The notes below the pieces were generated by a model that saw only the letters and a list, made by a program, of their open reading frames with translations, was not told the DNA's origin and made no database searches. The position numbers and the translations under genes are program-made. DNA of 64,000 nt from Segnochrobactrum spirostomi. Its GTDB lineage: Bacteria > Pseudomonadota > Alphaproteobacteria > Rhizobiales > Segnochrobactraceae. Below are positions 1 to 64,000 of this stretch, piece by piece (positions within the stretch are counted from its first letter, which is position 1; each line of letters opens with the position of its first letter). Location of the stretch: positions 2,900,501-2,964,500 of the forward strand of contig NZ_VWNA01000001.1 of NCBI RefSeq assembly GCF_009600605.1, given 5' to 3'.

Positions 1-806
1 AGCGGGCCGATAAGGAGGCCGAACAGCGCGATCGACGGAACCGTCTGGATCACGTTGAGGGTCGCGAACACCGGACCGCGCAGCGTTCTCCGCCGCAGCA
101 CCAAGGCGCCGAGCGCGCCGCCGATGGCGATCGCGGGGAGGAGCGCACCGAACACCAGGGCGATGTGGCGCGCGAGTTCGGCGGTGAAGCCGTCGCGCCG
201 GGTCAGATATTCCCGCACGATCGAAAGCTGGTCGAGGGCCCCGCTCCAGGCGATGGCGGCGACCGCGAGGGCGAGAGCGAGCCCGGCGGCGAACCGCGCC
301 GCGGTGCCGAGCCGGAGCCGGCCGAGGGCGTCGGAAACGGCGAGCGCCGCCGCGATGACCGCGATCCAGAAGCCCGCGCCGAGGCCGGTGCGGGTGCCCT
401 TCGCCCCGGTCGCCGCGATGGCGAGGAGGCCGGACGAGCCGGCGGCGAGCACCAGCGTGACGAGGAGCAGCGCGCCCGTCACCGCGGCGAGCGCCGCCGC
501 GGTGCGCGTCGGCTTGATGAGCGAAAGCCCGAGGAGCGCCGCGAGCTCGACCGCGACCGCGAGCGAAAGCGGCGCAGCGGCCGCTTTCCAGAGCATCGCC
601 GGCGTGCCGCTGACGATGCGGTTCGGGGCGATCGAGACGAACGGAAGGAGGGCGAGCGCCACGATCGCGGCGACGGCGAGCAGGGCGATCACCCGGTTGC
701 CGATGCGGCGGCGGTCGGCGGTCGCGAGGGACGAGGGTCCGTCGGCGGGGCGGGCCGCCAGGCGGCCTTGCCCGCCGCCCGCGCCGCCGTCGGCTCCGTT
801 CGTCAT
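1..806 (-). CDS. yehY: Osmoprotectant ABC transporter permease, YehY-like (partial)
   Basis: This is an inner-membrane permease of a glycine-betaine/quaternary-amine type importer. The reading frame opens at an ATG whose complement is 804-806 and runs off the left edge, so about 268 codons are present and the C-terminus is missing. The N-terminal 45 residues are polar and Gly/Ala-rich. At least five hydrophobic segments follow before the conserved permease core begins near the edge, where the residues NVIQTVPSIALFGLLIGP match the ProW/OpuB/YehY core. The long hydrophobic N-terminal part before the core is typical of YehY and not of the shorter YehW. It lies 63 bases downstream of the binding-protein gene on the same strand, matching the E. 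coli order yehZ-yehY-yehX-yehW, so an ATPase and a second permease are expected outside the window. Confidence 0.86.
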   Translation of the reverse strand, partial: MTNGADGGAGGGQGRLAARPADGPSSLATADRRRIGNRVIALLAVAAIVALALLPFVSIAPNRIVSGTPAMLWKAAAAPLSLAVAVELAALLGLSLIKPTRTAAALAAVTGALLLVTLVLAAGSSGLLAIAATGAKGTRTGLGAGFWIAVIAAALAVSDALGRLRLGTAARFAAGLALALAVAAIAWSGALDQLSIVREYLTRRDGFTAELARHIALVFGALLPAIAIGGALGALVLRRRTLRGPVFATLNVIQTVPSIALFGLLIGP

Positions 807-869
807 CCCGATGTCCGCCACCTCGCCGCCGCTCCGCCGCACCTGCCGTGTCCTATCTAAGGGCGCTCC

Positions 870-1796
870 TCATTTCAGGAAGCCCTTGGACTTCAGGTAA
901 TCCGTGGCGACCGTCTTCGGATCCTCGCCGTCGACCGCGATCTTGGCGTTCAGCGATTGCAGCGTCTCGAGCGACAGGGAGGCGAAGATCGGGTCGAGCA
1001 CCGTCTCGATCTTCGGGTACTCCTTGAGCACGTCGGCGCGCACCACCGGAGCCGGCTCGTAGACGGCCTGAACGCCCTTGGTGTCGGTCAGGACGACGAG
1101 GCCGAGGGCGGCGAGCGCGCCGTCGGTGCCGTAGGCCATCGCGGCGTTGACGCCCGAGGTCTGCTCCGCCGCGGCCTTGATCGTCGCCGCGGTGTCGCCG
1201 CCCGACAAAACGAGGAGCTGGTCCGGGCTGAGCTTGAAGTCGTAGGCCTTCTCGAAGGCGGGGAGGGCGGCGGCGCTCTCGACGAACTCGGCCGAACCGG
1301 CGAGCTTCACCTTGCCGCCCGACGAGACCCACTTCCCGAAATCGTCGAGGGTCGCGAGCTTGTTCGCTTCCGCCACGTCCTTGCGGATCGCGATCGCCCA
1401 GGTGTTGTTCGCGGGGGCGGGCTTCAGCCAGACGAGGTTGTTCTTCTCGGCGTCGAGCTGCTTCGCCTTGGCATAGGCCGAGGCGGCGTTCTTCCACGCC
1501 GGATCGGAATCGATGTTGAAGAAGAAGCCGGCGTTGCCGGTATATTCCGGATAGATCCCGATTTCGCCCGAGATCAGCGCGGTGCGCACGATCTTGGTGG
1601 GGCCGAGCTGGATCTTGCGCTCGACCGGGATGCCGGCGTTCTCAAGCGCGATCGCGATGATGTTGCCGAGCAGCGCGCCCTCGGTGTCGATCTTGGAGCC
1701 GACCACCACGGGGCCCGCGGCGAGCGCCGGCCGGGCGAGCGGGGCGGCGGCGAGGACGAGCGCCGCGGTGGCGAGGACGGCGAGACGTTTCAGCAT
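870..1796 (-). CDS. osmF: Osmoprotectant ABC transporter substrate-binding protein OsmF (YehZ)
   Basis: This is the periplasmic binding protein of a YehZYXW-type importer for glycine betaine or related quaternary amines. The product has 308 residues. It starts at an ATG (1794-1796) preceded by GGAG 8 bases upstream; longer in-frame starts have no signal peptide and were rejected. A signal peptide covers about residues 1-27 (MLKR, a hydrophobic core, then ALA-A). The mature protein carries motifs recalled from E. coli OsmF almost unchanged: GSKIDTEGALLGNI, IYPEYTGN, LKPAPANNTWAIA, QTSGVNAAMAYGTDG and APAPVVR. OsmF-type systems have low affinity and are often RpoS or osmotic-stress controlled; nothing in the upstream bases proves this here. 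It is the first gene of the operon. Confidence 0.93.
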   Translation of the reverse strand: MLKRLAVLATAALVLAAAPLARPALAAGPVVVGSKIDTEGALLGNIIAIALENAGIPVERKIQLGPTKIVRTALISGEIGIYPEYTGNAGFFFNIDSDPAWKNAASAYAKAKQLDAEKNNLVWLKPAPANNTWAIAIRKDVAEANKLATLDDFGKWVSSGGKVKLAGSAEFVESAAALPAFEKAYDFKLSPDQLLVLSGGDTAATIKAAAEQTSGVNAAMAYGTDGALAALGLVVLTDTKGVQAVYEPAPVVRADVLKEYPKIETVLDPIFASLSLETLQSLNAKIAVDGEDPKTVATDYLKSKGFLK

Positions 1797-1955
1797 GGAC
1801 CTTGTTCTCCGGCGGAGGGGCTCAGCGGGCTTTCGAGCGGAACGGGACGGTCTTGTTGGGAAAGACGGTCTTGAGGGAACATAGTTCCACGGCCTCCCCC
1901 GAAGACGCAACGACGCTAGCTCGACAACTTCGTGTGAGGAAGGCAAATTCTGGTT

Positions 1956-2942
1956 GTGAACGCCGCCTCCCGGCGAACGGCCTTCCTCCTGAGCCCGCAA
2001 ATGCGCCCTTTACGTTCCGCCGTGCCTGCCCGGATCACCGCTCCGGGACAAACCGTCGAATGGCAGACGATCGCGCTCGCCGCCGTCATCTATGGCGGCT
2101 GGCTCGCGTTGACGTGGTTCTGGTCGGCGATCCCGATCTGGCTCCTGGTGCCGCTCGCCGCCTGGCTGATCGCCTGGCAGGGCTCGCTCCAGCACGAGGT
2201 GATGCACGGCCACCCGACCCGCAACCGCCGGGTCAACGACGCCATCGGCTGGCCGCCGCTCAGCCTCTGGCTGCCTTATCCGATCTACCGGGTGAGTCAC
2301 CTGCGCCATCACCGCGACGAATATCTGACTGACCCGATCGAGGACCCCGAATCGACCTACCTGACGGCGGCGACCTGGCGGAAGGTCGGGCCGGTCGGCC
2401 GCGCGGTGCTGCGCTTCAACATGACGCTCGCCGGGCGCCTCGTCGTCGGCTCGCTCCTGATGATCGGCTTGTTCCTCTACGAGGAACTGCGCCGCCTGCC
2501 CCGGGAGCCGCGCCAGCGCCGCATCTGGGCTCGCCACGCCGTCGGGGTCGCCGCCGTGCTCGTCTGGGTCGTCGCCATCTGCGGCATGCCGCTGTGGCTC
2601 TATCTCGTGGCCTTCGTCTGGGCCGGCGCCGCGCTGACGCGGCTGCGCTCGTTCGCCGAGCACCGCTGGGCGGCCGATCCGGCCGGGCGGACTGCGATCG
2701 TCGAGAACGGCGGCCTGTTCGGCCTCCTCTATCTCAACAACAACCTGCACGTTCTCCACCATCTGCGCCCGCGGGTGCCCTGGTACCGGCTGCCGAAGCT
2801 CTATCGGCGGACCCGCAAGATCCTGGTCGCGCGCAATGGTGGGCTCGTTTATCGCGGCTACGGCGACATCGCCCGCCGGTTCCTGCTCCGCATGCACGAC
2901 GATCCGCTGCATCCGCCCGAGAAGGCGGCCGCGCCGAACTGA
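1956..2942 (+). CDS. Membrane fatty acid desaturase family protein
   Basis: This is an integral membrane di-iron desaturase or hydroxylase of 328 residues if the GTG at 1956 is used; an ATG at 2001 would give a shorter form. Three histidine boxes are in order: HEVMH (about residues 80-84), HLRHH (115-119) and HVLHH (265-269). Hydrophobic segments at about 36-75, 160-175 and 195-230 fit the four-helix desaturase topology. The family includes acyl-lipid desaturases and carotenoid ketolases/hydroxylases, and the sequence alone does not fix the substrate. It stands alone between the osmF promoter region and the epimerase gene, with 130 bases before the next gene. A second, unrelated desaturase (MocD-like) occurs at 44533. 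Confidence 0.85.
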   Translation: MNAASRRTAFLLSPQMRPLRSAVPARITAPGQTVEWQTIALAAVIYGGWLALTWFWSAIPIWLLVPLAAWLIAWQGSLQHEVMHGHPTRNRRVNDAIGWPPLSLWLPYPIYRVSHLRHHRDEYLTDPIEDPESTYLTAATWRKVGPVGRAVLRFNMTLAGRLVVGSLLMIGLFLYEELRRLPREPRQRRIWARHAVGVAAVLVWVVAICGMPLWLYLVAFVWAGAALTRLRSFAEHRWAADPAGRTAIVENGGLFGLLYLNNNLHVLHHLRPRVPWYRLPKLYRRTRKILVARNGGLVYRGYGDIARRFLLRMHDDPLHPPEKAAAPN

Positions 2943-3072
2943 TCGCCGCCCATCCCACGCGTTCCCGCCGTGCCGGGCGACTTGACGGCGCTTGGCGAGC
3001 GGGAGCGTGCCGTGCTTAATCCGCCGACCGGCGGATCGCGCTTCGCCGGGTTGGAACCACGAGCGGAGCGAC

Positions 3073-4074
3073 ATGCGATATCTCGTTACCGGCAGCGCCG
3101 GATTCATCGGCTATCATCTGAGCCGGCGGCTGATCGCGGACGGCCATGAGGTGGTCGGGATCGATTCGCTGAACGCTTATTACGACGTGGCGCTGAAGGA
3201 ACACCGCCACGCCATGCTCCTGGAGACCGGCGCCTTCAGCGCCCATATCGTCGACGTTGCCGATTTCGCGGCCATGCAGGCGGTGTTCGAGACGGCGGCG
3301 CCCGACGTGGTGATCCACCTCGCCGCCCAGGCGGGCGTCCGCCACGCCCTCGAGCATCCGGAAGATTATGTCTCGGCCAATATCGTCGGCAGCTTCAACG
3401 TCATCGAGCTGTCGAAGCGCCATGGGGTCAGCCATCTGCTGATGGCCTCGACCTCCTCCGCCTACGGCGCCAACACCAAGATGCCGTTCCAGGAGAACGA
3501 CAAGGCCGATTTCCCGCTCACCATCTACGCGGCGAGCAAGAAATCGAGCGAGCTCATCGCCCACTGCTACGCCCACTTGTGGAACCTGCCGATCACCATG
3601 TTCCGCTTTTTCACGGTCTATGGACCGTGGGGGCGGCCCGACATGGCGCTTTACAAGTTCGTCAATGCGATCCTGCAGGGGCAACCGATCGACATCTACA
3701 ATCACGGCGACATGGAGCGTGACTTCACGTTCGTCGACGATCTCGTCGAGGGCATCGTGCGGCTCGCCGGTGCGGTGCCGGAGCGCGGCAAGCCGGTCGC
3801 CGACTTCGATTCCCTGAGCCCCGTCGCACCGTGGCGCCTCGTCAACATCGGCAACGGCAATCCGGTGCGCCTCCTCGATTTCATTTCGGAAATCGAGCGC
3901 TGCCTCGGTCGGCCGGCGATCCGCAATTATCTCGGCATGCATCCGGGCGACGTCCAACGCACCTTCGCCGACGCGGACCTGCTCGAGGCCCTGACCGGCT
4001 ACCGGCCGTCGACCCCCGTTTCGAAGGGCGTCGAGGCCTTCGTTGCCTGGTTCCGCAACTATTACCGGGTCTGA
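3073..4074 (+). CDS. NAD-dependent nucleotide-sugar epimerase (UDP-glucuronate 4-epimerase type)
   Basis: This is a cytoplasmic extended-SDR enzyme of 333 residues that probably interconverts UDP-glucuronate and UDP-galacturonate for surface polysaccharide. The ATG at 3073 follows GAGCGGAGCGAC and puts the NAD-binding motif TGSAGFIG at residues 6-13. The catalytic pair is Y152/K156 in YAASK, with the serine-rich STSSAYG segment before it. MFRFFTVYGPWGRPDMA and DMERDFTFVDD are characteristic of the CapI/GAE group of UDP-glucuronate 4-epimerases. The SDR gene follows after 3 bases, so the two are co-transcribed. Other UDP-hexose epimerases or dehydratases of this superfamily are possible, but the signature segments favour the uronate enzyme. 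Confidence 0.87.
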   Translation: MRYLVTGSAGFIGYHLSRRLIADGHEVVGIDSLNAYYDVALKEHRHAMLLETGAFSAHIVDVADFAAMQAVFETAAPDVVIHLAAQAGVRHALEHPEDYVSANIVGSFNVIELSKRHGVSHLLMASTSSAYGANTKMPFQENDKADFPLTIYAASKKSSELIAHCYAHLWNLPITMFRFFTVYGPWGRPDMALYKFVNAILQGQPIDIYNHGDMERDFTFVDDLVEGIVRLAGAVPERGKPVADFDSLSPVAPWRLVNIGNGNPVRLLDFISEIERCLGRPAIRNYLGMHPGDVQRTFADADLLEALTGYRPSTPVSKGVEAFVAWFRNYYRV

Positions 4075-4077
4075 GCC

Positions 4078-4794
4078 ATGACGGGCGCGGGCGCCATCCT
4101 CGTGACCGGCGCCACGCGGGGCATCGGGCGGGCCGTCGCCGACCAACTCGCCGCCGAGGGGCGCGAGGTCATCGGCCTCGCCCGCGGCGCCGCGTCCGAC
4201 TTTCCGGGTGAGCTCTTCGTCTGCGACCTTGCCGACGCGGATGGGACTGCGGTCGTGCTCCGCCGCATTGCGGAGACACGGGAGATCACCGGGATCGTCA
4301 ACAATGCAGGGATCGCAACGCCGCAGCCACTCGGCGCCGTCGGCCTCGATACGCTCCAGGCGGTGTTCGATCTCAATGTCCGGGCCGCGGTGCAGGTCGT
4401 GCAGGCCTTCGTCGAGGGCATGAAGGCGCGGCGCCGCGGGCGGATCGTCAACGTGTGCAGCCGGGCGATCTTCGGCGCTCGTGATCGTACTGCCTATTCC
4501 GCGGCCAAGAGCGCGCTCGTCGGCTGCACCCGGACCTGGGCGCTCGAGCTCGCGGACCATGGGATCACGGCCAATGCGGTCGCGCCCGGCCCCATCGAGA
4601 CCGAATTGTTTCGCGCCTCCCGCCCGGTCGGCAGCGAGGCCGAGCAACGGGTGCTTGCCTCCATCCCGATGCGGCGGCTCGGACGTCCTGAGGAGGTTGC
4701 GGCCGCGATCGCTTTCCTCCTGTCCGACGGCGCGAGCTTCGTGACGGGTCAGGTGCTGGCTGTGGACGGCGGGGGCAGCCTCGGTGGTCGGTAA
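4078..4794 (+). CDS. SDR family oxidoreductase
   Basis: This is a classical short-chain dehydrogenase/reductase of 238 residues, acting in the cytoplasm with NAD(P)H. TGATRGIG at residues 10-17 is the cofactor glycine motif, NNAG at 75-78 is conserved, and the catalytic triad is S128, Y140 and K144 (YSAAK). The C-terminal [20 protein letters not shown] is typical of FabG-like members. It starts 3 bases after the epimerase stop, so it is probably translated from the same message. Coupling to the epimerase suggests a part in sugar or polysaccharide metabolism, but the substrate is unknown; similarity to FabG does not make it the essential fatty-acid enzyme. Confidence 0.85.
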
Positions 4795-4946
4795 CGTGTC
4801 GTTCCGGACGCGTTCCGGCGAGCGACATCGGACCGTTAAACGGCCGTGCGAAGGACGTTGAGAACTCTTGTGTTTGACGTCGGCGCAATGTTCGTTACGG
4901 TGGCGAAAAGGCGGCATAAGAACGTCGATAAGGAGGCGCCTGCGCT

Positions 4947-5102
4947 ATGATGAGTCTTCCCTTCTTCGCCCAGGCGATCGCCCTCGGGCTGGTCTTCGCC
5001 GGGCGCCGTGGCCCGGCGCTCGCCGTCTGGGCGCTGTCGATCGTGGTGCTGCTCGTGCTGTTCAAGCTGCACGCCACCGATTCGCTCGCGATCGACCTGT
5101 GA
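4947..5102 (+). CDS. Small membrane protein (51 aa) upstream of dsbB, DUF5993-like
   Basis: A short reading frame of 51 codons begins at ATG 4947, after a strong AAGGAGG at 4930-4936, and ends at TGA 5100-5102, 7 bases before dsbB. The product has two hydrophobic stretches, about residues 4-18 (FFAQAIALGLVFAG) and 24-38 (LAVWALSIVVLLVLF), joined by a basic GRRG turn, and ends in HATDSLAIDL. Size, two-helix layout, the HATD motif and position match the family recalled as DUF5993, small membrane proteins often found directly before dsbB. Its function is unknown; a helper role in quinone-linked disulfide formation is an inference from linkage. The strong ribosome-binding site suggests it leads the operon. 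Confidence 0.75.
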   Translation: MMSLPFFAQAIALGLVFAGRRGPALAVWALSIVVLLVLFKLHATDSLAIDL

Positions 5103-5109
5103 GGCCGTC

Positions 5110-5682
5110 ATGAGTTCGGTGCAGTCTCGCCTTCTCAATGCGCTCGGCCTTCTCGCCCTGTCGTTCGTGCTCCTCTCCGCCTTCTACGATCAGTTCGAAG
5201 GCGGCGACCTGCCGTGCCCCTTGTGCATCCTCCAGCGCGCCGGGTTCGCTGGGGCGATGGTCGGGCTCGCGCTCAATGTCCGCTTCGGGCCGAAGCCGAG
5301 CCATTATGCCGTGGTGATCCTGTCGGCGCTCGCCGGGTCGCTGATCTCGGTGCGCCAGATCCTGCTCCACGTGGCTCCGGGCACGGGCTCTTATGGCGCG
5401 GAACTGCTCGGCCTGCATTTCTATACGTGGGCTTTGATCGTCTATTTCCTCATCGTTGCCGGCAGCGCGGTGATGCTGATGTCCGATCGCCAGTTCGAGC
5501 CCCAGCCGGGCGGCGCGGCCGGCCGCACGGCGGTCCGCGGGCTCGCGTTGGTCGCGCTCGCCGTCTCGCTCGTCATGGTGTTCGGTAACGGCGTTTCGAC
5601 CGTCGTCGAGTGCGAAGGCGGCCTCTGCCCAGACAATCCGACCGGCTACATGATGCTCGGGACGCAGCCGCCCGCGCCGTGA
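5110..5682 (+). CDS. dsbB: Disulfide bond formation protein B (DsbB)
   Basis: This inner-membrane quinone reductase would reoxidise a periplasmic DsbA. It has 190 residues. The start at ATG 5110 comes 7 bases after the small upstream gene. Hydrophobic segments lie at about 9-26, 42-58, 66-86, 104-124 and 143-162. The first periplasmic loop carries the redox pair C36-P-L-C39. The second loop (about 87-105) has no cysteine, unlike E. coli DsbB (C104/C130). Instead, a fifth hydrophobic segment leads to a C-terminal tail with C168 and C173 (ECEGGLC), which would be periplasmic in this topology. No dsbA gene is nearby. The family call is firm; the five-helix topology is predicted by eye only. Confidence 0.9.
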   Translation: MSSVQSRLLNALGLLALSFVLLSAFYDQFEGGDLPCPLCILQRAGFAGAMVGLALNVRFGPKPSHYAVVILSALAGSLISVRQILLHVAPGTGSYGAELLGLHFYTWALIVYFLIVAGSAVMLMSDRQFEPQPGGAAGRTAVRGLALVALAVSLVMVFGNGVSTVVECEGGLCPDNPTGYMMLGTQPPAP

Positions 5683-5853
5683 CGCGGTGAAGCCCCCGCC
5701 GGGCCGGGCCCTTGCGCCGGTCCGCCGAACGCTTCACCTTGGAGATGGTCGAGACGCCACCCTCGGCCCAAGAAGGCAAGATCCAAAGAACGCCACGCGG
5801 GCGGCCGCCGTCCGGTGCCCTTCGCGTCGAGGCCCCCCTCGGAAGGAACGTCA

Positions 5854-6330
5854 ATGGCCCAGATCCTCAGCGATCCTCCCGTCATCAAGACCGTCTACGG
5901 CCCGGCGAGCGACCTGCGCCAGGCGATCGCCCGCATGGAGGTGCAGACCACGGGGCGGGGCATGGTCGACATCACTGCTCCGATCGACCGCTGGCTCGCC
6001 TCGATCAAGGCCGTCGAGGGGCTGCTGACGCTGCTGCTGCGTCACACCTCCGCGTCGCTGACGATCCAGGAGAATTCCGACGGCAATGCCCGGGCGGACC
6101 TGATGGACGCCTATGACCGGCTGGTGCCGGAAGGGCAGACGTGGCGGCACTCGCTGGAGGGGCCGGACGATATGCCGGCCCACGTGAAGAGCGCGCTGAC
6201 CGGTGTCCATCTCAGCGTGCCGGTCGTCCACGGCCGCGTCGATCTCGGCACCTGGCAGGGACTCTACGTGTTCGAACACCGCACCGCCGCGCACCGCCGC
6301 GGGGTCACCCTGCACTATATCGGAAGTTGA
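5854..6330 (+). CDS. YjbQ family protein (secondary thiamine-phosphate synthase type, UPF0047)
   Basis: This is a cytoplasmic protein of 158 residues. The family has weak thiamine-phosphate synthase activity in E. coli YjbQ, but its main role is unsettled. HTSASLTIQENSDGNARADL, the GPDDMPAHVKSAL segment and LGTWQGLYVFEHR are the family signatures and contain the conserved His and Asp residues of its metal-binding pocket. The ATG at 5854 follows GGAAGGAACGTCA; an in-frame ATG 39 bases upstream is less well placed. The 171 bases before it hold no gene. It appears to be a single gene, with the glycosyltransferase beginning 58 bases later. Confidence 0.88.
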   Translation: MAQILSDPPVIKTVYGPASDLRQAIARMEVQTTGRGMVDITAPIDRWLASIKAVEGLLTLLLRHTSASLTIQENSDGNARADLMDAYDRLVPEGQTWRHSLEGPDDMPAHVKSALTGVHLSVPVVHGRVDLGTWQGLYVFEHRTAAHRRGVTLHYIGS

Positions 6331-6388
6331 ATCCGGTTGCAGACGCTCCCGCCCGCCGGCATCCTGCGAGGGCTGGCGGGGGCGAGCC

Positions 6389-7927
6389 ATGGATGCGGCG
6401 GGAACCGGTGCGACGCGGCGACAGACCGGCGGTGATTCCGGGGCGACGCTCGTCGTCCCCGAACCGGCCTTCATCGAAGGCCTGATCGCTCTGTTCGATT
6501 CGACCGCGGCCGGCGTCGATGCCCGGCGCGTTCTCGGCGACCGCCAGCGCGCCGGCCTGCGCGGCGCGGCGTTGCTGCTCATGGCCGTCTTCCTCGTGGT
6601 GCCCAAGGCCGTGCTGATCGCACTCAGCCTCGTCACTTCGGTCGCCTTTCTTGCACTCGGCATCGTGCGACTGCTGGCCTCGGCCGCGCCCGACCGCGCG
6701 GCCTTGCCGAAGCGGGCGCTCGCGGACGATGTTCTCCCCGTTTACACCGTCCTGGTGCCGCTCCGGCGCGAAGCGCGCGTGGTGCCCCGTCTGGTCGCCA
6801 ACCTCGGCGCGCTCGCCTATCCGCCGGACAAGCTCGACATCAAGATGCTGGTGGAGGCGGACGACCCGGAGACGGCCTCCGCGCTCGCCCGTCACGCCGG
6901 GGCGCTCGCGGCCGAGATCGTGATCCTCCCGCCGGTCGGTCCGATGACGAAGCCGAAGGCGCTCGATGCCGGTCTAGCCTTGGCGCGCGGCGATCTCATC
7001 ACCGTGTTCGACGCCGAGGACCGGCCGGAACCCGACCAATTGCGCGTCAGCGCCGAGACCTTCGCCGCCGGCTCGGACGACCTCGCCTGCTTGCAGGCGC
7101 GGCTCGTCATCGACCATCCCGAGGAGGGATGGTTCCCGACCATGTTCGCCATCGAATACGCGATGCTGTTCGACGGTCTGCTGCCGTGGCTGGCGCGGGG
7201 CGGCTATCCGTTCCTGCTCGGCGGAACGTCGAACCATTTCCGTCGCTCCGCGCTCCTCGCGGTCGGTGGTTGGGACCCGTGGAACGTCACCGAGGATGCG
7301 GATCTCGCGCTGCGCCTCGCCGCCGCGGGCTGCCGCTCCGGCCTCATTGCGAGTGCCACCTTCGAGGAGGCCCCGCTCGCCCTGCGGCCGTGGCTGCGCC
7401 AGCGCACGCGGTGGCTGAAGGGCTGGCTACAGACCTGGTTCGTCCACATGCGCCATCCCGCAACGCTCCTGCGCCTCGTCGGGCCCGGCGCGTTCTCGAT
7501 GATCCAGTTGCAATTGCTCGCTTCGCTCGGCGCCATCGCCGCCCACCCGGTCTGGGCCGTCCTCGTCGCGGCGGCGCTGATGGGGCTCGCCCCGCTCGGC
7601 ACCGATGGCAGCGTCACGGGCGATCTCGTGATGGTGTTCAGCGCGTCGGCGTTCGCCATCGGCTGGCTTGCCGCGGCACGGCTTGCGGTGACAGCGCTCG
7701 AGCGGCGACGTTTCGTCCGAGGCCGGCGGGCGCTCGTCTGGCTGCCGCTCTATTGGCTCTTGATGTCGTGGGCGCTCGGCCTCGCCGTCATCGATCTTGT
7801 CCGCCGGCCGCACTTCTGGGCGAAGACCGCCCATGGCCTCGCGCGGCGGCCGTCGGGGACGCTTCAGGAGCGGCGGTCGGCGACGAAGCGGGCGGCGGCG
7901 GCGAGCGTGTCGGCGGCCGCGCCATAG
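6389..7927 (+). CDS. Family 2 glycosyltransferase, membrane-bound (BcsA/XagB-like)
   Basis: This is a processive-type family 2 glycosyltransferase of 512 residues, probably making an exopolysaccharide at the inner membrane. After a polar N-terminus there are hydrophobic segments at about 57-75 and 78-98. The GT-A domain follows, with EADDPE (156-161), DAED (208-211, metal and donor binding), the acceptor TED (301-303) and QRTRW (338-342), the QxxRW motif of processive enzymes. Further membrane segments follow to the C-terminus. ATG 6389 is preceded by GGGGGCGAG. The gene runs 64 bases into the 3' end of ispA on the opposite strand, so its last 20 or so residues (a basic, Ala-rich tail) are encoded antisense to ispA. 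The polymer made is unknown. Confidence 0.83.
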   Translation: MDAAGTGATRRQTGGDSGATLVVPEPAFIEGLIALFDSTAAGVDARRVLGDRQRAGLRGAALLLMAVFLVVPKAVLIALSLVTSVAFLALGIVRLLASAAPDRAALPKRALADDVLPVYTVLVPLRREARVVPRLVANLGALAYPPDKLDIKMLVEADDPETASALARHAGALAAEIVILPPVGPMTKPKALDAGLALARGDLITVFDAEDRPEPDQLRVSAETFAAGSDDLACLQARLVIDHPEEGWFPTMFAIEYAMLFDGLLPWLARGGYPFLLGGTSNHFRRSALLAVGGWDPWNVTEDADLALRLAAAGCRSGLIASATFEEAPLALRPWLRQRTRWLKGWLQTWFVHMRHPATLLRLVGPGAFSMIQLQLLASLGAIAAHPVWAVLVAAALMGLAPLGTDGSVTGDLVMVFSASAFAIGWLAAARLAVTALERRRFVRGRRALVWLPLYWLLMSWALGLAVIDLVRRPHFWAKTAHGLARRPSGTLQERRSATKRAAAASVSAAAP

Positions 7928-8772
7928 GGCGCGAGCAGGCTCTGGGCCTCGGCGACCAGCCGGTCGAGCTCGCCGCGCGCCCAGGCGGCACCGTGGATCG
8001 AGACGAGGGTCGCCTTGCCCCGCTCGGCGTCCTTGCCGGTGCGCTTGCCGGCGGTCTCCGCGGTCGCCTCGACGTCGAGAAGATCGTCGGCGAGTTGGAA
8101 GGCGAGGCCGATCAGGTCGCCGTAGCGGACGATGCGGGCGACGTCCTCGGCCGGTGCGCGGCCGAGCTCGGCGCCCATCGCACACGCGGCGGTGATGAGC
8201 GCGCCGGTCTTCATCGCCTGGAGCCGGCGGATTTCGGCCTCCGAAAGGGAGCGGCCCTCGGCGGCGAGATCGAGCATCTGGCCGCCGACCATGCCCCCCG
8301 CGCCCGCGGCCCGGGCGAGACGGAGCGAGAGGGCGATGCGCACCGCGGGGTCGGGATCGGTCGCCGGATCGGCGAGAATTTCGAAGGCGAGGGTGAGGAG
8401 TGCGTCGCCGGCGAGGATGGCGGTCGCCTCGTCATAGGCGCGGTGCACCGTCGGCCGGCCGCGCCGCAGGTCGTCGTCGTCCATCGCCGGCAGGTCGTCG
8501 TGGATCAGGCTGTAGCAGTGCAGCACTTCGATCGCGGCGGCGGCGGGTAGCGCGGCCTCCTCTTCATGGCCGAACAGGCGGGCGCATTCGACGAGGAGGA
8601 AGGGGCGGAAGCGCTTGCCGCCGGCGAGCGTGCCGTGGGCCATGGCGGCGGAGAGCCGCTCCGGCGCGAGCGCGAGGCTGTTGCCGCGCCCGGCGAGACA
8701 GTCGGCGAGGCTCGCTTCGGCGCGGGCGGCGATCGCCGCCAGACGCTGGTCGAGGCGCTGTTCAAGATCCAT
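7864..8772 (-). CDS. ispA: Polyprenyl synthetase, farnesyl diphosphate synthase type (IspA)
   Basis: This cytoplasmic trans-prenyltransferase condenses IPP with allylic diphosphates to C15 (or C20) and supplies quinone and undecaprenyl synthesis. It has 302 residues from ATG 8770-8772. The first aspartate-rich motif is DDLPAMD at 92-98, with the two-residue insertion typical of bacterial FPP synthases, followed by DDDLRRGRPTVH. The second is DDLLD at 229-233. GGKRFRP (51-57) binds IPP. The residues just before the first motif, which set chain length, read HCYSLIH, so a GGPP synthase cannot be excluded. It lies downstream of the ahpD terminator, and its 3' end overlaps the convergent glycosyltransferase gene. 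No xseB or dxs gene is adjacent, unlike the common ispA context. Confidence 0.9.
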   Translation of the reverse strand: MDLEQRLDQRLAAIAARAEASLADCLAGRGNSLALAPERLSAAMAHGTLAGGKRFRPFLLVECARLFGHEEEAALPAAAAIEVLHCYSLIHDDLPAMDDDDLRRGRPTVHRAYDEATAILAGDALLTLAFEILADPATDPDPAVRIALSLRLARAAGAGGMVGGQMLDLAAEGRSLSEAEIRRLQAMKTGALITAACAMGAELGRAPAEDVARIVRYGDLIGLAFQLADDLLDVEATAETAGKRTGKDAERGKATLVSIHGAAWARGELDRLVAEAQSLLAPYGAAADTLAAAARFVADRRS

Positions 8773-8886
8773 GGGCGTCACGCTCGCAAAGGCCGGCGCA
8801 CGCAGCGGCGTCGGTGCCGTGCGTGCTGTCCGATCGCCCAATTGGGGGATCAGGTCAAGGCGCGCCGCGCGGGCGGACGCCGCACA

Positions 8887-8920
8887 CGAAAAGGGCGGCG
8901 TCGAAGCGGCGCCGCCCTCG
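8887..8920 (-). terminator. Rho-independent terminator of the ahpC-ahpD unit
   Basis: On the minus strand AGGGCGGCG and CGCCGCCCT form a perfect 9-bp stem (8918-8910 with 8900-8892) around a 9-base loop. It is followed directly by a run of T residues (CCCTTTTCG, 8892-8889). It starts 28 bases after the ahpD stop and before ispA, so it should separate the two. Confidence 0.75.
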
Positions 8921-8945
8921 ATCGAAAAGGCGAAGAAGATCGCGC

Positions 8946-9476
8946 TCAGGCGGCCAGCGTCGCGGCCTCGAGGGCGATCGCGGCCGACTGGATGATCGCG
9001 GCGTAGCGCACCGCCGTCTGGATCTGCTCGACCGGCATGCCGGCCTTGAGGAGCACCGCCTCGTGGGCGTCGATGCACATGCCGCAGCCGTTGATCGCCG
9101 ACACCGCGAGCGACCAGAGCTCGAAGTCGGTCTTGTCGACGCCGGGGTTGGCGATGATGTTCATCCGCAGCTTCGCCGGCAGCGTGCCATATTGCTTGTT
9201 CGAGGCGAGGTGGACGAAGCGATAATAGACGTTGTTCATGCCCATGATGGTGGCCGCGGCCTCGGCGGCCGTGAACGCCTCTGGCGTCAGATGCGGCTTC
9301 GCCTCCGCCGCCAGGGCGGCGCGGACCTCGGGATTGCGCGTCGCGATCCCGCAGGCGACGAACAGGCCGTATTTCTGCTGCGCGGTGAGCGTCTCGTCCG
9401 AGCCGATGGTCGAGAGATTGAGCCGCACGTCCTTGGCGAAGGCCGGCAGTTGGTCCTTGAGGGCATCGATCGACAT
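8946..9476 (-). CDS. ahpD: Alkyl hydroperoxidase AhpD (carboxymuconolactone decarboxylase family)
   Basis: AhpD is a cytoplasmic peroxidase and disulfide reductase that can reduce AhpC. The product has 176 residues from ATG 9474-9476, preceded by GGAG 6 bases upstream. The active centre is C131-G-M-C134 with H138 (CGMCIDAHE), the CxxC...H pattern of AhpD. A nearby glutamate in DFELW fits the proton-relay position. It lies 242 bases downstream of ahpC in the same direction, and the spacer contains a chain of hairpins. In Hyphomicrobiales and Mycobacterium AhpD replaces AhpF as partner of AhpC; no ahpF is present here, which fits that scheme. OxyR control is likely. Confidence 0.92.
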
Positions 9477-9565
9477 GGCAGTCTCCCGGCCGCCGACGCG
9501 AACGGGCGCAGCCGGCAAGCGATCATGAGATTTTTCAGGAAGCCGGGATGACCCGGCCGCACGCA

Positions 9566-9718
9566 GCGGCCGACCCTCGAGGAGGGGTCGGCCGCCCGCC
9601 AGGGGATTGGGGGGATCGGCGGGCGGCCTGAGTGGGGCTGTTGGGGGCAACCCCACCCATTCTGGGTAACTCAGATATAAAGGCGCACCCAGACCGCTTC
9701 AAGGCCGACTTTGTCGGC
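9566..9718 (-). other. Five consecutive hairpins between ahpC and ahpD
   Basis: Reading along the transcript from ahpC to ahpD, perfect inverted repeats occur at 9718-9704 (6-bp stem), 9693-9661 (7-bp stem, TCTGGGT/ACCCAGA), 9656-9632 (6-bp stem), 9627-9591 (10-bp stem, GCCGCCCGCC/GGCGGGCGGC) and 9595-9566 (11-bp stem). The last two share bases 9591-9595 and cannot both form fully. None is followed by a T tract, so they look like RNA-stability or attenuation elements rather than simple terminators. The role is inferred. Confidence 0.6.
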
Positions 9719-10273
9719 TCACGCAACCTTTAGAACGTCGCCGCCGACTTCGCGATTGCACGGGCAGAGTTCGTCGGTCTGCAGGGCGTCGAGGACGCGC
9801 AGGGTGTCCTTCGGGTTGCGGCCGACATTGAGGTTCGTCGCGTAGACGTGCTGGATGGTGCCTTCCGGGTCCACCACGAAGGTGGTGCGGTAGGCGACGC
9901 CGTCCGGCGAACGCACGCCGAGGCCGTCGACCAGCGAACCGTTGGTGTCGCCGAACTGCCAGATCGGCAGCTTGTCGAGGTCCTTGTGGTCACGGCGCCA
10001 GGCCAGCTTGACGAACTCGTTGTCGGTCGAGCCGCCGAGCACGACCGCGTCGCGGTCCTCGAAGTCCTTCGCGAGGCGGGCGAATTCCGCGATCTCGGTC
10101 GGGCAGACGAAGGTGAAGTCCTTCGGGTAGAAGAAGATGACCTTCCACTTGCCGGGGAAGCTCGCCTCGGTCACCGTCTCGAAAGCGGACTCGCCGTTTT
10201 CCTGATGGTGGTTGAAGCCCGGCTTCACGCCGGTCACGGAGAAGGCGGGAAGCTTGTCACCAATACCGAGCAT
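9719..10273 (-). CDS. ahpC: Alkyl hydroperoxide reductase AhpC (2-Cys peroxiredoxin)
   Basis: This cytoplasmic peroxiredoxin reduces hydrogen peroxide and organic hydroperoxides. It has 184 residues from ATG 10271-10273. The peroxidatic cysteine is C57 in FYPKDFTFVCPTE. The C-terminal CPCNREVGG holds C170 and C172, the resolving-cysteine region typical of the AhpC group that works with AhpD. FPGKWKVIFFYPKDF and the DP-G repeat near YRTTFVVDPEG are family features. It is the first gene of the ahpC-ahpD unit and is divergent from oxyR across a 208-base region with a candidate operator, so it is almost certainly peroxide-inducible. Confidence 0.95.
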   Translation of the reverse strand: MLGIGDKLPAFSVTGVKPGFNHHQENGESAFETVTEASFPGKWKVIFFYPKDFTFVCPTEIAEFARLAKDFEDRDAVVLGGSTDNEFVKLAWRRDHKDLDKLPIWQFGDTNGSLVDGLGVRSPDGVAYRTTFVVDPEGTIQHVYATNLNVGRNPKDTLRVLDALQTDELCPCNREVGGDVLKVA

Positions 10274-10388
10274 CGGGTCGCTCCTTGGACCATGAGGACA
10301 GAAAGAGTGGGCATCAGCGGCCCCCGCTTGGGAGAACGGGAGGACGGCATGGCCTCCATCCACCACGCGCGGCGCCTGCGGTCAAAGT

Positions 10389-10443
10389 GATAATTTTGCA
10401 AAGTTCGATCGATTTAAGCGATACTAAGCCGGCTATAGCCGGC
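10389..10443. promoter_or_regulatory. Candidate OxyR-binding region between ahpC and oxyR
   Basis: The region is AT-rich compared with its surroundings. The tetramers GATA (10389), AAAG (10400), GATT (10411), TACT (10422) and CTAT (10433) occur exactly every 11 bases, the spacing of the extended OxyR site (ATAG-N7-CTAT repeated). Within it ATCG-N7-CGAT (10408-10422) contains a LysR-type T-N11-A box. It ends in a perfect 16-bp palindrome, GCCGGCTATAGCCGGC, at 10428-10443. Sequence matches to the E. coli consensus are partial, so the assignment rests mainly on position and phasing. Confidence 0.5.
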
Positions 10444-10481
10444 GCTCCGCCGCCCCTTGTCCGGGAATTCCGAGGCCTGCC

Positions 10482-11429
10482 GTGAAGACCCTGCCGACCG
10501 TGCGCCAGATGCAATATTTCGTCGCCCTCGCGGACAAGCGGTCGTTCAGCAAGGCCGCGGCGCAATGTCACGTAACGCAATCGACCCTCTCCGCCGCCAT
10601 CCGCGCCTTCGAGGAGGCGCTCGACAGCGAGCTCGTCGACCGCTCCGGGCGGGGCGTCGTGCTGACCGAAGCCGGCGAAGCGGTGCTCGACCGCGTCCGG
10701 CTGCTCCTCGCCGACGTCGAGGCGCTCGCCGGCGTGGCGAAGCCGGCGGCCCTGCTCGCCGGCAAGATGCGTCTCGGCGTGATCCCGTCGATCGCGCCGT
10801 TCCTGCTGCCGCGCGCCTTGCCGTCGCTGCGGGCGAGCTTTCCCGATCTGAAGCTTCTGCTCCGGGAGGGGCTGACCCGCACTCTGGTCGAGGATCTGCG
10901 TGCCGGGCGGATCGATGCCGTCTTGGTCGCCCATCCGTACGGAACCGAGGGACTCGAGACCGCGAGCGTCGGCTTCGACCGGTTCCTGTTCGCGGCCTCG
11001 CGCCGCCACCCGCTCGCCCGGCGCAACAGCCTTTGCCGCGCCGACATCGCCGAGGAATCGCTTCTACTCCTCGAAGACGGCCATTGCCTGCGCCAGCACG
11101 TGCTCGCCGCCACCGGGGCACAGCCGCGGGCGCGCGACGACATCGAGGCGTCGAGCCTGACGACGCTCGTGCAGATGGTCGACAACGGATTCGGCGTCAC
11201 GCTCTTGCCGCGCATCGCGGTCGACGGCGGAATCACCGCCGGAACCGACCTCGCGCTCGTTCCGTTCGAGGACGAACGGGCGGCGCGCGAACTGGTGCTC
11301 GCGTGGCGGAAGCGATCGAACCGCGGCGAGGAATTCCGGGTGCTGGCGCGCCATCTCGCCCAGTTCGTCGAGGCGGTCGAACCGGACGGACCGGAGCGGC
11401 GGACGTCGCCGCACGGCATCGCATTCTGA
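10482..11429 (+). CDS. oxyR: Hydrogen peroxide-inducible activator OxyR (LysR family)
   Basis: This LysR-type regulator of the peroxide response has 315 residues and starts at GTG 10482 with GAGG 6 bases upstream. The N-terminal winged helix-turn-helix spans about residues 6-65 (SFSKAAAQCHVTQSTLSAAI). The regulatory domain contains LLLLEDGHC at 194-202, the segment around E. coli C199, so C202 is the peroxidatic cysteine. The residue matching E. coli C208 is T211, so the usual resolving cysteine is absent; other cysteines are C29 and C185. VTLLPRIAV matches the conserved effector-domain segment. It is divergent from ahpC, the normal arrangement. The missing cysteine makes its sensing chemistry uncertain. 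Confidence 0.9.
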   Translation: MKTLPTVRQMQYFVALADKRSFSKAAAQCHVTQSTLSAAIRAFEEALDSELVDRSGRGVVLTEAGEAVLDRVRLLLADVEALAGVAKPAALLAGKMRLGVIPSIAPFLLPRALPSLRASFPDLKLLLREGLTRTLVEDLRAGRIDAVLVAHPYGTEGLETASVGFDRFLFAASRRHPLARRNSLCRADIAEESLLLLEDGHCLRQHVLAATGAQPRARDDIEASSLTTLVQMVDNGFGVTLLPRIAVDGGITAGTDLALVPFEDERAARELVLAWRKRSNRGEEFRVLARHLAQFVEAVEPDGPERRTSPHGIAF

Positions 11430-11458
11430 AACACGGACGCCGCGGGGGGCGACGCATC

Positions 11459-12319
11459 GTGGACGACAGCAAGGCCGAGACGAGCCGGGACGGTACGCCG
11501 TCCGAGACCTTCGACGCGGGAGCCGCGCCGACGCCTGCCGAAGCCGGGGTGGCGGCGGACGCCGCGGCCGTGGAGAATGCGGCCGGCGCCGGCGCGAATC
11601 CGGCCGGTGCGGAGGGGCGATCGGTGCGCGGACGCTGGCGGGGCCGCTCGGCGTGGTGGTGGGCCCGCAGGGTCGTGCTCGCGCTCGTCCTCGCCCCGTT
11701 CGTTCTGACGGCCGTCTATTGGATCGTGCCGCCGGTCTCGACCCTGATGGTGGGCCGTTTCCTGACCTTGCAGCCGGTGACGCGCGATTGGGTGTCGCTC
11801 GACGACATCTCCCCGGCCTTGGTGCGCTCCGTCATCGTCTCCGAGGACGCCCGCTATTGCACCCATCACGGTATCGACACGGTCGAGATGTCGAAGGTGC
11901 TCGACGCCTATGCGAAGGGGCGCGAGACGCGGGGGGCGAGCACCATCACCATGCAGGTGGTGAAAAACCTCTTCCTCTGGCCGGGCCGCGACGTGGCGCG
12001 CAAGGCGCTCGAGATGCCGCTCGCGCTGTGGCTCGACCTTGCGATGTCGAAGCGGCGGGTGCTCGAGATCTATCTCAACATCGCCGAATGGGGTCCGGAC
12101 GGCCAGTTCGGCATCGAGGCGGGCTCGCGCGCCGCCTTCGGCCGCCCGGCGAAGGATCTGACCCGCCGCCAGGCCGCCCTGATGACGGCGGTCCTGCCGA
12201 ACCCGATCGACCGCAACCCCGCACGCCCCTCGCGCTATGTCTCGACCCGCGCCAACGAGATCGCCGCCGACGCCGCCCAATCCGGCGGCCTCCTCGACTG
12301 CATTTATCCGGACGGGTGA
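11459..12319 (+). CDS. mtgA: Monofunctional biosynthetic peptidoglycan transglycosylase
   Basis: This is a membrane-anchored GT51 enzyme that polymerises lipid II into glycan strands. The start is taken as GTG 11459, 29 bases after oxyR, preceded by GGGGGGC; the product has 286 residues. The first 55 residues are acidic and Ala/Gly-rich. A basic stretch then leads to one transmembrane helix at about 65-85. The GT51 motifs follow: SVIVSEDARYCTHHGID (catalytic Glu), RGASTITMQVVKNLFLW, KRRVLEIYLNIAEWG and FGIEAGSRAAFGRPA. No transpeptidase domain follows, which distinguishes it from class A penicillin-binding proteins. The acidic N-terminal extension is longer than in E. coli MtgA. Confidence 0.9.
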   Translation: MDDSKAETSRDGTPSETFDAGAAPTPAEAGVAADAAAVENAAGAGANPAGAEGRSVRGRWRGRSAWWWARRVVLALVLAPFVLTAVYWIVPPVSTLMVGRFLTLQPVTRDWVSLDDISPALVRSVIVSEDARYCTHHGIDTVEMSKVLDAYAKGRETRGASTITMQVVKNLFLWPGRDVARKALEMPLALWLDLAMSKRRVLEIYLNIAEWGPDGQFGIEAGSRAAFGRPAKDLTRRQAALMTAVLPNPIDRNPARPSRYVSTRANEIAADAAQSGGLLDCIYPDG

Positions 12320-12329
12320 GCGGCGGTCC

Positions 12330-12920
12330 TCACCGCTCCTCGCGGCCGATCCATTTGACGACGACGGGGGCTTCGTAGGTCTCGAAGGCGGTGAACAGGG
12401 GCTCGGGCTCGCGCTCGACGATCAGCATGCCGCGGTGGCCGGGGCGCACGAAGCCCTCGGTCACCTGATGGTCGAGGAAGCCGACGAGCGGGCCGTAGAA
12501 GCCCGCCACGTCGTAGAGCGCGCACGGCTTGGCGTGGTGGCCGAGCTGCGCCCAGGTCCACATCTCGAAGATCTCTTCGAGCGTGCCGATGCCGCCGGGC
12601 AGGGCGACGAAGGCGTCGGAGCGGTCGGCCATCAGACGCTTGCGCTCGTGCATCGAGCCGACCACGAGGCTCTCGGTCAGCCCCTCGTGCGCGATCTCCT
12701 TCTCGACGAGGGCGCGGGGAATGATCCCCACCACCTTGCCGCCGGCGGCGAGCGCCGCATCGGCCACCGCGCCCATGCAGCCGACCTTCGCCCCGCCATA
12801 GACGAGGGTGATGCCGCGGGCGGCGATCGCCGTGCCGAGGGTGCGGGCGGCCTCGACATAATCCGGCCGGCTGCCGGGATTGGAGCCGCAATAGACGCAG
12901 ATCGATTTGATTTCGGGCAC
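12330..12920 (-). CDS. LOG family protein (TIGR00730 Rossmann-fold nucleosidase)
   Basis: This cytoplasmic protein of 196 residues belongs to the family formerly called putative lysine decarboxylase. Its members act as cytokinin-type nucleotide 5'-monophosphate phosphoribohydrolases or AMP nucleosidases. Seen here are CVYCGSNPG at 8-16, YGGAKVGCMGAVADA at 41-55, the paired basic residues in MHERKRLM, and PGGIGTLEE at 108-116, which is the active-site motif PGGxGTxxE. The gene is convergent with mtgA (10-base gap). It lies 49 bases downstream of the M20 peptidase gene, with which it may share a transcript. Its physiological substrate in this organism is unknown. Confidence 0.87.
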   Translation of the reverse strand: MPEIKSICVYCGSNPGSRPDYVEAARTLGTAIAARGITLVYGGAKVGCMGAVADAALAAGGKVVGIIPRALVEKEIAHEGLTESLVVGSMHERKRLMADRSDAFVALPGGIGTLEEIFEMWTWAQLGHHAKPCALYDVAGFYGPLVGFLDHQVTEGFVRPGHRGMLIVEREPEPLFTAFETYEAPVVVKWIGREER

Positions 12921-12969
12921 GTCGAAAGTTCCTTGTCGCGAGGCGCGCGAAGGGGTGCGGCGCTCGACC

Positions 12970-14346
12970 TTATTCGGCGAGTTCGGCGAGCACCCGCGCC
13001 CAGGAGCGGATGCCCTTGTGGAAGCTCGTCAGCTCGTATTTCTCGTTGGGCGAATGGATCTGATCGTCAGGCAGGCCGAAGCCGATCATCAGGGTGTCCA
13101 GCCCGAGGATAGACTTGAACTGACCGACGACGGGGATCGAGCCGCCGCTGCCGATCACCACCGCCTCGGTGTTCCACTCGGCGGTGAGCGCGGCGCGGCC
13201 GCGGGCCAAGTGGGGATTGGCGAGATCGACCCGGAAGCCACCGCTCGCGCCGTGCTCCTCGAAGGCGACGCTGCAATCGGCCGGGATGCGGGCGCGCACG
13301 AAGGCGCGGAACGTCTCGCGCACCTTGTCGGGGTCCTGGGTGCCGACGAGGCGGAACGAGACCTTGGCGGAGGCCTTCGCCGGGATCACCGTCTTGAAGC
13401 CGGCGCCGGTATAGCCGCCGATCATGCCGTTGACCTCGGCGGTCGGGCGGCCCCAGGTCTGTTCGAGCACGCTGCGGCCCGCTTCGCCCGCCGGGATCGA
13501 AAGGCCGACGCCGGGCAGGAGGTCGTCGTTGCGGGAGAGCTCGGCCCATTGCGCGCGCTGCTCCTCGGGCGTGTCGGGCACGCCCTCGTAGAAGCCCGGC
13601 AGGGTGACGCGGCCGGTCTCGTCGTGGAGGTCGGCGAGGATGCGGGCGAGCACGTGGTTCGGATTGCGCGCGGCGCCGCCGTAGAGGCCCGAGTGCAGAT
13701 CCTTGCTCGCCGCGCTGATGACGATCTCCTCGCCGACGACGCCGCGCAGTGAGGCCGTGATCGCCGGCGTGGTGCGGTTCCACATGCCGGTGTCGCAGAC
13801 GAGGGCGACGTCGGCGGAAAGCTCTTCCCGGTTCGCCGCGAGGAAGGGCGGCAGGCTCTCACCGCCCGATTCCTCCTCACCTTCGAGCAAGACCGTCACC
13901 GGCACGGGGAGGCGTCCCGTCACCGCGACGAAGGCGCGGCAGGCCTCGATGAAGGTGAGGAGTTGGCCCTTGTCGTCGGCCGCGCCGCGGGCGACGATGA
14001 TCTTCGAGCCGTCGTCGCGGGTCACGATGCGCGGCGCGAACGGATCGGTGTCCCAGAGCTCGATCGGATCGACCGGCTGGACGTCGTAATGGCCGTAGAA
14101 GAGAACGCTCGGCCCCGCCGATGGGTCCGTGCGGTGGCCGACGACCATCGCGCGGCCCGCGGTCGGGCGTACCGCCGCCGCGAAGCCGATCTCGGCGAGC
14201 GCCGCCGCGCACCAGGACGCCGCCTCGTCGCAGGCGCCAGCGAAGGCCGGGTCCGTCGAGATCGAGGGGATGCGCAAAAGCGCGAACAGCCGGTCGAGGC
14301 TCGCCTCGAGGTCGGCATCGATCCGGGCGAGAACGTCGTCGAGCAT
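12970..14346 (-). CDS. M20/M25/M40 family metallo-hydrolase (dipeptidase-like)
   Basis: This is a di-zinc exopeptidase or amidase of 458 residues, probably cytoplasmic since no signal peptide is visible. The metal-binding residues are in place: FYGHYDVQP gives H86 and D88, GAADDKG gives the bridging Asp at 124-125, and LEGEEESGG (155-162) carries the catalytic Glu and a metal Glu. The middle section (about 210-330) is the lid/dimerisation domain with SKDLHSGLYGG and MIGGYTGAGFKTVIP. The family covers carnosinase-like dipeptidases and succinyl-diaminopimelate desuccinylases; the length and HSGLYGG motif favour the dipeptidase group. It lies upstream of the LOG gene on the same strand. Confidence 0.87.
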   Translation of the reverse strand: MLDDVLARIDADLEASLDRLFALLRIPSISTDPAFAGACDEAASWCAAALAEIGFAAAVRPTAGRAMVVGHRTDPSAGPSVLFYGHYDVQPVDPIELWDTDPFAPRIVTRDDGSKIIVARGAADDKGQLLTFIEACRAFVAVTGRLPVPVTVLLEGEEESGGESLPPFLAANREELSADVALVCDTGMWNRTTPAITASLRGVVGEEIVISAASKDLHSGLYGGAARNPNHVLARILADLHDETGRVTLPGFYEGVPDTPEEQRAQWAELSRNDDLLPGVGLSIPAGEAGRSVLEQTWGRPTAEVNGMIGGYTGAGFKTVIPAKASAKVSFRLVGTQDPDKVRETFRAFVRARIPADCSVAFEEHGASGGFRVDLANPHLARGRAALTAEWNTEAVVIGSGGSIPVVGQFKSILGLDTLMIGFGLPDDQIHSPNEKYELTSFHKGIRSWARVLAELAE

Positions 14347-14609
14347 CGGAGCCTCCGAAGATGGTCGCGCCCGCCGGGGCGCACGGATGGGTCACGGGAC
14401 TTAGCGGTGCCGCTGCGGCGAAGGCAAGGCCGAGGGCCAGGCCGGGCAGGGCGGACATCGCCGCGGGGCGCAAAAAGGGGGCGGAACGCAGCCGCCCGCC
14501 ATCATGAGGCCTGCGCCGGTTCGCCGGCTTGTCCGAAGCGGCGAGTTGTGGTGATTGGGCGGCGATTTCACTGCTGCGTTACGAGCGACCGTTTCGGAGA
14601 ACAAGACCA

Positions 14610-14996
14610 ATGGATGAGCTGATCCAACACATTGTCGAAAAGACCGGCCTCACCGCCGAGCTCGCCCACAAGGCGGTCGAGATCCTTCTGAGCTTCGTCA
14701 ACCGCGAAGGCGATCCGGCGATCGTGAAGCCGTTCCTCGCCAAGCTGCCGGGCGCCGAGAACATGCTGCGCGCCCACGGCGAAGGCGGCGCGAGCGGTCT
14801 GCTCGGCGGCACCCACGGCATCCTGAGCGGCGGCGGCGTCCTCGGGGCCTTCTCCGAGCTCACCGCGGCCGGCATCCACATGCACCAGATTCAGGCAGTC
14901 GCTCAGGAACTGGCGGCGTTCGCCAAGCAGGAAGTCGGCGAAGACCTGACCAACCAGGTGATCGCCTCGCTGCCGGGCCTGTCGCATATCGTCTGA
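14610..14996 (+). CDS. Small protein of unknown function (128 aa), DUF2267/DUF2780-like
   Basis: The ATG at 14610 follows GGAGAACAAGACCA. The 128-residue product has an N-terminal helical part (LIQHIVEKTGLTAELAHKAV), a central Gly-rich turn at about 70-86 and a C-terminal helical part ending in VIASLPGLSHIV. There is no signal peptide, membrane segment or cysteine. The two similar helical halves, each beginning with a helix-rich segment and closing on a LPG motif (KLPGAEN and SLPGLSH), resemble the DUF2267/DUF2780 type of small proteins, but the match is from memory and weak. Codon use is like that of its neighbours. It stands alone between a divergent peptidase gene and the M24 gene. Confidence 0.65.
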   Translation: MDELIQHIVEKTGLTAELAHKAVEILLSFVNREGDPAIVKPFLAKLPGAENMLRAHGEGGASGLLGGTHGILSGGGVLGAFSELTAAGIHMHQIQAVAQELAAFAKQEVGEDLTNQVIASLPGLSHIV

Positions 14997-15102
14997 GGCG
15001 GCGCCGGCGCGTTCGAGGCGGACGGCGATCCCTCGCCGCCGGGGCTGAGGCCGCGGCGGCGGTCTCGACCGGCGAAGCGGACCCGATCCGCGGAGGTGAT
15101 CC

Positions 15103-16257
15103 ATGGCGATCCATTTCGAACGCGCGGAATTCGCGATCCGGCAGGAGCGGGTCCTCGAGGCGATGGCCGCGAACCGGCTCGACGCCCTCGTCCTGTTCGC
15201 GCCGGAAAGCATGTATTGGCTGACCGGCTACGACACCTTCGGCTTCTGCTTCTTCCAGGCGATGGTGATGACGCGGACTGGCCGGTTCGTCCTCATCACC
15301 CGGGCGCCGGACCTGCGGCAGGCCAAGGCGACCTCGATCGTCGAGGACGTTCGGGTCTGGGTCGATCGCGGCACCGCCGATCCCGTCGGCCAGCTCAAGG
15401 AGGTGCTCTTCGAGCTCGACCTCCTCGGCACCAATCTCGGCGTGGAATACGACACCCAGGGGCTGACCGCTGCGAACGGACGCAAGCTCGACGACGGGCT
15501 CGAGAGCTTCGCGACGCTTATCGACGCCTCGGCTTTGATCCCGGCGCTCCGCGCGGTGAAGAGCCCGGTGGAGATCGCCTATGCGCGCGAGGCGGCCCGG
15601 CTCGCCGATCTCGCCTACGAGGCGGGGCTCGCGGAGATCCGTCCGGGTGCCGACGAGGGCCGCATCCTCGCCGCGATGCAGGGGGCGGTGTTCGCCGCCG
15701 GTGGCGATTATCCCGGCAACTCCTTCATCATCGGCTCCGGCGCCGATGCGCTGCTGTGCCGGTACAAGACCGGCCGCCGCCGTCTCGACGCCCGCGATCA
15801 GATCACCCTCGAGTTCGCTGGCGTGTGGCGCCAATATCATGCGGCCCTGATGCGGACCGTCGTGATCGGCGCGCCGACGCCGCGCCATCTCGAACTCCAC
15901 GAGGCCGCCCGCGAGGCGCTCGCGGCGGTCGAAGGCGCGATGCGGCCGGGTTCGACCTGCGGCGACGTGTTCGACGCCCACGCGCGGGTGATGGATGGGC
16001 GGGGCCTGCAACCGCACCGGCTCAACGCTTGCGGCTATTCGCTGGGCGCGCGCTACGCGCCCTCGTGGATGGACCCGCCGATGTTCTATCGCGGCAACCA
16101 GACCCCGATCGAACCGAACATGATCCTGTTCGCGCACATGATCCTGTTCGACAGCGAGACCGAGACGGCGATGACGCTCGGGCGGACCTATCTGACGACC
16201 GCGGCCGACCCGGAGCCGCTGTCCCGCCTGCCGCTCGAACTCGCGGTCGTCGGATGA
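15103..16257 (+). CDS. M24-fold (creatinase/ectoine-hydrolase-like) protein without metal ligands
   Basis: The 384-residue product has the creatinase N-terminal domain (WLTGYDTFGF at 39-48) and a pita-bread C-terminal domain. Aminopeptidase P uses two Asp, one His and two Glu to bind metal. Here the first Asp position reads TLEFAGVW (235-242), the second reads YHAALMRT (245-252), the GHGIG histidine is replaced in GYSLG (311-315), and the EPG and ED positions read IEPNMILFAH and AMTLGR. It is therefore unlikely to be a metallopeptidase. A metal-free hydrolase of the creatinase or DoeA ectoine-hydrolase kind fits better. Start ATG 15103 follows GGAGGTGATCC. No ectoine, creatine or transport genes are adjacent, so the substrate is open. 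Confidence 0.75.
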   Translation: MAIHFERAEFAIRQERVLEAMAANRLDALVLFAPESMYWLTGYDTFGFCFFQAMVMTRTGRFVLITRAPDLRQAKATSIVEDVRVWVDRGTADPVGQLKEVLFELDLLGTNLGVEYDTQGLTAANGRKLDDGLESFATLIDASALIPALRAVKSPVEIAYAREAARLADLAYEAGLAEIRPGADEGRILAAMQGAVFAAGGDYPGNSFIIGSGADALLCRYKTGRRRLDARDQITLEFAGVWRQYHAALMRTVVIGAPTPRHLELHEAAREALAAVEGAMRPGSTCGDVFDAHARVMDGRGLQPHRLNACGYSLGARYAPSWMDPPMFYRGNQTPIEPNMILFAHMILFDSETETAMTLGRTYLTTAADPEPLSRLPLELAVVG

Positions 16258-16308
16258 GACGCGGGCCGTGGCGGGCTCTGGCCAGGCCGCGGCGATCCGG
16301 TTAGACAG

Positions 16309-16330
16309 GCGGAAGGCCCGGGCCCTCCGC
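16309..16330. repeat. 22-bp near-perfect palindrome
   Basis: The segment GCGGAAGG-CCCGGG-CCCTCCGC is self-complementary except at one symmetric pair of positions. It sits between the M24 gene and the lipoprotein gene. It lacks a T tract and a proper loop, so it could be an operator or a weak terminator; nothing identifies its partner. Confidence 0.4.
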
Positions 16331-16358
16331 GAGGCGACCGACGGCGAGGTGGCGTAGA

Positions 16359-16919
16359 ATGATTCGATCGGTCGGACGGTCTCTCGAAGGCACGAAGAGC
16401 CAGGGGCATGTCAACGGGTCCGGCGCGCCGAAGCGCAGCCGCGCGCCCTTGTTCGGTGCCGTGGGGCTGATGCTCGGGCTCGCGCTTGCGGGCTGCGGCC
16501 CGTCGAAGCCGTTCGTGCAGGAGAGCCCGTTCCCACCGGCGGTCGATCCCGCCAAGGCGACGATCTACATCGAGACCCCGACCGGCATCCCGGGCAACAC
16601 CGCCACCGCCCTGATGTCGAGCTTCAAGAAATATGCGAAGCAGGAGGGCGTCAATTTCGTCGCCCTCCGCGACACGCCGCCGACCTACAGCCTGCGCTGC
16701 CATTTCAACGCCGTCGGCGACACGGCCGCCGTCACCGTGATCTCGATCTGCGACATGGTCGACGGCGCCGGACGCCGCGTCCACCGCATCACGGTGCAGG
16801 AGCCGGGCGGCACGACCCAGGGCGATCCGTGGACCAGCGTCGGCACCGGCGTCTCCGATCTCATCGCCCAGCGCACCGTCGTCGCCATCCGCGCGTGGCT
16901 TTACGGCGGCAACGTCTGA
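16359..16919 (+). CDS. Putative lipoprotein of unknown function
   Basis: The 186-residue product has a lipobox at residues 41-46 (LALAGC), so C46 is the likely lipidated cysteine. A basic N-region (PKRSRAP) and a hydrophobic stretch (LFGAVGLMLGLALA) precede it. The signal peptide is unusually long if ATG 16359 is the true start. The mature part contains two further cysteines (YSLRCHF and ISICDMVDGAGRR), two short beta-rich repeats and a C-terminal DPWTSVGTGVSDLIAQRTV. It resembles short conserved lipoproteins of Hyphomicrobiales, but no function is recognised. The gene stands alone, with 215 bases without a gene before prs. Confidence 0.75.
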   Translation: MIRSVGRSLEGTKSQGHVNGSGAPKRSRAPLFGAVGLMLGLALAGCGPSKPFVQESPFPPAVDPAKATIYIETPTGIPGNTATALMSSFKKYAKQEGVNFVALRDTPPTYSLRCHFNAVGDTAAVTVISICDMVDGAGRRVHRITVQEPGGTTQGDPWTSVGTGVSDLIAQRTVVAIRAWLYGGNV

Positions 16920-17134
16920 GCGGCGCTGTGGGTGTGGCCGCTTTGCAAGAGGCCTGTCCGAAACGTGAACGGGGCGTTGTGGCGCCGCGGCGGGGTTGCT
17001 AAGGAAACCCCCATCGGATGAAGCGGAATGCGCACGGGCCGCACCTGCGCGCGGGGGCACGCCGCTGACCCGCCCCTCGTCGGGGCGGGCGGGGAACGAC
17101 GCGGGGCCGGCTCCGCACGGAGGCATAGTCTGAG

Positions 17135-18067
<933 letters not shown>

Positions 18068-18137
18068 GCCTGCCGGATCGGCCGTTTTCGGCGGATTCCG
18101 CTTCCCACGCGCACGCGATGCGGCTATGAAAGCGCCC

Positions 18138-18181
18138 GGCCCGCACCCCTGGAGGCGGGCCGAAGCCGTTTCGGCGGCTTT
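18138..18181 (+). terminator. Tandem hairpins between prs and rplY
   Basis: GGCCCGC/GCGGGCC (18138-18144 with 18155-18161) is followed immediately by AAGCCG/CGGCTT (18163-18168 with 18175-18180), ending in TTTA. The second resembles a weak intrinsic terminator. Equally it could be the leader structure of rplY, whose start lies 63 bases on. Confidence 0.42.
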
Positions 18182-18243
18182 ACCGGGACCGTGCGCGAGA
18201 TTGTCGCGCCGCCGGCGACACATCCTGCATCTGGAGAAGACCT

Positions 18244-18858
18244 ATGGCTCGTTCCTATGAGCTCGAGGCTTCGGTGCGCGATCGGGTTGGTAAGGGGGCC
18301 GCTCGCGCACTGCGCCGCGAACAGAAGATTCCTGCCGTGATCTACGGCGAGGGCAAGGCCGCGCTGCCGATCGCGCTTCCGGCCAAGGAAGTTACGCTGA
18401 AGCTCCACGCCGGCGGCTTCCTGACCACGGTCGCCACCATCGCGGTGGCCGGCGAGAAGATCCGCGTGATCCCGCGCGACTTCCAGCTCGACCCGGTCCG
18501 CGACACGCTGGTCCACATCGACTTCCTGCGCGTCGGCCGTGATTCGCACGTCACCGTCGAAGTGCCGGTCCACTTCGAGAACGAGGCGAACTCGCCCGGT
18601 CTGAAGCGTGGCGGCGTCCTCAACATCGTGGCCCACACGCTGACCCTCGATTGCCCGGCGGATGCGATCCCCGAGGCGATCACGGTCGACCTCGCCGGCC
18701 TCGAGATCGGCGATTCGGTGCATCTCTCGGCCGTCAAGCTGCCGGCGAACACCCATGCCATCGTGCATGGCGACGAGCCGACCATCGCGACGATCGCCGC
18801 TCCGGCCGTGCTCCCCGAGGAGCCGGCGGCCGCTGCTGCGGAGCCCGCCAAGGGCTGA
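18244..18858 (+). CDS. rplY: 50S ribosomal protein L25/general stress protein Ctc
   Basis: This ribosomal protein binds 5S rRNA. The 204-residue form is the long CTC type with an N-terminal L25 domain (about 1-95: [24 protein letters not shown]) and a C-terminal TL5/CTC beta domain (about 100-185, with [21 protein letters not shown]). An Ala/Glu-rich tail follows. The start ATG 18244 follows GGAGAAGACCT. It is followed after 42 bases by pth, the usual neighbour. The short E. coli L25 has only the first domain, so its length places it in the CTC group. Confidence 0.95.
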
Positions 18859-18900
18859 TCCCCGATTGCTGCCGGTTCCGGCAAACGCGGAAGGGTTCCC

Positions 18901-19659
18901 ATGCTGATCCTGGTCGGCCTCGGCAATCCCGGCTCCGCGTATGTCAAGAACCGGCACAATATCGGCTTCATGGCCGTGGACGCGATCCACGGCCATTTTC
19001 GTTTCGCCCCCTGGCGCCAGAAATTTCAGGCTGAGATCGCCGAAGGCAGCCTCGGCGGGGAGCGCGTGCTTCTGATGAAGCCGCTCACCTACATGAACGA
19101 ATCCGGCCGGGCGGTGGCCGAGGCCGCGCGCTTCTATAAGGTCGAGCCGGGCGGCATCGTGGTGTTCCACGACGAGCTCGATCTGCCGCCGGGCAAGTTC
19201 CGCGTGAAGACCGGGGGCGGCCACGGCGGCCACAACGGCCTGCGCTCGATCACCCAGCACATGGGCGACGCCTATCGCCGCGTCCGCCTCGGCATCGGCC
19301 ATCCGGGCGCGAAGGAACTCGTCCACGGCTACGTGCTGCACGATTTCGCCAAGGCCGATCAGGCGTGGATCGATCCGTTGCTCGCCGCGATGGCCGACAA
19401 CGCCGAACTCCTCGCCGACGGCAAGGACGCGACGTTCGCGAACCGGGTGCACCTGGCGCTCCAGCCCGACGACGGCAAGCCGGCGCGGGGCAGCAAGAAG
19501 GCGGACGCCGCGGTGAAGGATGCCGAGGTCGCGCCCGGCACGAAGCCGGCGGCCGGCAGCGCTCCCGCTGCGAAGAAGGACGCTGCTGAGCCGACCTCGA
19601 CCGCCGCCCAGGGACCGCTCGCGGCCGGGCTCGCGAAGCTCTTCTCCGGCCGCCGCTGA
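18901..19659 (+). CDS. pth: Peptidyl-tRNA hydrolase
   Basis: Pth recycles peptidyl-tRNA by cleaving the ester bond between peptide and tRNA. The catalytic core is residues 1-185, with [18 protein letters not shown] (catalytic His near residue 21), [39 protein letters not shown] and the RLGIGHPG segment. The total of 252 residues exceeds the usual 190-200. Residues from about 187 on form an Ala/Lys/Pro-rich, probably disordered tail ending in [13 protein letters not shown]. Such tails occur in several alphaproteobacterial Pth proteins. The gene is downstream of rplY and convergent with the MBL gene 19 bases away. Confidence 0.94.
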
Positions 19660-19678
19660 CACTGCCGCGCCCGGGAGT

Positions 19679-20437
19679 TCAGCCGGGCGTCAGATGACAG
19701 CCGGGTTTGCGGCGGCCCTCGAGATAATCTCGCACGATCTCGCCGAGCCGCGCCCGCCCGAAACTCGGGAAATGGCCGCCGTGGACGACCTCGACCGGCA
19801 GCGTCAGGAGGCGCTCCAGCGAGGCGACATAATCGTCGAGATCGGAATGGTAGGCGTCGTCGATCAGCGGGCCGTCATAGACGATGTCGCCGGAGATCAG
19901 CGTGCCCGTCGCCTTCTCCCACAGCGCGATGCCGCCCGGCGAATGGCCCGGCGTGTGGATCACCTCGAAGGCGCGATCGCCGAGATCGACGACGTCGCCG
20001 TCGTTGAGGAGGCGGTCCGCCGGCGCGGGGGGCACGCGATAGGCATCGGCGCGCCAGTCCGGCGGAAAGGCGTCGAACATCTCGTCGGTGGCGTAGCGGT
20101 CGGCCGCGGTCCATTCGTTGCGCGGATCGGCGAGGATTTCCGCCTCGGCGCAGTGGACGCAGCGATCGGCGAATTCGTGGTGCGAGCCGATGTGGTCGAA
20201 ATGGGTGTGGCTCGCCACGCACACGAGGGGCCGCCCAGTGAGCAGCGGCACATGGCGGCGCAGCGGCACCGCGCCGAGCCCGCTATCGACCACGAGATCG
20301 CGCTCGCGCCCGCGCACGTGCCACATGTTGCAGCGGTAGAACGGCTTGATCCAGGGCTCGTGGATCAGGGTGATGCCGTCGGCCTGCGGCACCGTCTCGT
20401 ACCAGCGGTCGGCCGCGATGATGTCGAGCGTCGCCAT
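19679..20437 (-). CDS. MBL-fold metallo-hydrolase
   Basis: This is a metallo-beta-lactamase-fold hydrolase of 252 residues, without a signal peptide. The zinc ligands are H77-T-H79-F-D81-H82 (SHTHFDHIG), a later His in TPGHSPGGIALW, the Asp in LISGDIVYDG and a C-terminal His in VHGGHFPSFG. It is the last gene of a five-gene run (amidinohydrolase, two permeases, ATPase, this gene), 7 bases downstream of the ATPase gene. It probably acts on the transported substrate or a breakdown product, but family membership does not name the reaction; glyoxalase II, lactonase and amidase activities all occur in this fold. Confidence 0.83.
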   Translation of the reverse strand: MATLDIIAADRWYETVPQADGITLIHEPWIKPFYRCNMWHVRGRERDLVVDSGLGAVPLRRHVPLLTGRPLVCVASHTHFDHIGSHHEFADRCVHCAEAEILADPRNEWTAADRYATDEMFDAFPPDWRADAYRVPPAPADRLLNDGDVVDLGDRAFEVIHTPGHSPGGIALWEKATGTLISGDIVYDGPLIDDAYHSDLDDYVASLERLLTLPVEVVHGGHFPSFGRARLGEIVRDYLEGRRKPGCHLTPG

Positions 20438-20444
20438 GGGGCCC

Positions 20445-21506
20445 TCACGCGGTGACGAGAACGAGATCCGACGGCCGGCAGGACAGCATCAAGGCAGCGC
20501 CCTCGGCGGGGGCGGCATCGGGCGGCAGGCGCAGCACGAAGGTCTGACCGCCCGTCTCCGCCTCGGCGATGACGCGGAAATGGGCGCCCTGGAACACCGC
20601 CTCGCGGATGCGGACCGCACCGAGGAAGACCGCGCCGGAGCCGTCGGCGCGGATGTTCTCCGGCCGCACGATCAGCGCCGCGGCGCTGCCCGCCGCCGCC
20701 TCGCCGGCGACGCTGAAGCGCCCGATCGCCGTCTCGACCTCGGCCGCGCCGGCTTGGGAGGCGACGACCTTGCCTTCGATCTGGGTGCTCTCACCCATGA
20801 AGGCGGCGGTGAAGCGGGTTGCCGGACGGGCATAGACGCGCGACGGCGGGCCGGCATCCTCGATGCGGCCCTTGTTCATCACGACGACGAGGGTGGCGAG
20901 CGCCATCGCCTCTTCCTGGTCGTGGGTGACGTGGACGAAGGAGCGGCCGGTGCGTTTCTGGAGCGCGAGCAGTTCGTCCTGCATCTGGCGGCGCAGATTG
21001 AGGTCGAGGGCGCCGAGGGGTTCGTCGAGGAGCAGGATCTCCGGCTCCACCACGAGGGCGCGGGCGAGCGCGACGCGCTGGCGCTGGCCGCCCGACATTT
21101 CGTGGATGCCGCGGGAACCGAAGGCGCCGAGCCCGACCATCTCGAGCGCGGCCTCCGCCCGCTTGAGCCGCTCCGCGCCCGGCACGCCGCGGACCCGCAG
21201 GCCGAAGCCGACATTGTTGGCGACCGACATGTGCGGAAACAGGGCGTAGTCCTGGAACACGGTGGTGGTCGGCCGCGCCGCCGGATCGAGCGCGGTGACG
21301 TCCTGCCCGGCGATCTCGATGCGGCCGGAGGTCGGCACCGTGAAGCCGCCGATCACCGACAGCAGCGTCGTCTTGCCCGAGCCCGACGGCCCGAGCAGCA
21401 CGACATAGGAGCCGGCGCCGACGGACAGGCTCACGTCGGCGAGGGCGACGACGTCCCGGTAGGCCTTGCGGATGCGGTCGACGACGAGATGGGGACGGTC
21501 GCTCAT
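20445..21506 (-). CDS. ABC transporter ATP-binding protein, spermidine/putrescine (PotA) type
   Basis: This is the cytoplasmic ATPase of a polyamine/iron-class importer, with 353 residues from ATG 21504-21506. Walker A is GPSGSGKTT at 39-47. The Q-loop, the signature MSGGQRQRVALARAL and Walker B with D-loop LLLDEPLGALD follow. The C-terminal third carries a TOBE regulatory domain (about 280-350), as in PotA. Its ATG overlaps the TGA of the upstream permease gene by 4 bases, so the two are translationally coupled. No binding-protein gene is present in the operon. The substrate is inferred to be a polyamine or guanidino compound from the PotABC-like architecture and the linked amidinohydrolase. 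Confidence 0.9.
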   Translation of the reverse strand: MSDRPHLVVDRIRKAYRDVVALADVSLSVGAGSYVVLLGPSGSGKTTLLSVIGGFTVPTSGRIEIAGQDVTALDPAARPTTTVFQDYALFPHMSVANNVGFGLRVRGVPGAERLKRAEAALEMVGLGAFGSRGIHEMSGGQRQRVALARALVVEPEILLLDEPLGALDLNLRRQMQDELLALQKRTGRSFVHVTHDQEEAMALATLVVVMNKGRIEDAGPPSRVYARPATRFTAAFMGESTQIEGKVVASQAGAAEVETAIGRFSVAGEAAAGSAAALIVRPENIRADGSGAVFLGAVRIREAVFQGAHFRVIAEAETGGQTFVLRLPPDAAPAEGAALMLSCRPSDLVLVTA

Positions 21507-22303
21507 CGGCGCCTCTTTCCGAACAGGAGCGCTTCGACCGCCGCCACGAGGACGATCGAGCAGACGAAGATGAGGGACCCGACGGCGTTGGTCTGCGGGT
21601 TGAGACCGCCGCGCAGCATCGACCAGATCACCACCGGCAGCGTCACGTCGAAGCGGGTGACGAGATAGGCGATCAGGAACTCGTCCCAGGACAGGGTGAA
21701 GCAGAGGCAGAAGGCGGCGATCAGCGCGGGCGCGATCATCGGCACCGTGATCGTGGTCAGGATGCGGAAGGTCGAGGCACCGAGATCGCGCGCCGCCCAT
21801 TCGATCTTGCGCTGGTGCTCGCCGAGCTGGCCGAGGCAGATCGCGAAGGCGAGCGGCATGTTGATGACGACGTGGCCGACCACCACCATCGGCAGCGAGG
21901 GGCCGAGCCCGAACGCCGAGAGCCCGACGAGGAGCCCCATGCCGACGAGGAGATAAGAGACGGCAAGCGGCAACAGGATGATCGCCTGGAGCGCCGAGCG
22001 GCCGCGGAATTCATAGCGCGCCAGTCCGTAGGCGGCGAGGAAGCCGAGCATGACCGAGAGCGCCGACGAGCCGAGCCCGACGATCAGGGAGTTGAAGAGG
22101 CCGTCCATCAGCCGGTCGTTGGCGAACAGGCGTTCGTACCAGACGAGGGTCGGCCCTTTGAACGGCGGCACCGGCAGGGCGCCGTCCTGGAACGAGAACA
22201 GGATGAGGACGGCGACGGGCAGGAAGATGAAGACGTAGCCGAGCGTCAGATAGCCGAAGGCGACGACGTTTCCGGCACGGCGCAGGAGGGGCACGCTCGC
22301 CAT
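21503..22303 (-). CDS. ABC transporter permease, PotC type
   Basis: This is an inner-membrane permease of 266 residues with about six hydrophobic helices. The conserved EAA loop reads EWAARDLGASTFRILTTITVP (about 166-186), the contact site for the ATPase. N-terminal LGYVFIFLPVAVLILFSF matches the first helix of PotC-like permeases. The stop overlaps the start of the ATPase gene by 4 bases, and the start lies 3 bases after the PotB-like gene's stop. Together with that gene it forms the heteromeric channel of a type I importer. The substrate is not fixed by sequence. Confidence 0.9.
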   Translation of the reverse strand: MASVPLLRRAGNVVAFGYLTLGYVFIFLPVAVLILFSFQDGALPVPPFKGPTLVWYERLFANDRLMDGLFNSLIVGLGSSALSVMLGFLAAYGLARYEFRGRSALQAIILLPLAVSYLLVGMGLLVGLSAFGLGPSLPMVVVGHVVINMPLAFAICLGQLGEHQRKIEWAARDLGASTFRILTTITVPMIAPALIAAFCLCFTLSWDEFLIAYLVTRFDVTLPVVIWSMLRGGLNPQTNAVGSLIFVCSIVLVAAVEALLFGKRRR

Positions 22304-22306
22304 GGG

Positions 22307-23167
22307 TCAGAGCCTCGACATGCGCAGCCAGCGCTGCATCGCGAGATAGACGACGGCGACGACGACCGTCATCAGGAGCGACATGGTGGAGGCCATCGGC
22401 AGATCGAGCTGGCGCTGGATCTGCATCATCACGAGCTGCGGCAACAAGAGCTCCTTCAGGCCGCCGAGGATCTGCGGCGTGACGAAGTCGCCGATGCACA
22501 GGACGACCGTGAGGAAGGCGCCGACCGCCATGCCGGGCACGCTCAAGGGCAGCGTCACCATGAGGAAGGTGCGCCAGCGGCTCGCCCCGAGGTCCTGGGC
22601 GGCGAGCGCATAGCGCGGATTGATCTGCACGAGGTTGGCATAGATCGTCAGCGTGTTGAGCATGACGAAGAAGTGGACGAAGCCGACGATCGTGGCGCCG
22701 GGATTGTAGGCGAGCATCAGGGGCCGCTCGACGAGGCCGAGATTGACGAGCACCCAATTGACGATGCCCGACGGCGACAGCGCCAGCAGCCACGCATAGG
22801 AGCGCACCACGTAGGAGGTCCAGAACGGCACGATGGCGAGCGCCAGCGCCAGGCGCTGCCAGGACTTCGGCACCCGGTAGGCGATCACCCAGGCGAACGG
22901 GTAGGCGAGGGCGAGGCTGACGACGACGACGAGCGTCGTCGTCACCACCGAGTTCCACAAGGCCTTCGCATAGGCCGCGTTCGAGAAGAACAGGACGTAG
23001 TTCGCCACCGAATACCCGCTCGCACCGAGCGGCTTCAGGCTGACGGCGACCATCATGAGCACCGGGGCCGCGAAGAACACCGCGATCCACGCGGCGGCCG
23101 GCAGCGCGAAGCCGAAGCCGGCGATCCGGCTGCGCCGCGCCGCGCGCTGTTCGTTCGTAAGGGTCAC
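22307..23167 (-). CDS. ABC transporter permease, PotB type
   Basis: This is the first inner-membrane permease of the importer, 286 residues, with about six hydrophobic helices. The EAA loop reads LAAQDLGASRWRTFLMVTLPLS (about 189-210). N-terminal FALPAAAWIAVFFAAPVLMMVAVS is the usual PotB first helix. It lies 89 bases downstream of the amidinohydrolase gene and 3 bases before the PotC-like gene. The gap upstream is too small to encode a periplasmic binding protein, which is the normal partner, so the binding protein must be encoded elsewhere. Confidence 0.9.
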   Translation of the reverse strand: MTLTNEQRAARRSRIAGFGFALPAAAWIAVFFAAPVLMMVAVSLKPLGASGYSVANYVLFFSNAAYAKALWNSVVTTTLVVVVSLALAYPFAWVIAYRVPKSWQRLALALAIVPFWTSYVVRSYAWLLALSPSGIVNWVLVNLGLVERPLMLAYNPGATIVGFVHFFVMLNTLTIYANLVQINPRYALAAQDLGASRWRTFLMVTLPLSVPGMAVGAFLTVVLCIGDFVTPQILGGLKELLLPQLVMMQIQRQLDLPMASTMSLLMTVVVAVVYLAMQRWLRMSRL

Positions 23168-23256
23168 GGGCGCTCACGCTCCGCTCAGGGGACGAAGACC
23201 GAGGGACCGCGGCCGTCCGGCCGCCGGTCCTTCATGCGATGGCGCGGCGGCGTGCC

Positions 23257-24111
23257 TCAGGCCGGGTCGCGGCGCAGCGGCATCGTCATGCAATGGACGC
23301 TGCCGCCGCCGGCGGCGAACAGGTCGAGCTCCGGATCGAGCACGGTCACGCCCTCGGCGCGCAAGGCCGCGTTGATGCGGCGGCTGTGGCGGGGCGAGAT
23401 GACCCGATCGCCGCCGAGGGCGAGCAGGTTGCAGCTCATCTCCATGACCTCGCGATAGGTCGCTTCGACGATCCCGATCCCGTGGGCCTTCAGCCAATCG
23501 GCGAACTCGTCGCCGAGGACCTCGGTGCAGGCCACGGCGAGGCGGTCGGTCGCCATGCAGAACAGCACGTCGAGGTGCAGGAAATGCTCGGCGAAGCCTT
23601 CGAGACGGACTTCCCAGCCCTTCTCGGCGAACCATTGGCCGAATTGCTCGGCACCCTCGCGGTCGGTGCGGCCGCCCGAGTGGCCGACGACGAGGAGGCC
23701 GTCGCGGATGATGTGAATGTCGCCGCCCTCGACCGTGCCGCGGGTGCCGTAGTTCCAGAACCCGCCGTGCTCGCCGTAGAACTTGAGGATCGAGGCATAT
23801 TCGCCGCGCCGCTGCGGCATGGCGAGGGTGGTCATCACCGGCCCCCACGGGGTCGTCTGGCTCGAATCCCGAGTATAGACCTGATATTTCAGGTGCGCCT
23901 CGGGCTCGATGTAGTGCCGGGTGACGCCGGCGTGGTCGAGCGCGTCCTCGAGCTCACGATATTGTGCCTGGAGGCGCTGGTGATCGATCCGCTTGTCGCT
24001 CGCGAGGGTGTCGCGGGCGATCGAGTTGGTCGGAATCCACTGATAATGGTCCGGCGGGCACAAAAGCACGTCGCGCAGGACGCCGGTTTCGGAATCGACC
24101 GACCAAGTCAC
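23257..24111 (-). CDS. Amidinohydrolase/amidinotransferase superfamily protein (DDAH/arginine deiminase-like)
   Basis: This is a guanidine-modifying enzyme of the pentein fold, 284 residues from the GTG at 24109-24111, chosen because GGGGAG lies 8 bases upstream; an ATG 36 bases further up gives a longer form. The superfamily catalytic set is visible: TVEGGDIHI (substrate Glu/Asp), HFLHLDVLFC (general-base His) and the near-C-terminal SVHCMTMPL (nucleophilic Cys). The length fits dimethylarginine dimethylaminohydrolase-like proteins rather than arginine deiminase (about 410) or agmatine deiminase (about 370). It heads the importer operon and is divergent from a LysR gene, suggesting uptake and breakdown of an arginine-like compound. 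The exact substrate is unknown. Confidence 0.83.
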   Translation of the reverse strand: MTWSVDSETGVLRDVLLCPPDHYQWIPTNSIARDTLASDKRIDHQRLQAQYRELEDALDHAGVTRHYIEPEAHLKYQVYTRDSSQTTPWGPVMTTLAMPQRRGEYASILKFYGEHGGFWNYGTRGTVEGGDIHIIRDGLLVVGHSGGRTDREGAEQFGQWFAEKGWEVRLEGFAEHFLHLDVLFCMATDRLAVACTEVLGDEFADWLKAHGIGIVEATYREVMEMSCNLLALGGDRVISPRHSRRINAALRAEGVTVLDPELDLFAAGGGSVHCMTMPLRRDPA

Positions 24112-24175
24112 GGCTCGTTCTCCCCTCACTTCATGACCCCTCGACATTGCCTCGCATTCGCCCCACAGAACATAG

Positions 24176-24185
24176 CGTTCGAACG
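24176..24185. promoter_or_regulatory. Candidate operator between amidinohydrolase and LysR genes
   Basis: CGTTCGAACG is a perfect 10-bp palindrome in the 114-base divergent region. Twenty-two bases after its centre a second TTCTCGAA half-element occurs (24201-24208). A site in this region is expected for a LysR regulator controlling a divergent operon; identity as the operator is inferred. Confidence 0.35.
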
Positions 24186-24225
24186 GTGCATGCTTTCAGA
24201 TTTCTCGAAGTAAGGGGTTCGTCCG

Positions 24226-25146
24226 GTGGCGCCACGGCTCGACACGGTGGATCTGCGCCTGCTCCGGGTGTTCGTCGCGGTCGTGGAGGCGCGCGGCTTC
24301 ACTGCGGCCCAGACCGTGCTCAATGTCGGCGCCTCGACCATCTCGAACCATATCTCCGCCCTCGAGACGCGCCTCGGGGTGAAGCTCTGCCGGCGCGGCC
24401 GGGCGGGCTTCCGCCTCACCGAGGACGGCGAACTGATCTATGCCGAGACCCAGCGCCTGTTCGCGGCGATCGACGCCTTCGACATGCGGGCGAGCGCGAT
24501 GCGCGCCCACGTGCGCGGCACCCTTCCGCTCGGCATCGTCGACAACACCATCACCGACCGCACGGCGCCGCTCCATGCCGCGATCGGCGCCTTCGTCGCC
24601 GCGATGCCGGACATCCAGCTCTTCATCGACATGCGGCCGCCGAACGATCTCCTGCGCGAACTGATGGAGGGCCGCCTCCACGTCGTCATCGGCTCGTTCC
24701 CGAAGATCCTGCTGGGCTTGCGCTACATCCGGCTCTACGACGAGCCGCACCGCTTCTATTGCGGCCGAGCCCATCCGCTGTTCGCCGTGCCGGACCGCCA
24801 GATCGGGCCGGAGGTGCTCGCCCGCCACCGGCTGATCTCGCGCGGCTACTGGGGCTCGCGGGATGCGAAACAGCCGCGCTCCGACCGGGCGCCGGCGGTC
24901 GTCAACAACATGGAGGCGGGCGCGCGGCTCATCCTCTCCGGGGCCTTCCTCGGCTATCTGCCGATCCATTTTGCGGAGCGCTGGGTCGCCCGCGGCGAGA
25001 TGCGCGCGATCCTGCCCGACGATCTCGCCTATGATGCGCCGTTCGAGATCGCCTGCGCCCAGACCCCGCTCGCCGCCCCGGCGCGGCGGTTCGTCGATCA
25101 GGTGCTCGCGACCTTCGGCGTCACCGAATCCGACACGACGGTGTGA
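24226..25146 (+). CDS. LysR family transcriptional regulator
   Basis: The 306-residue product starts at GTG 24226. The N-terminal helix-turn-helix spans about residues 8-65 (RGFTAAQTVLNVGASTISNHISALE), followed by an effector-binding domain to about 295. The gene is divergent from the amidinohydrolase-importer operon, and LysR proteins usually control the divergent neighbour, so it likely regulates that operon in response to its substrate or a product. The domain after residue 90 contains GIVDNTITDRTAPLHAAIGAF, typical of the GcvA/NhaR-like spread of the family, but no specific subgroup is recognised. Confidence 0.88.
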   Translation: MAPRLDTVDLRLLRVFVAVVEARGFTAAQTVLNVGASTISNHISALETRLGVKLCRRGRAGFRLTEDGELIYAETQRLFAAIDAFDMRASAMRAHVRGTLPLGIVDNTITDRTAPLHAAIGAFVAAMPDIQLFIDMRPPNDLLRELMEGRLHVVIGSFPKILLGLRYIRLYDEPHRFYCGRAHPLFAVPDRQIGPEVLARHRLISRGYWGSRDAKQPRSDRAPAVVNNMEAGARLILSGAFLGYLPIHFAERWVARGEMRAILPDDLAYDAPFEIACAQTPLAAPARRFVDQVLATFGVTESDTTV

Positions 25147-25251
25147 ACGGACGCGGCCCGGTCGCCGCTTTCGCTGGACCGTCATGGCGAATTGATATGC
25201 GATGCGTTCGCCGGCCGCGCCGGCATTCATAAGAGAAGAAGGATTATCTCC

Positions 25252-25767
25252 ATGGCCGACCTCGTCGTTATCGCGTTCCCGACCGAAGAGAAGGCGGAGG
25301 AGGTCCGTCAGCGCCTGCTCGCGCTGCAGAACGAATATCTGATCGAGCTCGGCGACGCCGTGATCGCGGTGAAGCGGCCGGACGGTCACGTGAAGCTCAA
25401 TCAGCTCGTCAACACGACGGCGATCGGCGCCGTGTCGGGCACGTTCTGGGGCACCCTGATCGGCCTCATCTTCCTGATGCCGCTCGCCGGCGCGGCGATC
25501 GGCGCCGCCTCGGGCGCGATCTCCGGCGCGCTCACCGACACCGGCATCAACGACAAGTTCATGAAGGAAGTCGCCGAGAGCCTGCAGCCGGGCAACGCCG
25601 CGCTGTTCGTGCTGGTGCGCAAGTTCACCGCCGACAAGGTGCTGGCGGACCTCGAAGGCGTCGGCGGCACGGTGCTGCGCACCTCGTTCGACCACACCCA
25701 GGAAGAAGCCCTGCGCGCGGCCCTCGCCGGCGTCAAGGCCGCCGTCCCGGATGCCCCGCAGGTCTGA
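25252..25767 (+). CDS. DUF1269 family membrane protein
   Basis: This protein of 171 residues starts at ATG 25252. A soluble N-terminal part (about 1-55, with AFPTEEKAEEVRQRL) leads into two closely spaced Gly/Ala-rich hydrophobic segments at about 62-82 and 84-100 (GTLIGLIFLMPLAGAAIG and GAASGAISGAL). The C-terminal part contains LVRKFTADKVLADL. This arrangement is the DUF1269 family, whose members are often stress-induced but have no settled function. It stands alone. The dispersed repeat that begins 17 bases downstream of its stop, a strong hairpin, may act as its terminator. Confidence 0.85.
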   Translation: MADLVVIAFPTEEKAEEVRQRLLALQNEYLIELGDAVIAVKRPDGHVKLNQLVNTTAIGAVSGTFWGTLIGLIFLMPLAGAAIGAASGAISGALTDTGINDKFMKEVAESLQPGNAALFVLVRKFTADKVLADLEGVGGTVLRTSFDHTQEEALRAALAGVKAAVPDAPQV

Positions 25768-25783
25768 CCTCGACACGCGCTTC

Positions 25784-25835
25784 CCTTCTCCCCGTACGCG
25801 GGGAGAAGGTGGCCCGAAGGGCCGGATGAGGGGCG
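25784..25835. repeat. Dispersed palindromic intergenic repeat (CCTTCTCCCC type)
   Basis: CCTTCTCCCCG and CGGGGAGAAGG form a perfect 11-bp stem with loop TACG (25784-25809). GGCCC-GAA-GGGCC (25811-25823) and GGATGAGGGG follow. This module is a familiar repeat between genes in many alphaproteobacterial genomes. It lies just after the DUF1269 stop and could end transcription. Confidence 0.8.
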
Positions 25836-25925
25836 GCGCCCTCCATTTAAGATATTGTTTTAAAATAAGAAATTATGTAACGCGCCCCCTTCGTGGCGCC
25901 TGTTCCCGAGGGTGCGTACGTACGT

Positions 25926-26110
25926 CCTGTCCGTAGTCATCCCCGGGCTTGTCCCGGGGAGCCAGGGGCCGCGCGCTTTTCGTCCGCCGCCCCTGGGTTG
26001 CCGGCACAAGGCCGGCAATGACGATGGAGGGCAAGGTGTTCGCCGCATAAGGGTGGCCGCCGGGATGGCCCGGAGACAGATGCGATTGCCCCAGGGACGA
26101 ACCCGGGGAA
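25926..26110. repeat. Composite palindromic repeat cluster in a 450-base gene-free region
   Basis: The stretch 25768-26218 has no supported gene. Within it GTCAT...ATGAC (25936 to about 26020) encloses CCCCGGG-CTTGT-CCCGGGG, CCAGGGG...CCCCTGG and TTGCCGG-CACAAGG-CCGGCAA, a nested set of inverted repeats. A degenerate copy follows near 26085-26110 (CCCCAGGGACGAACCCGGGG). These resemble the GTCAT-type repeats common in Hyphomicrobiales intergenic DNA. The AT-rich stretch at 25850-25885 is unlike its surroundings. Confidence 0.7.
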
Positions 26111-26218
26111 GACGCGGATGGGCCGTGCCAGCCATTCACTCTCAGCCGGCGCTTCCACGCGAAAGACCGGGAGTGAGCCGGAACGGGAGCTCCGACCGTG
26201 CCCCGGCCGAAGTGGTCT

Positions 26219-26815
26219 CTATGGTATCCGCCGCGCCGCCTTGGGAGATCGCGGCTTGGCGGCGAGGGGGAGGTCGGGAAAGAGGCTCGGGGCCTGCGGG
26301 GCGAGTGCGCCTTCGATCTCCAGCATCCGCCGTTTGGTGGCGACGCCGCCGGTCGCGGTGAAGCCGACGAAACGGCCGCCGGCGCCCATCACGCGGTGGC
26401 ACGGCACCACGATCGGAAACGGATTGCGGCCGAGTGCTTGGCCGACGGCGCGGGCGAGGCCGGCATCGCCGAGGCGCAGCGCGACCTCCCCATAGGTCAG
26501 CGTCGCGCCCGGCGGGATGGCGCGGGTCAGGGCATAGACGTCGCGGTGGAAGGTGGGGACGCCGGTCATGTCGAGCGGCACCGTCGCGAGATCGTCCCGG
26601 GCGCCCTCGAACAGCCGCATGATCCGCAGGATGGCGTCCGTGGCGAACGGGGGCGGCGAGACGGTCTCGAGCCCCGGCGCGCGGGCCGCGAGGCGGCTGC
26701 GCAGGCCGCGTTCGTCGGGATCCGGCAACTGCACCGCGACGAGGCCCGCCGCGCCCCAGGCGAGGCCGCAGCGTCCGATCGCGGTGTCGAAGAGGGTGAA
26801 GCCGCCGGCCGACAT
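26219..26815 (-). CDS. ogt: Methylated-DNA--[protein]-cysteine S-methyltransferase
   Basis: This DNA-repair protein transfers the alkyl group from O6-alkylguanine to its own cysteine. The 198-residue product starts at ATG 26813-26815 (an ATG 48 bases upstream is also in frame). The active site PCHR is at 138-141, with C139 the acceptor. The helix-turn-helix segment TLTYGEVALRLG with the arginine finger in ARAVGQALGRNP precedes it, and FVGFTATGG follows. An N-terminal domain of about 80 residues and the lack of an Ada AraC-type domain make it an Ogt-type protein. The C-terminal 35 residues are basic and Pro/Ala-rich. Confidence 0.9.
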   Translation of the reverse strand: MSAGGFTLFDTAIGRCGLAWGAAGLVAVQLPDPDERGLRSRLAARAPGLETVSPPPFATDAILRIMRLFEGARDDLATVPLDMTGVPTFHRDVYALTRAIPPGATLTYGEVALRLGDAGLARAVGQALGRNPFPIVVPCHRVMGAGGRFVGFTATGGVATKRRMLEIEGALAPQAPSLFPDLPLAAKPRSPKAARRIP

Positions 26816-26977
26816 GGCCGAATCATAGCACGACTCGGGCCTCGCGCGGCGCGACGCAGACACGTCGCGGTTGGCACTCGGCGCTCCGGCGCGCGGTGCA
26901 TCGACGCCCCGCGCCGTCGCGGTCTATAAGGTCCCGCCCGGACGCATGGTGAGAGAGCCGGGGAGGGGACGGAAACG

Positions 26978-27892
26978 ATGGCGACACCTTTGCGCGTCGC
27001 GGCGCTCGGCGAATGCATGGTCGAGATCGCCCGGCGGCCCGACGGCAGTGCGGCGCTGGGCTTCGGCGGCGACACGCTCAACACGGCCGTCTATCTCGCC
27101 CGCCTCGGCGTCGCCGTCGATTATGTGACGGCGCTCGGCGACGATCCCTTCAGCCACGACATGCTCGCCGCCTGGGCGCGGGAGGGCGTCGGCACGGGCC
27201 GTGTGCTGCAGGCGCCGGGCCGGGTCGCCGGGCTCTATGCGATCGTCACCGACGAGGCCGGCGAGCGGCGCTTCCTCTATTGGCGCAACGAAGCGCCTGC
27301 GCGCGATCTCTTCGCGCTACCCGGCTCGCCCGCCCTCGTCGAGGCGCTCGAAGATTACGACCTCCTCTATCTCTCGGGCATCAGCCTCGCGATCTGGGGT
27401 GCGGCGGGACGGGCCGCGCTCTACGCCCTCGCCGACCGGGTGCGCGCCCGCGGCGGGCGGGTCGCCTTCGATTCCAACTGGCGGCCCCGGCTCTGGGCGG
27501 ATGCCGGCGAGGCGCGGGCAGCCTACGACGCCATGCTCGCCCGCACCGACATCGCCCTGCCGGGCCTCGGCGACGAGCGCGAGCTCTACGGCGACCGCGA
27601 CGCCGAGGCGACGTTCGCCCGCATCGCCGGCCATGGCGTCCAAGAGATCGTGCTGAAGCTCGAAAAGCCCGGCTGCGTCGTCGCCGTCGGGGACACGCGC
27701 GTCGAGGTACCCGCGGAGCCGGTCGCGCAGGTCGTCGACACCACGGCGGCGGGGGACAGCTTCGCCGCCGGCTACCTCGCCGCGCGGCTGAACGGGGCGG
27801 CGCCGGAGGCCGCGGCCCGCGCCGGTCATCGCCTCGCCGCCGCGGTCGTGCAGCATCGCGGCGCGATCATTCCGCGCGAGGCGATGCCGTAA
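26978..27892 (+). CDS. kdgK: 2-keto-3-deoxygluconate kinase (PfkB family)
   Basis: The 304-residue cytoplasmic kinase phosphorylates 2-keto-3-deoxygluconate to KDPG, feeding the lower Entner-Doudoroff pathway. Seen are LGECMVEIARR and GFGGDTLNTAVYLARLG at the N-terminus, YWRNEAPARDLF in the middle, and the PfkB signature with catalytic Asp, DTTAAGDSFAAGYLAARLNG, near the C-terminus. GGDTLNTAVYLAR and the YWR segment are typical of KdgK rather than ribokinase or fructokinase. ATG 26978 follows GAGGGGACGGAAACG. It is convergent with the pmtA-like gene, separated by 9 bases. No KDPG aldolase gene is nearby. Confidence 0.85.
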   Translation: MATPLRVAALGECMVEIARRPDGSAALGFGGDTLNTAVYLARLGVAVDYVTALGDDPFSHDMLAAWAREGVGTGRVLQAPGRVAGLYAIVTDEAGERRFLYWRNEAPARDLFALPGSPALVEALEDYDLLYLSGISLAIWGAAGRAALYALADRVRARGGRVAFDSNWRPRLWADAGEARAAYDAMLARTDIALPGLGDERELYGDRDAEATFARIAGHGVQEIVLKLEKPGCVVAVGDTRVEVPAEPVAQVVDTTAAGDSFAAGYLAARLNGAAPEAAARAGHRLAAAVVQHRGAIIPREAMP

Positions 27893-27901
27893 TCGCCGCG
27901 C

Positions 27902-28486
27902 TCAGGCGCTGCGATAGGTCCAGACCCGGGCCGGCGGCACGTTGCGCAGGATCCACGGGCTCGGGCGCGTGGTGAAGCGGCCGGCCTCGGCCGGCACCGG
28001 CGGCACCAGCGCATACGAGAACTGAATGAAGGGCGCGCCGCGGACGAGCAGGTCGATGCAATCGTGCATCAGGCCGCGCCGGGCTTCGAGCGGGCGGGTG
28101 AAGAGCGGCAGGCTCGAGATCACGCTTGCGACGCTGCCGTTCGGCAGGTCGAGCGTCTTCTTCACGTGATAGGCGTCGCCCTGGACGACCTGGGCGCGCG
28201 GGAAGCGGCGGCGCAGCAGGTGGCAGAAATCGGCGCTGTATTCGATCATCACGATGCGGGATTCGTCGATGCCGCGGGCGATCAGCGCCTCGGTCATCAC
28301 GCCCGTTCCGGGGCCGAGCTCGAGGATGATGCCGCCGCGCTCCGGCTCCGCCGCCGCCGCCATCGCCTTGGTGAGCGCCGGACCCGAGGGCGCCACCGCG
28401 CCGGTCGTCAGCGGGCTCGAGGCCCAATTGCGCAGAAAGCGCCCCTGATCGACGATCCGGCGGGTGATGCGGCGGGCGGTCGACAT
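27902..28486 (-). CDS. pmtA: Phospholipid N-methyltransferase (PmtA type)
   Basis: This is a small SAM-dependent methyltransferase of 194 residues, which would methylate phosphatidylethanolamine to phosphatidylcholine at the membrane face. The start ATG (28484-28486) follows GGAGAGCTCCGCCG. SAM-binding motif I is ILELGPGTGVMTEAL (about 54-68), followed by VMIEYSADFC and VQGDAYHV. The N-terminal FLRNWASSPLTTGAVAPSGPALTKAM is the basic, amphipathic start seen in PmtA of Rhodobacter and Sinorhizobium. The family is close to rRNA adenine methyltransferases, so the substrate is assigned by length and N-terminus. It lies convergent with kdgK and downstream of a repeat-bearing spacer. Confidence 0.75.
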   Translation of the reverse strand: MSTARRITRRIVDQGRFLRNWASSPLTTGAVAPSGPALTKAMAAAAEPERGGIILELGPGTGVMTEALIARGIDESRIVMIEYSADFCHLLRRRFPRAQVVQGDAYHVKKTLDLPNGSVASVISSLPLFTRPLEARRGLMHDCIDLLVRGAPFIQFSYALVPPVPAEAGRFTTRPSPWILRNVPPARVWTYRSA

Positions 28487-28666
28487 CGGCGGAGCTCTCC
28501 TCGCGGGCGCGGAACGGTCGCCATCAACGGGTGATCGGGGTGGCGAATCTGAGGCGACGCCAACAGATGGACCGGAAAGGCGACGTTGGGAAGACAATCC
28601 GAGGCGAGGACTTGCGTGATCCTCGCACGATGCTTGCCGCAAGAGCCGCCGGGTCTCACGCGGCGC

Positions 28667-28786
28667 GTCATGCCCCCGTCCTGCTCTGCCTCCAACACGT
28701 CATGCCCAGACGTCACCGCGTCATGCCCGGCTCGTCCGGGGTATCTCGGGTCCGCGCGAGATCGCCCGGACGAGCCGGGCGATGAC
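28667..28786. repeat. Long GTCATGCCC inverted repeat and partial copies
   Basis: The gene-free spacer 28487-28917 holds three copies of GTCATGCCC at 28667, 28699 and 28720. The third is the left arm of a long hairpin: GTCATGCCCGGCTCGTCCGGG (28720-28740) pairs with 28765-28786 with one bulge. An inner stem ATCTCG/CGAGAT (28743-28748 with 28757-28762) sits in the loop. It is the same GTCAT class as the cluster near 25936. The other two copies look like truncated units. Confidence 0.75.
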
Positions 28787-28917
28787 GGAGAGGGGGAAGG
28801 GCTCACTGGCGCGTGTGTCCGCGGGGGCGGACATCAGCCGACGAAAAGGGCCCACGGAGGGGGCGAACGCACTCAGCCCTCCGACCCGCCGGCACCTCGC
28901 GGCGCCGCAGAGCCTCG

Positions 28918-30057
28918 TCAGCCGCCGAGGCCGTCGAAGAAGTCCTTCACCTTGGCGAAGAAGCCGTGCTCGTCCGGGTGGGTGTCGCCGGACGATTCGC
29001 GGCGGAATTCCTCGAGAAGCTCGCGCTGGCGGCGGGTCAGGTTGCGTGGGGTCTCGACCTGGACCTGGATGTACATGTCGCCGTGCTGGGCGGTGCGCAT
29101 GACCGGCATGCCCTTGCCCTTGACGCGGAACTGCCGTCCCGTCTGGGTGCCTTCCGGCACGCGAACCGTGCTCTTGCCGCCGTCGATGGTCGGCACCTCG
29201 ATGTCGCCGCCGAGCGCCGCCGTCGTCATCGCCACCGGCACCCGGCAATAGATGTCGGCGCCGTCGCGCTGGAAGAAATCGTGCGGCTTGATCGAGAGAA
29301 AGATGTAGAGGTCGCCCGGCGGGCCGCCGCGCATGCCCGCTTCGCCCTCGTCGCCGAGCCGGATCCGGGTGCCGTCCTCGATGCCGGCCGGAATGTTGAC
29401 CGAGAGGGTGCGCTCGCGGGTGATGCGGCCGGAGCCGCCGCACTTGCCGCACGGATCGGCGATGGTCTCGCCGCGGCCCTGGCAGGTCGGGCAGGTGCGC
29501 TCCAGGGTGAAGAAGCCGCCCTGGGAGGTGCGCACGCGGCCGGAGCCGCCGCAGGTGCGGCAGGTGGTGGCGCTGGTGCCGGGCTTGGCGCCGCTGCCGG
29601 AGCAGACGTCGCAGGTGATCGGCGTCGGGATGCGAATCTCCACCGTGCGGCCCGCGAAGGCCTCGGTGAGGTCGATCTCGAGATTGTAGCGCAGGTCGGC
29701 GCCGCGCTCGCGGCCGCGTCCGCCGCCAGCCCCGCCGCGCCGGCCGCTCATGCCGAAGAATTCGTCGAAGATGTCCGACATCGCCGAGGCGAAGTCGTTG
29801 CCGAAGCCGGCGCCGCCACCCATGCCGCCCTGCTCGAAGGCCGCGTGGCCGAAGCGGTCGTAGGCCGCGCGGCGCTCCGGGTCCTTGAGGACGTCATAGG
29901 CTTCGTTGATTTCCTTGAAGCGAACCTCGGCCGTCGGGTCATCCGGATTGCGGTCCGGATGGCACTGCATGGCGAGCTTGCGGAAGGCGCTCTTCAGCGC
30001 CGCTTCGTTGGCGTCGCGTCCGACCCCGAGAACTTCGTAATAATCGCGCTTGGCCAT
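28918..30057 (-). CDS. dnaJ: Molecular chaperone DnaJ
   Basis: DnaJ is the 379-residue cytoplasmic Hsp40 that delivers substrates to DnaK and stimulates its ATPase. The J-domain (1-70) contains HPD at 33-35, followed by a Gly/Phe-rich linker (about 75-120). The zinc domain has four CxxCxGxG units: [24 protein letters not shown] and CGKCGGSG (about 149-210). The C-terminal substrate domain follows. It is downstream of dnaK in the same direction but separated by 307 bases holding a hairpin, so part of its expression may be independent of the dnaK promoter. Confidence 0.97.
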
Positions 30058-30364
30058 GGTGACTTCAGGATCGGGCGCGGCGCCGGCGCCCGCCCGGCTG
30101 CCGGAGAAGCGATCCGGCGGCGCGGTGTCGATGCGGACGGGCAGGCATCATCGCCGGGACACGCTCCGGTAGAACTCGTTGATCTTTGGCCGTGGCGGCA
30201 CATCCCTGCGGTCGCCGCACGGAAGCGCCCTCGGCCGGTGACTCGAACGCGGCGCTCCGCACTGTCCGCTGGCGGGCCCAACCCCGCCGGAGAAGCACAC
30301 GGGCCTCAACGCAAACGTGCCGAAGCGCGGCGTCGTCGCGCTCCGGCACGGTCCTGTCGTCGGA
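30058..30364 (-). other. dnaK-dnaJ spacer with a stable hairpin
   Basis: No gene is supported in this 307-base gap. On the minus strand GTGCCGGAGCGC and GCGCTTCGGCAC (30349-30338 with 30328-30317) form a 12-bp stem with one mismatch around a 9-base loop. It is followed by GTTTGCGTTG, a weak T-rich end. It begins 16 bases after the dnaK stop and could act as an attenuator that lowers dnaJ relative to dnaK. Nothing else stands out. Confidence 0.55.
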
Positions 30365-32266
<1,902 letters not shown>

Positions 32267-32398
32267 TATCTTCTCCTCCTGGCAGACCGGACGGACCCTC
32301 GGGGAGGCATCCGACCTGAAAAGCCGGGTTCATCCCGGCCGGTCCCCAAACCATTGGATTTCACGAGCTCTGAAGCGGTAGCGCCCGTGCTTCCGGCT

Positions 32399-32427
32399 AT
32401 ATAAGAGGGGGGCAAACAGGCCGCAAG
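32399..32427 (-). promoter_or_regulatory. RpoH (sigma-32) type heat-shock promoter of dnaK
   Basis: On the minus strand CTTG (32427-32424) and CTTATAT (32405-32399) are separated by 18 bases. The alphaproteobacterial RpoH consensus, as recalled, is CTTGAC-N17/18-CYTATNT, and the -10 matches at every defined position. Transcription would start near 32391, giving a leader of about 125 bases before the dnaK start. The C-rich spacer is also typical of RpoH promoters. Confidence 0.7.
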
Positions 32428-32575
32428 CCGGCCCACGCCTTGCCGTCGCCGGAAAGACGCGGCGCAATCGGTGAAGGCTCGATCCCGCCGCCACGGTCGC
32501 ATCGGCTCGCGGGGGATCAGCGTTAGGAAGCGTCCTGCCGCGCTCCGTCGGCGGCAGGTTTCTCGGGAGACACCG

Positions 32576-33622
32576 ATGTCCGGGGCGACCCCGTCCGCCG
32601 TCGCACAACAGCGCCAGCCCGGCCCGCCGCCGGCGGCGCCACGCAGCCGCATGAAGCGGCGCGTCATCGTGCTCATGATCCTCGTCGCGATCATCGCGGT
32701 CGGCTGGACCACCTTCTGGTGGCAGGCGAGCCGGACGCTCGATTCGCTCGCCCAGGATTTCCTGGAAAATTCCGCGCGCAACGGCATAGCCGTGCGCTGC
32801 GAGCCGCGCTCGGTCGGCGGCTATCCGTTCCTGCTCGACATCAGCTGCGGCTCGTTCGCCCTCGTCTCGGACCGCGCGCCGACGATCGCGGCGGGGCGGC
32901 TGATCGCCGGTGCCCGGGTCTACGATCCGAACCGCGTCGTCGCCAATCTCGACGGCCCGCTCACCGTCGGCGACCCGGCCGCGCCGCTCGCGAGTCTCGT
33001 CTGGCAACGCGCCCAGATGAGCCTCAACCTGCAGGACGGCGCCGTCGCCCGCGGCGCCGTGTCGATCGACCATGCGGTGCTCAAGGCGGGGCCGGTTCCG
33101 GCGACGAACATCGATCTTCTCGAACTGCACGCCCGCCGCACCCCGACCACGGAAGGCGGCACCGATCTCGCCTGGACCGCGGCCGGCGTGCGCTTTCCGG
33201 CGAGTTCGCCGCTCGACGGCGCGCTTCTCGTCACCATCGAGGACGGCGGCGCGACGCTGCTCGGCGCGGGACTCGCGGTCCCGATCGAGGGCCTGCCGAT
33301 CGACGTGACCGATTTCCATCTCGGCAACGGCGCGACCCTCATCAAGGCGGCCGGCTCGCTGCGGCTGCGCCCCGACGGGCTGATCGACGGCGATCTCAAG
33401 GCCACCGTGATCGATCCGGCCGGGCTGCCGTCGCTGTTTGCGCCCTTCTTGCCGCAGAACGGCGCGCTGGTGGCGGTCGCCGGCGCCATCTCCGCCTTCG
33501 GCCTGCCGTCTGAGGTTGACGGCAAGCCGGCCCGCACGCTGCCGATCCGCATCGCGGCGAGCCGGGTCTCGATCGGCATGCTGACGCTCGTGACGCTGCC
33601 GCCGATCCCGGTCGGGAACTGA
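32576..33622 (+). CDS. DUF2125 domain-containing protein
   Basis: The 348-residue product starts at ATG 32576. A Pro/Gln-rich cytoplasmic start with a basic RSRMKRR segment leads to one transmembrane helix at about 29-49. The rest is a large exported domain rich in beta-strands, with conserved CEPRSVGGYPFLLDISC (two cysteines near 77 and 93 that could pair in the periplasm). That segment is the mark of DUF2125, a family largely confined to alphaproteobacteria and of unknown role. It is convergent with the prephenate dehydrogenase gene (6-base gap) and divergent from dnaK; the neighbourhood of tyrA is conserved in Hyphomicrobiales, but a functional link is not shown. Confidence 0.85.
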   Translation: MSGATPSAVAQQRQPGPPPAAPRSRMKRRVIVLMILVAIIAVGWTTFWWQASRTLDSLAQDFLENSARNGIAVRCEPRSVGGYPFLLDISCGSFALVSDRAPTIAAGRLIAGARVYDPNRVVANLDGPLTVGDPAAPLASLVWQRAQMSLNLQDGAVARGAVSIDHAVLKAGPVPATNIDLLELHARRTPTTEGGTDLAWTAAGVRFPASSPLDGALLVTIEDGGATLLGAGLAVPIEGLPIDVTDFHLGNGATLIKAAGSLRLRPDGLIDGDLKATVIDPAGLPSLFAPFLPQNGALVAVAGAISAFGLPSEVDGKPARTLPIRIAASRVSIGMLTLVTLPPIPVGN

Positions 33623-33628
33623 GGGGCG

Positions 33629-34612
33629 TCAGCCGCCGGTCTGGGTCGCCGCGTTGAGGGCGCGGCGGCCGAAATCGGCCGCGCTGGTATCCTGACCGAC
33701 GTCGATGATGCTGCGGCGGATCGCCCGGGTGCGGGTGAAGAGGTCGAACAGCGCGTCGCCGTCGCCCCAGCGGATCGCGCGCTGGAGGGCGGCGAGATCC
33801 TCCGAGAAGCGGCCGAGCACCTCGATCACCGCGTCCTTGTTGTTGAGGAAAATGTCCCGCCACATCGTCGGGTCGGACGCGGCGATACGGGTGAAGTCGC
33901 GGAAGCCGCCGGCCGAGAACTTGATGACCTCGGACTGCGTCACCTCTTCGAGATCGGCCGCGGTGCCCACGATGTTGTAGGCGATCAGGTGCGGCACGTG
34001 GCTCGTGATGGCGAGCACCAGATCGTGGTGCTCGGGCGTCATGGTCTCGACGTTGGCGCCGACCCGGGTCCAGAAGTCCCGCAGCGTCTCCACCGCGTCC
34101 GGCGCCGAGTCCGGCGTCGGCGTCAGGATGCACCAGCGGTTGTCGAAGAGTTCGACGAAGCCGGCATCCGGGCCCGAATGCTCGGTACCCGCGACCGGAT
34201 GGGCCGGCACGAAGCGGCCGGCATCGGGCAGATGCGGCAGCATCTGGCGGACGATCGAGCCCTTCACCGAGCCGACGTCCGAGACGATGGCGGTCGGCTT
34301 CAAGGCCGGGCCGATCAACTCGGCGACGGCCCCGCACGCGCCGACCGGCACGCAGACGATGACGAGGTCGGCGTCGCGCACGATGCCGGCGAGATCGGTG
34401 CCGACGCGGGAGCCGAGGCCGAGGTCGGCGGCGCGCCGCACCACCGCCTCGCTCGCGTCGCCGAGGACGACGTCGGCCGCGATGCCGCGGGCGCGGGCGG
34501 CGCGGGCGATCGACGAGCCGATCAGGCCGATGCCGATCACGGCGAGGCGCTCGACCACAGGCGTCCGTCCGGGAGCCGCGGGAGCGTCGAAGAGAGGGGC
34601 GTTCAAAATCAC
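33629..34612 (-). CDS. tyrA: Prephenate/arogenate dehydrogenase
   Basis: This cytoplasmic enzyme of tyrosine synthesis, 327 residues, oxidatively decarboxylates prephenate (or arogenate) with NAD(P). The dinucleotide motif GIGLIGSS sits at 27-34. The substrate segment HPVAGTEHSGPDAG (about 139-152) contains the catalytic His. The C-terminal helical domain contains SHVPHLIAYN and FRDFTRIAASDPTMWRDIFLNN. No chorismate mutase or ACT domain is attached, so it is the single-domain form also called TyrC in rhizobia. It starts 36 bases downstream of hisC, which in this context can also act as an aromatic aminotransferase; the two probably share a transcript. Confidence 0.92.
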   Translation of the reverse strand: MILNAPLFDAPAAPGRTPVVERLAVIGIGLIGSSIARAARARGIAADVVLGDASEAVVRRAADLGLGSRVGTDLAGIVRDADLVIVCVPVGACGAVAELIGPALKPTAIVSDVGSVKGSIVRQMLPHLPDAGRFVPAHPVAGTEHSGPDAGFVELFDNRWCILTPTPDSAPDAVETLRDFWTRVGANVETMTPEHHDLVLAITSHVPHLIAYNIVGTAADLEEVTQSEVIKFSAGGFRDFTRIAASDPTMWRDIFLNNKDAVIEVLGRFSEDLAALQRAIRWGDGDALFDLFTRTRAIRRSIIDVGQDTSAADFGRRALNAATQTGG

Positions 34613-34648
34613 GATGGTCCTCGCGAGGGGCGCGTCGCGCGCTCCCTC

Positions 34649-35797
34649 TCAATCCTTGCCGAGCAGGCGGGCAAACACGGCGAGGGTGGCGCGCAGGGCC
34701 TCCTCGCTACCGATGGTGATGCGCAGCGCGTTCGGCAGGAAATAGCTCTCCATCCGCCGCACGATGATGCGCGCGTCCTGAAGCGCCATGTCGGCGTCGA
34801 TCGCGCGGCGGCCGTCCTCGTCGGGGAAATGGACGAGGACGAAGTTCGCCGCGCTCGGCGTCACGTCGAGACCGAGGGCGCGCAGTTCGTCCGTGAACCA
34901 GGGCAGCAGGGTCTCGTTGTGATCGACCGAACGCTCGACGTGACCGACATCGTCCATCGCCGCCGCCGCCGCCGCGATCGCCGGGCCGCTGACATTGAAG
35001 GGGCCGCGGATGCGGTGCAGCACCGAAACGATCTCCGCCGGCCCGTAGAGCCAGCCGATGCGCAGCGCGGCGAGGCCATGGATCTTGGAGAAGGTGCGGA
35101 TCATCACCACGTTCGGCATCGTCGCGGCGAGCTCGAGGCCGGACGAATAATCGTTGCGGCGGACATATTCCGCATAGGCCGCGTCGATCACCAGGACGAC
35201 GTCCTTCGGCAGGCCCTCGGCGAGGCGCTTCAGGTCGGCGAACGGGACGTAGGTGCCGGTCGGGTTGTTCGGGTTGGCGATGAAGACGAGGCGCGTGCGC
35301 GGGGTCACCGCGGCGAGGATCGCATCGACGTCGGCGGTGAGATCCTTCTCCTCGGTGAAGATCGGCTTGCCGCCGGCGGTCAGCGCGGCGATGGCGTAGA
35401 TGTTGAAGCCGTGCCGGGTCTGGATCATCTCGTCGCCTTCGCTGAGGAAGGCGTGGCAGAGCAGCGCGATGAGCTCGTCGGAGCCGGCGCTGCAGACGAT
35501 GCGCTCGGGATCGAGGCCGTAACGCCGGCCGATCGCCTCGCGCAGCTTGGTCGCGCCGGGATCGGGATAGAGGGCGAGGGTCTCGGCCGCCGCCTTCATC
35601 GCCTCGACTGCCGCCGGGCTCGGGCCGAGCGGGGATTCGTTCGAGGACAGCTTGTGCACCTTGCCCTCGCCCGTGACCGAGGACTTGCCCGGCACATAGG
35701 GCTTGATCTCCAGGATCGAGGCGCGCGCACGGGGCCGCGCGGACTGCGAAATGGGATCGAAACGCGTGGCGCTGAGGGGCGGTACGGAGGTCGTCAT
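34649..35797 (-). CDS. hisC: Histidinol-phosphate aminotransferase
   Basis: This PLP enzyme of 382 residues converts imidazole-acetol phosphate to histidinol phosphate, and in many bacteria also transaminates aromatic keto acids. Seen are [12 protein letters not shown] at about 50-61, [12 protein letters not shown] near 173-184, the Asp-Tyr segment [10 protein letters not shown], and the PLP lysine in [16 protein letters not shown] near residue 240. The start is ATG 35795-35797. It lies directly upstream of tyrA, the usual order hisC-tyrC in Hyphomicrobiales, which favours a double role in histidine and aromatic synthesis. It is divergent from metX. Confidence 0.93.
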
Positions 35798-35902
35798 CGA
35801 GGGGCACCTTGCACTCGGCCGAGCGGGCGGACGAACCGCGTCGCCCGCGTGCGGCGCGGGCGCAACTCTTAAGGAACGCGCCCGCCGAAATCAAAGAAAA
35901 CG

Positions 35903-35931
35903 TTGACAGCGGCCGACCACGCTCCTACGCG
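35903..35931 (+). promoter_or_regulatory. Candidate promoter of metX-metW
   Basis: A perfect TTGACA (35903-35908) is followed after 17 bases by TACGCG (35926-35931), a poor -10. It lies about 100 bases before the metX start. No SAM-II riboswitch core was found in the 230 bases upstream of metX. Confidence 0.35.
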
Positions 35932-36029
35932 CATTCGTTCGGTCGGGACCGGCGCGGCCCACCTGCGGCGGCGCCGAGCGGCCGCGCCGCCGCCAGCCGG
36001 ACGGCCATGAGTGTCAGGCACGATCCCCG

Positions 36030-37232
36030 ATGACGTTCGAGCGAGACAAAGACCAGGCGGCGGACCTCCAGCGCCAGCGGGAGATCGACCATCCCTCGAG
36101 CGCCGTCGCGCTGTTCGGGACCGACGAGCCGTTGCATCTCGATGCCGGCACGGCGATCGCGCCGTGGCAGATCGCCTACCAGACCTACGGCACCCTCAAC
36201 GCCGACAAGAGCAACGCGATCCTGCTCTGCCACGCGCTGACCGGCGACCAGCACGCCGCCAACGTCCACCCCGTCACCGGCAAGCCCGGCTGGTGGACGA
36301 CGCTCGTCGGGCCCGGCCGTCCGGTCGATACCGACCGCTTCTTCGTGATCTGCGCCAACGTGCTCGGCGGCTGCATGGGCACCACCGGGCCGGCCTCGCT
36401 CAACCCGCAGACCGGCCGGGTCTACGGCCTCGACCTGCCGGTCGTCACCATCGCCGACATGGTGCGCTCCCAGGCCATGCTGGTCGACCGGCTCGGCATC
36501 GACACCCTGTTCGCGGTGGTCGGCGGCTCGATGGGCGGCATGCAGGTGCTGCAATGGGCGGCGAGCCGGCCGGAGCGCGTCTTCGCGGCGGTGCCGATCG
36601 CGACCGGCGCGCGGCATTCCTCGCAGAACATCGCCTTCCACGAGGTCGGCCGGCAGGCGATCATGGCCGATCCGGACTGGCGCTCGGGCCGCTATCTCGA
36701 CGCCGGGACGCGGCCGAGCAAGGGCCTGTCGGTCGCGCGCATGGCGGCGCACATCACCTACATGTCCGAGCAGGCGCTGCACCGGAAGTTCGGCCGCAAC
36801 CTTCAGGACCGGCCGACGCTGACCTTCGGCTTCGACGCGGATTTCCAGATCGAGAGCTATCTGCGCCACCAGGGGCTGAGCTTCGTCGACCGCTTCGACG
36901 CCAATTCCTATCTCTACGTGACCCGGGCGATGGATTATTTCGATCTGTCGGCTGACCACGACGGGGTGCTCGCGCGCGCCTTCCAGGGCACCAAGACGCG
37001 CTTCTGCGTGGTCTCCTTCACGAGCGACTGGCTGTTTCCGACCCGCGAGAGCCGCATTGTCGTCCATGCGCTCAATGCGGTCGCGGCGAACGTCTCGTTC
37101 GTCGAGGTCGAGACCGACCGCGGCCACGATTCCTTCCTGCTCGACGAGCCGGAACTGTTCCGCACCGTGCGCGGCTTCCTCTCCGGCGCGGCGCGAGCGC
37201 GCGGCATCGCCCCGCCGGGCGGCAGCGATTGA
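36030..37232 (+). CDS. metX: Homoserine O-acetyltransferase
   Basis: MetX activates homoserine for methionine synthesis by acetylation from acetyl-CoA (some members use succinyl-CoA). The product has 400 residues. The alpha/beta-hydrolase nucleophile is S167 in GGSMGG. The oxyanion segment CHALTGDQH and [13 protein letters not shown] (109-121) are conserved. The acid and base are in FTSDWLFPT and the C-terminal GHDSF. It is followed by metW, whose start overlaps or lies 8 bases after the stop, so they are one transcript. This pairing of metX with metW is typical of alpha- and some gammaproteobacteria that lack MetA. Confidence 0.95.
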
Positions 37233-37240
37233 GGGGCGCG

Positions 37241-37861
37241 ATGGCCAACCCGCATCTTCCCGAACCGCGCCTCGATCTGCGCCTCATCGCCGACCTCGTC
37301 GATCGAGGCTCGCGGGTGCTCGACGTCGGCTGCGGCGACGGCGCGCTGCTCGCCTTCCTGAACGGCGCCCGTGGCGTCGACGGGCGCGGGATCGAGATCT
37401 CCCAGGCCGGCGTCAACGAATGCGTCGCCCGCGGCCTCTCCGTCATCCAGGGCGACGCCGACACGGATCTCGCCGAATATCCGGACGATTCGTTCGACTA
37501 CGTCATCCTGAGCCAAACCCTCCAGGCGACCCGCGAGCCGAAGCGGGTGCTCGAGCACCTGTTGCGCATCGGGCGGCGCGCGATCGTCTCGTTCCCCAAT
37601 TTCGGGCACTGGCGGGTGCGGATGAGCCTCCTGTTCAAGGGGCGCATGCCGGTCACCGAGAATCTGCCCTATTCCTGGTACGACACGCCGAACATCCACT
37701 TCTGCACGATCCGCGACTTCGTCGCGACGACGCGGGAGATCGATGCGAAGGTCGAGCGGGCGGTTGCTCTCGACGCGGCGGGCAAGCCGATCCCGCTCAA
37801 CGCCCCGTGGGCGTTCTGGAACATCTTCGGCGAACAGGCGGTGTTTCTGCTCAGACGGTGA
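37241..37861 (+). CDS. metW: Methionine biosynthesis protein MetW
   Basis: MetW is a methyltransferase-fold protein needed with MetX for homoserine acylation in several proteobacteria. The start is taken at ATG 37241 (GAGGGG 5 bases upstream), giving 206 residues; a TTG at 37229 overlapping the metX stop would add four. Motif I is VLDVGCGDGALLAFL (about 24-38). Further conserved segments are RGIEISQAGVNECVARGLSVIQGDAD, FDYVILSQTLQAT and ISFPNFGHWRVR (here VSFPNFGHWRVR). PYSWYDTPNIHFCTI is a MetW signature. It is convergent with dld, and paired hairpins in the 54-base gap may serve both genes. Confidence 0.94.
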   Translation: MANPHLPEPRLDLRLIADLVDRGSRVLDVGCGDGALLAFLNGARGVDGRGIEISQAGVNECVARGLSVIQGDADTDLAEYPDDSFDYVILSQTLQATREPKRVLEHLLRIGRRAIVSFPNFGHWRVRMSLLFKGRMPVTENLPYSWYDTPNIHFCTIRDFVATTREIDAKVERAVALDAAGKPIPLNAPWAFWNIFGEQAVFLLRR

Positions 37862-37907
37862 GGCCGTCGGCCTCACTCCAAAACCGTCGTAGCATCGGAC
37901 GGCTACG
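37858..37907. terminator. Paired hairpins between convergent metW and dld
   Basis: GTGAGGCC-GTC-GGCCTCAC (37858-37876) is a perfect 8-bp stem that includes the metW stop codon. CGTAGC/GCTACG (37888-37893 with 37902-37907) follows. Neither has a T tract, so termination by these hairpins alone is uncertain. Confidence 0.4.
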
Positions 37908-37915
37908 CGCACGGG

Positions 37916-39655
37916 TCAGACCCAGTGCGCGCACTTTGACGTGTGGCCGATGCCCGGGTTGAAGCTGTTGGTCGGGTCGAGCGCCCGATAATGGTTCACC
38001 AGCGCGGGCTTGGCATTGTAGAGATGGCCGACATTGTGCTCGGCCGGGTATTCGGCGCCGCGCGCGTCGAGAAGCGTCCACATCTCGTGCTCGACGGCCA
38101 TCGTGTCGAAGCCCTTCTTCACAATGTAGTCCTGGTGGAAGACCTGGCAGAAGAAGTGGCCGTAATAAAGCCTATAGAGGATCTTGGCGTCCAGCGCGGC
38201 GGGTAGCCGCTCGCGCCAGTGCAATTCGTTGCGCGGCAAGGCGATGTCGAGGGCGACGATGTCCGCGACCTCGCGCTGATGGACGGCGCGATAGCGGATC
38301 GCCGCACCGGCGACGGAGAAGCGGAACAGAAGCGCCTTCACGCCCTCGTCGGGCGTGCACTCGAAATAGGCGCCGTCCTTGGAGGGGAAGATCTGCGCCA
38401 GATGGGTGCGCGCCTCGGCGATGCCGTCGCCGGCCATCTTCAGGATCAGATGATGCTCGAAGCGGGCGCGGTAGTCATAGAGCCGCTTCGGCAGATGGCG
38501 GGGAAACAGATCGGCCGCCGTCTGCATGATCCGATCGGACAAAGCGTGCGGCAGGAATTTGAACTGCGCGCAGAACGCGTCGAAACGGCCCTTCGCCGCG
38601 AACATCGCCGGCAGGCGGTCGGTGCCGAGATGCTGAATGGCGAGGAAGGTATCCTTGCCATACTTGTTTGCGATGTCGAACGCATCCCGGTGGATATATT
38701 CGGCCTCGACGGGCAGATCCTCGAACTTCTGCATGATGTGTCGACGCAGGTCGGTCAGCTCGTCGGGATTGTTGGTGCCGATATAGAAGACGACGCTCTT
38801 GTCCTCAGCCGGGAAGGTGTCGAGCCGCACCGCCAGCAGCATCACCTTGCCGGCGCTGCCGGAGGCCTCGAACAGGCGCTTCGGATCGGCGTTGAAGCGG
38901 GCCGGGGTGGGCGCCGTGATGTCGCGGACATAATCGTGGTAATCGGGATCGGAGGCGTGGCGATCCGGATCGTCGCGGACGTCGGACGGCTTGAAGTCGC
39001 CGTCCTCGATCCGCCGCAGGATGGTCTCGGGCCCTTCGCCGACCTCGATGCCGAGATGATTGACGAGACGGACCTGGCCGCTTTCGTCGATCTGCGCATA
39101 GAGCGCCAACTGGGTGTAGGCGGGGCCGCGATGGATCAGCGCGCCGCCGGAATTGTTGCAGATGCCGCCGAACACCGAGGCGCCGATGCAAGACGAGCCG
39201 ATCACCGAATGCGGCTCGCGGTTGAGCGGCTTCAGGGTCTTCTCGAGCTGGAACAGGGTCGCGCCGGGCAGGCAGACGACCTGCTCGCCGTTCTTGATGA
39301 CGTGGATCTTGGCGATGCGCATCGTGCTGACGAGCACGATGTCGCGGTCGTAGGTGGCGCCGTCGGGGGTCGAACCGCCGGTCAGGCCGGTGTTGGCGGC
39401 CTGCATGATGACGATCTTGCCGGCGCGGGCGCAGAGATTGAGCACGCGCCACATCTCGACGAGCGATCCGGGGCGCACCACGGCGAACACCGGGCCTTCG
39501 CCGAACCGGAACCCCTTGCGGAACCGGCGGGTCGCGCTGTCTCCGGTGAGGACGTTCCGCGCGCCGATGGCGCCTCGCAGTTGCCCCAGCAAGTCGGCGG
39601 GCGCCTGGGTCACGCGATCGGATCGGCCGGAAAGTTGTTCAGCAATCGCAGGCAT
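37916..39655 (-). CDS. dld: Quinone-dependent D-lactate dehydrogenase
   Basis: This membrane-associated FAD enzyme of 579 residues oxidises D-lactate to pyruvate and passes electrons to quinone; the length is close to E. coli Dld (571). The FAD-binding domain (about 30-250) includes MQAANTGLTGGSTPDG, VCLPGATLFQLEKTL and GSSCIGASVFGGICNNSGGALI. The C-terminal part with DYRARFEHHLILKMAGDG, HQDYIVKKGFDT and NVGHLYNAKP is the Dld-specific membrane-binding and capping region. The start ATG is at 39653-39655. The upstream region carries an inverted repeat flanking a -10-like element, suggesting a dedicated regulator. Confidence 0.93.
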   Translation of the reverse strand: MPAIAEQLSGRSDRVTQAPADLLGQLRGAIGARNVLTGDSATRRFRKGFRFGEGPVFAVVRPGSLVEMWRVLNLCARAGKIVIMQAANTGLTGGSTPDGATYDRDIVLVSTMRIAKIHVIKNGEQVVCLPGATLFQLEKTLKPLNREPHSVIGSSCIGASVFGGICNNSGGALIHRGPAYTQLALYAQIDESGQVRLVNHLGIEVGEGPETILRRIEDGDFKPSDVRDDPDRHASDPDYHDYVRDITAPTPARFNADPKRLFEASGSAGKVMLLAVRLDTFPAEDKSVVFYIGTNNPDELTDLRRHIMQKFEDLPVEAEYIHRDAFDIANKYGKDTFLAIQHLGTDRLPAMFAAKGRFDAFCAQFKFLPHALSDRIMQTAADLFPRHLPKRLYDYRARFEHHLILKMAGDGIAEARTHLAQIFPSKDGAYFECTPDEGVKALLFRFSVAGAAIRYRAVHQREVADIVALDIALPRNELHWRERLPAALDAKILYRLYYGHFFCQVFHQDYIVKKGFDTMAVEHEMWTLLDARGAEYPAEHNVGHLYNAKPALVNHYRALDPTNSFNPGIGHTSKCAHWV

Positions 39656-39724
39656 ATCGATCCCCCGTGCGCGTCGTGGCCCTCGAATTCAGGTCGCGCG
39701 CCGCAGAGGATAGAACCGGTGTGA

Positions 39725-39778
39725 TGTCTCCGAAATGAAACTTTATAGTTGCAGGGCGTTTTGTTGGGCTCGGAGACA
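39725..39778 (-). promoter_or_regulatory. Inverted repeat spanning the probable dld promoter
   Basis: TGTCTCCGA (39725-39733) and TCGGAGACA (39770-39778) are perfect 9-base inverted copies whose starts are 45 bases apart. Between them, on the minus strand, lies TATAAA (39747-39742), a good -10 candidate for dld about 90 bases before its start. Such flanking half-sites would suit a dimeric or looping repressor, but an RNA hairpin is also possible. Confidence 0.5.
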
Positions 39779-39907
39779 GGTTTAGCCCAGGCGACGCAGC
39801 CGCGGCAGGGCTATCGCTGATCACGCGCTTTGGACGGCTGCGTCCTTCTCACCTTGCGAAGAGCCGTCCTGAAGCGGGGTGCGAGCACTCTACCCCCGGA
39901 TATTCGA

Positions 39908-39937
39908 TAGCTAACGCGCACTCTGTAGCTAACGCGC
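39908..39937. repeat. 12-bp direct repeat TAGCTAACGCGC
   Basis: TAGCTAACGCGC occurs at 39908-39919 and again at 39926-39937, an 18-base period, just downstream of the methyltransferase stop (39944, minus strand). The function is unknown. Confidence 0.6.
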
Positions 39938-39943
39938 CCTCGG

Positions 39944-40747
39944 TCAGTGCGAGCCGATCGTCTCGGCGTCGATCGTCCGTCCCGCGGACGGCGCCGTCGG
40001 ATCGGGCAGCATGCGCAGCGCCGGCTGGGTCGCGGGCTGGAGCACCGGCATCAGCCGGCGAACGCGGGCGCGCTTGCCGCCGCTCTGGGCGGGTTGCCAA
40101 TAGCGCTTTTCCGCCTCGACTAGCACGACGCCTGCGAAGGCGCCCGGCAGGCGGCGGCCCATGCGTTCCCAGGCGCGGGCCGAGCCGAGAATGATGCGCC
40201 GGCTCGTCGGCGGCACGAACAAGGCCTCGCCGGCGGCGACGGGGGTGAACATCGTCTCGGCAAACATGCGTTCGAGCTGGCTGCGGCTGTAGGGGCGCCC
40301 GGTTCCGAACGGCGTCGCCTCGGCGCGGGTCCAAAGGCCGAGCCGGTTCGGCACGACGACGAGCAGGCGCCCACCGGGCGAGAGCACTCGCCAGATTTCG
40401 CGCAGCATCTTCTCGGGAGCGTCGGTGTTTTCGAGGCCATGGACGACGAGCATCCGCTCGATCGAATGATCGGGCAGGGGCAGCGCGTCCTCCTCGACGA
40501 GGGTGGCGCGGTTCGGTCCGTCGGTCGGCCAGCGCGTCACCCCCATGCGCGCCGGCATGAAGGCGCCGACCCGCTCGGCCTCGCCGACATAGGGGCCGCA
40601 ATAGGGGGCGGCATAGCCGAGGCCGATCAGCCGTTCGCCCTTGAGGTCCGGCCAGAGCCGGCGGATGCGCGCCCCCACGAACTGGCGAGCGACCCGGCCG
40701 AGCGGCGTTTCGTAGAACGCCATCAGCTCCGCGACATCGAGGCTCAT
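39944..40747 (-). CDS. Class I SAM-dependent methyltransferase
   Basis: The 267-residue product belongs to the Methyltransf_11 type. The motif I region reads [14 protein letters not shown] (about 40-53), an atypical form of the Gly-rich loop. [25 protein letters not shown] is the motif II/III region, and [19 protein letters not shown] (about 117-135) is the post-motif strand typical of this family. A long C-terminal part includes [12 protein letters not shown] and a basic segment (KRARVRRL). The gene is divergent from argJ and not linked to dld (197-base gap from its stop to the repeat-bearing dld promoter). The substrate is unknown. Confidence 0.8.
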
Positions 40748-41026
40748 CGGCCGTCAGATCCTCCGGGAATACGGCGCGGCAGGGGGAGGCCGCGTTTGTG
40801 CGTCGCCCTGAACTTGGCGACTTCTTGCGGCGAATGCCAGAGGCGCGGGGCCGTTTTGCAATGTCCGGGGCTTCGATGGCGACCGGCGCCGGTGCGTGCG
40901 CCCGATTGCACGGGCACCCCGGACGCCCCCCGTTGCCGCCTGTGCCGACGCGACCGCTTGCAGCGTCCCCTTGCACCGGCTCGTCGGTTGGGGCAATGGG
41001 ATCGCGGTCCCCGCCCGGAGCGCATC

Positions 41027-42262
41027 ATGGCCCATCTCTCCCCGTTCGCGCCGACGACGTTCCCCGAGCTGCCGCCGATCGACGGCATGCGCTTCGCCAC
41101 CGCCGAAGCCGGTATCAAATACAAGAACCGCACCGACGTGCTGTTCGCCGTGTTCGATCCCGGCACCACCGTCGCCGGGGTGTTCACCCGGTCGAAGTGC
41201 CCGTCGGCCCCGGTTGAATGGTGCCGTGAGCAGCTCATCGCCGGCGGCGGCCGCGCCCGCGCGCTCCTCGTGAATTCGGGCAACGCCAACGCCTTCACCG
41301 GTCTCAAGGGTCGCGAGACCGTGCGCCTGTCGGCCGAAGCCGCCGCGAAGGCGGCCGGCTGCGCGCCCTCCGAGGTGTTCCTCGCCTCGACCGGCGTGAT
41401 CGGCGAGCCGCTCGATCCGCAGAAATTCGCCGCCGTGCTCGGCGACACCGCGGCCCGCGTCGCCCCGGGCCCGTGGCTCGACGCCGCCCGCGCGATCATG
41501 ACGACCGACACCTTCCCGAAGGTCGCGACCCGCACGGTGAAGATCGAGGGCGTGCCGGTCACCATCAACGGCATGGCGAAGGGCGCCGGCATGATCGCCC
41601 CGGACATGGCGACCATGCTCTCCTTCATCGCCACCGACGCGCCGATCGCGGCACCGGTGCTCCAGGGGCTGATCTCGAAGGGGGCCGACAAGAGCTTCAA
41701 CTGCGTCACTATCGACAGCGACACCTCGACCAGCGACACGCTGATCCTGTTCGCGACCGGCAAGGCGGCGATCGCGCCGATCGAGAGCCCAACGGATCGC
41801 CGTCTCGGCGCCTTCCGCCGCGCCCTCGAATCCCTGCTCATCGACCTCGCCCATCAGGTCGGCAAGGACGGCGAGGGGCTGACCAAGTTCGTCTCCATCA
41901 CCGTCGAGGGCGCCACCTCGCCCCGCTCGGCCAAGAAGATCGCGCTCTCGATCGCCAATTCGCCGCTGGTGAAGACGGCGATCGCCGGCGAGGACGCCAA
42001 TTGGGGCCGCGTCGTCATGGCGGTCGGCAAGGCCGGTGAGCCGGCCGAGCGCGACCGGCTGGCGATCTGGTTCGGGGACGTGCGCGTCGCCGTCGCCGGC
42101 GCCCGCGATCCCGATTATTCCGAGGCCGCCGCGAGCGCCGCGATGAAGCAGGCGGAAATCGCCGTGAAGGTCGACCTCGGCCTCGGCCGCGGCAAGGCGA
42201 CGGTGTGGACCTGCGACCTCACCAAGGAATATGTCGCGATCAACGGCGACTACCGGAGCTGA
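41027..42262 (+). CDS. argJ: Bifunctional glutamate N-acetyltransferase / amino-acid acetyltransferase ArgJ
   Basis: ArgJ recycles the acetyl group of N-acetylornithine to glutamate and can also use acetyl-CoA, so it serves the first and fifth steps of arginine synthesis. The product has 411 residues from ATG 41027. It is made as a precursor that cuts itself before the nucleophilic threonine: [14 protein letters not shown] puts the cut between A195 and T196. [11 protein letters not shown] and [12 protein letters not shown] are family segments. The last residue is followed by a stop that overlaps the next ATG by one base (TGATG). The 279 bases upstream contain no gene. Confidence 0.95.
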
Positions 42263-43077
42263 TGGACCGGCCCCCGCAGCCCGCCGCCCCGATCGACCCG
42301 GCTCCGACGGAGGCGGCGTTCGTCGCGCGTCTCGAAGACGCGACGATCAACGCCTTTCCCTCGACGCACCTCACACTCGACCGGCGCTGGCTGTCGCGGC
42401 TGACGCCGGGCCATGACGCCAAGCGGATCAACTCGTTCTGCGTGCTCGATGCGGGCGACGACGCCGACCTCGAGGCGCGGCTCGAGCGCATCGTCGCAGA
42501 TTGCGCGCGGCTCGGCGCCGTGCCGACGCTGCGGCGGACGCCGCTGACGCCGCCGGCCCTCGATGCTCTTCTCGACCGGCTCGGCTGGAGCCGCTTCGAC
42601 GAGACGGCGGTGATGCGAGCGGACCTGATGATGCCCCACGTCGCCATCGAGGCGCCGACCCATGCGCTGGAGATCCTCCGCGCGACGGGCGCCGAGCGCG
42701 GCGCCTGGGCGGACATTCTGGTCGAGCTCGGCGGCGAGCACGCGGAGAACCGCGATCTCCTCGCCGCCATTCTCGCGCGGATCGTGCCCGAGGCGGTGCT
42801 GGCGGTCGCCCAGGTCGACGGCGCGCCGGTCGCCGCCGCCCTCGTGGTGCGCGACGGCGATCTCGTCGGCCTGTTCGAGGTGGTGACCCACGCGGAGGTG
42901 CGCGGACAGGGCTTCGGCGCCGCCCTCATCGCCGGCATCCTGGGCTTTGGACGCGCCACCGGCGCCCGCCACGCCTGGCTCCAGGTCAAGGCGGTCAACC
43001 CGGCGGTCCGGCTCTATCGACGCCTCGGCTTCGTCGAGGCCTACCCTTACTTCTATCGCCGGCCCGGCGCGGCCTGA
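42262..43077 (+). CDS. GNAT family N-acetyltransferase
   Basis: The 271-residue protein carries a C-terminal GNAT domain (about 130-268) with the acetyl-CoA loop EVRGQGFGAALIAGIL and the closing VNPAVRLYRRLGFVEAYPYFYRRP. The first 130 residues (FPSTHLTLDRRWLSRL at about 28-43) look like a degenerate second GNAT half. The ATG at 42262 overlaps the argJ stop, so translation is coupled. The order argJ-GNAT-mutT recurs in Hyphomicrobiales. The acceptor is unknown. Confidence 0.85.
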   Translation: MDRPPQPAAPIDPAPTEAAFVARLEDATINAFPSTHLTLDRRWLSRLTPGHDAKRINSFCVLDAGDDADLEARLERIVADCARLGAVPTLRRTPLTPPALDALLDRLGWSRFDETAVMRADLMMPHVAIEAPTHALEILRATGAERGAWADILVELGGEHAENRDLLAAILARIVPEAVLAVAQVDGAPVAAALVVRDGDLVGLFEVVTHAEVRGQGFGAALIAGILGFGRATGARHAWLQVKAVNPAVRLYRRLGFVEAYPYFYRRPGAA

Positions 43078-43108
43078 TCGGCCGCGCGGTCTCTCGAGAA
43101 GGATCGCC

Positions 43109-43513
43109 ATGACGCGTCTCGTGCTCGTCGCCGCCTGCGCGCTCATCGACGCCGATCGGCGTGTGCTGGTGTCCCAGCGTCCCGAGGGTAAGGCGCTGGC
43201 GGGGCTTTGGGAATTTCCCGGCGGCAAGGTCGAGGCGGGCGAGCGGCCGGAGGAATGCCTGATCCGCGAGCTCGACGAGGAGCTCGGACTGACCGTGAAG
43301 CCGGCCTGCTTAGCGCCCTTCACCTTCGCGAGCCACGCCTACGACGACTTCCACCTCCTGATGCCGCTTTATGTCTGCCGACGCTGGGAGGGCATCCCGG
43401 TCGGCCGCGAAGGTCAGGCGCTGAAGTGGCTGCCGGCGCCGAAGCTGCGCGAGGTCCCGATGCCGCCGGCCGACGAGCCGCTCGTCGCGCACCTCATCGA
43501 TCTGTTGCGCTGA
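43109..43513 (+). CDS. mutT: (Deoxy)nucleoside triphosphate pyrophosphohydrolase MutT
   Basis: This Nudix hydrolase of 134 residues cleans the nucleotide pool of 8-oxo-dGTP. The Nudix box spans residues 39-61 (GGKVEAGERPEECLIRELDEELG), matching GX5EX7REUXEEXGU at all defined positions. VLVSQRPEGKALAGLWEFPGGK before it and WLPAPKLREVPMPPAD near the end are typical of the MutT group, whose substrate is 8-oxo-dGTP. ATG 43109 follows GAGAAGGATCGCC. It is the third gene of the argJ run, 31 bases after the GNAT gene. Confidence 0.92.
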   Translation: MTRLVLVAACALIDADRRVLVSQRPEGKALAGLWEFPGGKVEAGERPEECLIRELDEELGLTVKPACLAPFTFASHAYDDFHLLMPLYVCRRWEGIPVGREGQALKWLPAPKLREVPMPPADEPLVAHLIDLLR

Positions 43514-43699
43514 CGACTACGCGCTCACACCCGCGCGTGGCGGCGTTGTTGAGGCCCGGCAGGCCCGCGAAACCGCCTGTTCCTATGCTTTTCCGATACG
43601 GAACGAAGACGACACCCATCGATTTGAAACGAGGGTTCGTGCTTTGCCATGTCTTGCCCGATGCGGGCACGGGAAGTGGCGGCGCAAGGAACGGCGGCC

Positions 43700-43981
43700 A
43701 TGGGTTTCGCCAGCACTCTTCGACATCACTCGCGCCGGAGCGACCGGCTGTTGCGGCGGATGCCGATCGAATATTTCGAGATCGGGCCTTATGTGCCGGA
43801 GCCCGAGACCATCGGCTTTCTCGGGGACGAGCCGATCGCCGCGCGCGTCCATGATCTCAACGGCCACGTCTTCGAGTTCGCCGGCGTGCTCGCCGACGGC
43901 CCGGTGACGAGACAGGTCGAAAGCCTCGCGCCGGGCGAGTTCCTGATCGGCCGCAGGATGATCTACCGCCAGCGCCGCTGA
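43700..43981 (+). CDS. Hypothetical protein (about 93 aa)
   Basis: An open frame with the base composition of its neighbours encodes about 93 residues from ATG 43700; ATG 43649 (110 residues) and ATG 43760 (73 residues) are alternatives. The conserved-looking part is the last 73 residues: MPIEYFEIGPYVPEPETI, then ARVHDLNGHVFEFAGVLADG and FLIGRRMIYRQRR. It is rich in Phe, Tyr and Pro and has no membrane helix, signal peptide or cysteine. No family is recognised. It lies alone between mutT and the MocE-like gene, convergent with the latter. Confidence 0.5.
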   Translation: MGFASTLRHHSRRSDRLLRRMPIEYFEIGPYVPEPETIGFLGDEPIAARVHDLNGHVFEFAGVLADGPVTRQVESLAPGEFLIGRRMIYRQRR

Positions 43982-44145
43982 TCGCGCCCCCCGCTATCAC
44001 GAGACCCGATGCCGCGTCCGGCGAGGCGCCCGCGGCATCCGTCGGCAGGGTGGAGGGACGCGCGGTCCGCACGGCCATGCCCAGGCACGGCGGTCCCTTG
44101 CCTCGCGTGCGCCTCTCCACCCTCGCTGCCCGCGATTTGGCCCGC

Positions 44146-44469
44146 TCACAGGCCGAGCATCACCCGCCCGCCGTCGAGGCGAACCGGATAGGAGACGAGG
44201 TTGACGCAGACCGGCGCGCCCTTGGCTTGGCCGGTGCGCACGTCGAAGCGGCCGTTGTGCTTGGGGCATTCGATCAGCGTGCCGCTGACGAAGCCGTCCG
44301 CGAGGTGGACCTGCTCGTGGGTGCACAGGCCGTCCGTCGCATAATAGGCGTCGCCGTCGAGGCGGTAGATCGCGAAGGTGCGGCCTTCGTGATCGAACCG
44401 GATCACGTCCTCCTCTTCGATGTCGTCGGCGGCGCAGGCATCGATCCAGCGGGTGGCGACGATGGTCAT
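44146..44469 (-). CDS. mocE: MocE-type Rieske [2Fe-2S] ferredoxin
   Basis: This 107-residue soluble electron-transfer protein supplies electrons to an oxygenase. The Rieske cluster ligands are C49-T-H51 (CTH) and C68-P-K-H71 (CPKH). GFVSGTLIECPKHNGRFDVRTG matches MocE of rhizopine catabolism closely. The start is taken at ATG 44467-44469; a TTG 9 bases upstream lies nearer the GGGAG. It follows the MocD-like desaturase gene by 63 bases on the same strand, and the two probably work together. No MocF-like ferredoxin reductase is encoded in the window. Confidence 0.87.
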   Translation of the reverse strand: MTIVATRWIDACAADDIEEEDVIRFDHEGRTFAIYRLDGDAYYATDGLCTHEQVHLADGFVSGTLIECPKHNGRFDVRTGQAKGAPVCVNLVSYPVRLDGGRVMLGL

Positions 44470-44532
44470 AGGCAACAAACTCCCTCTCGGCCGCGGCGGG
44501 CGGCTCTCGTTCTTCGCGTCGGTCAGATGGCG

Positions 44533-45627
44533 TCACTCGGCCGCGGCGGGGGCGATCCCGGCGGGCGGCATCATCGGCGCCGCGCCCGCGGGCAGGCGCC
44601 GCTCGACGTGCCAGGTCGGGTCCTTCCGCTGGCGCAGGAGCGCCGGGATGATCTCCCGGTAGGCGGCGAGGCAACTCGGATAGGGCTGCGGGCAATCGTG
44701 CTTCATCGCGGCGTGGAGCTTCGGCAGCGCGTGGTAGGGCACCATCGGGAACATGTGGTGCTCCACGTGATAGTTCATGTTCCAGTAGAGAAAGCGGAAC
44801 AGCGGGTTCATGTAGACGGTGCGGCTGTTGAGCCGGTGGTCGAGCACGTCTTCGGCGAGGCCCGCGTGCTGGGTGAGCCCGAAGAAGATCACGAAGAATC
44901 CGCCATAGAGGGTCGGCAGGCCGACATACATCGCCGGCAGGATGGAGCGAAACGCGAGACAGGCGGCGATGACCGCGGCGAAGACGGCGAGATAGATCCG
45001 CGCGACGAGGAAGACCTTCCAGCGCTCCATCTCGGGCACGAAGGTCTTCTCTTCCGCCGTCAGTCGTCCGGTCGCGTGGAGAAAGAGCTTCGGCAGGGCG
45101 ATCGCCGCGCTTTTCAGCGCGAACAGGTTGAGCAGGAGCCCGAGGAAATCCGGCGGCCGCGGCACCGCGATTTCCGGATCGCGGCCGACGATGATGGTGT
45201 CGGTGTGGTGCCGGGTGTGGCTCCAGCGCCAGATCGTCGGCTCGCGCAAGATCATGAAGCAGGCGAGATGATAGACCGCGTCGTTGAGCCAGCGCGTCTT
45301 GAAGGCGGTGCCGTGGCCGCATTCGTGCCAGCGGCTGTCCGAGACCGAGCCATAGAGCACGCCGTAGACGAGGAAGCAGGGCACCGCGAGCCACGTGCCC
45401 CAGGCGAGGCCGCCGAGCACGCCGGAGACGACGAGGGCGCCGAGCCAGATCGCGGTGTCGCGCAAAGCCGGCCCGTCGGAGCGCTTCATCAGCGCCTTCA
45501 TGTCCTTGCGGGGGATCGGGCAGGTGTACCATTCGGCGGTGGCGAGGCCGCGTTCGAGCGCGCGGGCCGTCTCCGGTCCGACGAGGCTGTAATCGCGCGG
45601 CGGCGCGGCGGACGGTTCGAAGCCCAT
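44533..45627 (-). CDS. mocD: MocD-like membrane di-iron oxygenase (fatty acid desaturase family)
   Basis: This membrane protein of 364 residues has the histidine boxes HECGH (about 103-107), HTRHH (138-142) and HVEHH (288-292), the eight-His pattern of alkane hydroxylases and desaturases. Hydrophobic segments lie at about 60-95, 155-170 and 215-250. The N-terminus (LVGPETARALERGLATAEWYTCPIPRKDMKALM) and YWNMNYHVEHHMFPMVPY are strongly MocD-like. In Sinorhizobium MocD with MocE removes the methyl group of the rhizopine 3-O-methyl-scyllo-inosamine, but MocD homologues also occur without rhizopine genes. The start is ATG 45625-45627 and the next gene is mocE. Rhizopine use is therefore a possibility, not a claim. 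Confidence 0.82.
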   Translation of the reverse strand: MGFEPSAAPPRDYSLVGPETARALERGLATAEWYTCPIPRKDMKALMKRSDGPALRDTAIWLGALVVSGVLGGLAWGTWLAVPCFLVYGVLYGSVSDSRWHECGHGTAFKTRWLNDAVYHLACFMILREPTIWRWSHTRHHTDTIIVGRDPEIAVPRPPDFLGLLLNLFALKSAAIALPKLFLHATGRLTAEEKTFVPEMERWKVFLVARIYLAVFAAVIAACLAFRSILPAMYVGLPTLYGGFFVIFFGLTQHAGLAEDVLDHRLNSRTVYMNPLFRFLYWNMNYHVEHHMFPMVPYHALPKLHAAMKHDCPQPYPSCLAAYREIIPALLRQRKDPTWHVERRLPAGAAPMMPPAGIAPAAAE

Positions 45628-45817
45628 CTTTCCTCCTCCGAGACCGGCTCCGGCGCCGGCGGCCCGTGAGCCGCCGGCCGCACCGCGCGGCCTTCCCTCG
45701 TCGTTCGGGCGTTTCGCTCTGCCGGCCGCTGTCCCCGCAGCCGGCCGCCGATCTCGTCTTGTCGTTGTTTCGATCTCGAAGAAGTCTAGGCGCGACGCCG
45801 GTCTCGCTCAAGAAAGG

Positions 45818-45847
45818 TCTATCATTTCCTATCAAAAACCATCATTC
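45818..45847. promoter_or_regulatory. Three 10-bp direct repeats upstream of the LacI gene
   Basis: CTATCATTTC, CTATCAAAAA and CCATCATTCT follow one another without a gap at 45818-45847. This AT-rich array stands out in the GC-rich divergent region between mocD and the LacI-family gene. One unit per helical turn would put bound subunits on the same face of the DNA. LacI proteins usually bind inverted repeats, so an activator site, an UP-like element or another regulator is equally possible. Confidence 0.5.
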
Positions 45848-45925
45848 TTCAGGCCCGCGGGATGATGGAATCGCGCAAATGTCGGGACGGCCGAGGCCGC
45901 GCGACGGGCGATCAGGGAGCGCGCC

Positions 45926-46984
45926 ATGGCGAAGCGTCCGACCATCGTGGACCTGGCGGAGGCCGCCGGGGTCAGCGTCGCGACCGTCGATCGGGTGCTG
46001 AACGGGCGCCACGCGGTGCGCAGCGGCACCGCCGAGCGGGTGCTCGCCGCCGCCGAGGCGCTCGGCTACCACGCGACCGCCTTGATGGAGCGGAGGGTGC
46101 GCCGCGCCGTTCCCGAGCGCCGCTTCGGCTTCCTGTTGCAGAAGCGCAGCGACGCCTTCTACCGCCAGTTCGCCGCCGACATCGAGGCGGCCTGTGCCGC
46201 GGCCACGGACGTGCGCGTCGTTCCCGTCGTGGCGTTCGTCGACGAGCTCTCGCCGGGCGCGCTCGCCGAGGCGATGCGCCGGCTCGGGGCCGACGTCGAT
46301 GCGCTCTCCGTCGTCTCCATCGAACATCCCCACATCGACGCGGCGATCGCCGACCTCAAGGCCGACGGCGTGCCGGTGTTCGCCCTCCTGACCGACCTCA
46401 CGGCGGAGGCGCGGGCCGGCTATATCGGCCGCGACAACCGCAAGGAGGGCCGCACCGCCGCCTGGATGATCGAGCATACGGCGCAAGCGCCGGGCGAGAT
46501 CGGCATCATCGTCGGCAGCCACCGCTATCTCTGCCAGGAGACGGCGGAGATCTCGTTCCGCGCCTACTTTCGCGAGCACGCGAGCGGCTTTCGGCTGCTC
46601 GAACCGCTCGTCAACCTGGAGGACGTGCGGGTCGCCTACGAGGCGACGCTCGACCTTCTCGCCCGCCGCCGCGGCATGGTCGGGCTCTATCTCTGCGGTG
46701 GCGGCACCGACGGGGTGATCCGGGCGGTGCGCGAGGAGGCGCCCGAAGGCCTCGCCGTCGTCTGCTACGAACTGACCCCGACGACCCGCGCCGCGCTCAT
46801 CGACGGCGTGATCACCGCCGTGATCGGCACGCCGACCGCCCGCCTCGCCCAGAGCGCGGTCGCTGGCATGACCAAGGCGACCGCGGGGAAGGGCCTCGGA
46901 CGAGCCGCCGGCGCCGCGCCGTCCGATCTGCCGTTCGTGCACGCCGTCCACCCGTTCGATCTGTTCATTCGCGAGAACGTGTGA
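45926..46984 (+). CDS. LacI family transcriptional regulator
   Basis: The 352-residue product has an N-terminal LacI helix-turn-helix (about 4-50: TIVDLAEAAGVSVATVDRVLNGR with the hinge helix following) and a periplasmic-binding-protein-like sugar-sensing domain from about 65 to 350. It is divergent from the mocD-mocE pair, which it most likely controls. The effector domain (PVFALLTDLTAEARAGYIGRDNRKEG and GGGTDGVIRAVREE) is of the ribose/inositol-binding kind, compatible with an inositol-like ligand. This fits a rhizopine- or inositol-related inducer but does not prove it. ATG 45926 is well placed, with GGGAGCGCGCC upstream. Confidence 0.88.
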   Translation: MAKRPTIVDLAEAAGVSVATVDRVLNGRHAVRSGTAERVLAAAEALGYHATALMERRVRRAVPERRFGFLLQKRSDAFYRQFAADIEAACAAATDVRVVPVVAFVDELSPGALAEAMRRLGADVDALSVVSIEHPHIDAAIADLKADGVPVFALLTDLTAEARAGYIGRDNRKEGRTAAWMIEHTAQAPGEIGIIVGSHRYLCQETAEISFRAYFREHASGFRLLEPLVNLEDVRVAYEATLDLLARRRGMVGLYLCGGGTDGVIRAVREEAPEGLAVVCYELTPTTRAALIDGVITAVIGTPTARLAQSAVAGMTKATAGKGLGRAAGAAPSDLPFVHAVHPFDLFIRENV

Positions 46985-47114
46985 GCGGGAACGCACGGAG
47001 GGCGCGCGGTTGCCTCATGGTCCCGCCCTCGATGTTTCCTCGGCGGCCAAAGTGCTTTAGAAGGCGGGCAATCCGGCTCGGCCGGCTCCGCCTCCGTAAA
47101 CGACGAACGATCCG

Positions 47115-48206
47115 ATGACCGAACTTGCGACCCTCGCCGATCTCGAACGCGATCTCATCGCGCGCATTGAAGCCGCGGCGGACGAGGCCGCGCTCGAGGA
47201 CGCCCGCGTCTCGGCGCTCGGCAAGAAGGGCGTCGTCACCGAGCGGCTGAAGTCGCTCGGCGGCATGTCGGACGCCGAGCGGCGCACCCTCGGCCCCGCC
47301 ATCAACGGCCTGAAGCAGGCCGTCGGCGAGGCGATCGAGGCCCGCAAGGCGACGCTGAAGGCCGCCGCCCTCACCGAGCGGCTCGCCCGCGAGACCGTCG
47401 ACGTCACCCTGCCGGTGCGGCCGGGCCCGCTCGCCGAGGGCCGCATCCATCCGGTCTCCCAGGTGATGGACGAGCTCACCGCGATCTTCGCCGATCTCGG
47501 CTTCGCGATTGCCGAAGGGCCGGACATCGAGACCGATTATTACAACTTCACCGCGCTCAATTTCCCCGTCGGCCATCCGGCGCGGGAGATGCACGACACC
47601 TTCTTCTTCGAGCCGAAGGCCGACGGCTCGCGGCTCCTCCTGCGCACCCACACCTCCCCGGTGCAGATCCGCACCATGGAGAAGGGCGAGCTGCCGATCC
47701 GCGTGATCTGCCCGGGCCGCACCTATCGCTGCGATTCCGACCAGACCCACACCCCGATGTTCCATCAGGTCGAGGGCCTCGTCGTCGACGAGAGCGCGAC
47801 GCTGGGCGAGCTCAAGTGGGTGCTGGAGGAGTTCTGCAAGGCGTTCTTCGAGGTGAAGCGCGTCGACATGCGCTTCCGCCCGTCCTTCTTCCCCTTCACC
47901 GAGCCGTCGATGGAGGTGGACATCCGCTGCCGTCGCATGGGCAACGAGGTGCGCTTCGGCGAGGGCGACGACTGGCTCGAGATCCTCGGCTGCGGGATGG
48001 TGCACCCGAACGTGCTGCGCAATGGCGGGTTCGATCCCGACAAGGTGCAGGGCTATGCCTGGGGCATGGGCATCGACCGCATCGCCATGCTGAAATACGG
48101 CATGTCGGACCTGCGCGCCTTCTTCGACGCCGACGTGCGCTGGCTGAACCATTACGGCTTCCGCCCGCTCGACATTCCGACCTTGTTCGGCGGCCTCTCC
48201 GCCTGA
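47115..48206 (+). CDS. pheS: Phenylalanine--tRNA ligase alpha subunit
   Basis: PheS is the catalytic subunit of the alpha2beta2 class II synthetase that charges tRNA-Phe. The product has 363 residues. The N-terminal coiled coil (about 1-95) binds tRNA. Class II motifs follow: [57 protein letters not shown] and, near the end, [20 protein letters not shown]. The partner gene pheT, which normally follows directly, is absent: the gene ends in an intrinsic terminator 36 bases after the stop. Upstream lies a LacI-family gene. The separated arrangement is unusual and implies that pheT is elsewhere. Confidence 0.97.
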
Positions 48207-48242
48207 CGCCGGGCGCCGTTCCGGCACGCGCGGATGAGCTTT

Positions 48243-48279
48243 AACGGCAGGGACGACGGTCGCGTCTCCCTGCCGTTTT
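48243..48279 (+). terminator. Rho-independent terminator after pheS
   Basis: AACGGCAGGGA (48243-48253) and TCCCTGCCGTT (48267-48277) form a perfect 11-bp stem with a 13-base loop, followed by TTTTG. It stops transcription from pheS. Read from the other strand the T run is weak (TTAAAG), although it could also help end the convergent CoA-transferase transcript. Confidence 0.9.
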
Positions 48280-48289
48280 GCTGTGCCCC

Positions 48290-49813
48290 TTACGCCACCC
48301 GCGCCTCGTTGAGGTCGGTCACGGTGCCGCCCATCGAGCCGGTGTCGCGGGCGGCGATGTGCCAAGCGAACGCCTTTTCGAGCAGATGCGGCGTCTGGCC
48401 GCCGCGGCGGCAGGCTTCGGCGAAATAATCGGCGAGGCGGTCGCGGTAGAGCGGGTGGGCGCAGGTCTCGATGATGAGCCTCGCCCGTTCCCGCGGCGCG
48501 AGCCCGCGCAGGTCGGCGAGGCCGCATTCCGTCACCACGATGTCGACGTCGTGCTCGGTGTGATCGACGTGGGGCACCATCGGCACCACGCTCGAAATCG
48601 CGCCGTTCTTGGCGATCGACTTCGTCACGAAGATCGACAGATGGGCGTTACGTGCGAAATCGCCGGAGCCGCCGATGCCGTTCATCATGTGGGTGCCGCC
48701 CACATGGGTCGAGTTGATGTTGCCGTAGATGTCGAATTCGAGCGCCGTGTTGACCGCGATCAGCCCGAGCCGGCGGATCACCTCCGGGTGGTTGCTGATC
48801 TCCTGCGGGCGCAGGATGAGGCGCGGCTTGTAGCGCGCGATGTCGTCGAGCACCTGGCGGTAGCGCGCCTTCGAGAGGGTGATCGAGGAGCCGGAGGCGA
48901 AGTCGAGCTTGCCGGCGTCGAACAGGTCGAACGTCGAATCCTGCAACACCTCCGAATACATCGTCAGCCGCTCGAACGGGCTGTCGATGAGGCCGTGCAT
49001 CACCGCGTTGGCGATGGTGCCGATGCCGGCCTGGAGCGGCTGCAGCGACTTTTCGAGGCGCCCGCGATCGACCTCGTGGCGCAGGAACTCGGTGAGATGG
49101 CCGGCAATCGACCTGGTCTCGTTGTCGGGCGGCAGCACCGTCGAGGCGCTGTCGAGCTTCTCCGTCACCACGATGGCGACGATCTTCGACGGATCGATCG
49201 GGATGAAGGGTGTGCCGACGCGGTCGTTAGGCGCCATCACCGGGATCGGCTCGCGGGTCGGCCGGCGGGTCGGGATGTAGATGTCGTGCAAGCCTTCGAG
49301 GGCGAGCGGCTGGGCGAGGTTGATCTCGATGATGACCTTCTCGGCGAGAATCGCGAAGGTCGCCGAGTTGCCGACCGAGGTCGTCGGCACGATGCCGCCC
49401 GTCTCGGTGATGGCGACCGCCTCGACCACCGCGACGTCGACCGGGCCGATCTGGCGGGAGCGCAGCATCTCGACCGTCTCGGAGAGGTGCTGGTCGATGA
49501 ACATGACCTCGCCGGCATTGATCGCCTTGCGCAGCGCCGGGTCGGACTGGAACGGGATGCGGCGCGACAGCACACCGGCCTCCGACAGCGTCTTGTCGAG
49601 ATCGTTGCCGAGCGAGGCGCCGGTGATGAGGGTGATCTTGAGCGGCTCGCGCTTCGCCCGCTCGGCCAAGGCGAGGGGCACGGCCTTCGCCTCGCCGGCC
49701 CGGGTGAACCCGCTCATGCCGACCGTCATGCCGTCGCGGATGAAACTGGCGGCCTCGTCGGAAGAGGTGATCCGCTCGAGTAGCGGCGCACAGCGGATGC
49801 GGTCTGTGATCAT
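48290..49813 (-). CDS. Acetyl-CoA hydrolase/transferase family protein (succinate CoA-transferase type)
   Basis: This cytoplasmic CoA-transferase of 507 residues moves CoA between acyl groups, probably succinyl-CoA and acetate. The start is the ATG at 49811-49813. The sequence carries MTVGMSGFTRAGEAKAV at about 29-45, GSQ-like IAGHLTEFL, and the catalytic glutamate segment NTALEFDIYGNINSTHVGG, in which the Glu forms the CoA thioester. MNGIGGSGDFARNAHLSIF and VPHVDHTEHDVDIVVTECGLADLRGL are signatures shared with AarC and Cat1. It is convergent with pheS, beyond the shared terminator. Propionyl- or acetyl-CoA hydrolysis is a less likely alternative. Confidence 0.88.
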   Translation of the reverse strand: MITDRIRCAPLLERITSSDEAASFIRDGMTVGMSGFTRAGEAKAVPLALAERAKREPLKITLITGASLGNDLDKTLSEAGVLSRRIPFQSDPALRKAINAGEVMFIDQHLSETVEMLRSRQIGPVDVAVVEAVAITETGGIVPTTSVGNSATFAILAEKVIIEINLAQPLALEGLHDIYIPTRRPTREPIPVMAPNDRVGTPFIPIDPSKIVAIVVTEKLDSASTVLPPDNETRSIAGHLTEFLRHEVDRGRLEKSLQPLQAGIGTIANAVMHGLIDSPFERLTMYSEVLQDSTFDLFDAGKLDFASGSSITLSKARYRQVLDDIARYKPRLILRPQEISNHPEVIRRLGLIAVNTALEFDIYGNINSTHVGGTHMMNGIGGSGDFARNAHLSIFVTKSIAKNGAISSVVPMVPHVDHTEHDVDIVVTECGLADLRGLAPRERARLIIETCAHPLYRDRLADYFAEACRRGGQTPHLLEKAFAWHIAARDTGSMGGTVTDLNEARVA

Positions 49814-49974
49814 CGTCGGTCCTGTTGTCGGTCCGGGCGGGCGACGGCGATCATGGGACGATCGGGGAGGCGAGGCCTTGATCGGCCGCAAGCCCATGCC
49901 GGATTCGGGGCGTTTCCTGGGGGACTGGTCTTTGGAGCAAGTGTCGGGAGAGGGGCTCGGGTCGGTGTCTCGGG

Positions 49975-50454
49975 TCAGGGCGGGGGAACGTCGTCGGTCC
50001 GGCAGACGTCGATCCAGCGGGCCTCGGTGATCGCGGCCATGCGCTCCGGGGCGATGCGCAGCGCGGCGTGGATCGCGCCCGCGGCAGGCACCACGATGTC
50101 GAAGGCGCGCAGCGACACGTCGCAATAGACGGGAAGGGGCGTGGCGAGGCCGAACGGGCAGACGCCGCCGACCGGATGCCCGGTCAGCGCCGCGACCTCC
50201 TCGGCGCCGAGCATACGGATCTTGGCCCCGAACGCGTCCTTGGCCTTGCGGTTGTCGAGGCGGGCGTCGCCGCGGGTGACGACGAGGAAGGTGTCGTCAC
50301 CGCTGCGCAGACACAACGTCTTGGCGATCTGGGCGGGCGCGACGCCGTGGCCTTCGGCGGCGAGCGCCACCGTGGCCGTGCTCGTCTCGAGCTCGATGAT
50401 GGCGATGTCGGGAGCCTTCTCGGCGAGGAAGGCGCGGACGGATTCGAGACTCAT
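49975..50454 (-). CDS. YbaK/EbsC family aminoacyl-tRNA deacylase-like protein
   Basis: This free-standing editing-domain protein of 159 residues starts at ATG 50452-50454 and probably deacylates mischarged tRNA-Pro or a related tRNA. The conserved lysine is in VAPAQIAKTLCLR (about residue 44), and RGDARLDNRKAKDAFG, EEVAALTGHPVGGVCPFGL and VYCDVSLRAFD are the usual YbaK/ProX segments. It lies 161 bases upstream of the CoA-transferase gene on the same strand, but no functional link is evident. Several subgroups exist (YbaK, ProXp-ala, YeaK) and the sequence alone does not decide between them. Confidence 0.87.
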   Translation of the reverse strand: MSLESVRAFLAEKAPDIAIIELETSTATVALAAEGHGVAPAQIAKTLCLRSGDDTFLVVTRGDARLDNRKAKDAFGAKIRMLGAEEVAALTGHPVGGVCPFGLATPLPVYCDVSLRAFDIVVPAAGAIHAALRIAPERMAAITEARWIDVCRTDDVPPP

Positions 50455-50632
50455 GCGACGTCGGGCTCCCGGGCCGCGGGGAGCCTCCGGGCCGCGCAGG
50501 CCGACCGGATGTCGGCGTGGGGAGAGGAGGGACCGGCGGTCCATCTCGGACGAACCGCCCCCCTTATAGCCGACGCCGGCGGCCGGGCGGGAGCCCGACC
50601 TCCGTCGTAGGCGCGCGAGGGTTCGCGACGGC

Positions 50633-51706
50633 TCAGGGCGTGATCGCGACCTTGAGGACGCCGTCGCGCTGGTGGGAGAACAGGTCGTAGGCCGCTTCGA
50701 TATCGTCGAGCTTGAAGCGGTGGGTCACCAGGGCCGTGAGGTCCGTGCGCTTCGATTCGAGCACCGAGAGGAGCCGGCGCATCCGCTCTTTGCCGCCGGG
50801 GCAGAGCGTGGTGACGATCTTGTTGTCGCCGAGGCCGGCGGAGAAGGCGTCGAGCGGGATCCGAAGGTCGGTCGAATAGACGCCGAGGCTCGACAGAGTG
50901 CCGCCCGGCCGCAGCACGCGCAGCGCCGCCTCGAAGGTCGCCTGGGTGCCGAGCGCCTCGATCGAGGCATCGACGCCGCGGCCGTCGGTCAGCTCCAGGA
51001 TCTGCTTCACCGGATCGCCGGCCTTGTAGTCGACCACGAGATCGGCGCCGAGCCGCTTGGCGATCGCGAGCCGCTCGGGAACCGTGTCGACGCCGATGAT
51101 CGTCGTCGCGCCCTTGAGCTTGGCGCCGGCGACCGCGCAGAGGCCGATCGGCCCGAGCGCGAACACCGCGACGGTGTCACCGATCTTGATTCCCGCGCTT
51201 TCGGCGCCGGAGAAGCCGGTCGACATGATGTCGGGGCACATCAGGACGTCTTCGTCGCTGAGGTCGTCCGGAACGGGGGCGAGGTTCGCCATGGCGTCCG
51301 GCACCAGGATATATTCGGCCTGGGCGCCGTCGATGATGTTGCCGAACTTCCAGCCGCCGGTGGCACGGAAGCCGTGCTTGGTGCCGGGACCGTCCTGGGA
51401 GCCGCAGCCGCACAGGCAGGCATAGGAATAGCCGCTCGGGGTGATGGCGCCGGCGATGACGCGCTGGCCTTCCTGGTAGCCGCTGACCGCAGAGCCGAGC
51501 TTCTCGATGACGCCGACCGGCTCGTGGCCCACGGTGAGCCCCTTCGCGACCGGATATTCGCCCTTCAGGATGTGGACGTCGGTGCCGCAGATGGTGGTCG
51601 TCGTCACGCGCACCAGGGCGTCGAGCGGACCGACCTCGGGAATCGGCTTCTCGTCGAGGACGATGCGGCCGGGTTCGACGAAGATGGCGGCTTTCATCTT
51701 GGGCAT
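50633..51706 (-). CDS. Zinc-dependent NAD(P) alcohol dehydrogenase
   Basis: This is a medium-chain dehydrogenase of 357 residues. The catalytic zinc ligands are C40 (ICGTDVHI), H61 and E62 (GHEPVG) and D159 in CPDIMSTGFSGAESA, the pattern of the Clostridium beijerinckii/Thermoanaerobacter secondary-alcohol dehydrogenases. The Rossmann loop is ALGPIGLCAVAGA, followed by GVDTVPERLAIAKRLGAD. The structural-zinc lobe is atypical, with a CLCGCGSQDG cluster near 97-106. A role in alcohol or aldehyde turnover is likely, but the substrate is unknown. Its start (51704-51706) faces a 322-base region before the APC permease. Confidence 0.87.
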   Translation of the reverse strand: MPKMKAAIFVEPGRIVLDEKPIPEVGPLDALVRVTTTTICGTDVHILKGEYPVAKGLTVGHEPVGVIEKLGSAVSGYQEGQRVIAGAITPSGYSYACLCGCGSQDGPGTKHGFRATGGWKFGNIIDGAQAEYILVPDAMANLAPVPDDLSDEDVLMCPDIMSTGFSGAESAGIKIGDTVAVFALGPIGLCAVAGAKLKGATTIIGVDTVPERLAIAKRLGADLVVDYKAGDPVKQILELTDGRGVDASIEALGTQATFEAALRVLRPGGTLSSLGVYSTDLRIPLDAFSAGLGDNKIVTTLCPGGKERMRRLLSVLESKRTDLTALVTHRFKLDDIEAAYDLFSHQRDGVLKVAITP

Positions 51707-52028
51707 GGATCAGCGCTCCGAATGGCAACGAGGTCGGAAACCCCTCGGAGGGCTTCCGGATGCGCTGCGGCGCCCGAATGGCATCGCGGCACGAAGCGGA
51801 TCGCGCGCTGCCGGGCACGATCGCGCCGGTCGGAGCCGGAGGCGGAAGGGCTACCCGGCGTCGACGGCGGCAGGATGATGCGGGCGTCGGCAATCGGCCT
51901 TGATGCCGATCAAGGGGGATGGACGGGGCGGCCGGCCTCACGCATTTGTCGCATGGGGCCCGTTATTGTCGCTTTATGGTTCCCGGATGGGGTTGGTTGG
52001 CGATTCGCGGGCGGATCGCCGCGTCGAT
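51707..52028. other. Divergent spacer between alcohol dehydrogenase and APC permease genes
   Basis: No gene is supported in these 322 bases, which hold the promoters of two divergent genes. In-frame TTG and ATG codons at 51900, 51903 and 51987 could extend the permease, but none has a clear ribosome-binding site and the added sequence is not hydrophobic. No repeat or obvious operator was seen. Confidence 0.5.
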
Positions 52029-53465
52029 ATGGGGATTGGCGTGGAAAGGTCTTTGAAATCGGGAGCTTTGGGGCTCGTCGATACGTTGGTGATGGCGGTC
52101 GCGGGATCGGCGCCGGCTTATTCCATCACCGCCAGCACGGCCGCGCTGGTCGCCGCGGTCGGCATCGCCGGCCCGGCCGCGCTGTGGGTGGCGTTCGTGC
52201 CGATGATCGGCATCACAATCGCCTTCTCCTATCTCAACCAGTGGAGGTCCGACGCCGGTGCCGCCTATGCCTGGGTTGGCCGCGCCATCCACCCGGCGCT
52301 CGGCTTCCTCGCCGGATGGGCGCTGCTCTCGCTGTCGACCATCTTCATGGTCGCCGCGGCGCTGCCGGCCGGCGAGGCGACCCTCGACCTCTTCAATCCG
52401 GGCGAACTCCACGACGTGATGTGGGCGACGGGCATCGGCGTCGTCTGGTTCCTGGGCGTGCTCGCCCTCGTCACCGTCGGCATCACCGCCACCGCCAAGG
52501 TGCAGGTGATGATGACGCTGCTCGAACTCGGCGCGCTTCTCCTCGTCGGCTTCCTGGCGATCTGGAATGTCCACGCCGCGCCGGTGTCGAATTTCTCCTG
52601 GAGCTGGTTCCTGCCGCAGAGCTTCGGCACGTTCCAGTCGTTCTCGGCCGGCATGCTCGTCGCCGTGTTCTATTATTTCGGGTGGGACGTCTCGTCGAAC
52701 CTTGCCGAGGAGACGGCGAACGCCGAGCGCACCGCCGGCCTCGGCGGCATCGCCGGGGTGCTCGTCATCTTCCTCATCTTCATCCTGATCCAGGTCGCCG
52801 TGCAGATGGCGCTGACCCCGGCCCAGGTGCAGGCGAACAGCGCCAACCTGCTGCCCGCGCTCGGCCACGTCGCGCTGCCGGCGCCGTGGAGCGCCATCGC
52901 GGTGCTCGCCGTCATGGTGAGCGCGGTCGCCACGCTCGAGACCCAGCTCCTCCAGTGCACCCGGCTGCTCTATTCGATGGCCCGCGACCGGGTGATCGGC
53001 GAGACGATGGGCCACCTCCATCCGCGCTTTCAGACGCCGTGGCTCGCCGGCTTCGCTGTTGCCGGCGTCTCGCTCCTCCTGTTCGCCGCCTCGGCGACGG
53101 TGCCGACGCTCAACATCCTGATGAGCGACCTCATCAACGCCATCGGCGTCCAGGTCTCGTTCTATTATTCGATCGCCGGCATCGCCTGCGCTTGGTACTA
53201 CCGCAAGGTCCTCTTCACCGACTGGCGGGTGCTCGTGTTCGCGGGCATCGTGCCGCTCGGCTCGGCGCTGTTCGTCGGCTATGTCGGGCTCTATCAACTG
53301 CCGCAGCTCGGCTGGCAGGTGTCGGCGATCTCGATCGGCACGATCGTGATCGGGGTGATCCCGCTCGTCTATTATCGCCGGCGCTACCGCAGCAGCTTTT
53401 ACACCGACCCGGCGGAAGCGGCGTCCGTCCTGACGATGGCACGCGGGGCCCAGGCGGGAGAATAG
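52029..53465 (+). CDS. APC family amino-acid permease
   Basis: This inner-membrane transporter of 478 residues, with about twelve hydrophobic helices, belongs to the amino acid-polyamine-organocation superfamily. The N-terminal LKSGALGLVDTLVMAVAGSAPAYSI (about 9-33) carries the Gly-rich unwound first helix. SYLNQWRSDAGAAYAWVGRAIHPALGFLAGW matches the second and third helices. The start is uncertain: ATG 52029 gives a normal family length, and upstream codons extend it by up to 43 residues. The gene is divergent from the alcohol dehydrogenase gene and precedes mgtC by 60 bases. The substrate is not known. Confidence 0.86.
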   Translation: MGIGVERSLKSGALGLVDTLVMAVAGSAPAYSITASTAALVAAVGIAGPAALWVAFVPMIGITIAFSYLNQWRSDAGAAYAWVGRAIHPALGFLAGWALLSLSTIFMVAAALPAGEATLDLFNPGELHDVMWATGIGVVWFLGVLALVTVGITATAKVQVMMTLLELGALLLVGFLAIWNVHAAPVSNFSWSWFLPQSFGTFQSFSAGMLVAVFYYFGWDVSSNLAEETANAERTAGLGGIAGVLVIFLIFILIQVAVQMALTPAQVQANSANLLPALGHVALPAPWSAIAVLAVMVSAVATLETQLLQCTRLLYSMARDRVIGETMGHLHPRFQTPWLAGFAVAGVSLLLFAASATVPTLNILMSDLINAIGVQVSFYYSIAGIACAWYYRKVLFTDWRVLVFAGIVPLGSALFVGYVGLYQLPQLGWQVSAISIGTIVIGVIPLVYYRRRYRSSFYTDPAEAASVLTMARGAQAGE

Positions 53466-53525
53466 GGCGGGCGAAGAGGACCGCGCGTCCGCCGCGCATG
53501 AAGAAGGCGGACATGGGAGGCGGAC

Positions 53526-54053
53526 ATGCCGCTCGAGATCTTCGATACGGTGACGCGGCTCGTCGCGGCCACGATCATCGGCATGGCCTACGGCCTCAAC
53601 CGCGATCTCCACGGCAAGGCGACGGGCATCCGCACCCTCGGGCTCGTCGCCCTCGCCTCGGCGGTGGTGACGATCGGCACCATCCGCTATCTCGGCCAGC
53701 ACACCCCCGTCGAGAGCCATCCCGACGCCATGAGCCGGGTGATGCAGGGCCTCATCCAGGGCATCCTGACCGGCATCGGCTTCATCGGCGCCGGCGTCAT
53801 CATCCGCGAGGTACCGGGCCACCGGGTGCGCGGGCTGACCACGGCGGCGACCGTCTGGCTCACCGCGTCGATGGGCATCGTCTGCGGCCTCGGCCAATGG
53901 GTGCTCGTCGTCACCGCGGTGGTGGTGTCCGGCCTCCTCCTCGTGTTCGGCGGGCCGCTCGAGCGCTGGCTCCATGCCCGGCTCGGCACCGGGCCGCGCA
54001 ACGAGGATCTGGGCCCGCGCCCGCGCGACGGCGAGCGCGACGCCGAATATTGA
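53526..54053 (+). CDS. MgtC/SapB family membrane protein
   Basis: The 175-residue protein has four hydrophobic segments typical of MgtC. TRLVAATIIGMAYGLNRDLHGKATGIRTLGLVALASAVVT covers the first two, with the conserved Arg in the first loop. GILTGIGFIGAGVIIRE and VRGLTTAATVWLTASMGIVCGLG are the signature third and fourth segments. It starts at ATG 53526 with GGGAGGCGGAC upstream. In pathogens MgtC aids survival in low magnesium, but many free-living bacteria have it and the role there is unclear. The C-terminal tail from about 150 is charged and cytoplasmic. It is convergent with the HbpS-like gene. Confidence 0.88.
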   Translation: MPLEIFDTVTRLVAATIIGMAYGLNRDLHGKATGIRTLGLVALASAVVTIGTIRYLGQHTPVESHPDAMSRVMQGLIQGILTGIGFIGAGVIIREVPGHRVRGLTTAATVWLTASMGIVCGLGQWVLVVTAVVVSGLLLVFGGPLERWLHARLGTGPRNEDLGPRPRDGERDAEY

Positions 54054-54079
54054 GCGATCGATCGGATCGGGGCCGGGCG

Positions 54080-54592
54080 TCAGCGCGCCGGCAGGGCGAA
54101 CTCGGCCGGCGAGAAGCCGAGCGCCTCGGCGAGGACTTCGACGACGAGGGCGTGATCGTCGCGCTGCGGCAGTCCGGACACGGTGATCGCGCCGATGCAG
54201 CCCGTGCCGCGCAGGTTGATCGGGAAGCTGCCGCCGTGGCTGGCATAATCCCGCAGCGCGAGGCCCTGCTCGGCGACGAGGTCGGAACCGCGGCGCGCGA
54301 GCGCGAGGCCGATGCGGTAGGACGAGCGGCCGAAATGCAGGACGACGTTGCTCTTGCGCCGCGCCCAGTCGGTGTTGTCCGGGCTCGTTCCGTCGAGCGC
54401 GACGTGGAACAGCGGCCGCGTCGCGGTGCGGATGTCGATCGTCACGCCGAGCCCCTTCTCCTCGGCGCGCACCTTGAGCCGGCATCCGATGTCCCAGGCG
54501 GTGGCGGGGCCGAACGTCTCGAAGACCAGGCGGGCTTCCTGGTCGGCGATGACGGCGAGGTCGCGCTCGATCGCGTCGGGATGCTGGGTCAT
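54080..54592 (-). CDS. Heme-degrading-domain/HbpS-like protein (UPF0303, GlcG/HbpS fold)
   Basis: The 170-residue product has the GlcG/HbpS fold. ALDGTSPDNTDWARRKSNVVLHFGRSSYRIGLAL and YASHGGSFPINLRGTGCIGAITVSGLPQRDDHALVVEVL are characteristic, the latter with the conserved Gly-rich turn. Members have been reported to bind heme or cobalamin, or to serve as sensory partner proteins. No transmembrane segment or signal peptide is present. It is 34 bases downstream of the proline iminopeptidase gene on the same strand, so the two may be co-transcribed, although no functional tie is known. The role here is unsettled. Confidence 0.85.
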   Translation of the reverse strand: MTQHPDAIERDLAVIADQEARLVFETFGPATAWDIGCRLKVRAEEKGLGVTIDIRTATRPLFHVALDGTSPDNTDWARRKSNVVLHFGRSSYRIGLALARRGSDLVAEQGLALRDYASHGGSFPINLRGTGCIGAITVSGLPQRDDHALVVEVLAEALGFSPAEFALPAR

Positions 54593-54626
54593 GTCGGTCT
54601 CCGCAAAAGGGCGTCGCGCAGCCGCT

Positions 54627-55664
<1,038 letters not shown>

Positions 55665-55815
55665 TCAGCCTCGCGACGGCCTCGGGAAAGCCCCGCGACA
55701 TTTTCGCGAAAGCTTCGCGACCTAGCCATGGGCGGAGAGCGGGTTCCGGCGCGTGTTTCTCCGCGGGTACGCCCCGTGCCGCGCCGCCCGCGACTGCGCA
55801 AAGCTGGGGCGAAAA

Positions 55816-58296
55816 ATGGCGGGCTTTCATTTCCTTCGTGACCGATCGAGCGGTTTCAAGATCGGCACGGCGATGGTCGTGCTGGTGATTCTGACCGCGG
55901 CCGTCGGCGCGGTCGGTTTGAGCGGCGTGCGCAGCCTCGGCGGTACCGTCGACCTGACGAGCCGGAGCGCCAACGTGCTCGTGAAGGTCAGCGGGGCGGT
56001 GGGCGAGGTCGAACGCTTCCGCGCCACCTCCGATCCGGCCACGGCGGCCCGCGCCAAGACGGATCTCGCCGACATCGTGCGATCGCTCGACGGGCTCGGC
56101 GAAGCCGACAACCAGACGCTCGCCCAGGCACGCTCCGCCATCTCCGCTTTCGACGGCGCGATCGACACCCTGGTCCAGGCGACGGCGAAGATCGCCGATG
56201 CCCGGGCACGCCAGGGCGACGCGCTCTCCACATTGGCGAAGCAGGCCCGCAAGGCCGAATCCGAGGGCACCAAGGCGCAGATGGACGCCGCCGCGGCCGT
56301 GACCAAGGCGGAGACCCGCGCCCAGGCGATCGACGCCGCCCTGCAGCAGGCGGGCGCGCTGCAATCCTATGCCTACCGTGTCAGCCTCGCGCTTCTCGGC
56401 GCCAAGACCGGCGACGCGCAATCGCTCATCGAGGCGAAGGCCGGCTTCGGCGCGATCCAGAACCAGACCAATCTCCTGCTGACCGCCCGGGTGCCCGAGA
56501 TCGCCGATATGACGCGCCAGACGAGCGCCGACACCGCCTCCGCCGGAACGCTGCTCGAGGCGGCGCAGGCGAAGCTCGCCGCGCCGGACGCGGACGAGAT
56601 CGCGAAGACGGTGGCGATTGATGCGGCCGAGACGGCGCTCGGCACCGTCGCGCAGGACGGTGTGCGCCTCGGATTCCAACTGACGAAATTGCGCGACGAG
56701 GTCGCGACCGGGCTCAAGAGCGCCCGCTTCGACCGCAATCAGGCGGAACTCGGCGCCTCGACGGGTCGCGCCATGACGCTCCTCGTGACGCGCCTCGACG
56801 GCGCGACCCGGGCCTTCGAGCTCGACCGCAACGACGAGACGCGGGCCGACGCCGAGGCGATCTTCAAGCAGGCCGACGGGCTCTCCCGGCACATCTGGCG
56901 CGCCGGCCTCGACACGGTCGCGGCGAGCCTGACGGCCTACAACGAGAGCTTCCACGCCCTCGACGAAGCGCTCGGCAACTTCGCCACCGCCGTGAACGCC
57001 GTGAACGAGAACGCCCAGACCACGACGCAGCGCATCGGCGAGGTGATCGCCCAGCATGCGGATCTCGCAAGCGCGGATCAGGCCCGCACCACCGCCGCGG
57101 TGAGCATCGCGGTCGCGGTCGCCGTGCTCGCGGCGATCCTCATCGGCTTCCTCCTCACCCGCGCCATCGCCCGGCCGATCGGCAGCCTCACGGCGGCCAT
57201 GCGCCGGCTCGCCGAAGGGGCGACCGACATCGACCTGTCCGGCAGCGACCGGCGCGACGAGATCGGCTCGATGCTCGCCGCCGTCCGCGTGTTCCGCGAC
57301 AACGCGGTGGAGCGCGCGCGCCTCGCCGCGGCGACCGAGGCCGACGAGGCGGCCCGCGAGGCCCGCTCGGCGGCGATCGCCGCCCTGATCGCCGAGTTCC
57401 GCGTCGAGGTGGAGGCGCTGGTCGAATCGGTCGGCGCCAACGCCCGGCGCATGGAGACGACGGCCGGTTCGCTCACCGGCATCGCCCGCAGCGCCACCGA
57501 CCGTGCGACCCTCGCCTCCGAGGCGACCGGCAAGGCGACGCGCGGCGTCACCACCGTCGCCGCCGCCGCCGAGGAGCTCAGCGCCTCGATCGGCGAGATC
57601 AGCCGGCAGGTCGGCTCGGCGACCGGCGCGGTCGCCGCCGCCGCCGATTCCGCCAAGTCGATGAACCAGCGGATCGACGACCTCTACAAGGCCGCTGCCC
57701 AGATCGGCAGCGTCATCGATCTCATCCGTGCCATCGCCGGTCAGACCAACCTGCTCGCCCTCAACGCGACGATCGAGGCGGCGCGCGCCGCCGAGGCGGG
57801 CAAGGGCTTCGCCGTCGTCGCCGGCGAGGTGAAGTCGCTCGCCGGCCAGACCGGGCAGGCGACGGAAGAAATCGCCAAGCTCGTCGCCGACATCCAGCGG
57901 TCGACCGAGTTGGTGGTGAGCGCGGTGCAGGAGATTTCCTCGACCATGGTCACCGCCGACCAGGTGACGAGCGCCATCGCCGCCGCGGTCGTGGAGCAGG
58001 AAGCCTCCACCTCCGAAATCTCCCACAATGCCCAGGTCGCGGCCCACGGCACCGGCGAGGCGGCGTCCGAGACCGACGCTTTGCTCGGCGCCGTGCGCTC
58101 GACCGCGGACGCCGCCAACGACGTGCTCGCGGCTTCGCGGGACGTCAGCGACCGCTCGGAGCAGCTACGCCACACCATCGACGCCTTCCTCGGCCGGGTC
58201 GGCGCCATCGAGCGCGGGATCGGTCTCGACCAGACGGTCGAGGCGGTGTCGCCCGAACCCGAGGTGCCGATGCTCAGGCTCGCCGAGGCCGCCTGA
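55816..58296 (+). CDS. Methyl-accepting chemotaxis protein with long periplasmic domain
   Basis: This inner-membrane chemoreceptor of 826 residues starts at ATG 55816 (GGGGCGAAAA upstream); a GTG 63 bases earlier is less likely. The first membrane helix is at about 16-36. A large, Ala-rich helical ligand-binding region of roughly 390 residues follows, then the second helix at about 427-447 and the HAMP linker (about 448-500). The signalling domain contains the hairpin tip QTNLLALNATIEAARAAEAGKGFAVVAGEVKSLA. The ligand region lacks a recognisable Cache or PAS fold by eye and looks like an extended helical sensor. No C-terminal CheR-binding pentapeptide is seen. The ligand is unknown; the adjacent hut genes do not by themselves imply histidine sensing. 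Confidence 0.88.
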   Translation: MAGFHFLRDRSSGFKIGTAMVVLVILTAAVGAVGLSGVRSLGGTVDLTSRSANVLVKVSGAVGEVERFRATSDPATAARAKTDLADIVRSLDGLGEADNQTLAQARSAISAFDGAIDTLVQATAKIADARARQGDALSTLAKQARKAESEGTKAQMDAAAAVTKAETRAQAIDAALQQAGALQSYAYRVSLALLGAKTGDAQSLIEAKAGFGAIQNQTNLLLTARVPEIADMTRQTSADTASAGTLLEAAQAKLAAPDADEIAKTVAIDAAETALGTVAQDGVRLGFQLTKLRDEVATGLKSARFDRNQAELGASTGRAMTLLVTRLDGATRAFELDRNDETRADAEAIFKQADGLSRHIWRAGLDTVAASLTAYNESFHALDEALGNFATAVNAVNENAQTTTQRIGEVIAQHADLASADQARTTAAVSIAVAVAVLAAILIGFLLTRAIARPIGSLTAAMRRLAEGATDIDLSGSDRRDEIGSMLAAVRVFRDNAVERARLAAATEADEAAREARSAAIAALIAEFRVEVEALVESVGANARRMETTAGSLTGIARSATDRATLASEATGKATRGVTTVAAAAEELSASIGEISRQVGSATGAVAAAADSAKSMNQRIDDLYKAAAQIGSVIDLIRAIAGQTNLLALNATIEAARAAEAGKGFAVVAGEVKSLAGQTGQATEEIAKLVADIQRSTELVVSAVQEISSTMVTADQVTSAIAAAVVEQEASTSEISHNAQVAAHGTGEAASETDALLGAVRSTADAANDVLAASRDVSDRSEQLRHTIDAFLGRVGAIERGIGLDQTVEAVSPEPEVPMLRLAEAA

Positions 58297-58316
58297 GACC
58301 GGCGCGGGCGATTGGC

Positions 58317-58332
58317 GGCGGCGCGCGCCGCC
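58317..58332. terminator. GC-only palindrome between convergent mcp and hutC
   Basis: GGCGGCGCGCGCCGCC is a perfect 16-bp palindrome at 58317-58332, one base before the hutC stop triplet. It could weakly end both transcripts, but there is no T tract on either side, so the call is tentative. Confidence 0.35.
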
Positions 58333-58333
58333 G

Positions 58334-59071
58334 TCAGCCCTCCGACGGGGCGAAGCGGGCGACGAGGTCGAAGCGATCGCCGGGAAAGGTCTGCCGCACG
58401 AAGGTGATGGTCTCGCCCCCCCGCCAGGTGCGGCGCTCGACCGCGAGGCAGGCGGTGCCGGGCGCGAGCGCGAGCCGGGCGGCGGCGGTCTCGTCGGCGC
58501 CGAGGGCCTGGATGCGGTGTTCGGCCTCGGTCCAGGGCACGTGTTCCAGAAGCCACGAGCCGGGCGGCTCGGCGGCGAAGTCGACCTCACCGGCCTCCGG
58601 CACCGCCGCGAGGTTGATGAGACGGTCTTCGAGGGCGAACGGACGCCCGCCGGCCGTGTGCAGGCACGCGAGGGCGAGCAGCGGCGCGCCCGTCGGCATG
58701 CCGGTCGCGGCCGCCTCGCTCTTGCGCGCCGCCCGTTCGCGGCGGTCGATCAGGCGATAGCCGTAGACGGCGCCGCGCCCACGCACCTCGGCCGCGATGT
58801 CGGGAATGCGCAGCACCGCGGACTGGATGTGCGGCCGGGCGACGAACGAGCCGGCCCGCTTGCGCCGCTCGATCAGCCCCGCCGCGGCGAGCGACGCCAT
58901 CGCCTTGTTCACGGTCATCCGGGCGCAGCCATAATGCGCCGTCAGCTCGTGCTCGAAGGGCAGGCGATGGCCGGGTGGCCATTCGCCCGACAGAATCTTG
59001 GCCTCGATCTCGCTGCGGATGCGCTGGTGGAGCGCCGCCGGCGCCGTTGCGGTCGCGTCCGCCGCCTTCAC
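58334..59071 (-). CDS. hutC: Histidine utilization repressor HutC (GntR family)
   Basis: HutC represses the hut genes until urocanate accumulates. The product has 245 residues. The GntR winged helix-turn-helix spans about residues 10-75 ([37 protein letters not shown]). The UTRA effector domain follows (about 95-240), with [25 protein letters not shown]. It starts at a GTG (59069-59071) that overlaps the hutF stop by 4 bases (GTGA), so translation is coupled to hutF and HutC levels follow the operon it controls. A matching operator lies at 60504-60515 between hutF and hutI. Confidence 0.92.
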
Positions 59072-60447
59072 CCGAGCAGGCCTTCGAGGGTCTTGCGGAA
59101 GCTGGCCTCGATCGCCGCGCGCGCGCGGTGGCGGCCCCCCTCGACGACCTGAACGCCGGCCCGCCAGACGCCGTCGATCGCCCGGTCGCGGGCGGCGAAC
59201 ACCCAGCCGTCGAGGAGGGCGTCGCCGCGGCGGGCGGCGAAGGCCGGATGGTCGGCGGCGAGGGTGAGGAAATCGGCCGCGGCACCGGTGACGAGACCGG
59301 CGGGCTCGCCCGGCGTCAGCACCTGTGTGCCGCCGGCGAGGGCGGCATCGAAGAGATCGCGGCCGGTCGCACGGCCCTCGGCGCCCGCCAGCACGTTGCG
59401 GGCGCGCAGCGACAGGCGCTGGGAATCTTCGAGCAGCCGCAATTCCTCCGCCGCGGCGATGCGGATGTTGGAATCCGAGCCGACACCCCAGCGGCCGCCC
59501 TCGGAGACGAAGGCACGGGCCGGGAAGATGCCGTCGCCGAGATTGGCTTCGGTGATCGGGCAGAGGCCGGCGACCGCGCCGCTCGCGGCGAAGCGGATGC
59601 GCTCGGCATCGGTCATGTGGGTGGCGTGGACGAGGCACCAAAGGTCATCGACGGCGATCCGCTCGAACAGGAGCTCGACGGAGCGGCGGCCGGACCAGGC
59701 GACGCAATCCTCGACCTCCTTGGTCTGCTCGGCGATGTGGATATGGATCGGCCCGCCGTCGGCGAGCGGCACCAGCACCTCGATCTCCTCGATCGTCGCC
59801 GCGCGCAGGCTGTGGGGCGCGATGCCGACGACGGCATCCTTCAGGCCCGCGACCGCCTTGCGGCTGCCGCCGAGGAGCGTGGCATACCCCTCCAGATCGT
59901 TGATGAAGCGGCGCTGGCCGTGGCCGGGCGGCAGGCCGCCGAAGCCGGCATGGGCGTAGAACACCGGCAGGAGGGTCAGGCCGATGCCGGTCTCCGCCGC
60001 CGCGGCGGCGATGCGCTCGGCCATCTCCGCCAGGTTTGCGTAAGGCGCGCCGGCGGTGTCGTGGTGGACATAGTGGAACTCGCCGACGCGGGTGAAGCCC
60101 GTCTCCAGCATCTCCATGTAGGCCTGCGCCGCGATCGCCTCGACGTCGTCCGGGTTCATCCGGTCGACGAAGCGGTACATCGTCTCGCGCCAGGTCCAGA
60201 AGCTGTCGCCGGCCGGCCCGCGCACCTCGGCGAGGCCCGCCATGCCGCGCTGGAAGGCGTGGCTGTGCAGATTGGGCAGGCCGGGCAGGGCGATGGCGTG
60301 GCGTTCCTCACCGGCGGCCGGCGCCGTTCCGGTCTCTATTGCCGCGATGCGACCGTCCGTAAGCGTCAGCCGGACGCCGCTCGCCCATCCCTGCGGCAAC
60401 AGCGCGGTCTCGAACCAGAGCGAAGCGGGGGTGTCGGCTGCGGGCAC
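59068..60447 (-). CDS. hutF: Formimidoylglutamate deiminase HutF
   Basis: This amidohydrolase of 459 residues converts N-formimidoyl-glutamate to N-formyl-glutamate and ammonia. The metal site is in [13 protein letters not shown] (about 56-68), the later zinc-linked His in HIHIAEQ and LVHATHMTD, and the Asp in [20 protein letters not shown] is a HutF signature that separates it from guanine deaminase-type relatives. It is the first gene of the leftward hut unit and overlaps hutC by 4 bases. Together with HutG it forms the formylglutamate branch of histidine breakdown. Confidence 0.94.
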
Positions 60448-60503
60448 GGGAGGTCTCCTCCGGGCGCGTCGAGCGCCCTCGACAGCGGATGGGGTTCGCG
60501 TTT

Positions 60504-60515
60504 ATGTATAGACAT
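60504..60515. promoter_or_regulatory. Probable HutC operator between hutF and hutI
   Basis: ATGTATAGACAT at 60504-60515 is an imperfect palindrome matching at 10 of 12 positions. Its core TGTATAGACA differs by one base from TGTATATACA, the HutC-site consensus as recalled. It sits in the 138-base divergent promoter region and could repress both directions. Confidence 0.72.
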
Positions 60516-60585
60516 TATTCGGCCGATCGCCAACCGTCCGCGTGAGCGGACCGGCACCGCGAAGGCTCGATGCGGGAGGAACGAC

Positions 60586-61794
60586 ATGCGCTGCGACCGC
60601 CTGTGGAAAGGCGCCCGTCTCGCCACGCTCGCGGCCGGCCGGCCCGGCCTAGGCATCGTCGAGGACGGTGTCGTCGCCGCGACGGACGGCCTCATCGTCT
60701 ATGCGGGTGCCGCCGCGGATGCACCCGCCGGGCTCGACGCCGCCGAGATCGTCGCCTGCGACGGCCGCTGGATCACCCCCGGCCTCATCGATTGCCACAC
60801 CCACGTGATCCACGGCGGCGACCGGGCACACGAATTCGAGCTGCGCCTCGCCGGGGCCAGCTACGAGGAGGTCGCACGGGCGGGCGGGGGCATCGTCTCC
60901 ACCATGCGGGCGACCCGGGCCGCCAGCGAGGACGACTTGGTCGCGTCGGCGCTGCCGCGCCTCGATGCGCTCCTCGCCGAGGGCGTCACCACGGTCGAGG
61001 TGAAGTCCGGCTACGGCCTCGATCTCGCGAACGAACTCAAGAGCTTGCGTGCCGCGCGCCGGCTCGGCGCCGAGCGCCCGGTTTCGGTCGCCGTCACCTT
61101 CCTCGGCGCCCACGCGCTGCCGCCCGAGGCGAACGGCGACAAGGACGGCTACATCGACCGGGTCTGCGCGGAGATCCTGCCGGCGGTCGTCCGCGAGGGT
61201 CTCGCCGACGCGGTCGACGGCTTCTGCGAGGGCATCGCCTTCTCGCCTGAGCAGATCGCCCGCCTGTTCGAGGCGGCGCGCGCGGCCGGGCTGCCGGTGA
61301 AGCTCCACGCCGACCAGCTCTCCGATCTCGGTGGCGCCGCGCTCGCGGCGCGCTTCGGTGCGCTCTCCGCCGACCATGTCGAATATACCGGCGAGGCGGG
61401 CGCCGCGGCGATGGCCGCCGCCGGCACCGTCGCGGTGCTGCTGCCCGGGGCCTTCTATTTCATTCGTGAGACCAAGCAGCCGCCGGTCGCCGCCTTCCGC
61501 GCCGCCGGGGTGCCGATCGCGCTCGCGACCGATTGCAATCCCGGCACCTCGCCGCTCACCTCGCTCCTCCTCGTCATGAACATGGGCGCGACCCTGTTTC
61601 GCCTCACCGTCGAGGAATGTCTCGCGGCGGTGACGCGCGAGGCCGCCCGCGCTCTCGGTCGCCTCGGAGAGGTCGGCACGCTCGAAGCCGGCAAATGGTG
61701 CGATCTCGCGATCTGGGACATCGAGCGTCCCGCCGAACTCGTCTATCGCATGGGCTTCAATCCGCTCCATGCCCGCGTCTGGAGAGGCCGATGA
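60586..61794 (+). CDS. hutI: Imidazolonepropionase HutI
   Basis: This amidohydrolase of 402 residues opens imidazolone propionate to N-formimidoyl-glutamate. Start ATG 60586 follows GGGAGGAACGAC. Conserved segments are [76 protein letters not shown] and [13 protein letters not shown], which carry the metal His residues and catalytic Asp. The stop overlaps the hutH start by 4 bases (ATGA). It is the first gene of the rightward hut unit. Confidence 0.95.
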
Positions 61795-63323
61795 CACTCA
61801 TCCTGAAACCCGGTGCCGTCACCCTCGCCGAATGGCAGGCGATCTATCGCGGCGCGACGGCTGCGCTCGATCCCGCCTGCCGGCCGGCGATCGCCCGCAG
61901 CGCCGCCGCAGTCGCCGCGATCGTCGCCAAAGGGGCGCCCGTCTACGGCATCAACACCGGCTTCGGAAAGCTCGCGAGCGTCCGCATCGACGCCGCTGAT
62001 CTCGAAACCCTCCAGCGCAACATCGTGCTGTCCCATGCCGCAGGAACCGGCGGGCCCATGCCGGTGCCGGTGGCGCGGCTGATGATGGCGCTCAAGCTCG
62101 CGAGCCTCGCCCAGGGTGCCTCCGGCGTGCGGCCGGAGACGATCGACCTGCTCGAGGCGCTGCTCGCCCGCGATCTCATCCCCGTCGTGCCCTCGCAGGG
62201 CTCGGTCGGTGCCTCCGGCGATCTCGCACCGCTCGCCCACATGACGGCCGCGATGATCGGCGTCGGCGCCTTCCATGTCGGCGACCGTATCGTTCCCGCC
62301 GCCGAGGCGCTCGCCGCCGCGGGCCTCGCGCCTTTGGTGCTCGGCCCGAAGGAAGGGCTCGCCCTCCTCAACGGCACCCAGTTCTCCACGGCGAACGCGC
62401 TCGCCGGCCTGTTCGAGGCGGAGCGGCTGTTCCAGGCCGCGCTCGTCACCGGCGCCCTCTCGACGGACGCCGCGCGCGGCTCGGACGCGCCGTTCGATCC
62501 CCGCATTCACCGTCTGCGCCGCCATCGCGGCCAGATCGCCGTCGCCGATTCCCTGCGCGGGCTGATGACGGGCAGCGCGATCCGCGCCTCCCACCTCGAA
62601 GGCGACGACCGGGTCCAGGACCCCTATTGCCTGCGCTGCCAGCCCCAGGTGATGGGCGCCGCCCTCGACGTGCTGCGTCAGGCGGCAACGACGCTCGAGA
62701 CCGAGGCGAACGGCGTCTCCGACAATCCGCTGATCTTCGCCGAGGACGGCGAGGCGCTCTCCGGCGGCAACTTCCACGCCGAGCCGGTCGCCTTCGCCGC
62801 CGACATGATCGCGCTCGCGGTGTGCGAGATCGGCTCGATCGCCGAGCGGCGCATCGCCATGCTGGTCGATCCGGCGCTGTCGGGCCTGCCGGCCTTCCTC
62901 ACCCCGAAGCCGGGGCTCAATTCCGGCTTCATGATCCCCCAGGTGACGGCGGCCGCGCTCGTCTCCGAGAACAAGCAGCGCGCGACCCCGGCGAGCGTCG
63001 ATTCGATCCCGACGTCGGCGAACCAGGAAGACCACGTCTCGATGGCGGCGCATGGCGCCCGCCGCCTCCTCGCCATGGTCGAGAATGCGACGGCCGTGAT
63101 CGGCATCGAATTGCTCGCTGCCGCGCAGGGCTGCGATTTCCATGCGCCGCTCGCCTCGAGCCCGGGGCTCGAGAAGGTGCGGACGCGGCTGCGCGCCGAG
63201 GTGCCCCACCTCGACGACGACCGCCATTTCCACCCGGACATGGAGGCCGCCATCGCGCTGGTGCGCGCCGGTGTGCTCGCCGAAATCGTCGGCGCGGCCG
63301 CGCTGCCGGCCGTCACCGCCTGA
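61791..63323 (+). CDS. hutH: Histidine ammonia-lyase HutH
   Basis: HutH removes ammonia from histidine to give urocanate, the first step of histidine use. The product has 510 residues. The MIO prosthetic group forms from A141-S142-G143 in [23 protein letters not shown] (52-60) is at the active site. [12 protein letters not shown] is typical. [15 protein letters not shown] and the C-terminal [15 protein letters not shown] are further signatures. It starts within the hutI stop region (4-base overlap), so translation is coupled. The deformylase gene hutG follows after 27 bases. Confidence 0.96.
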
Positions 63324-63350
63324 GCCTTCGGCCGCGCAGGGATCACCGTC

Positions 63351-64000
63351 ATGACCGAGACGAAAGCTCATCCTCACTGGCTCACCGTGCGGCGCGGCGC
63401 GGCGCCGCTCGTCGTCAGCCTGCCCCATACGGGGACCGACCTGCCGCCGGAGATCCTGCCCGATCTCGTCTCGCCCTGGCTCGCCCGTCGGGATGCCGAT
63501 TGGTGGATCGAGACGCTCTACGACTTCGCGGCCGACCTCGATGCGACGATCGTGCGGACCGCGATCTCGCGGACCGCGATCGACGTCAACCGCGATCCCT
63601 CCGGCGTTTCGCTCTATCCGGGGCAGGCGACGACCGAGCTCTGCCCGACGACGACGTTCGACGGCGAGCCGCTCTACCGCGAGGGCCGCGCGCCCGACGC
63701 GGCGGCGGTGGAGGCCCGCAAGGCCGCCTATTTCGTGCCCTATCACGCCGCGCTCGCCGAGGAGATCGGTCGCCTCAAGGCGATCCACCCGCGCGTCGCG
63801 GTCTATGATTGCCACTCGATCCGCTCGATCATTCCGCGCCTGTTCGACGGCACGCTGCCGGAGTTCAATCTCGGCACCAACTCGGGAGCGAGCTGCGCGC
63901 CCGCGCTGTCGCAGGCGATCGAGGCGATCCTCGCCGCGAGCGGGCGGCCGATGGTGGTCAACGGCCGCTTCAAGGGCGGCTACATCACCCGGCATTATGG
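63351..64000 (+). CDS. hutG: N-formylglutamate deformylase HutG (partial)
   Basis: This zinc amidohydrolase cleaves N-formyl-glutamate to glutamate and formate, the last step of the HutF branch. The frame starts at ATG 63351 and runs open to the right edge, so about 216 of an expected 260-290 residues are visible. SLPHTGTDLPPEI near the N-terminus, RRDADWWIETLYDFA, TAIDVNRDPSGVSLYPGQATTELCP and VYDCHSIRSIIPRLFDG are the signature segments. It follows hutH by 27 bases. Urocanase (hutU), the missing step, is not in the window and may lie to the right. Confidence 0.94.
   Translation, partial: MTETKAHPHWLTVRRGAAPLVVSLPHTGTDLPPEILPDLVSPWLARRDADWWIETLYDFAADLDATIVRTAISRTAIDVNRDPSGVSLYPGQATTELCPTTTFDGEPLYREGRAPDAAAVEARKAAYFVPYHAALAEEIGRLKAIHPRVAVYDCHSIRSIIPRLFDGTLPEFNLGTNSGASCAPALSQAIEAILAASGRPMVVNGRFKGGYITRHY

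Follow-up and report, generated by a model that had tools for sequence, protein, structure and literature searches.

Results

A DsbB-family protein with a cysteine pair beyond a predicted fifth helix

We describe a DsbB-family protein of Segnochrobactrum spirostomi that probably represents a second, specialised kind of DsbB-type oxidase, coupled to quinone, built on five helices and using a disulfide in its C-terminal tail in place of the cysteine pair of the second periplasmic loop. Its gene lies in a stretch of 64,000 nucleotides that was analysed as a whole (the window). In the textbook scheme, DsbB has four helices and one cysteine pair in each periplasmic loop, and the pair of loop 2 is the route to DsbA. 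The protein encoded here (P0001) has just four cysteines, C36, C39, C168 and C173, and its chain ends 17 residues past C173. The features of the gene are as follows.

5110..5682, + strand: DsbB-family gene (P0001, 190 aa; five predicted helices), from ORF, Pfam, AlphaFold, hydropathy and conservation
5215..5226, + strand: CPLC codons, C36-C39, periplasmic loop 1, read in the sequence and retained in 75/75 homologues
5368..5421, + strand: second periplasmic loop, cysteine-free, about residues 87-104, HVAPGTGSYGAELLGLHF; cysteine in columns 87-105 in 0/75
5530..5610, + strand: predicted fifth helix, residues 141-167, from the AlphaFold model, with a hydropathy peak at 141-159
5611..5628, + strand: tail pair C168-C173, CEGGLC (CX4C), read in the sequence and retained in 74/75

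P0001 belongs to the DsbB family in the broad sense, scoring above the Pfam cut-off against PF02600 (E 2.2e-12, 48 bits, cut-off 22.1, residues 7-90) and carrying the loop-1 CXXC followed by an arginine. The PF02600 match stops before loop 2, and at its cut-off Pfam gave no match to P0001 past residue 90. The arginine, R43, is presumably the counterpart of the quinone-contacting R48 of E. coli DsbB, judging by its spacing.

The initial annotation, which had been made from the sequence alone, pointed to the CPLC pair, to a second loop free of cysteine, to a fifth hydrophobic segment and to the two tail cysteines. All four observations stand in the sequence, in the homologues described below and, for the fifth segment, in two structural models.

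A predicted fifth helix would place the tail in the periplasm

Hydropathy peaks in P0001 fall at residues 8-26, 37-55, 68-86, 106-124 and 141-159. An AlphaFold2 model built from 33 sequences (pLDDT 81, pTM 0.77) has helices at 3-31, 37-59, 63-88, 104-125 and 141-167, and is of low confidence in the tail (pLDDT 55-63). The Neopusillimonas homologue (L040), modelled from 37 sequences, likewise gave five helices (pLDDT 87, pTM 0.87), with pLDDT 93-96 for helix 5 and 76-81 for the tail. The five-helix DsbB proposed earlier is thus upheld by structure prediction in both proteins.

For both models, the top VIA-align match was E. coli DsbB: chain 2zuq_A for P0001 (Z 12.9, rmsd 2.2, 119 residues) and again DsbB for the Neopusillimonas protein (Z 13.5, rmsd 2.4, 118 residues). 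A Z of about 13 is a level at which helical bundles can match by chance, and the repeated first place of DsbB agrees with the sequence match; these alignments span residue 1 to about 132, that is, helices 1-4, and barely probe helix 5 and the tail. No VKOR chain was among the structural matches listed, which excludes nothing. A viral structure library gave no match at E <= 0.001.

The distribution of charge suggests the orientation. Per segment, lysine plus arginine averaged 1.09 in the N-terminus, 1.70 in the loop between helices 2 and 3 and 2.61 in the loop between helices 4 and 5, against 0.06 in loop 1 and 0.03 in loop 2. The tail is net acidic (mean K+R 1.18, D+E 3.06). Because of these positive-inside counts and the number of helices, a topology with the N-terminus inside and the C-terminus outside is the consistent reading, and the tail is predicted to be periplasmic, as the initial annotation had expected if helix 5 was real. 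A four-helix plan with a cytoplasmic C-terminus does not fit P0001, as judged from the predicted helices, hydropathy and charge.

The tail pair is conserved and the loop-2 pair is absent

We aligned 75 sequences (70 distinct), comprising the window and loci L004-L021, L035-L077, L098-L102 and L131-L138. C36/C39 were present in 75/75 and C168/C173 in 74/75, in a locus set that favours tail-bearing genes because the search peptides included the tail stretch DNPTGYMM; the profile search of 398 pseudomonadote genomes, described below, imposes no tail requirement. The loop-2 cysteine pair by which an ordinary four-helix DsbB is recognised was found in none (columns 87-105, 0/75), and the next commonest cysteine column held 19/75. 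The homologue alignment therefore came out as first proposed, with the tail pair conserved and the loop-2 pair missing. The tail follows the motif [ST]xxEC-G-x-G-x-C-x-D-[ND]-P-xx-Y, and the loop-2 region carries a conserved motif of its own, PGD-x-GYGS...GLHFYTWA. R43 is invariant, and R82, Q83, G96, H103, Y105 and W107 are invariant or nearly so. To judge from the aligned sequences, the cysteine layout is far beyond chance.

The sole exception among the 75 is an actinobacterial protein from Nocardiopsis (L077, 2468-3022), in which both tail cysteines are missing. It keeps the CPLC, the loop-2 motif, the D-D-P-x-x-Y end of the tail and the upstream DUF5993 gene, and by its sequence it is a natural variant without tail cysteines. 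Together with a DsbI-type protein lacking the tail pair (L022, see below), it indicates that this pair is not indispensable in every five-helix protein.

Both proteins bear on the main rival to a redox role for the tail, namely a DsbI-like enzyme that oxidises its partner through CPLC alone, while the tail disulfide plays a structural or regulatory part, pinning the tail or sensing redox state. DsbI itself has five helices (PMC4460558) and a CXXC with no second pair, which is also true of L022, and the Nocardiopsis protein has lost its tail cysteines and kept the remainder. Set against this, both tail cysteines stand in 74 of the 75 sequences within a strongly conserved motif, no sequence retains the loop-2 pair, and the second pair is essential in ordinary DsbB (PMC3839904). 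We regard a purely structural or regulatory tail bond as unlikely, although it deserves serious weight, and we retain the relocated redox pair as our working model.

A DUF5993 gene accompanies every tail-pair DsbB read

The strongest clue to the tail-pair DsbB class is a small gene immediately upstream.

4947..5102, + strand: DUF5993 (PF19455) gene, 51 aa, two hydrophobic segments by eye, from the PF19455 match

This gene was absent from the initial annotation, and it is the constant companion of the class; the list of open reading frames had a minimum of 60 aa and so does not show it. The ORF scores above the Pfam cut-off (E 3.7e-14, 53 bits, cut-off 27), and a PF19455 search of the whole genome returned a match at window 4950-5099. 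By Pfam's own naming the function of the family is unknown. Between the DUF5993 stop codon and the start of DsbB lie 7 bp, and a GAGG resembling a Shine-Dalgarno sequence (5101-5104) overlaps the stop, which suggests translational coupling of the two genes. In annotated relatives the corresponding gap is 9 bp (Salmonella), 13 bp (Serratia) and 11 bp (Pandoraea).

A DUF5993-type profile (A3) found a match upstream of 75/75 members and 0/32 controls, the profile having been built from 16 sequences of loci later tested, L021 and L077 included. The controls were 31 ordinary DsbB loci and the DsbI locus L022; two more, L106 and L122, both from genome G292, were dropped because they offered no anchor. 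PF19455 itself recognised the upstream ORF of L077 (E 1.2e-9), and gave the one of L021 an E of 0.011, under the cut-off.

The same linkage emerged from a search of 398 pseudomonadote genomes, where up to 8 enzyme and 16 DUF5993 candidates were scored per genome, so that misses are possible. Among the candidates scored, PF19455 was found in 16/398 genomes; these were also the 16 genomes with the full-length enzyme, and the two genes adjoined in each. The 16 full-length matches reached 233-261 bits among these candidates, followed by G371, the genome of L021, at 115 bits with a QC-X4-C tail, by the DsbI genome G292 at 78 bits, and by the remainder at 56 bits or less, confined to helices 1-3. 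G371 holds a divergent two-gene pair, whose small ORF is the one that fell under the Pfam cut-off. Of the papers searched, a single one names DUF5993, and we found no mention of it paired with DsbB.

Among the strongly copper-responsive genes tabled for Erwinia amylovora, with spy and rprA, is a DUF5993 gene that goes up in copper shock (PMC12542790). This finding favours another reading, in which a metal such as copper would be bound or sensed by the tail pair together with DUF5993, the protein serving chiefly in envelope stress and not in recycling DsbA. However, the CPLC and the arginine of the quinone-coupled core are retained in all members read. Copper also mis-oxidises thiols, so induction by copper would suit an oxidase too. 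We consider metal binding improbable as the main function, and continue with an oxidase as the preferred reading.

Tail-pair enzymes form a separate, patchily distributed clade

A scan of genome contigs yielded 43 loci, in Azorhizobium, Bosea, Bradyrhizobium, Bartonella, Neopusillimonas, Pollutimonas, Microbulbifer, Photorhabdus, one Nocardiopsis and others. Tail-pair DsbB was present in 3/3 genomes searched of the source genome's family, its own included, and in 21 plasmid records, from Serratia, Salmonella, Pantoea, Legionella, Pandoraea and Vibrio. It was found in 8/178 genomes drawn evenly from the family of G040, and its distribution is therefore patchy. Phages gave no match to tail-pair DsbB, and E. 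coli genomes gave none with the Salmonella DNA query at blastn sensitivity.

In a tree of 60 rows, 28 tail-bearing rows together with L021, L077 and the DsbI protein L022 separated from 29 ordinary DsbB proteins with support of 100/99; the long branches of L022, L077 and L021 leave their exact positions unsure. A tree of helices 1-3, from which both the loop-2 and the tail cysteine sites are excluded, gave the same split (SH-aLRT 100). The tail-pair clade covers alpha-, beta- and gammaproteobacteria. Proteins with the loop-2 pair and without the tail pair, which the initial annotation had named as evidence against its reading, do occur among the homologues, but they are ordinary DsbB paralogues confined to a clade of their own.

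PF02600 was searched for second copies in 20 genomes, the 16 with DUF5993 plus G371, G292, G001 and G002. An additional match reaching profile position 146-147 was present in 20/20. Where the loop cysteines were read, an additional copy with the loop-2 pair was present in 19/19, all 16 DUF5993 genomes among these; the additional copies of G292 (L106, L122) fall outside this reading, the pattern having missed them. In the genomes checked, the tail enzyme therefore adds to the housekeeping DsbB and does not replace it.

A second copy alongside an ordinary DsbB is also what would be expected if P0001 were an ordinary DsbB in decay, with its second pair lost and its tail cysteines accidental. The members nevertheless form a single alpha-, beta- and gammaproteobacterial clade, in which motifs are invariant and linkage to the partner gene is strict. 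Given the conservation of the cysteines over 75 homologues, we reject chance or decay as extremely improbable.

An all-against-all BLAST of the ORFs of 40 loci showed no DsbA gene as a recurring neighbour across distant genera. The only ORFs recurring at that distance were DsbB itself and out-of-frame readings; DUF5993 is too short for this comparison and was assessed by the separate upstream profile. Flanks are common to close relatives only, Salmonella and Serratia sharing a DMT transporter gene. In the S. spirostomi genome, DsbA candidates comprise five matches to PF01323 and three to PF13462, none within the window. Elsewhere in the window, an ORF at 8946-9656 (- strand) has a C-terminal part that by eye resembles an AhpD-type alkylhydroperoxidase, with a CGMC.

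The pair in Salmonella

In Salmonella, the DUF5993-DsbB pair has a DMT transporter gene on one side and a gene of the pagK family on the other. On a plasmid record of serovar India (L098, 3699-5528), the DMT transporter, DUF5993 and the tail DsbB are consecutive, near the pagK-family gene, and the transporter is probably PagO. A related DMT transporter likewise adjoins the pair in Serratia (L099). From synteny and COG class, the Salmonella tail DsbB is probably Typhimurium STM1864, whose annotation is inner membrane protein and nothing more. STM1864 is grouped with virulence-coregulated genes in one study (PMC2639726). The Dsb proteins listed for Salmonella in another are DsbA/DsbB, DsbL/DsbI and SrgA (PMC5744062); if the mapping to STM1864 is true, a DsbB homologue of this well-studied pathogen is missing from that list.

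Discussion

Proposed mechanism

In our model, helices 1-4 would form the usual core, in which CPLC, at the boundary of membrane and periplasm, and R43 would pass electrons to ubiquinone. The pair C168-C173, on a short acidic periplasmic tail past helix 5, would replace the loop-2 pair that attacks DsbA in ordinary DsbB. Electrons would then run from a reduced DsbA-like partner to C168/C173, on to C36/C39 and to ubiquinone; we propose this path because the core that faces quinone is preserved and the pair that would face the partner now lies on a tail predicted on the same membrane face. In the DsbB of Wolbachia and of the E. coli type, the pair in loop 1 works toward quinone and the second one contacts DsbA, and neither can be dispensed with (PMC3839904); a relocated pair is therefore the economical reading. 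The 51-aa DUF5993 protein may serve as a dedicated subunit in the membrane or as a stabiliser, comparable to Dba for Campylobacter DsbI. The pair would act as an accessory oxidase alongside the housekeeping DsbA/DsbB and, in enterobacteria, would probably be active during envelope stress. What the data show is the sequence and its conservation, the predicted helices, the two-gene linkage and the phylogenetic split from ordinary DsbB; the redox role of the tail, its partner, the part played by DUF5993 and the physiological setting are proposals built on these.

A wider reading is tentative, and we would put its chances at slightly below even: a distinct class of quinone-coupled oxidase, with a tail shuttle disulfide and an obligate DUF5993 subunit, that spread horizontally among alpha-, beta- and gammaproteobacteria, has an offshoot in actinobacteria and supplements the housekeeping DsbB in every genome checked. 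Its enterobacterial members, probably including Salmonella STM1864, would serve in a response to envelope stress that is linked to Rcs or to copper. If this is true, the class and DsbI together would make up a branch of the DsbB superfamily, with five helices and two genes, that is missing from textbooks. A pair moved to a tail past an extra helix offers a natural test of the required role and place of the second pair, and the strict DUF5993 linkage ties a Pfam family whose function is unknown to a definite partner. This looks like a widespread, unstudied DsbB class. What is new here is a putative DsbB-superfamily oxidase with a relocated second pair, a fifth helix and an obligate small partner; the literature searched, which was thin on subscription journals, held no prior description of a tail-pair DsbB, so an earlier report is possible.

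Comparison with known systems

The nearest described kin of P0001 is Campylobacter DsbI. DsbI of Campylobacter and Helicobacter is reported to have five helices and a CXXC without a second cysteine pair, and the Campylobacter protein, encoded by dba-dsbI, to carry its CXXC and an arginine in loop 1 and to end in a periplasmic beta-propeller (PMC4460558). A second source reports that translation of dba is required for synthesis of DsbI from the native operon, and that DsbI is degraded in E. coli when Dba is missing (PMC3167755).

A DsbI with its beta-propeller also occurs in the pseudomonadote genome G292 (L022, 1468-2898; NF050065 E 3.6e-84, under the 800-bit cut-off), where it was possibly acquired by transfer. 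Its upstream ORF is Dba-like (NF050061 E 2e-5, 24.4 bits, cut-off 90). G292 is also the genome with the additional DsbB copies mentioned above. Homology between DUF5993 and Dba was unsupported when the 16 DUF5993-type sequences (A3) were compared by hhalign with this one Dba-like ORF, the alignment having a probability of 0.7% (E 0.083). Dba and DUF5993 are alike in position and size, and this comparison does not support common ancestry.

P0001 thus shares the helix plan and the two-gene layout of DsbI, and it has neither the beta-propeller nor a score near the curated threshold (NF050065, 31 bits, cut-off 800; E 7.6e-8, residues 31-160). As in ordinary E. coli DsbB (PF02600), helices 1-4, the CPLC, the arginine that follows and the fold (Z 12.9) are present; unlike that four-helix enzyme with its loop-2 pair, P0001 has a short loop 2 free of cysteine and a pair behind helix 5. 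As in DsbI (PMC4460558, PMC3167755), there are five helices, a loop-1 CXXC with an arginine, no loop-2 pair and a C-terminus that is periplasmic, by prediction in P0001. A gene for a tiny protein lies upstream, at a gap of 11 bp in the C. jejuni dba-dsbI operon and 7 bp here. In contrast to DsbI, which ends in a beta-propeller and is without a second pair, P0001 ends in a short CX4C tail.
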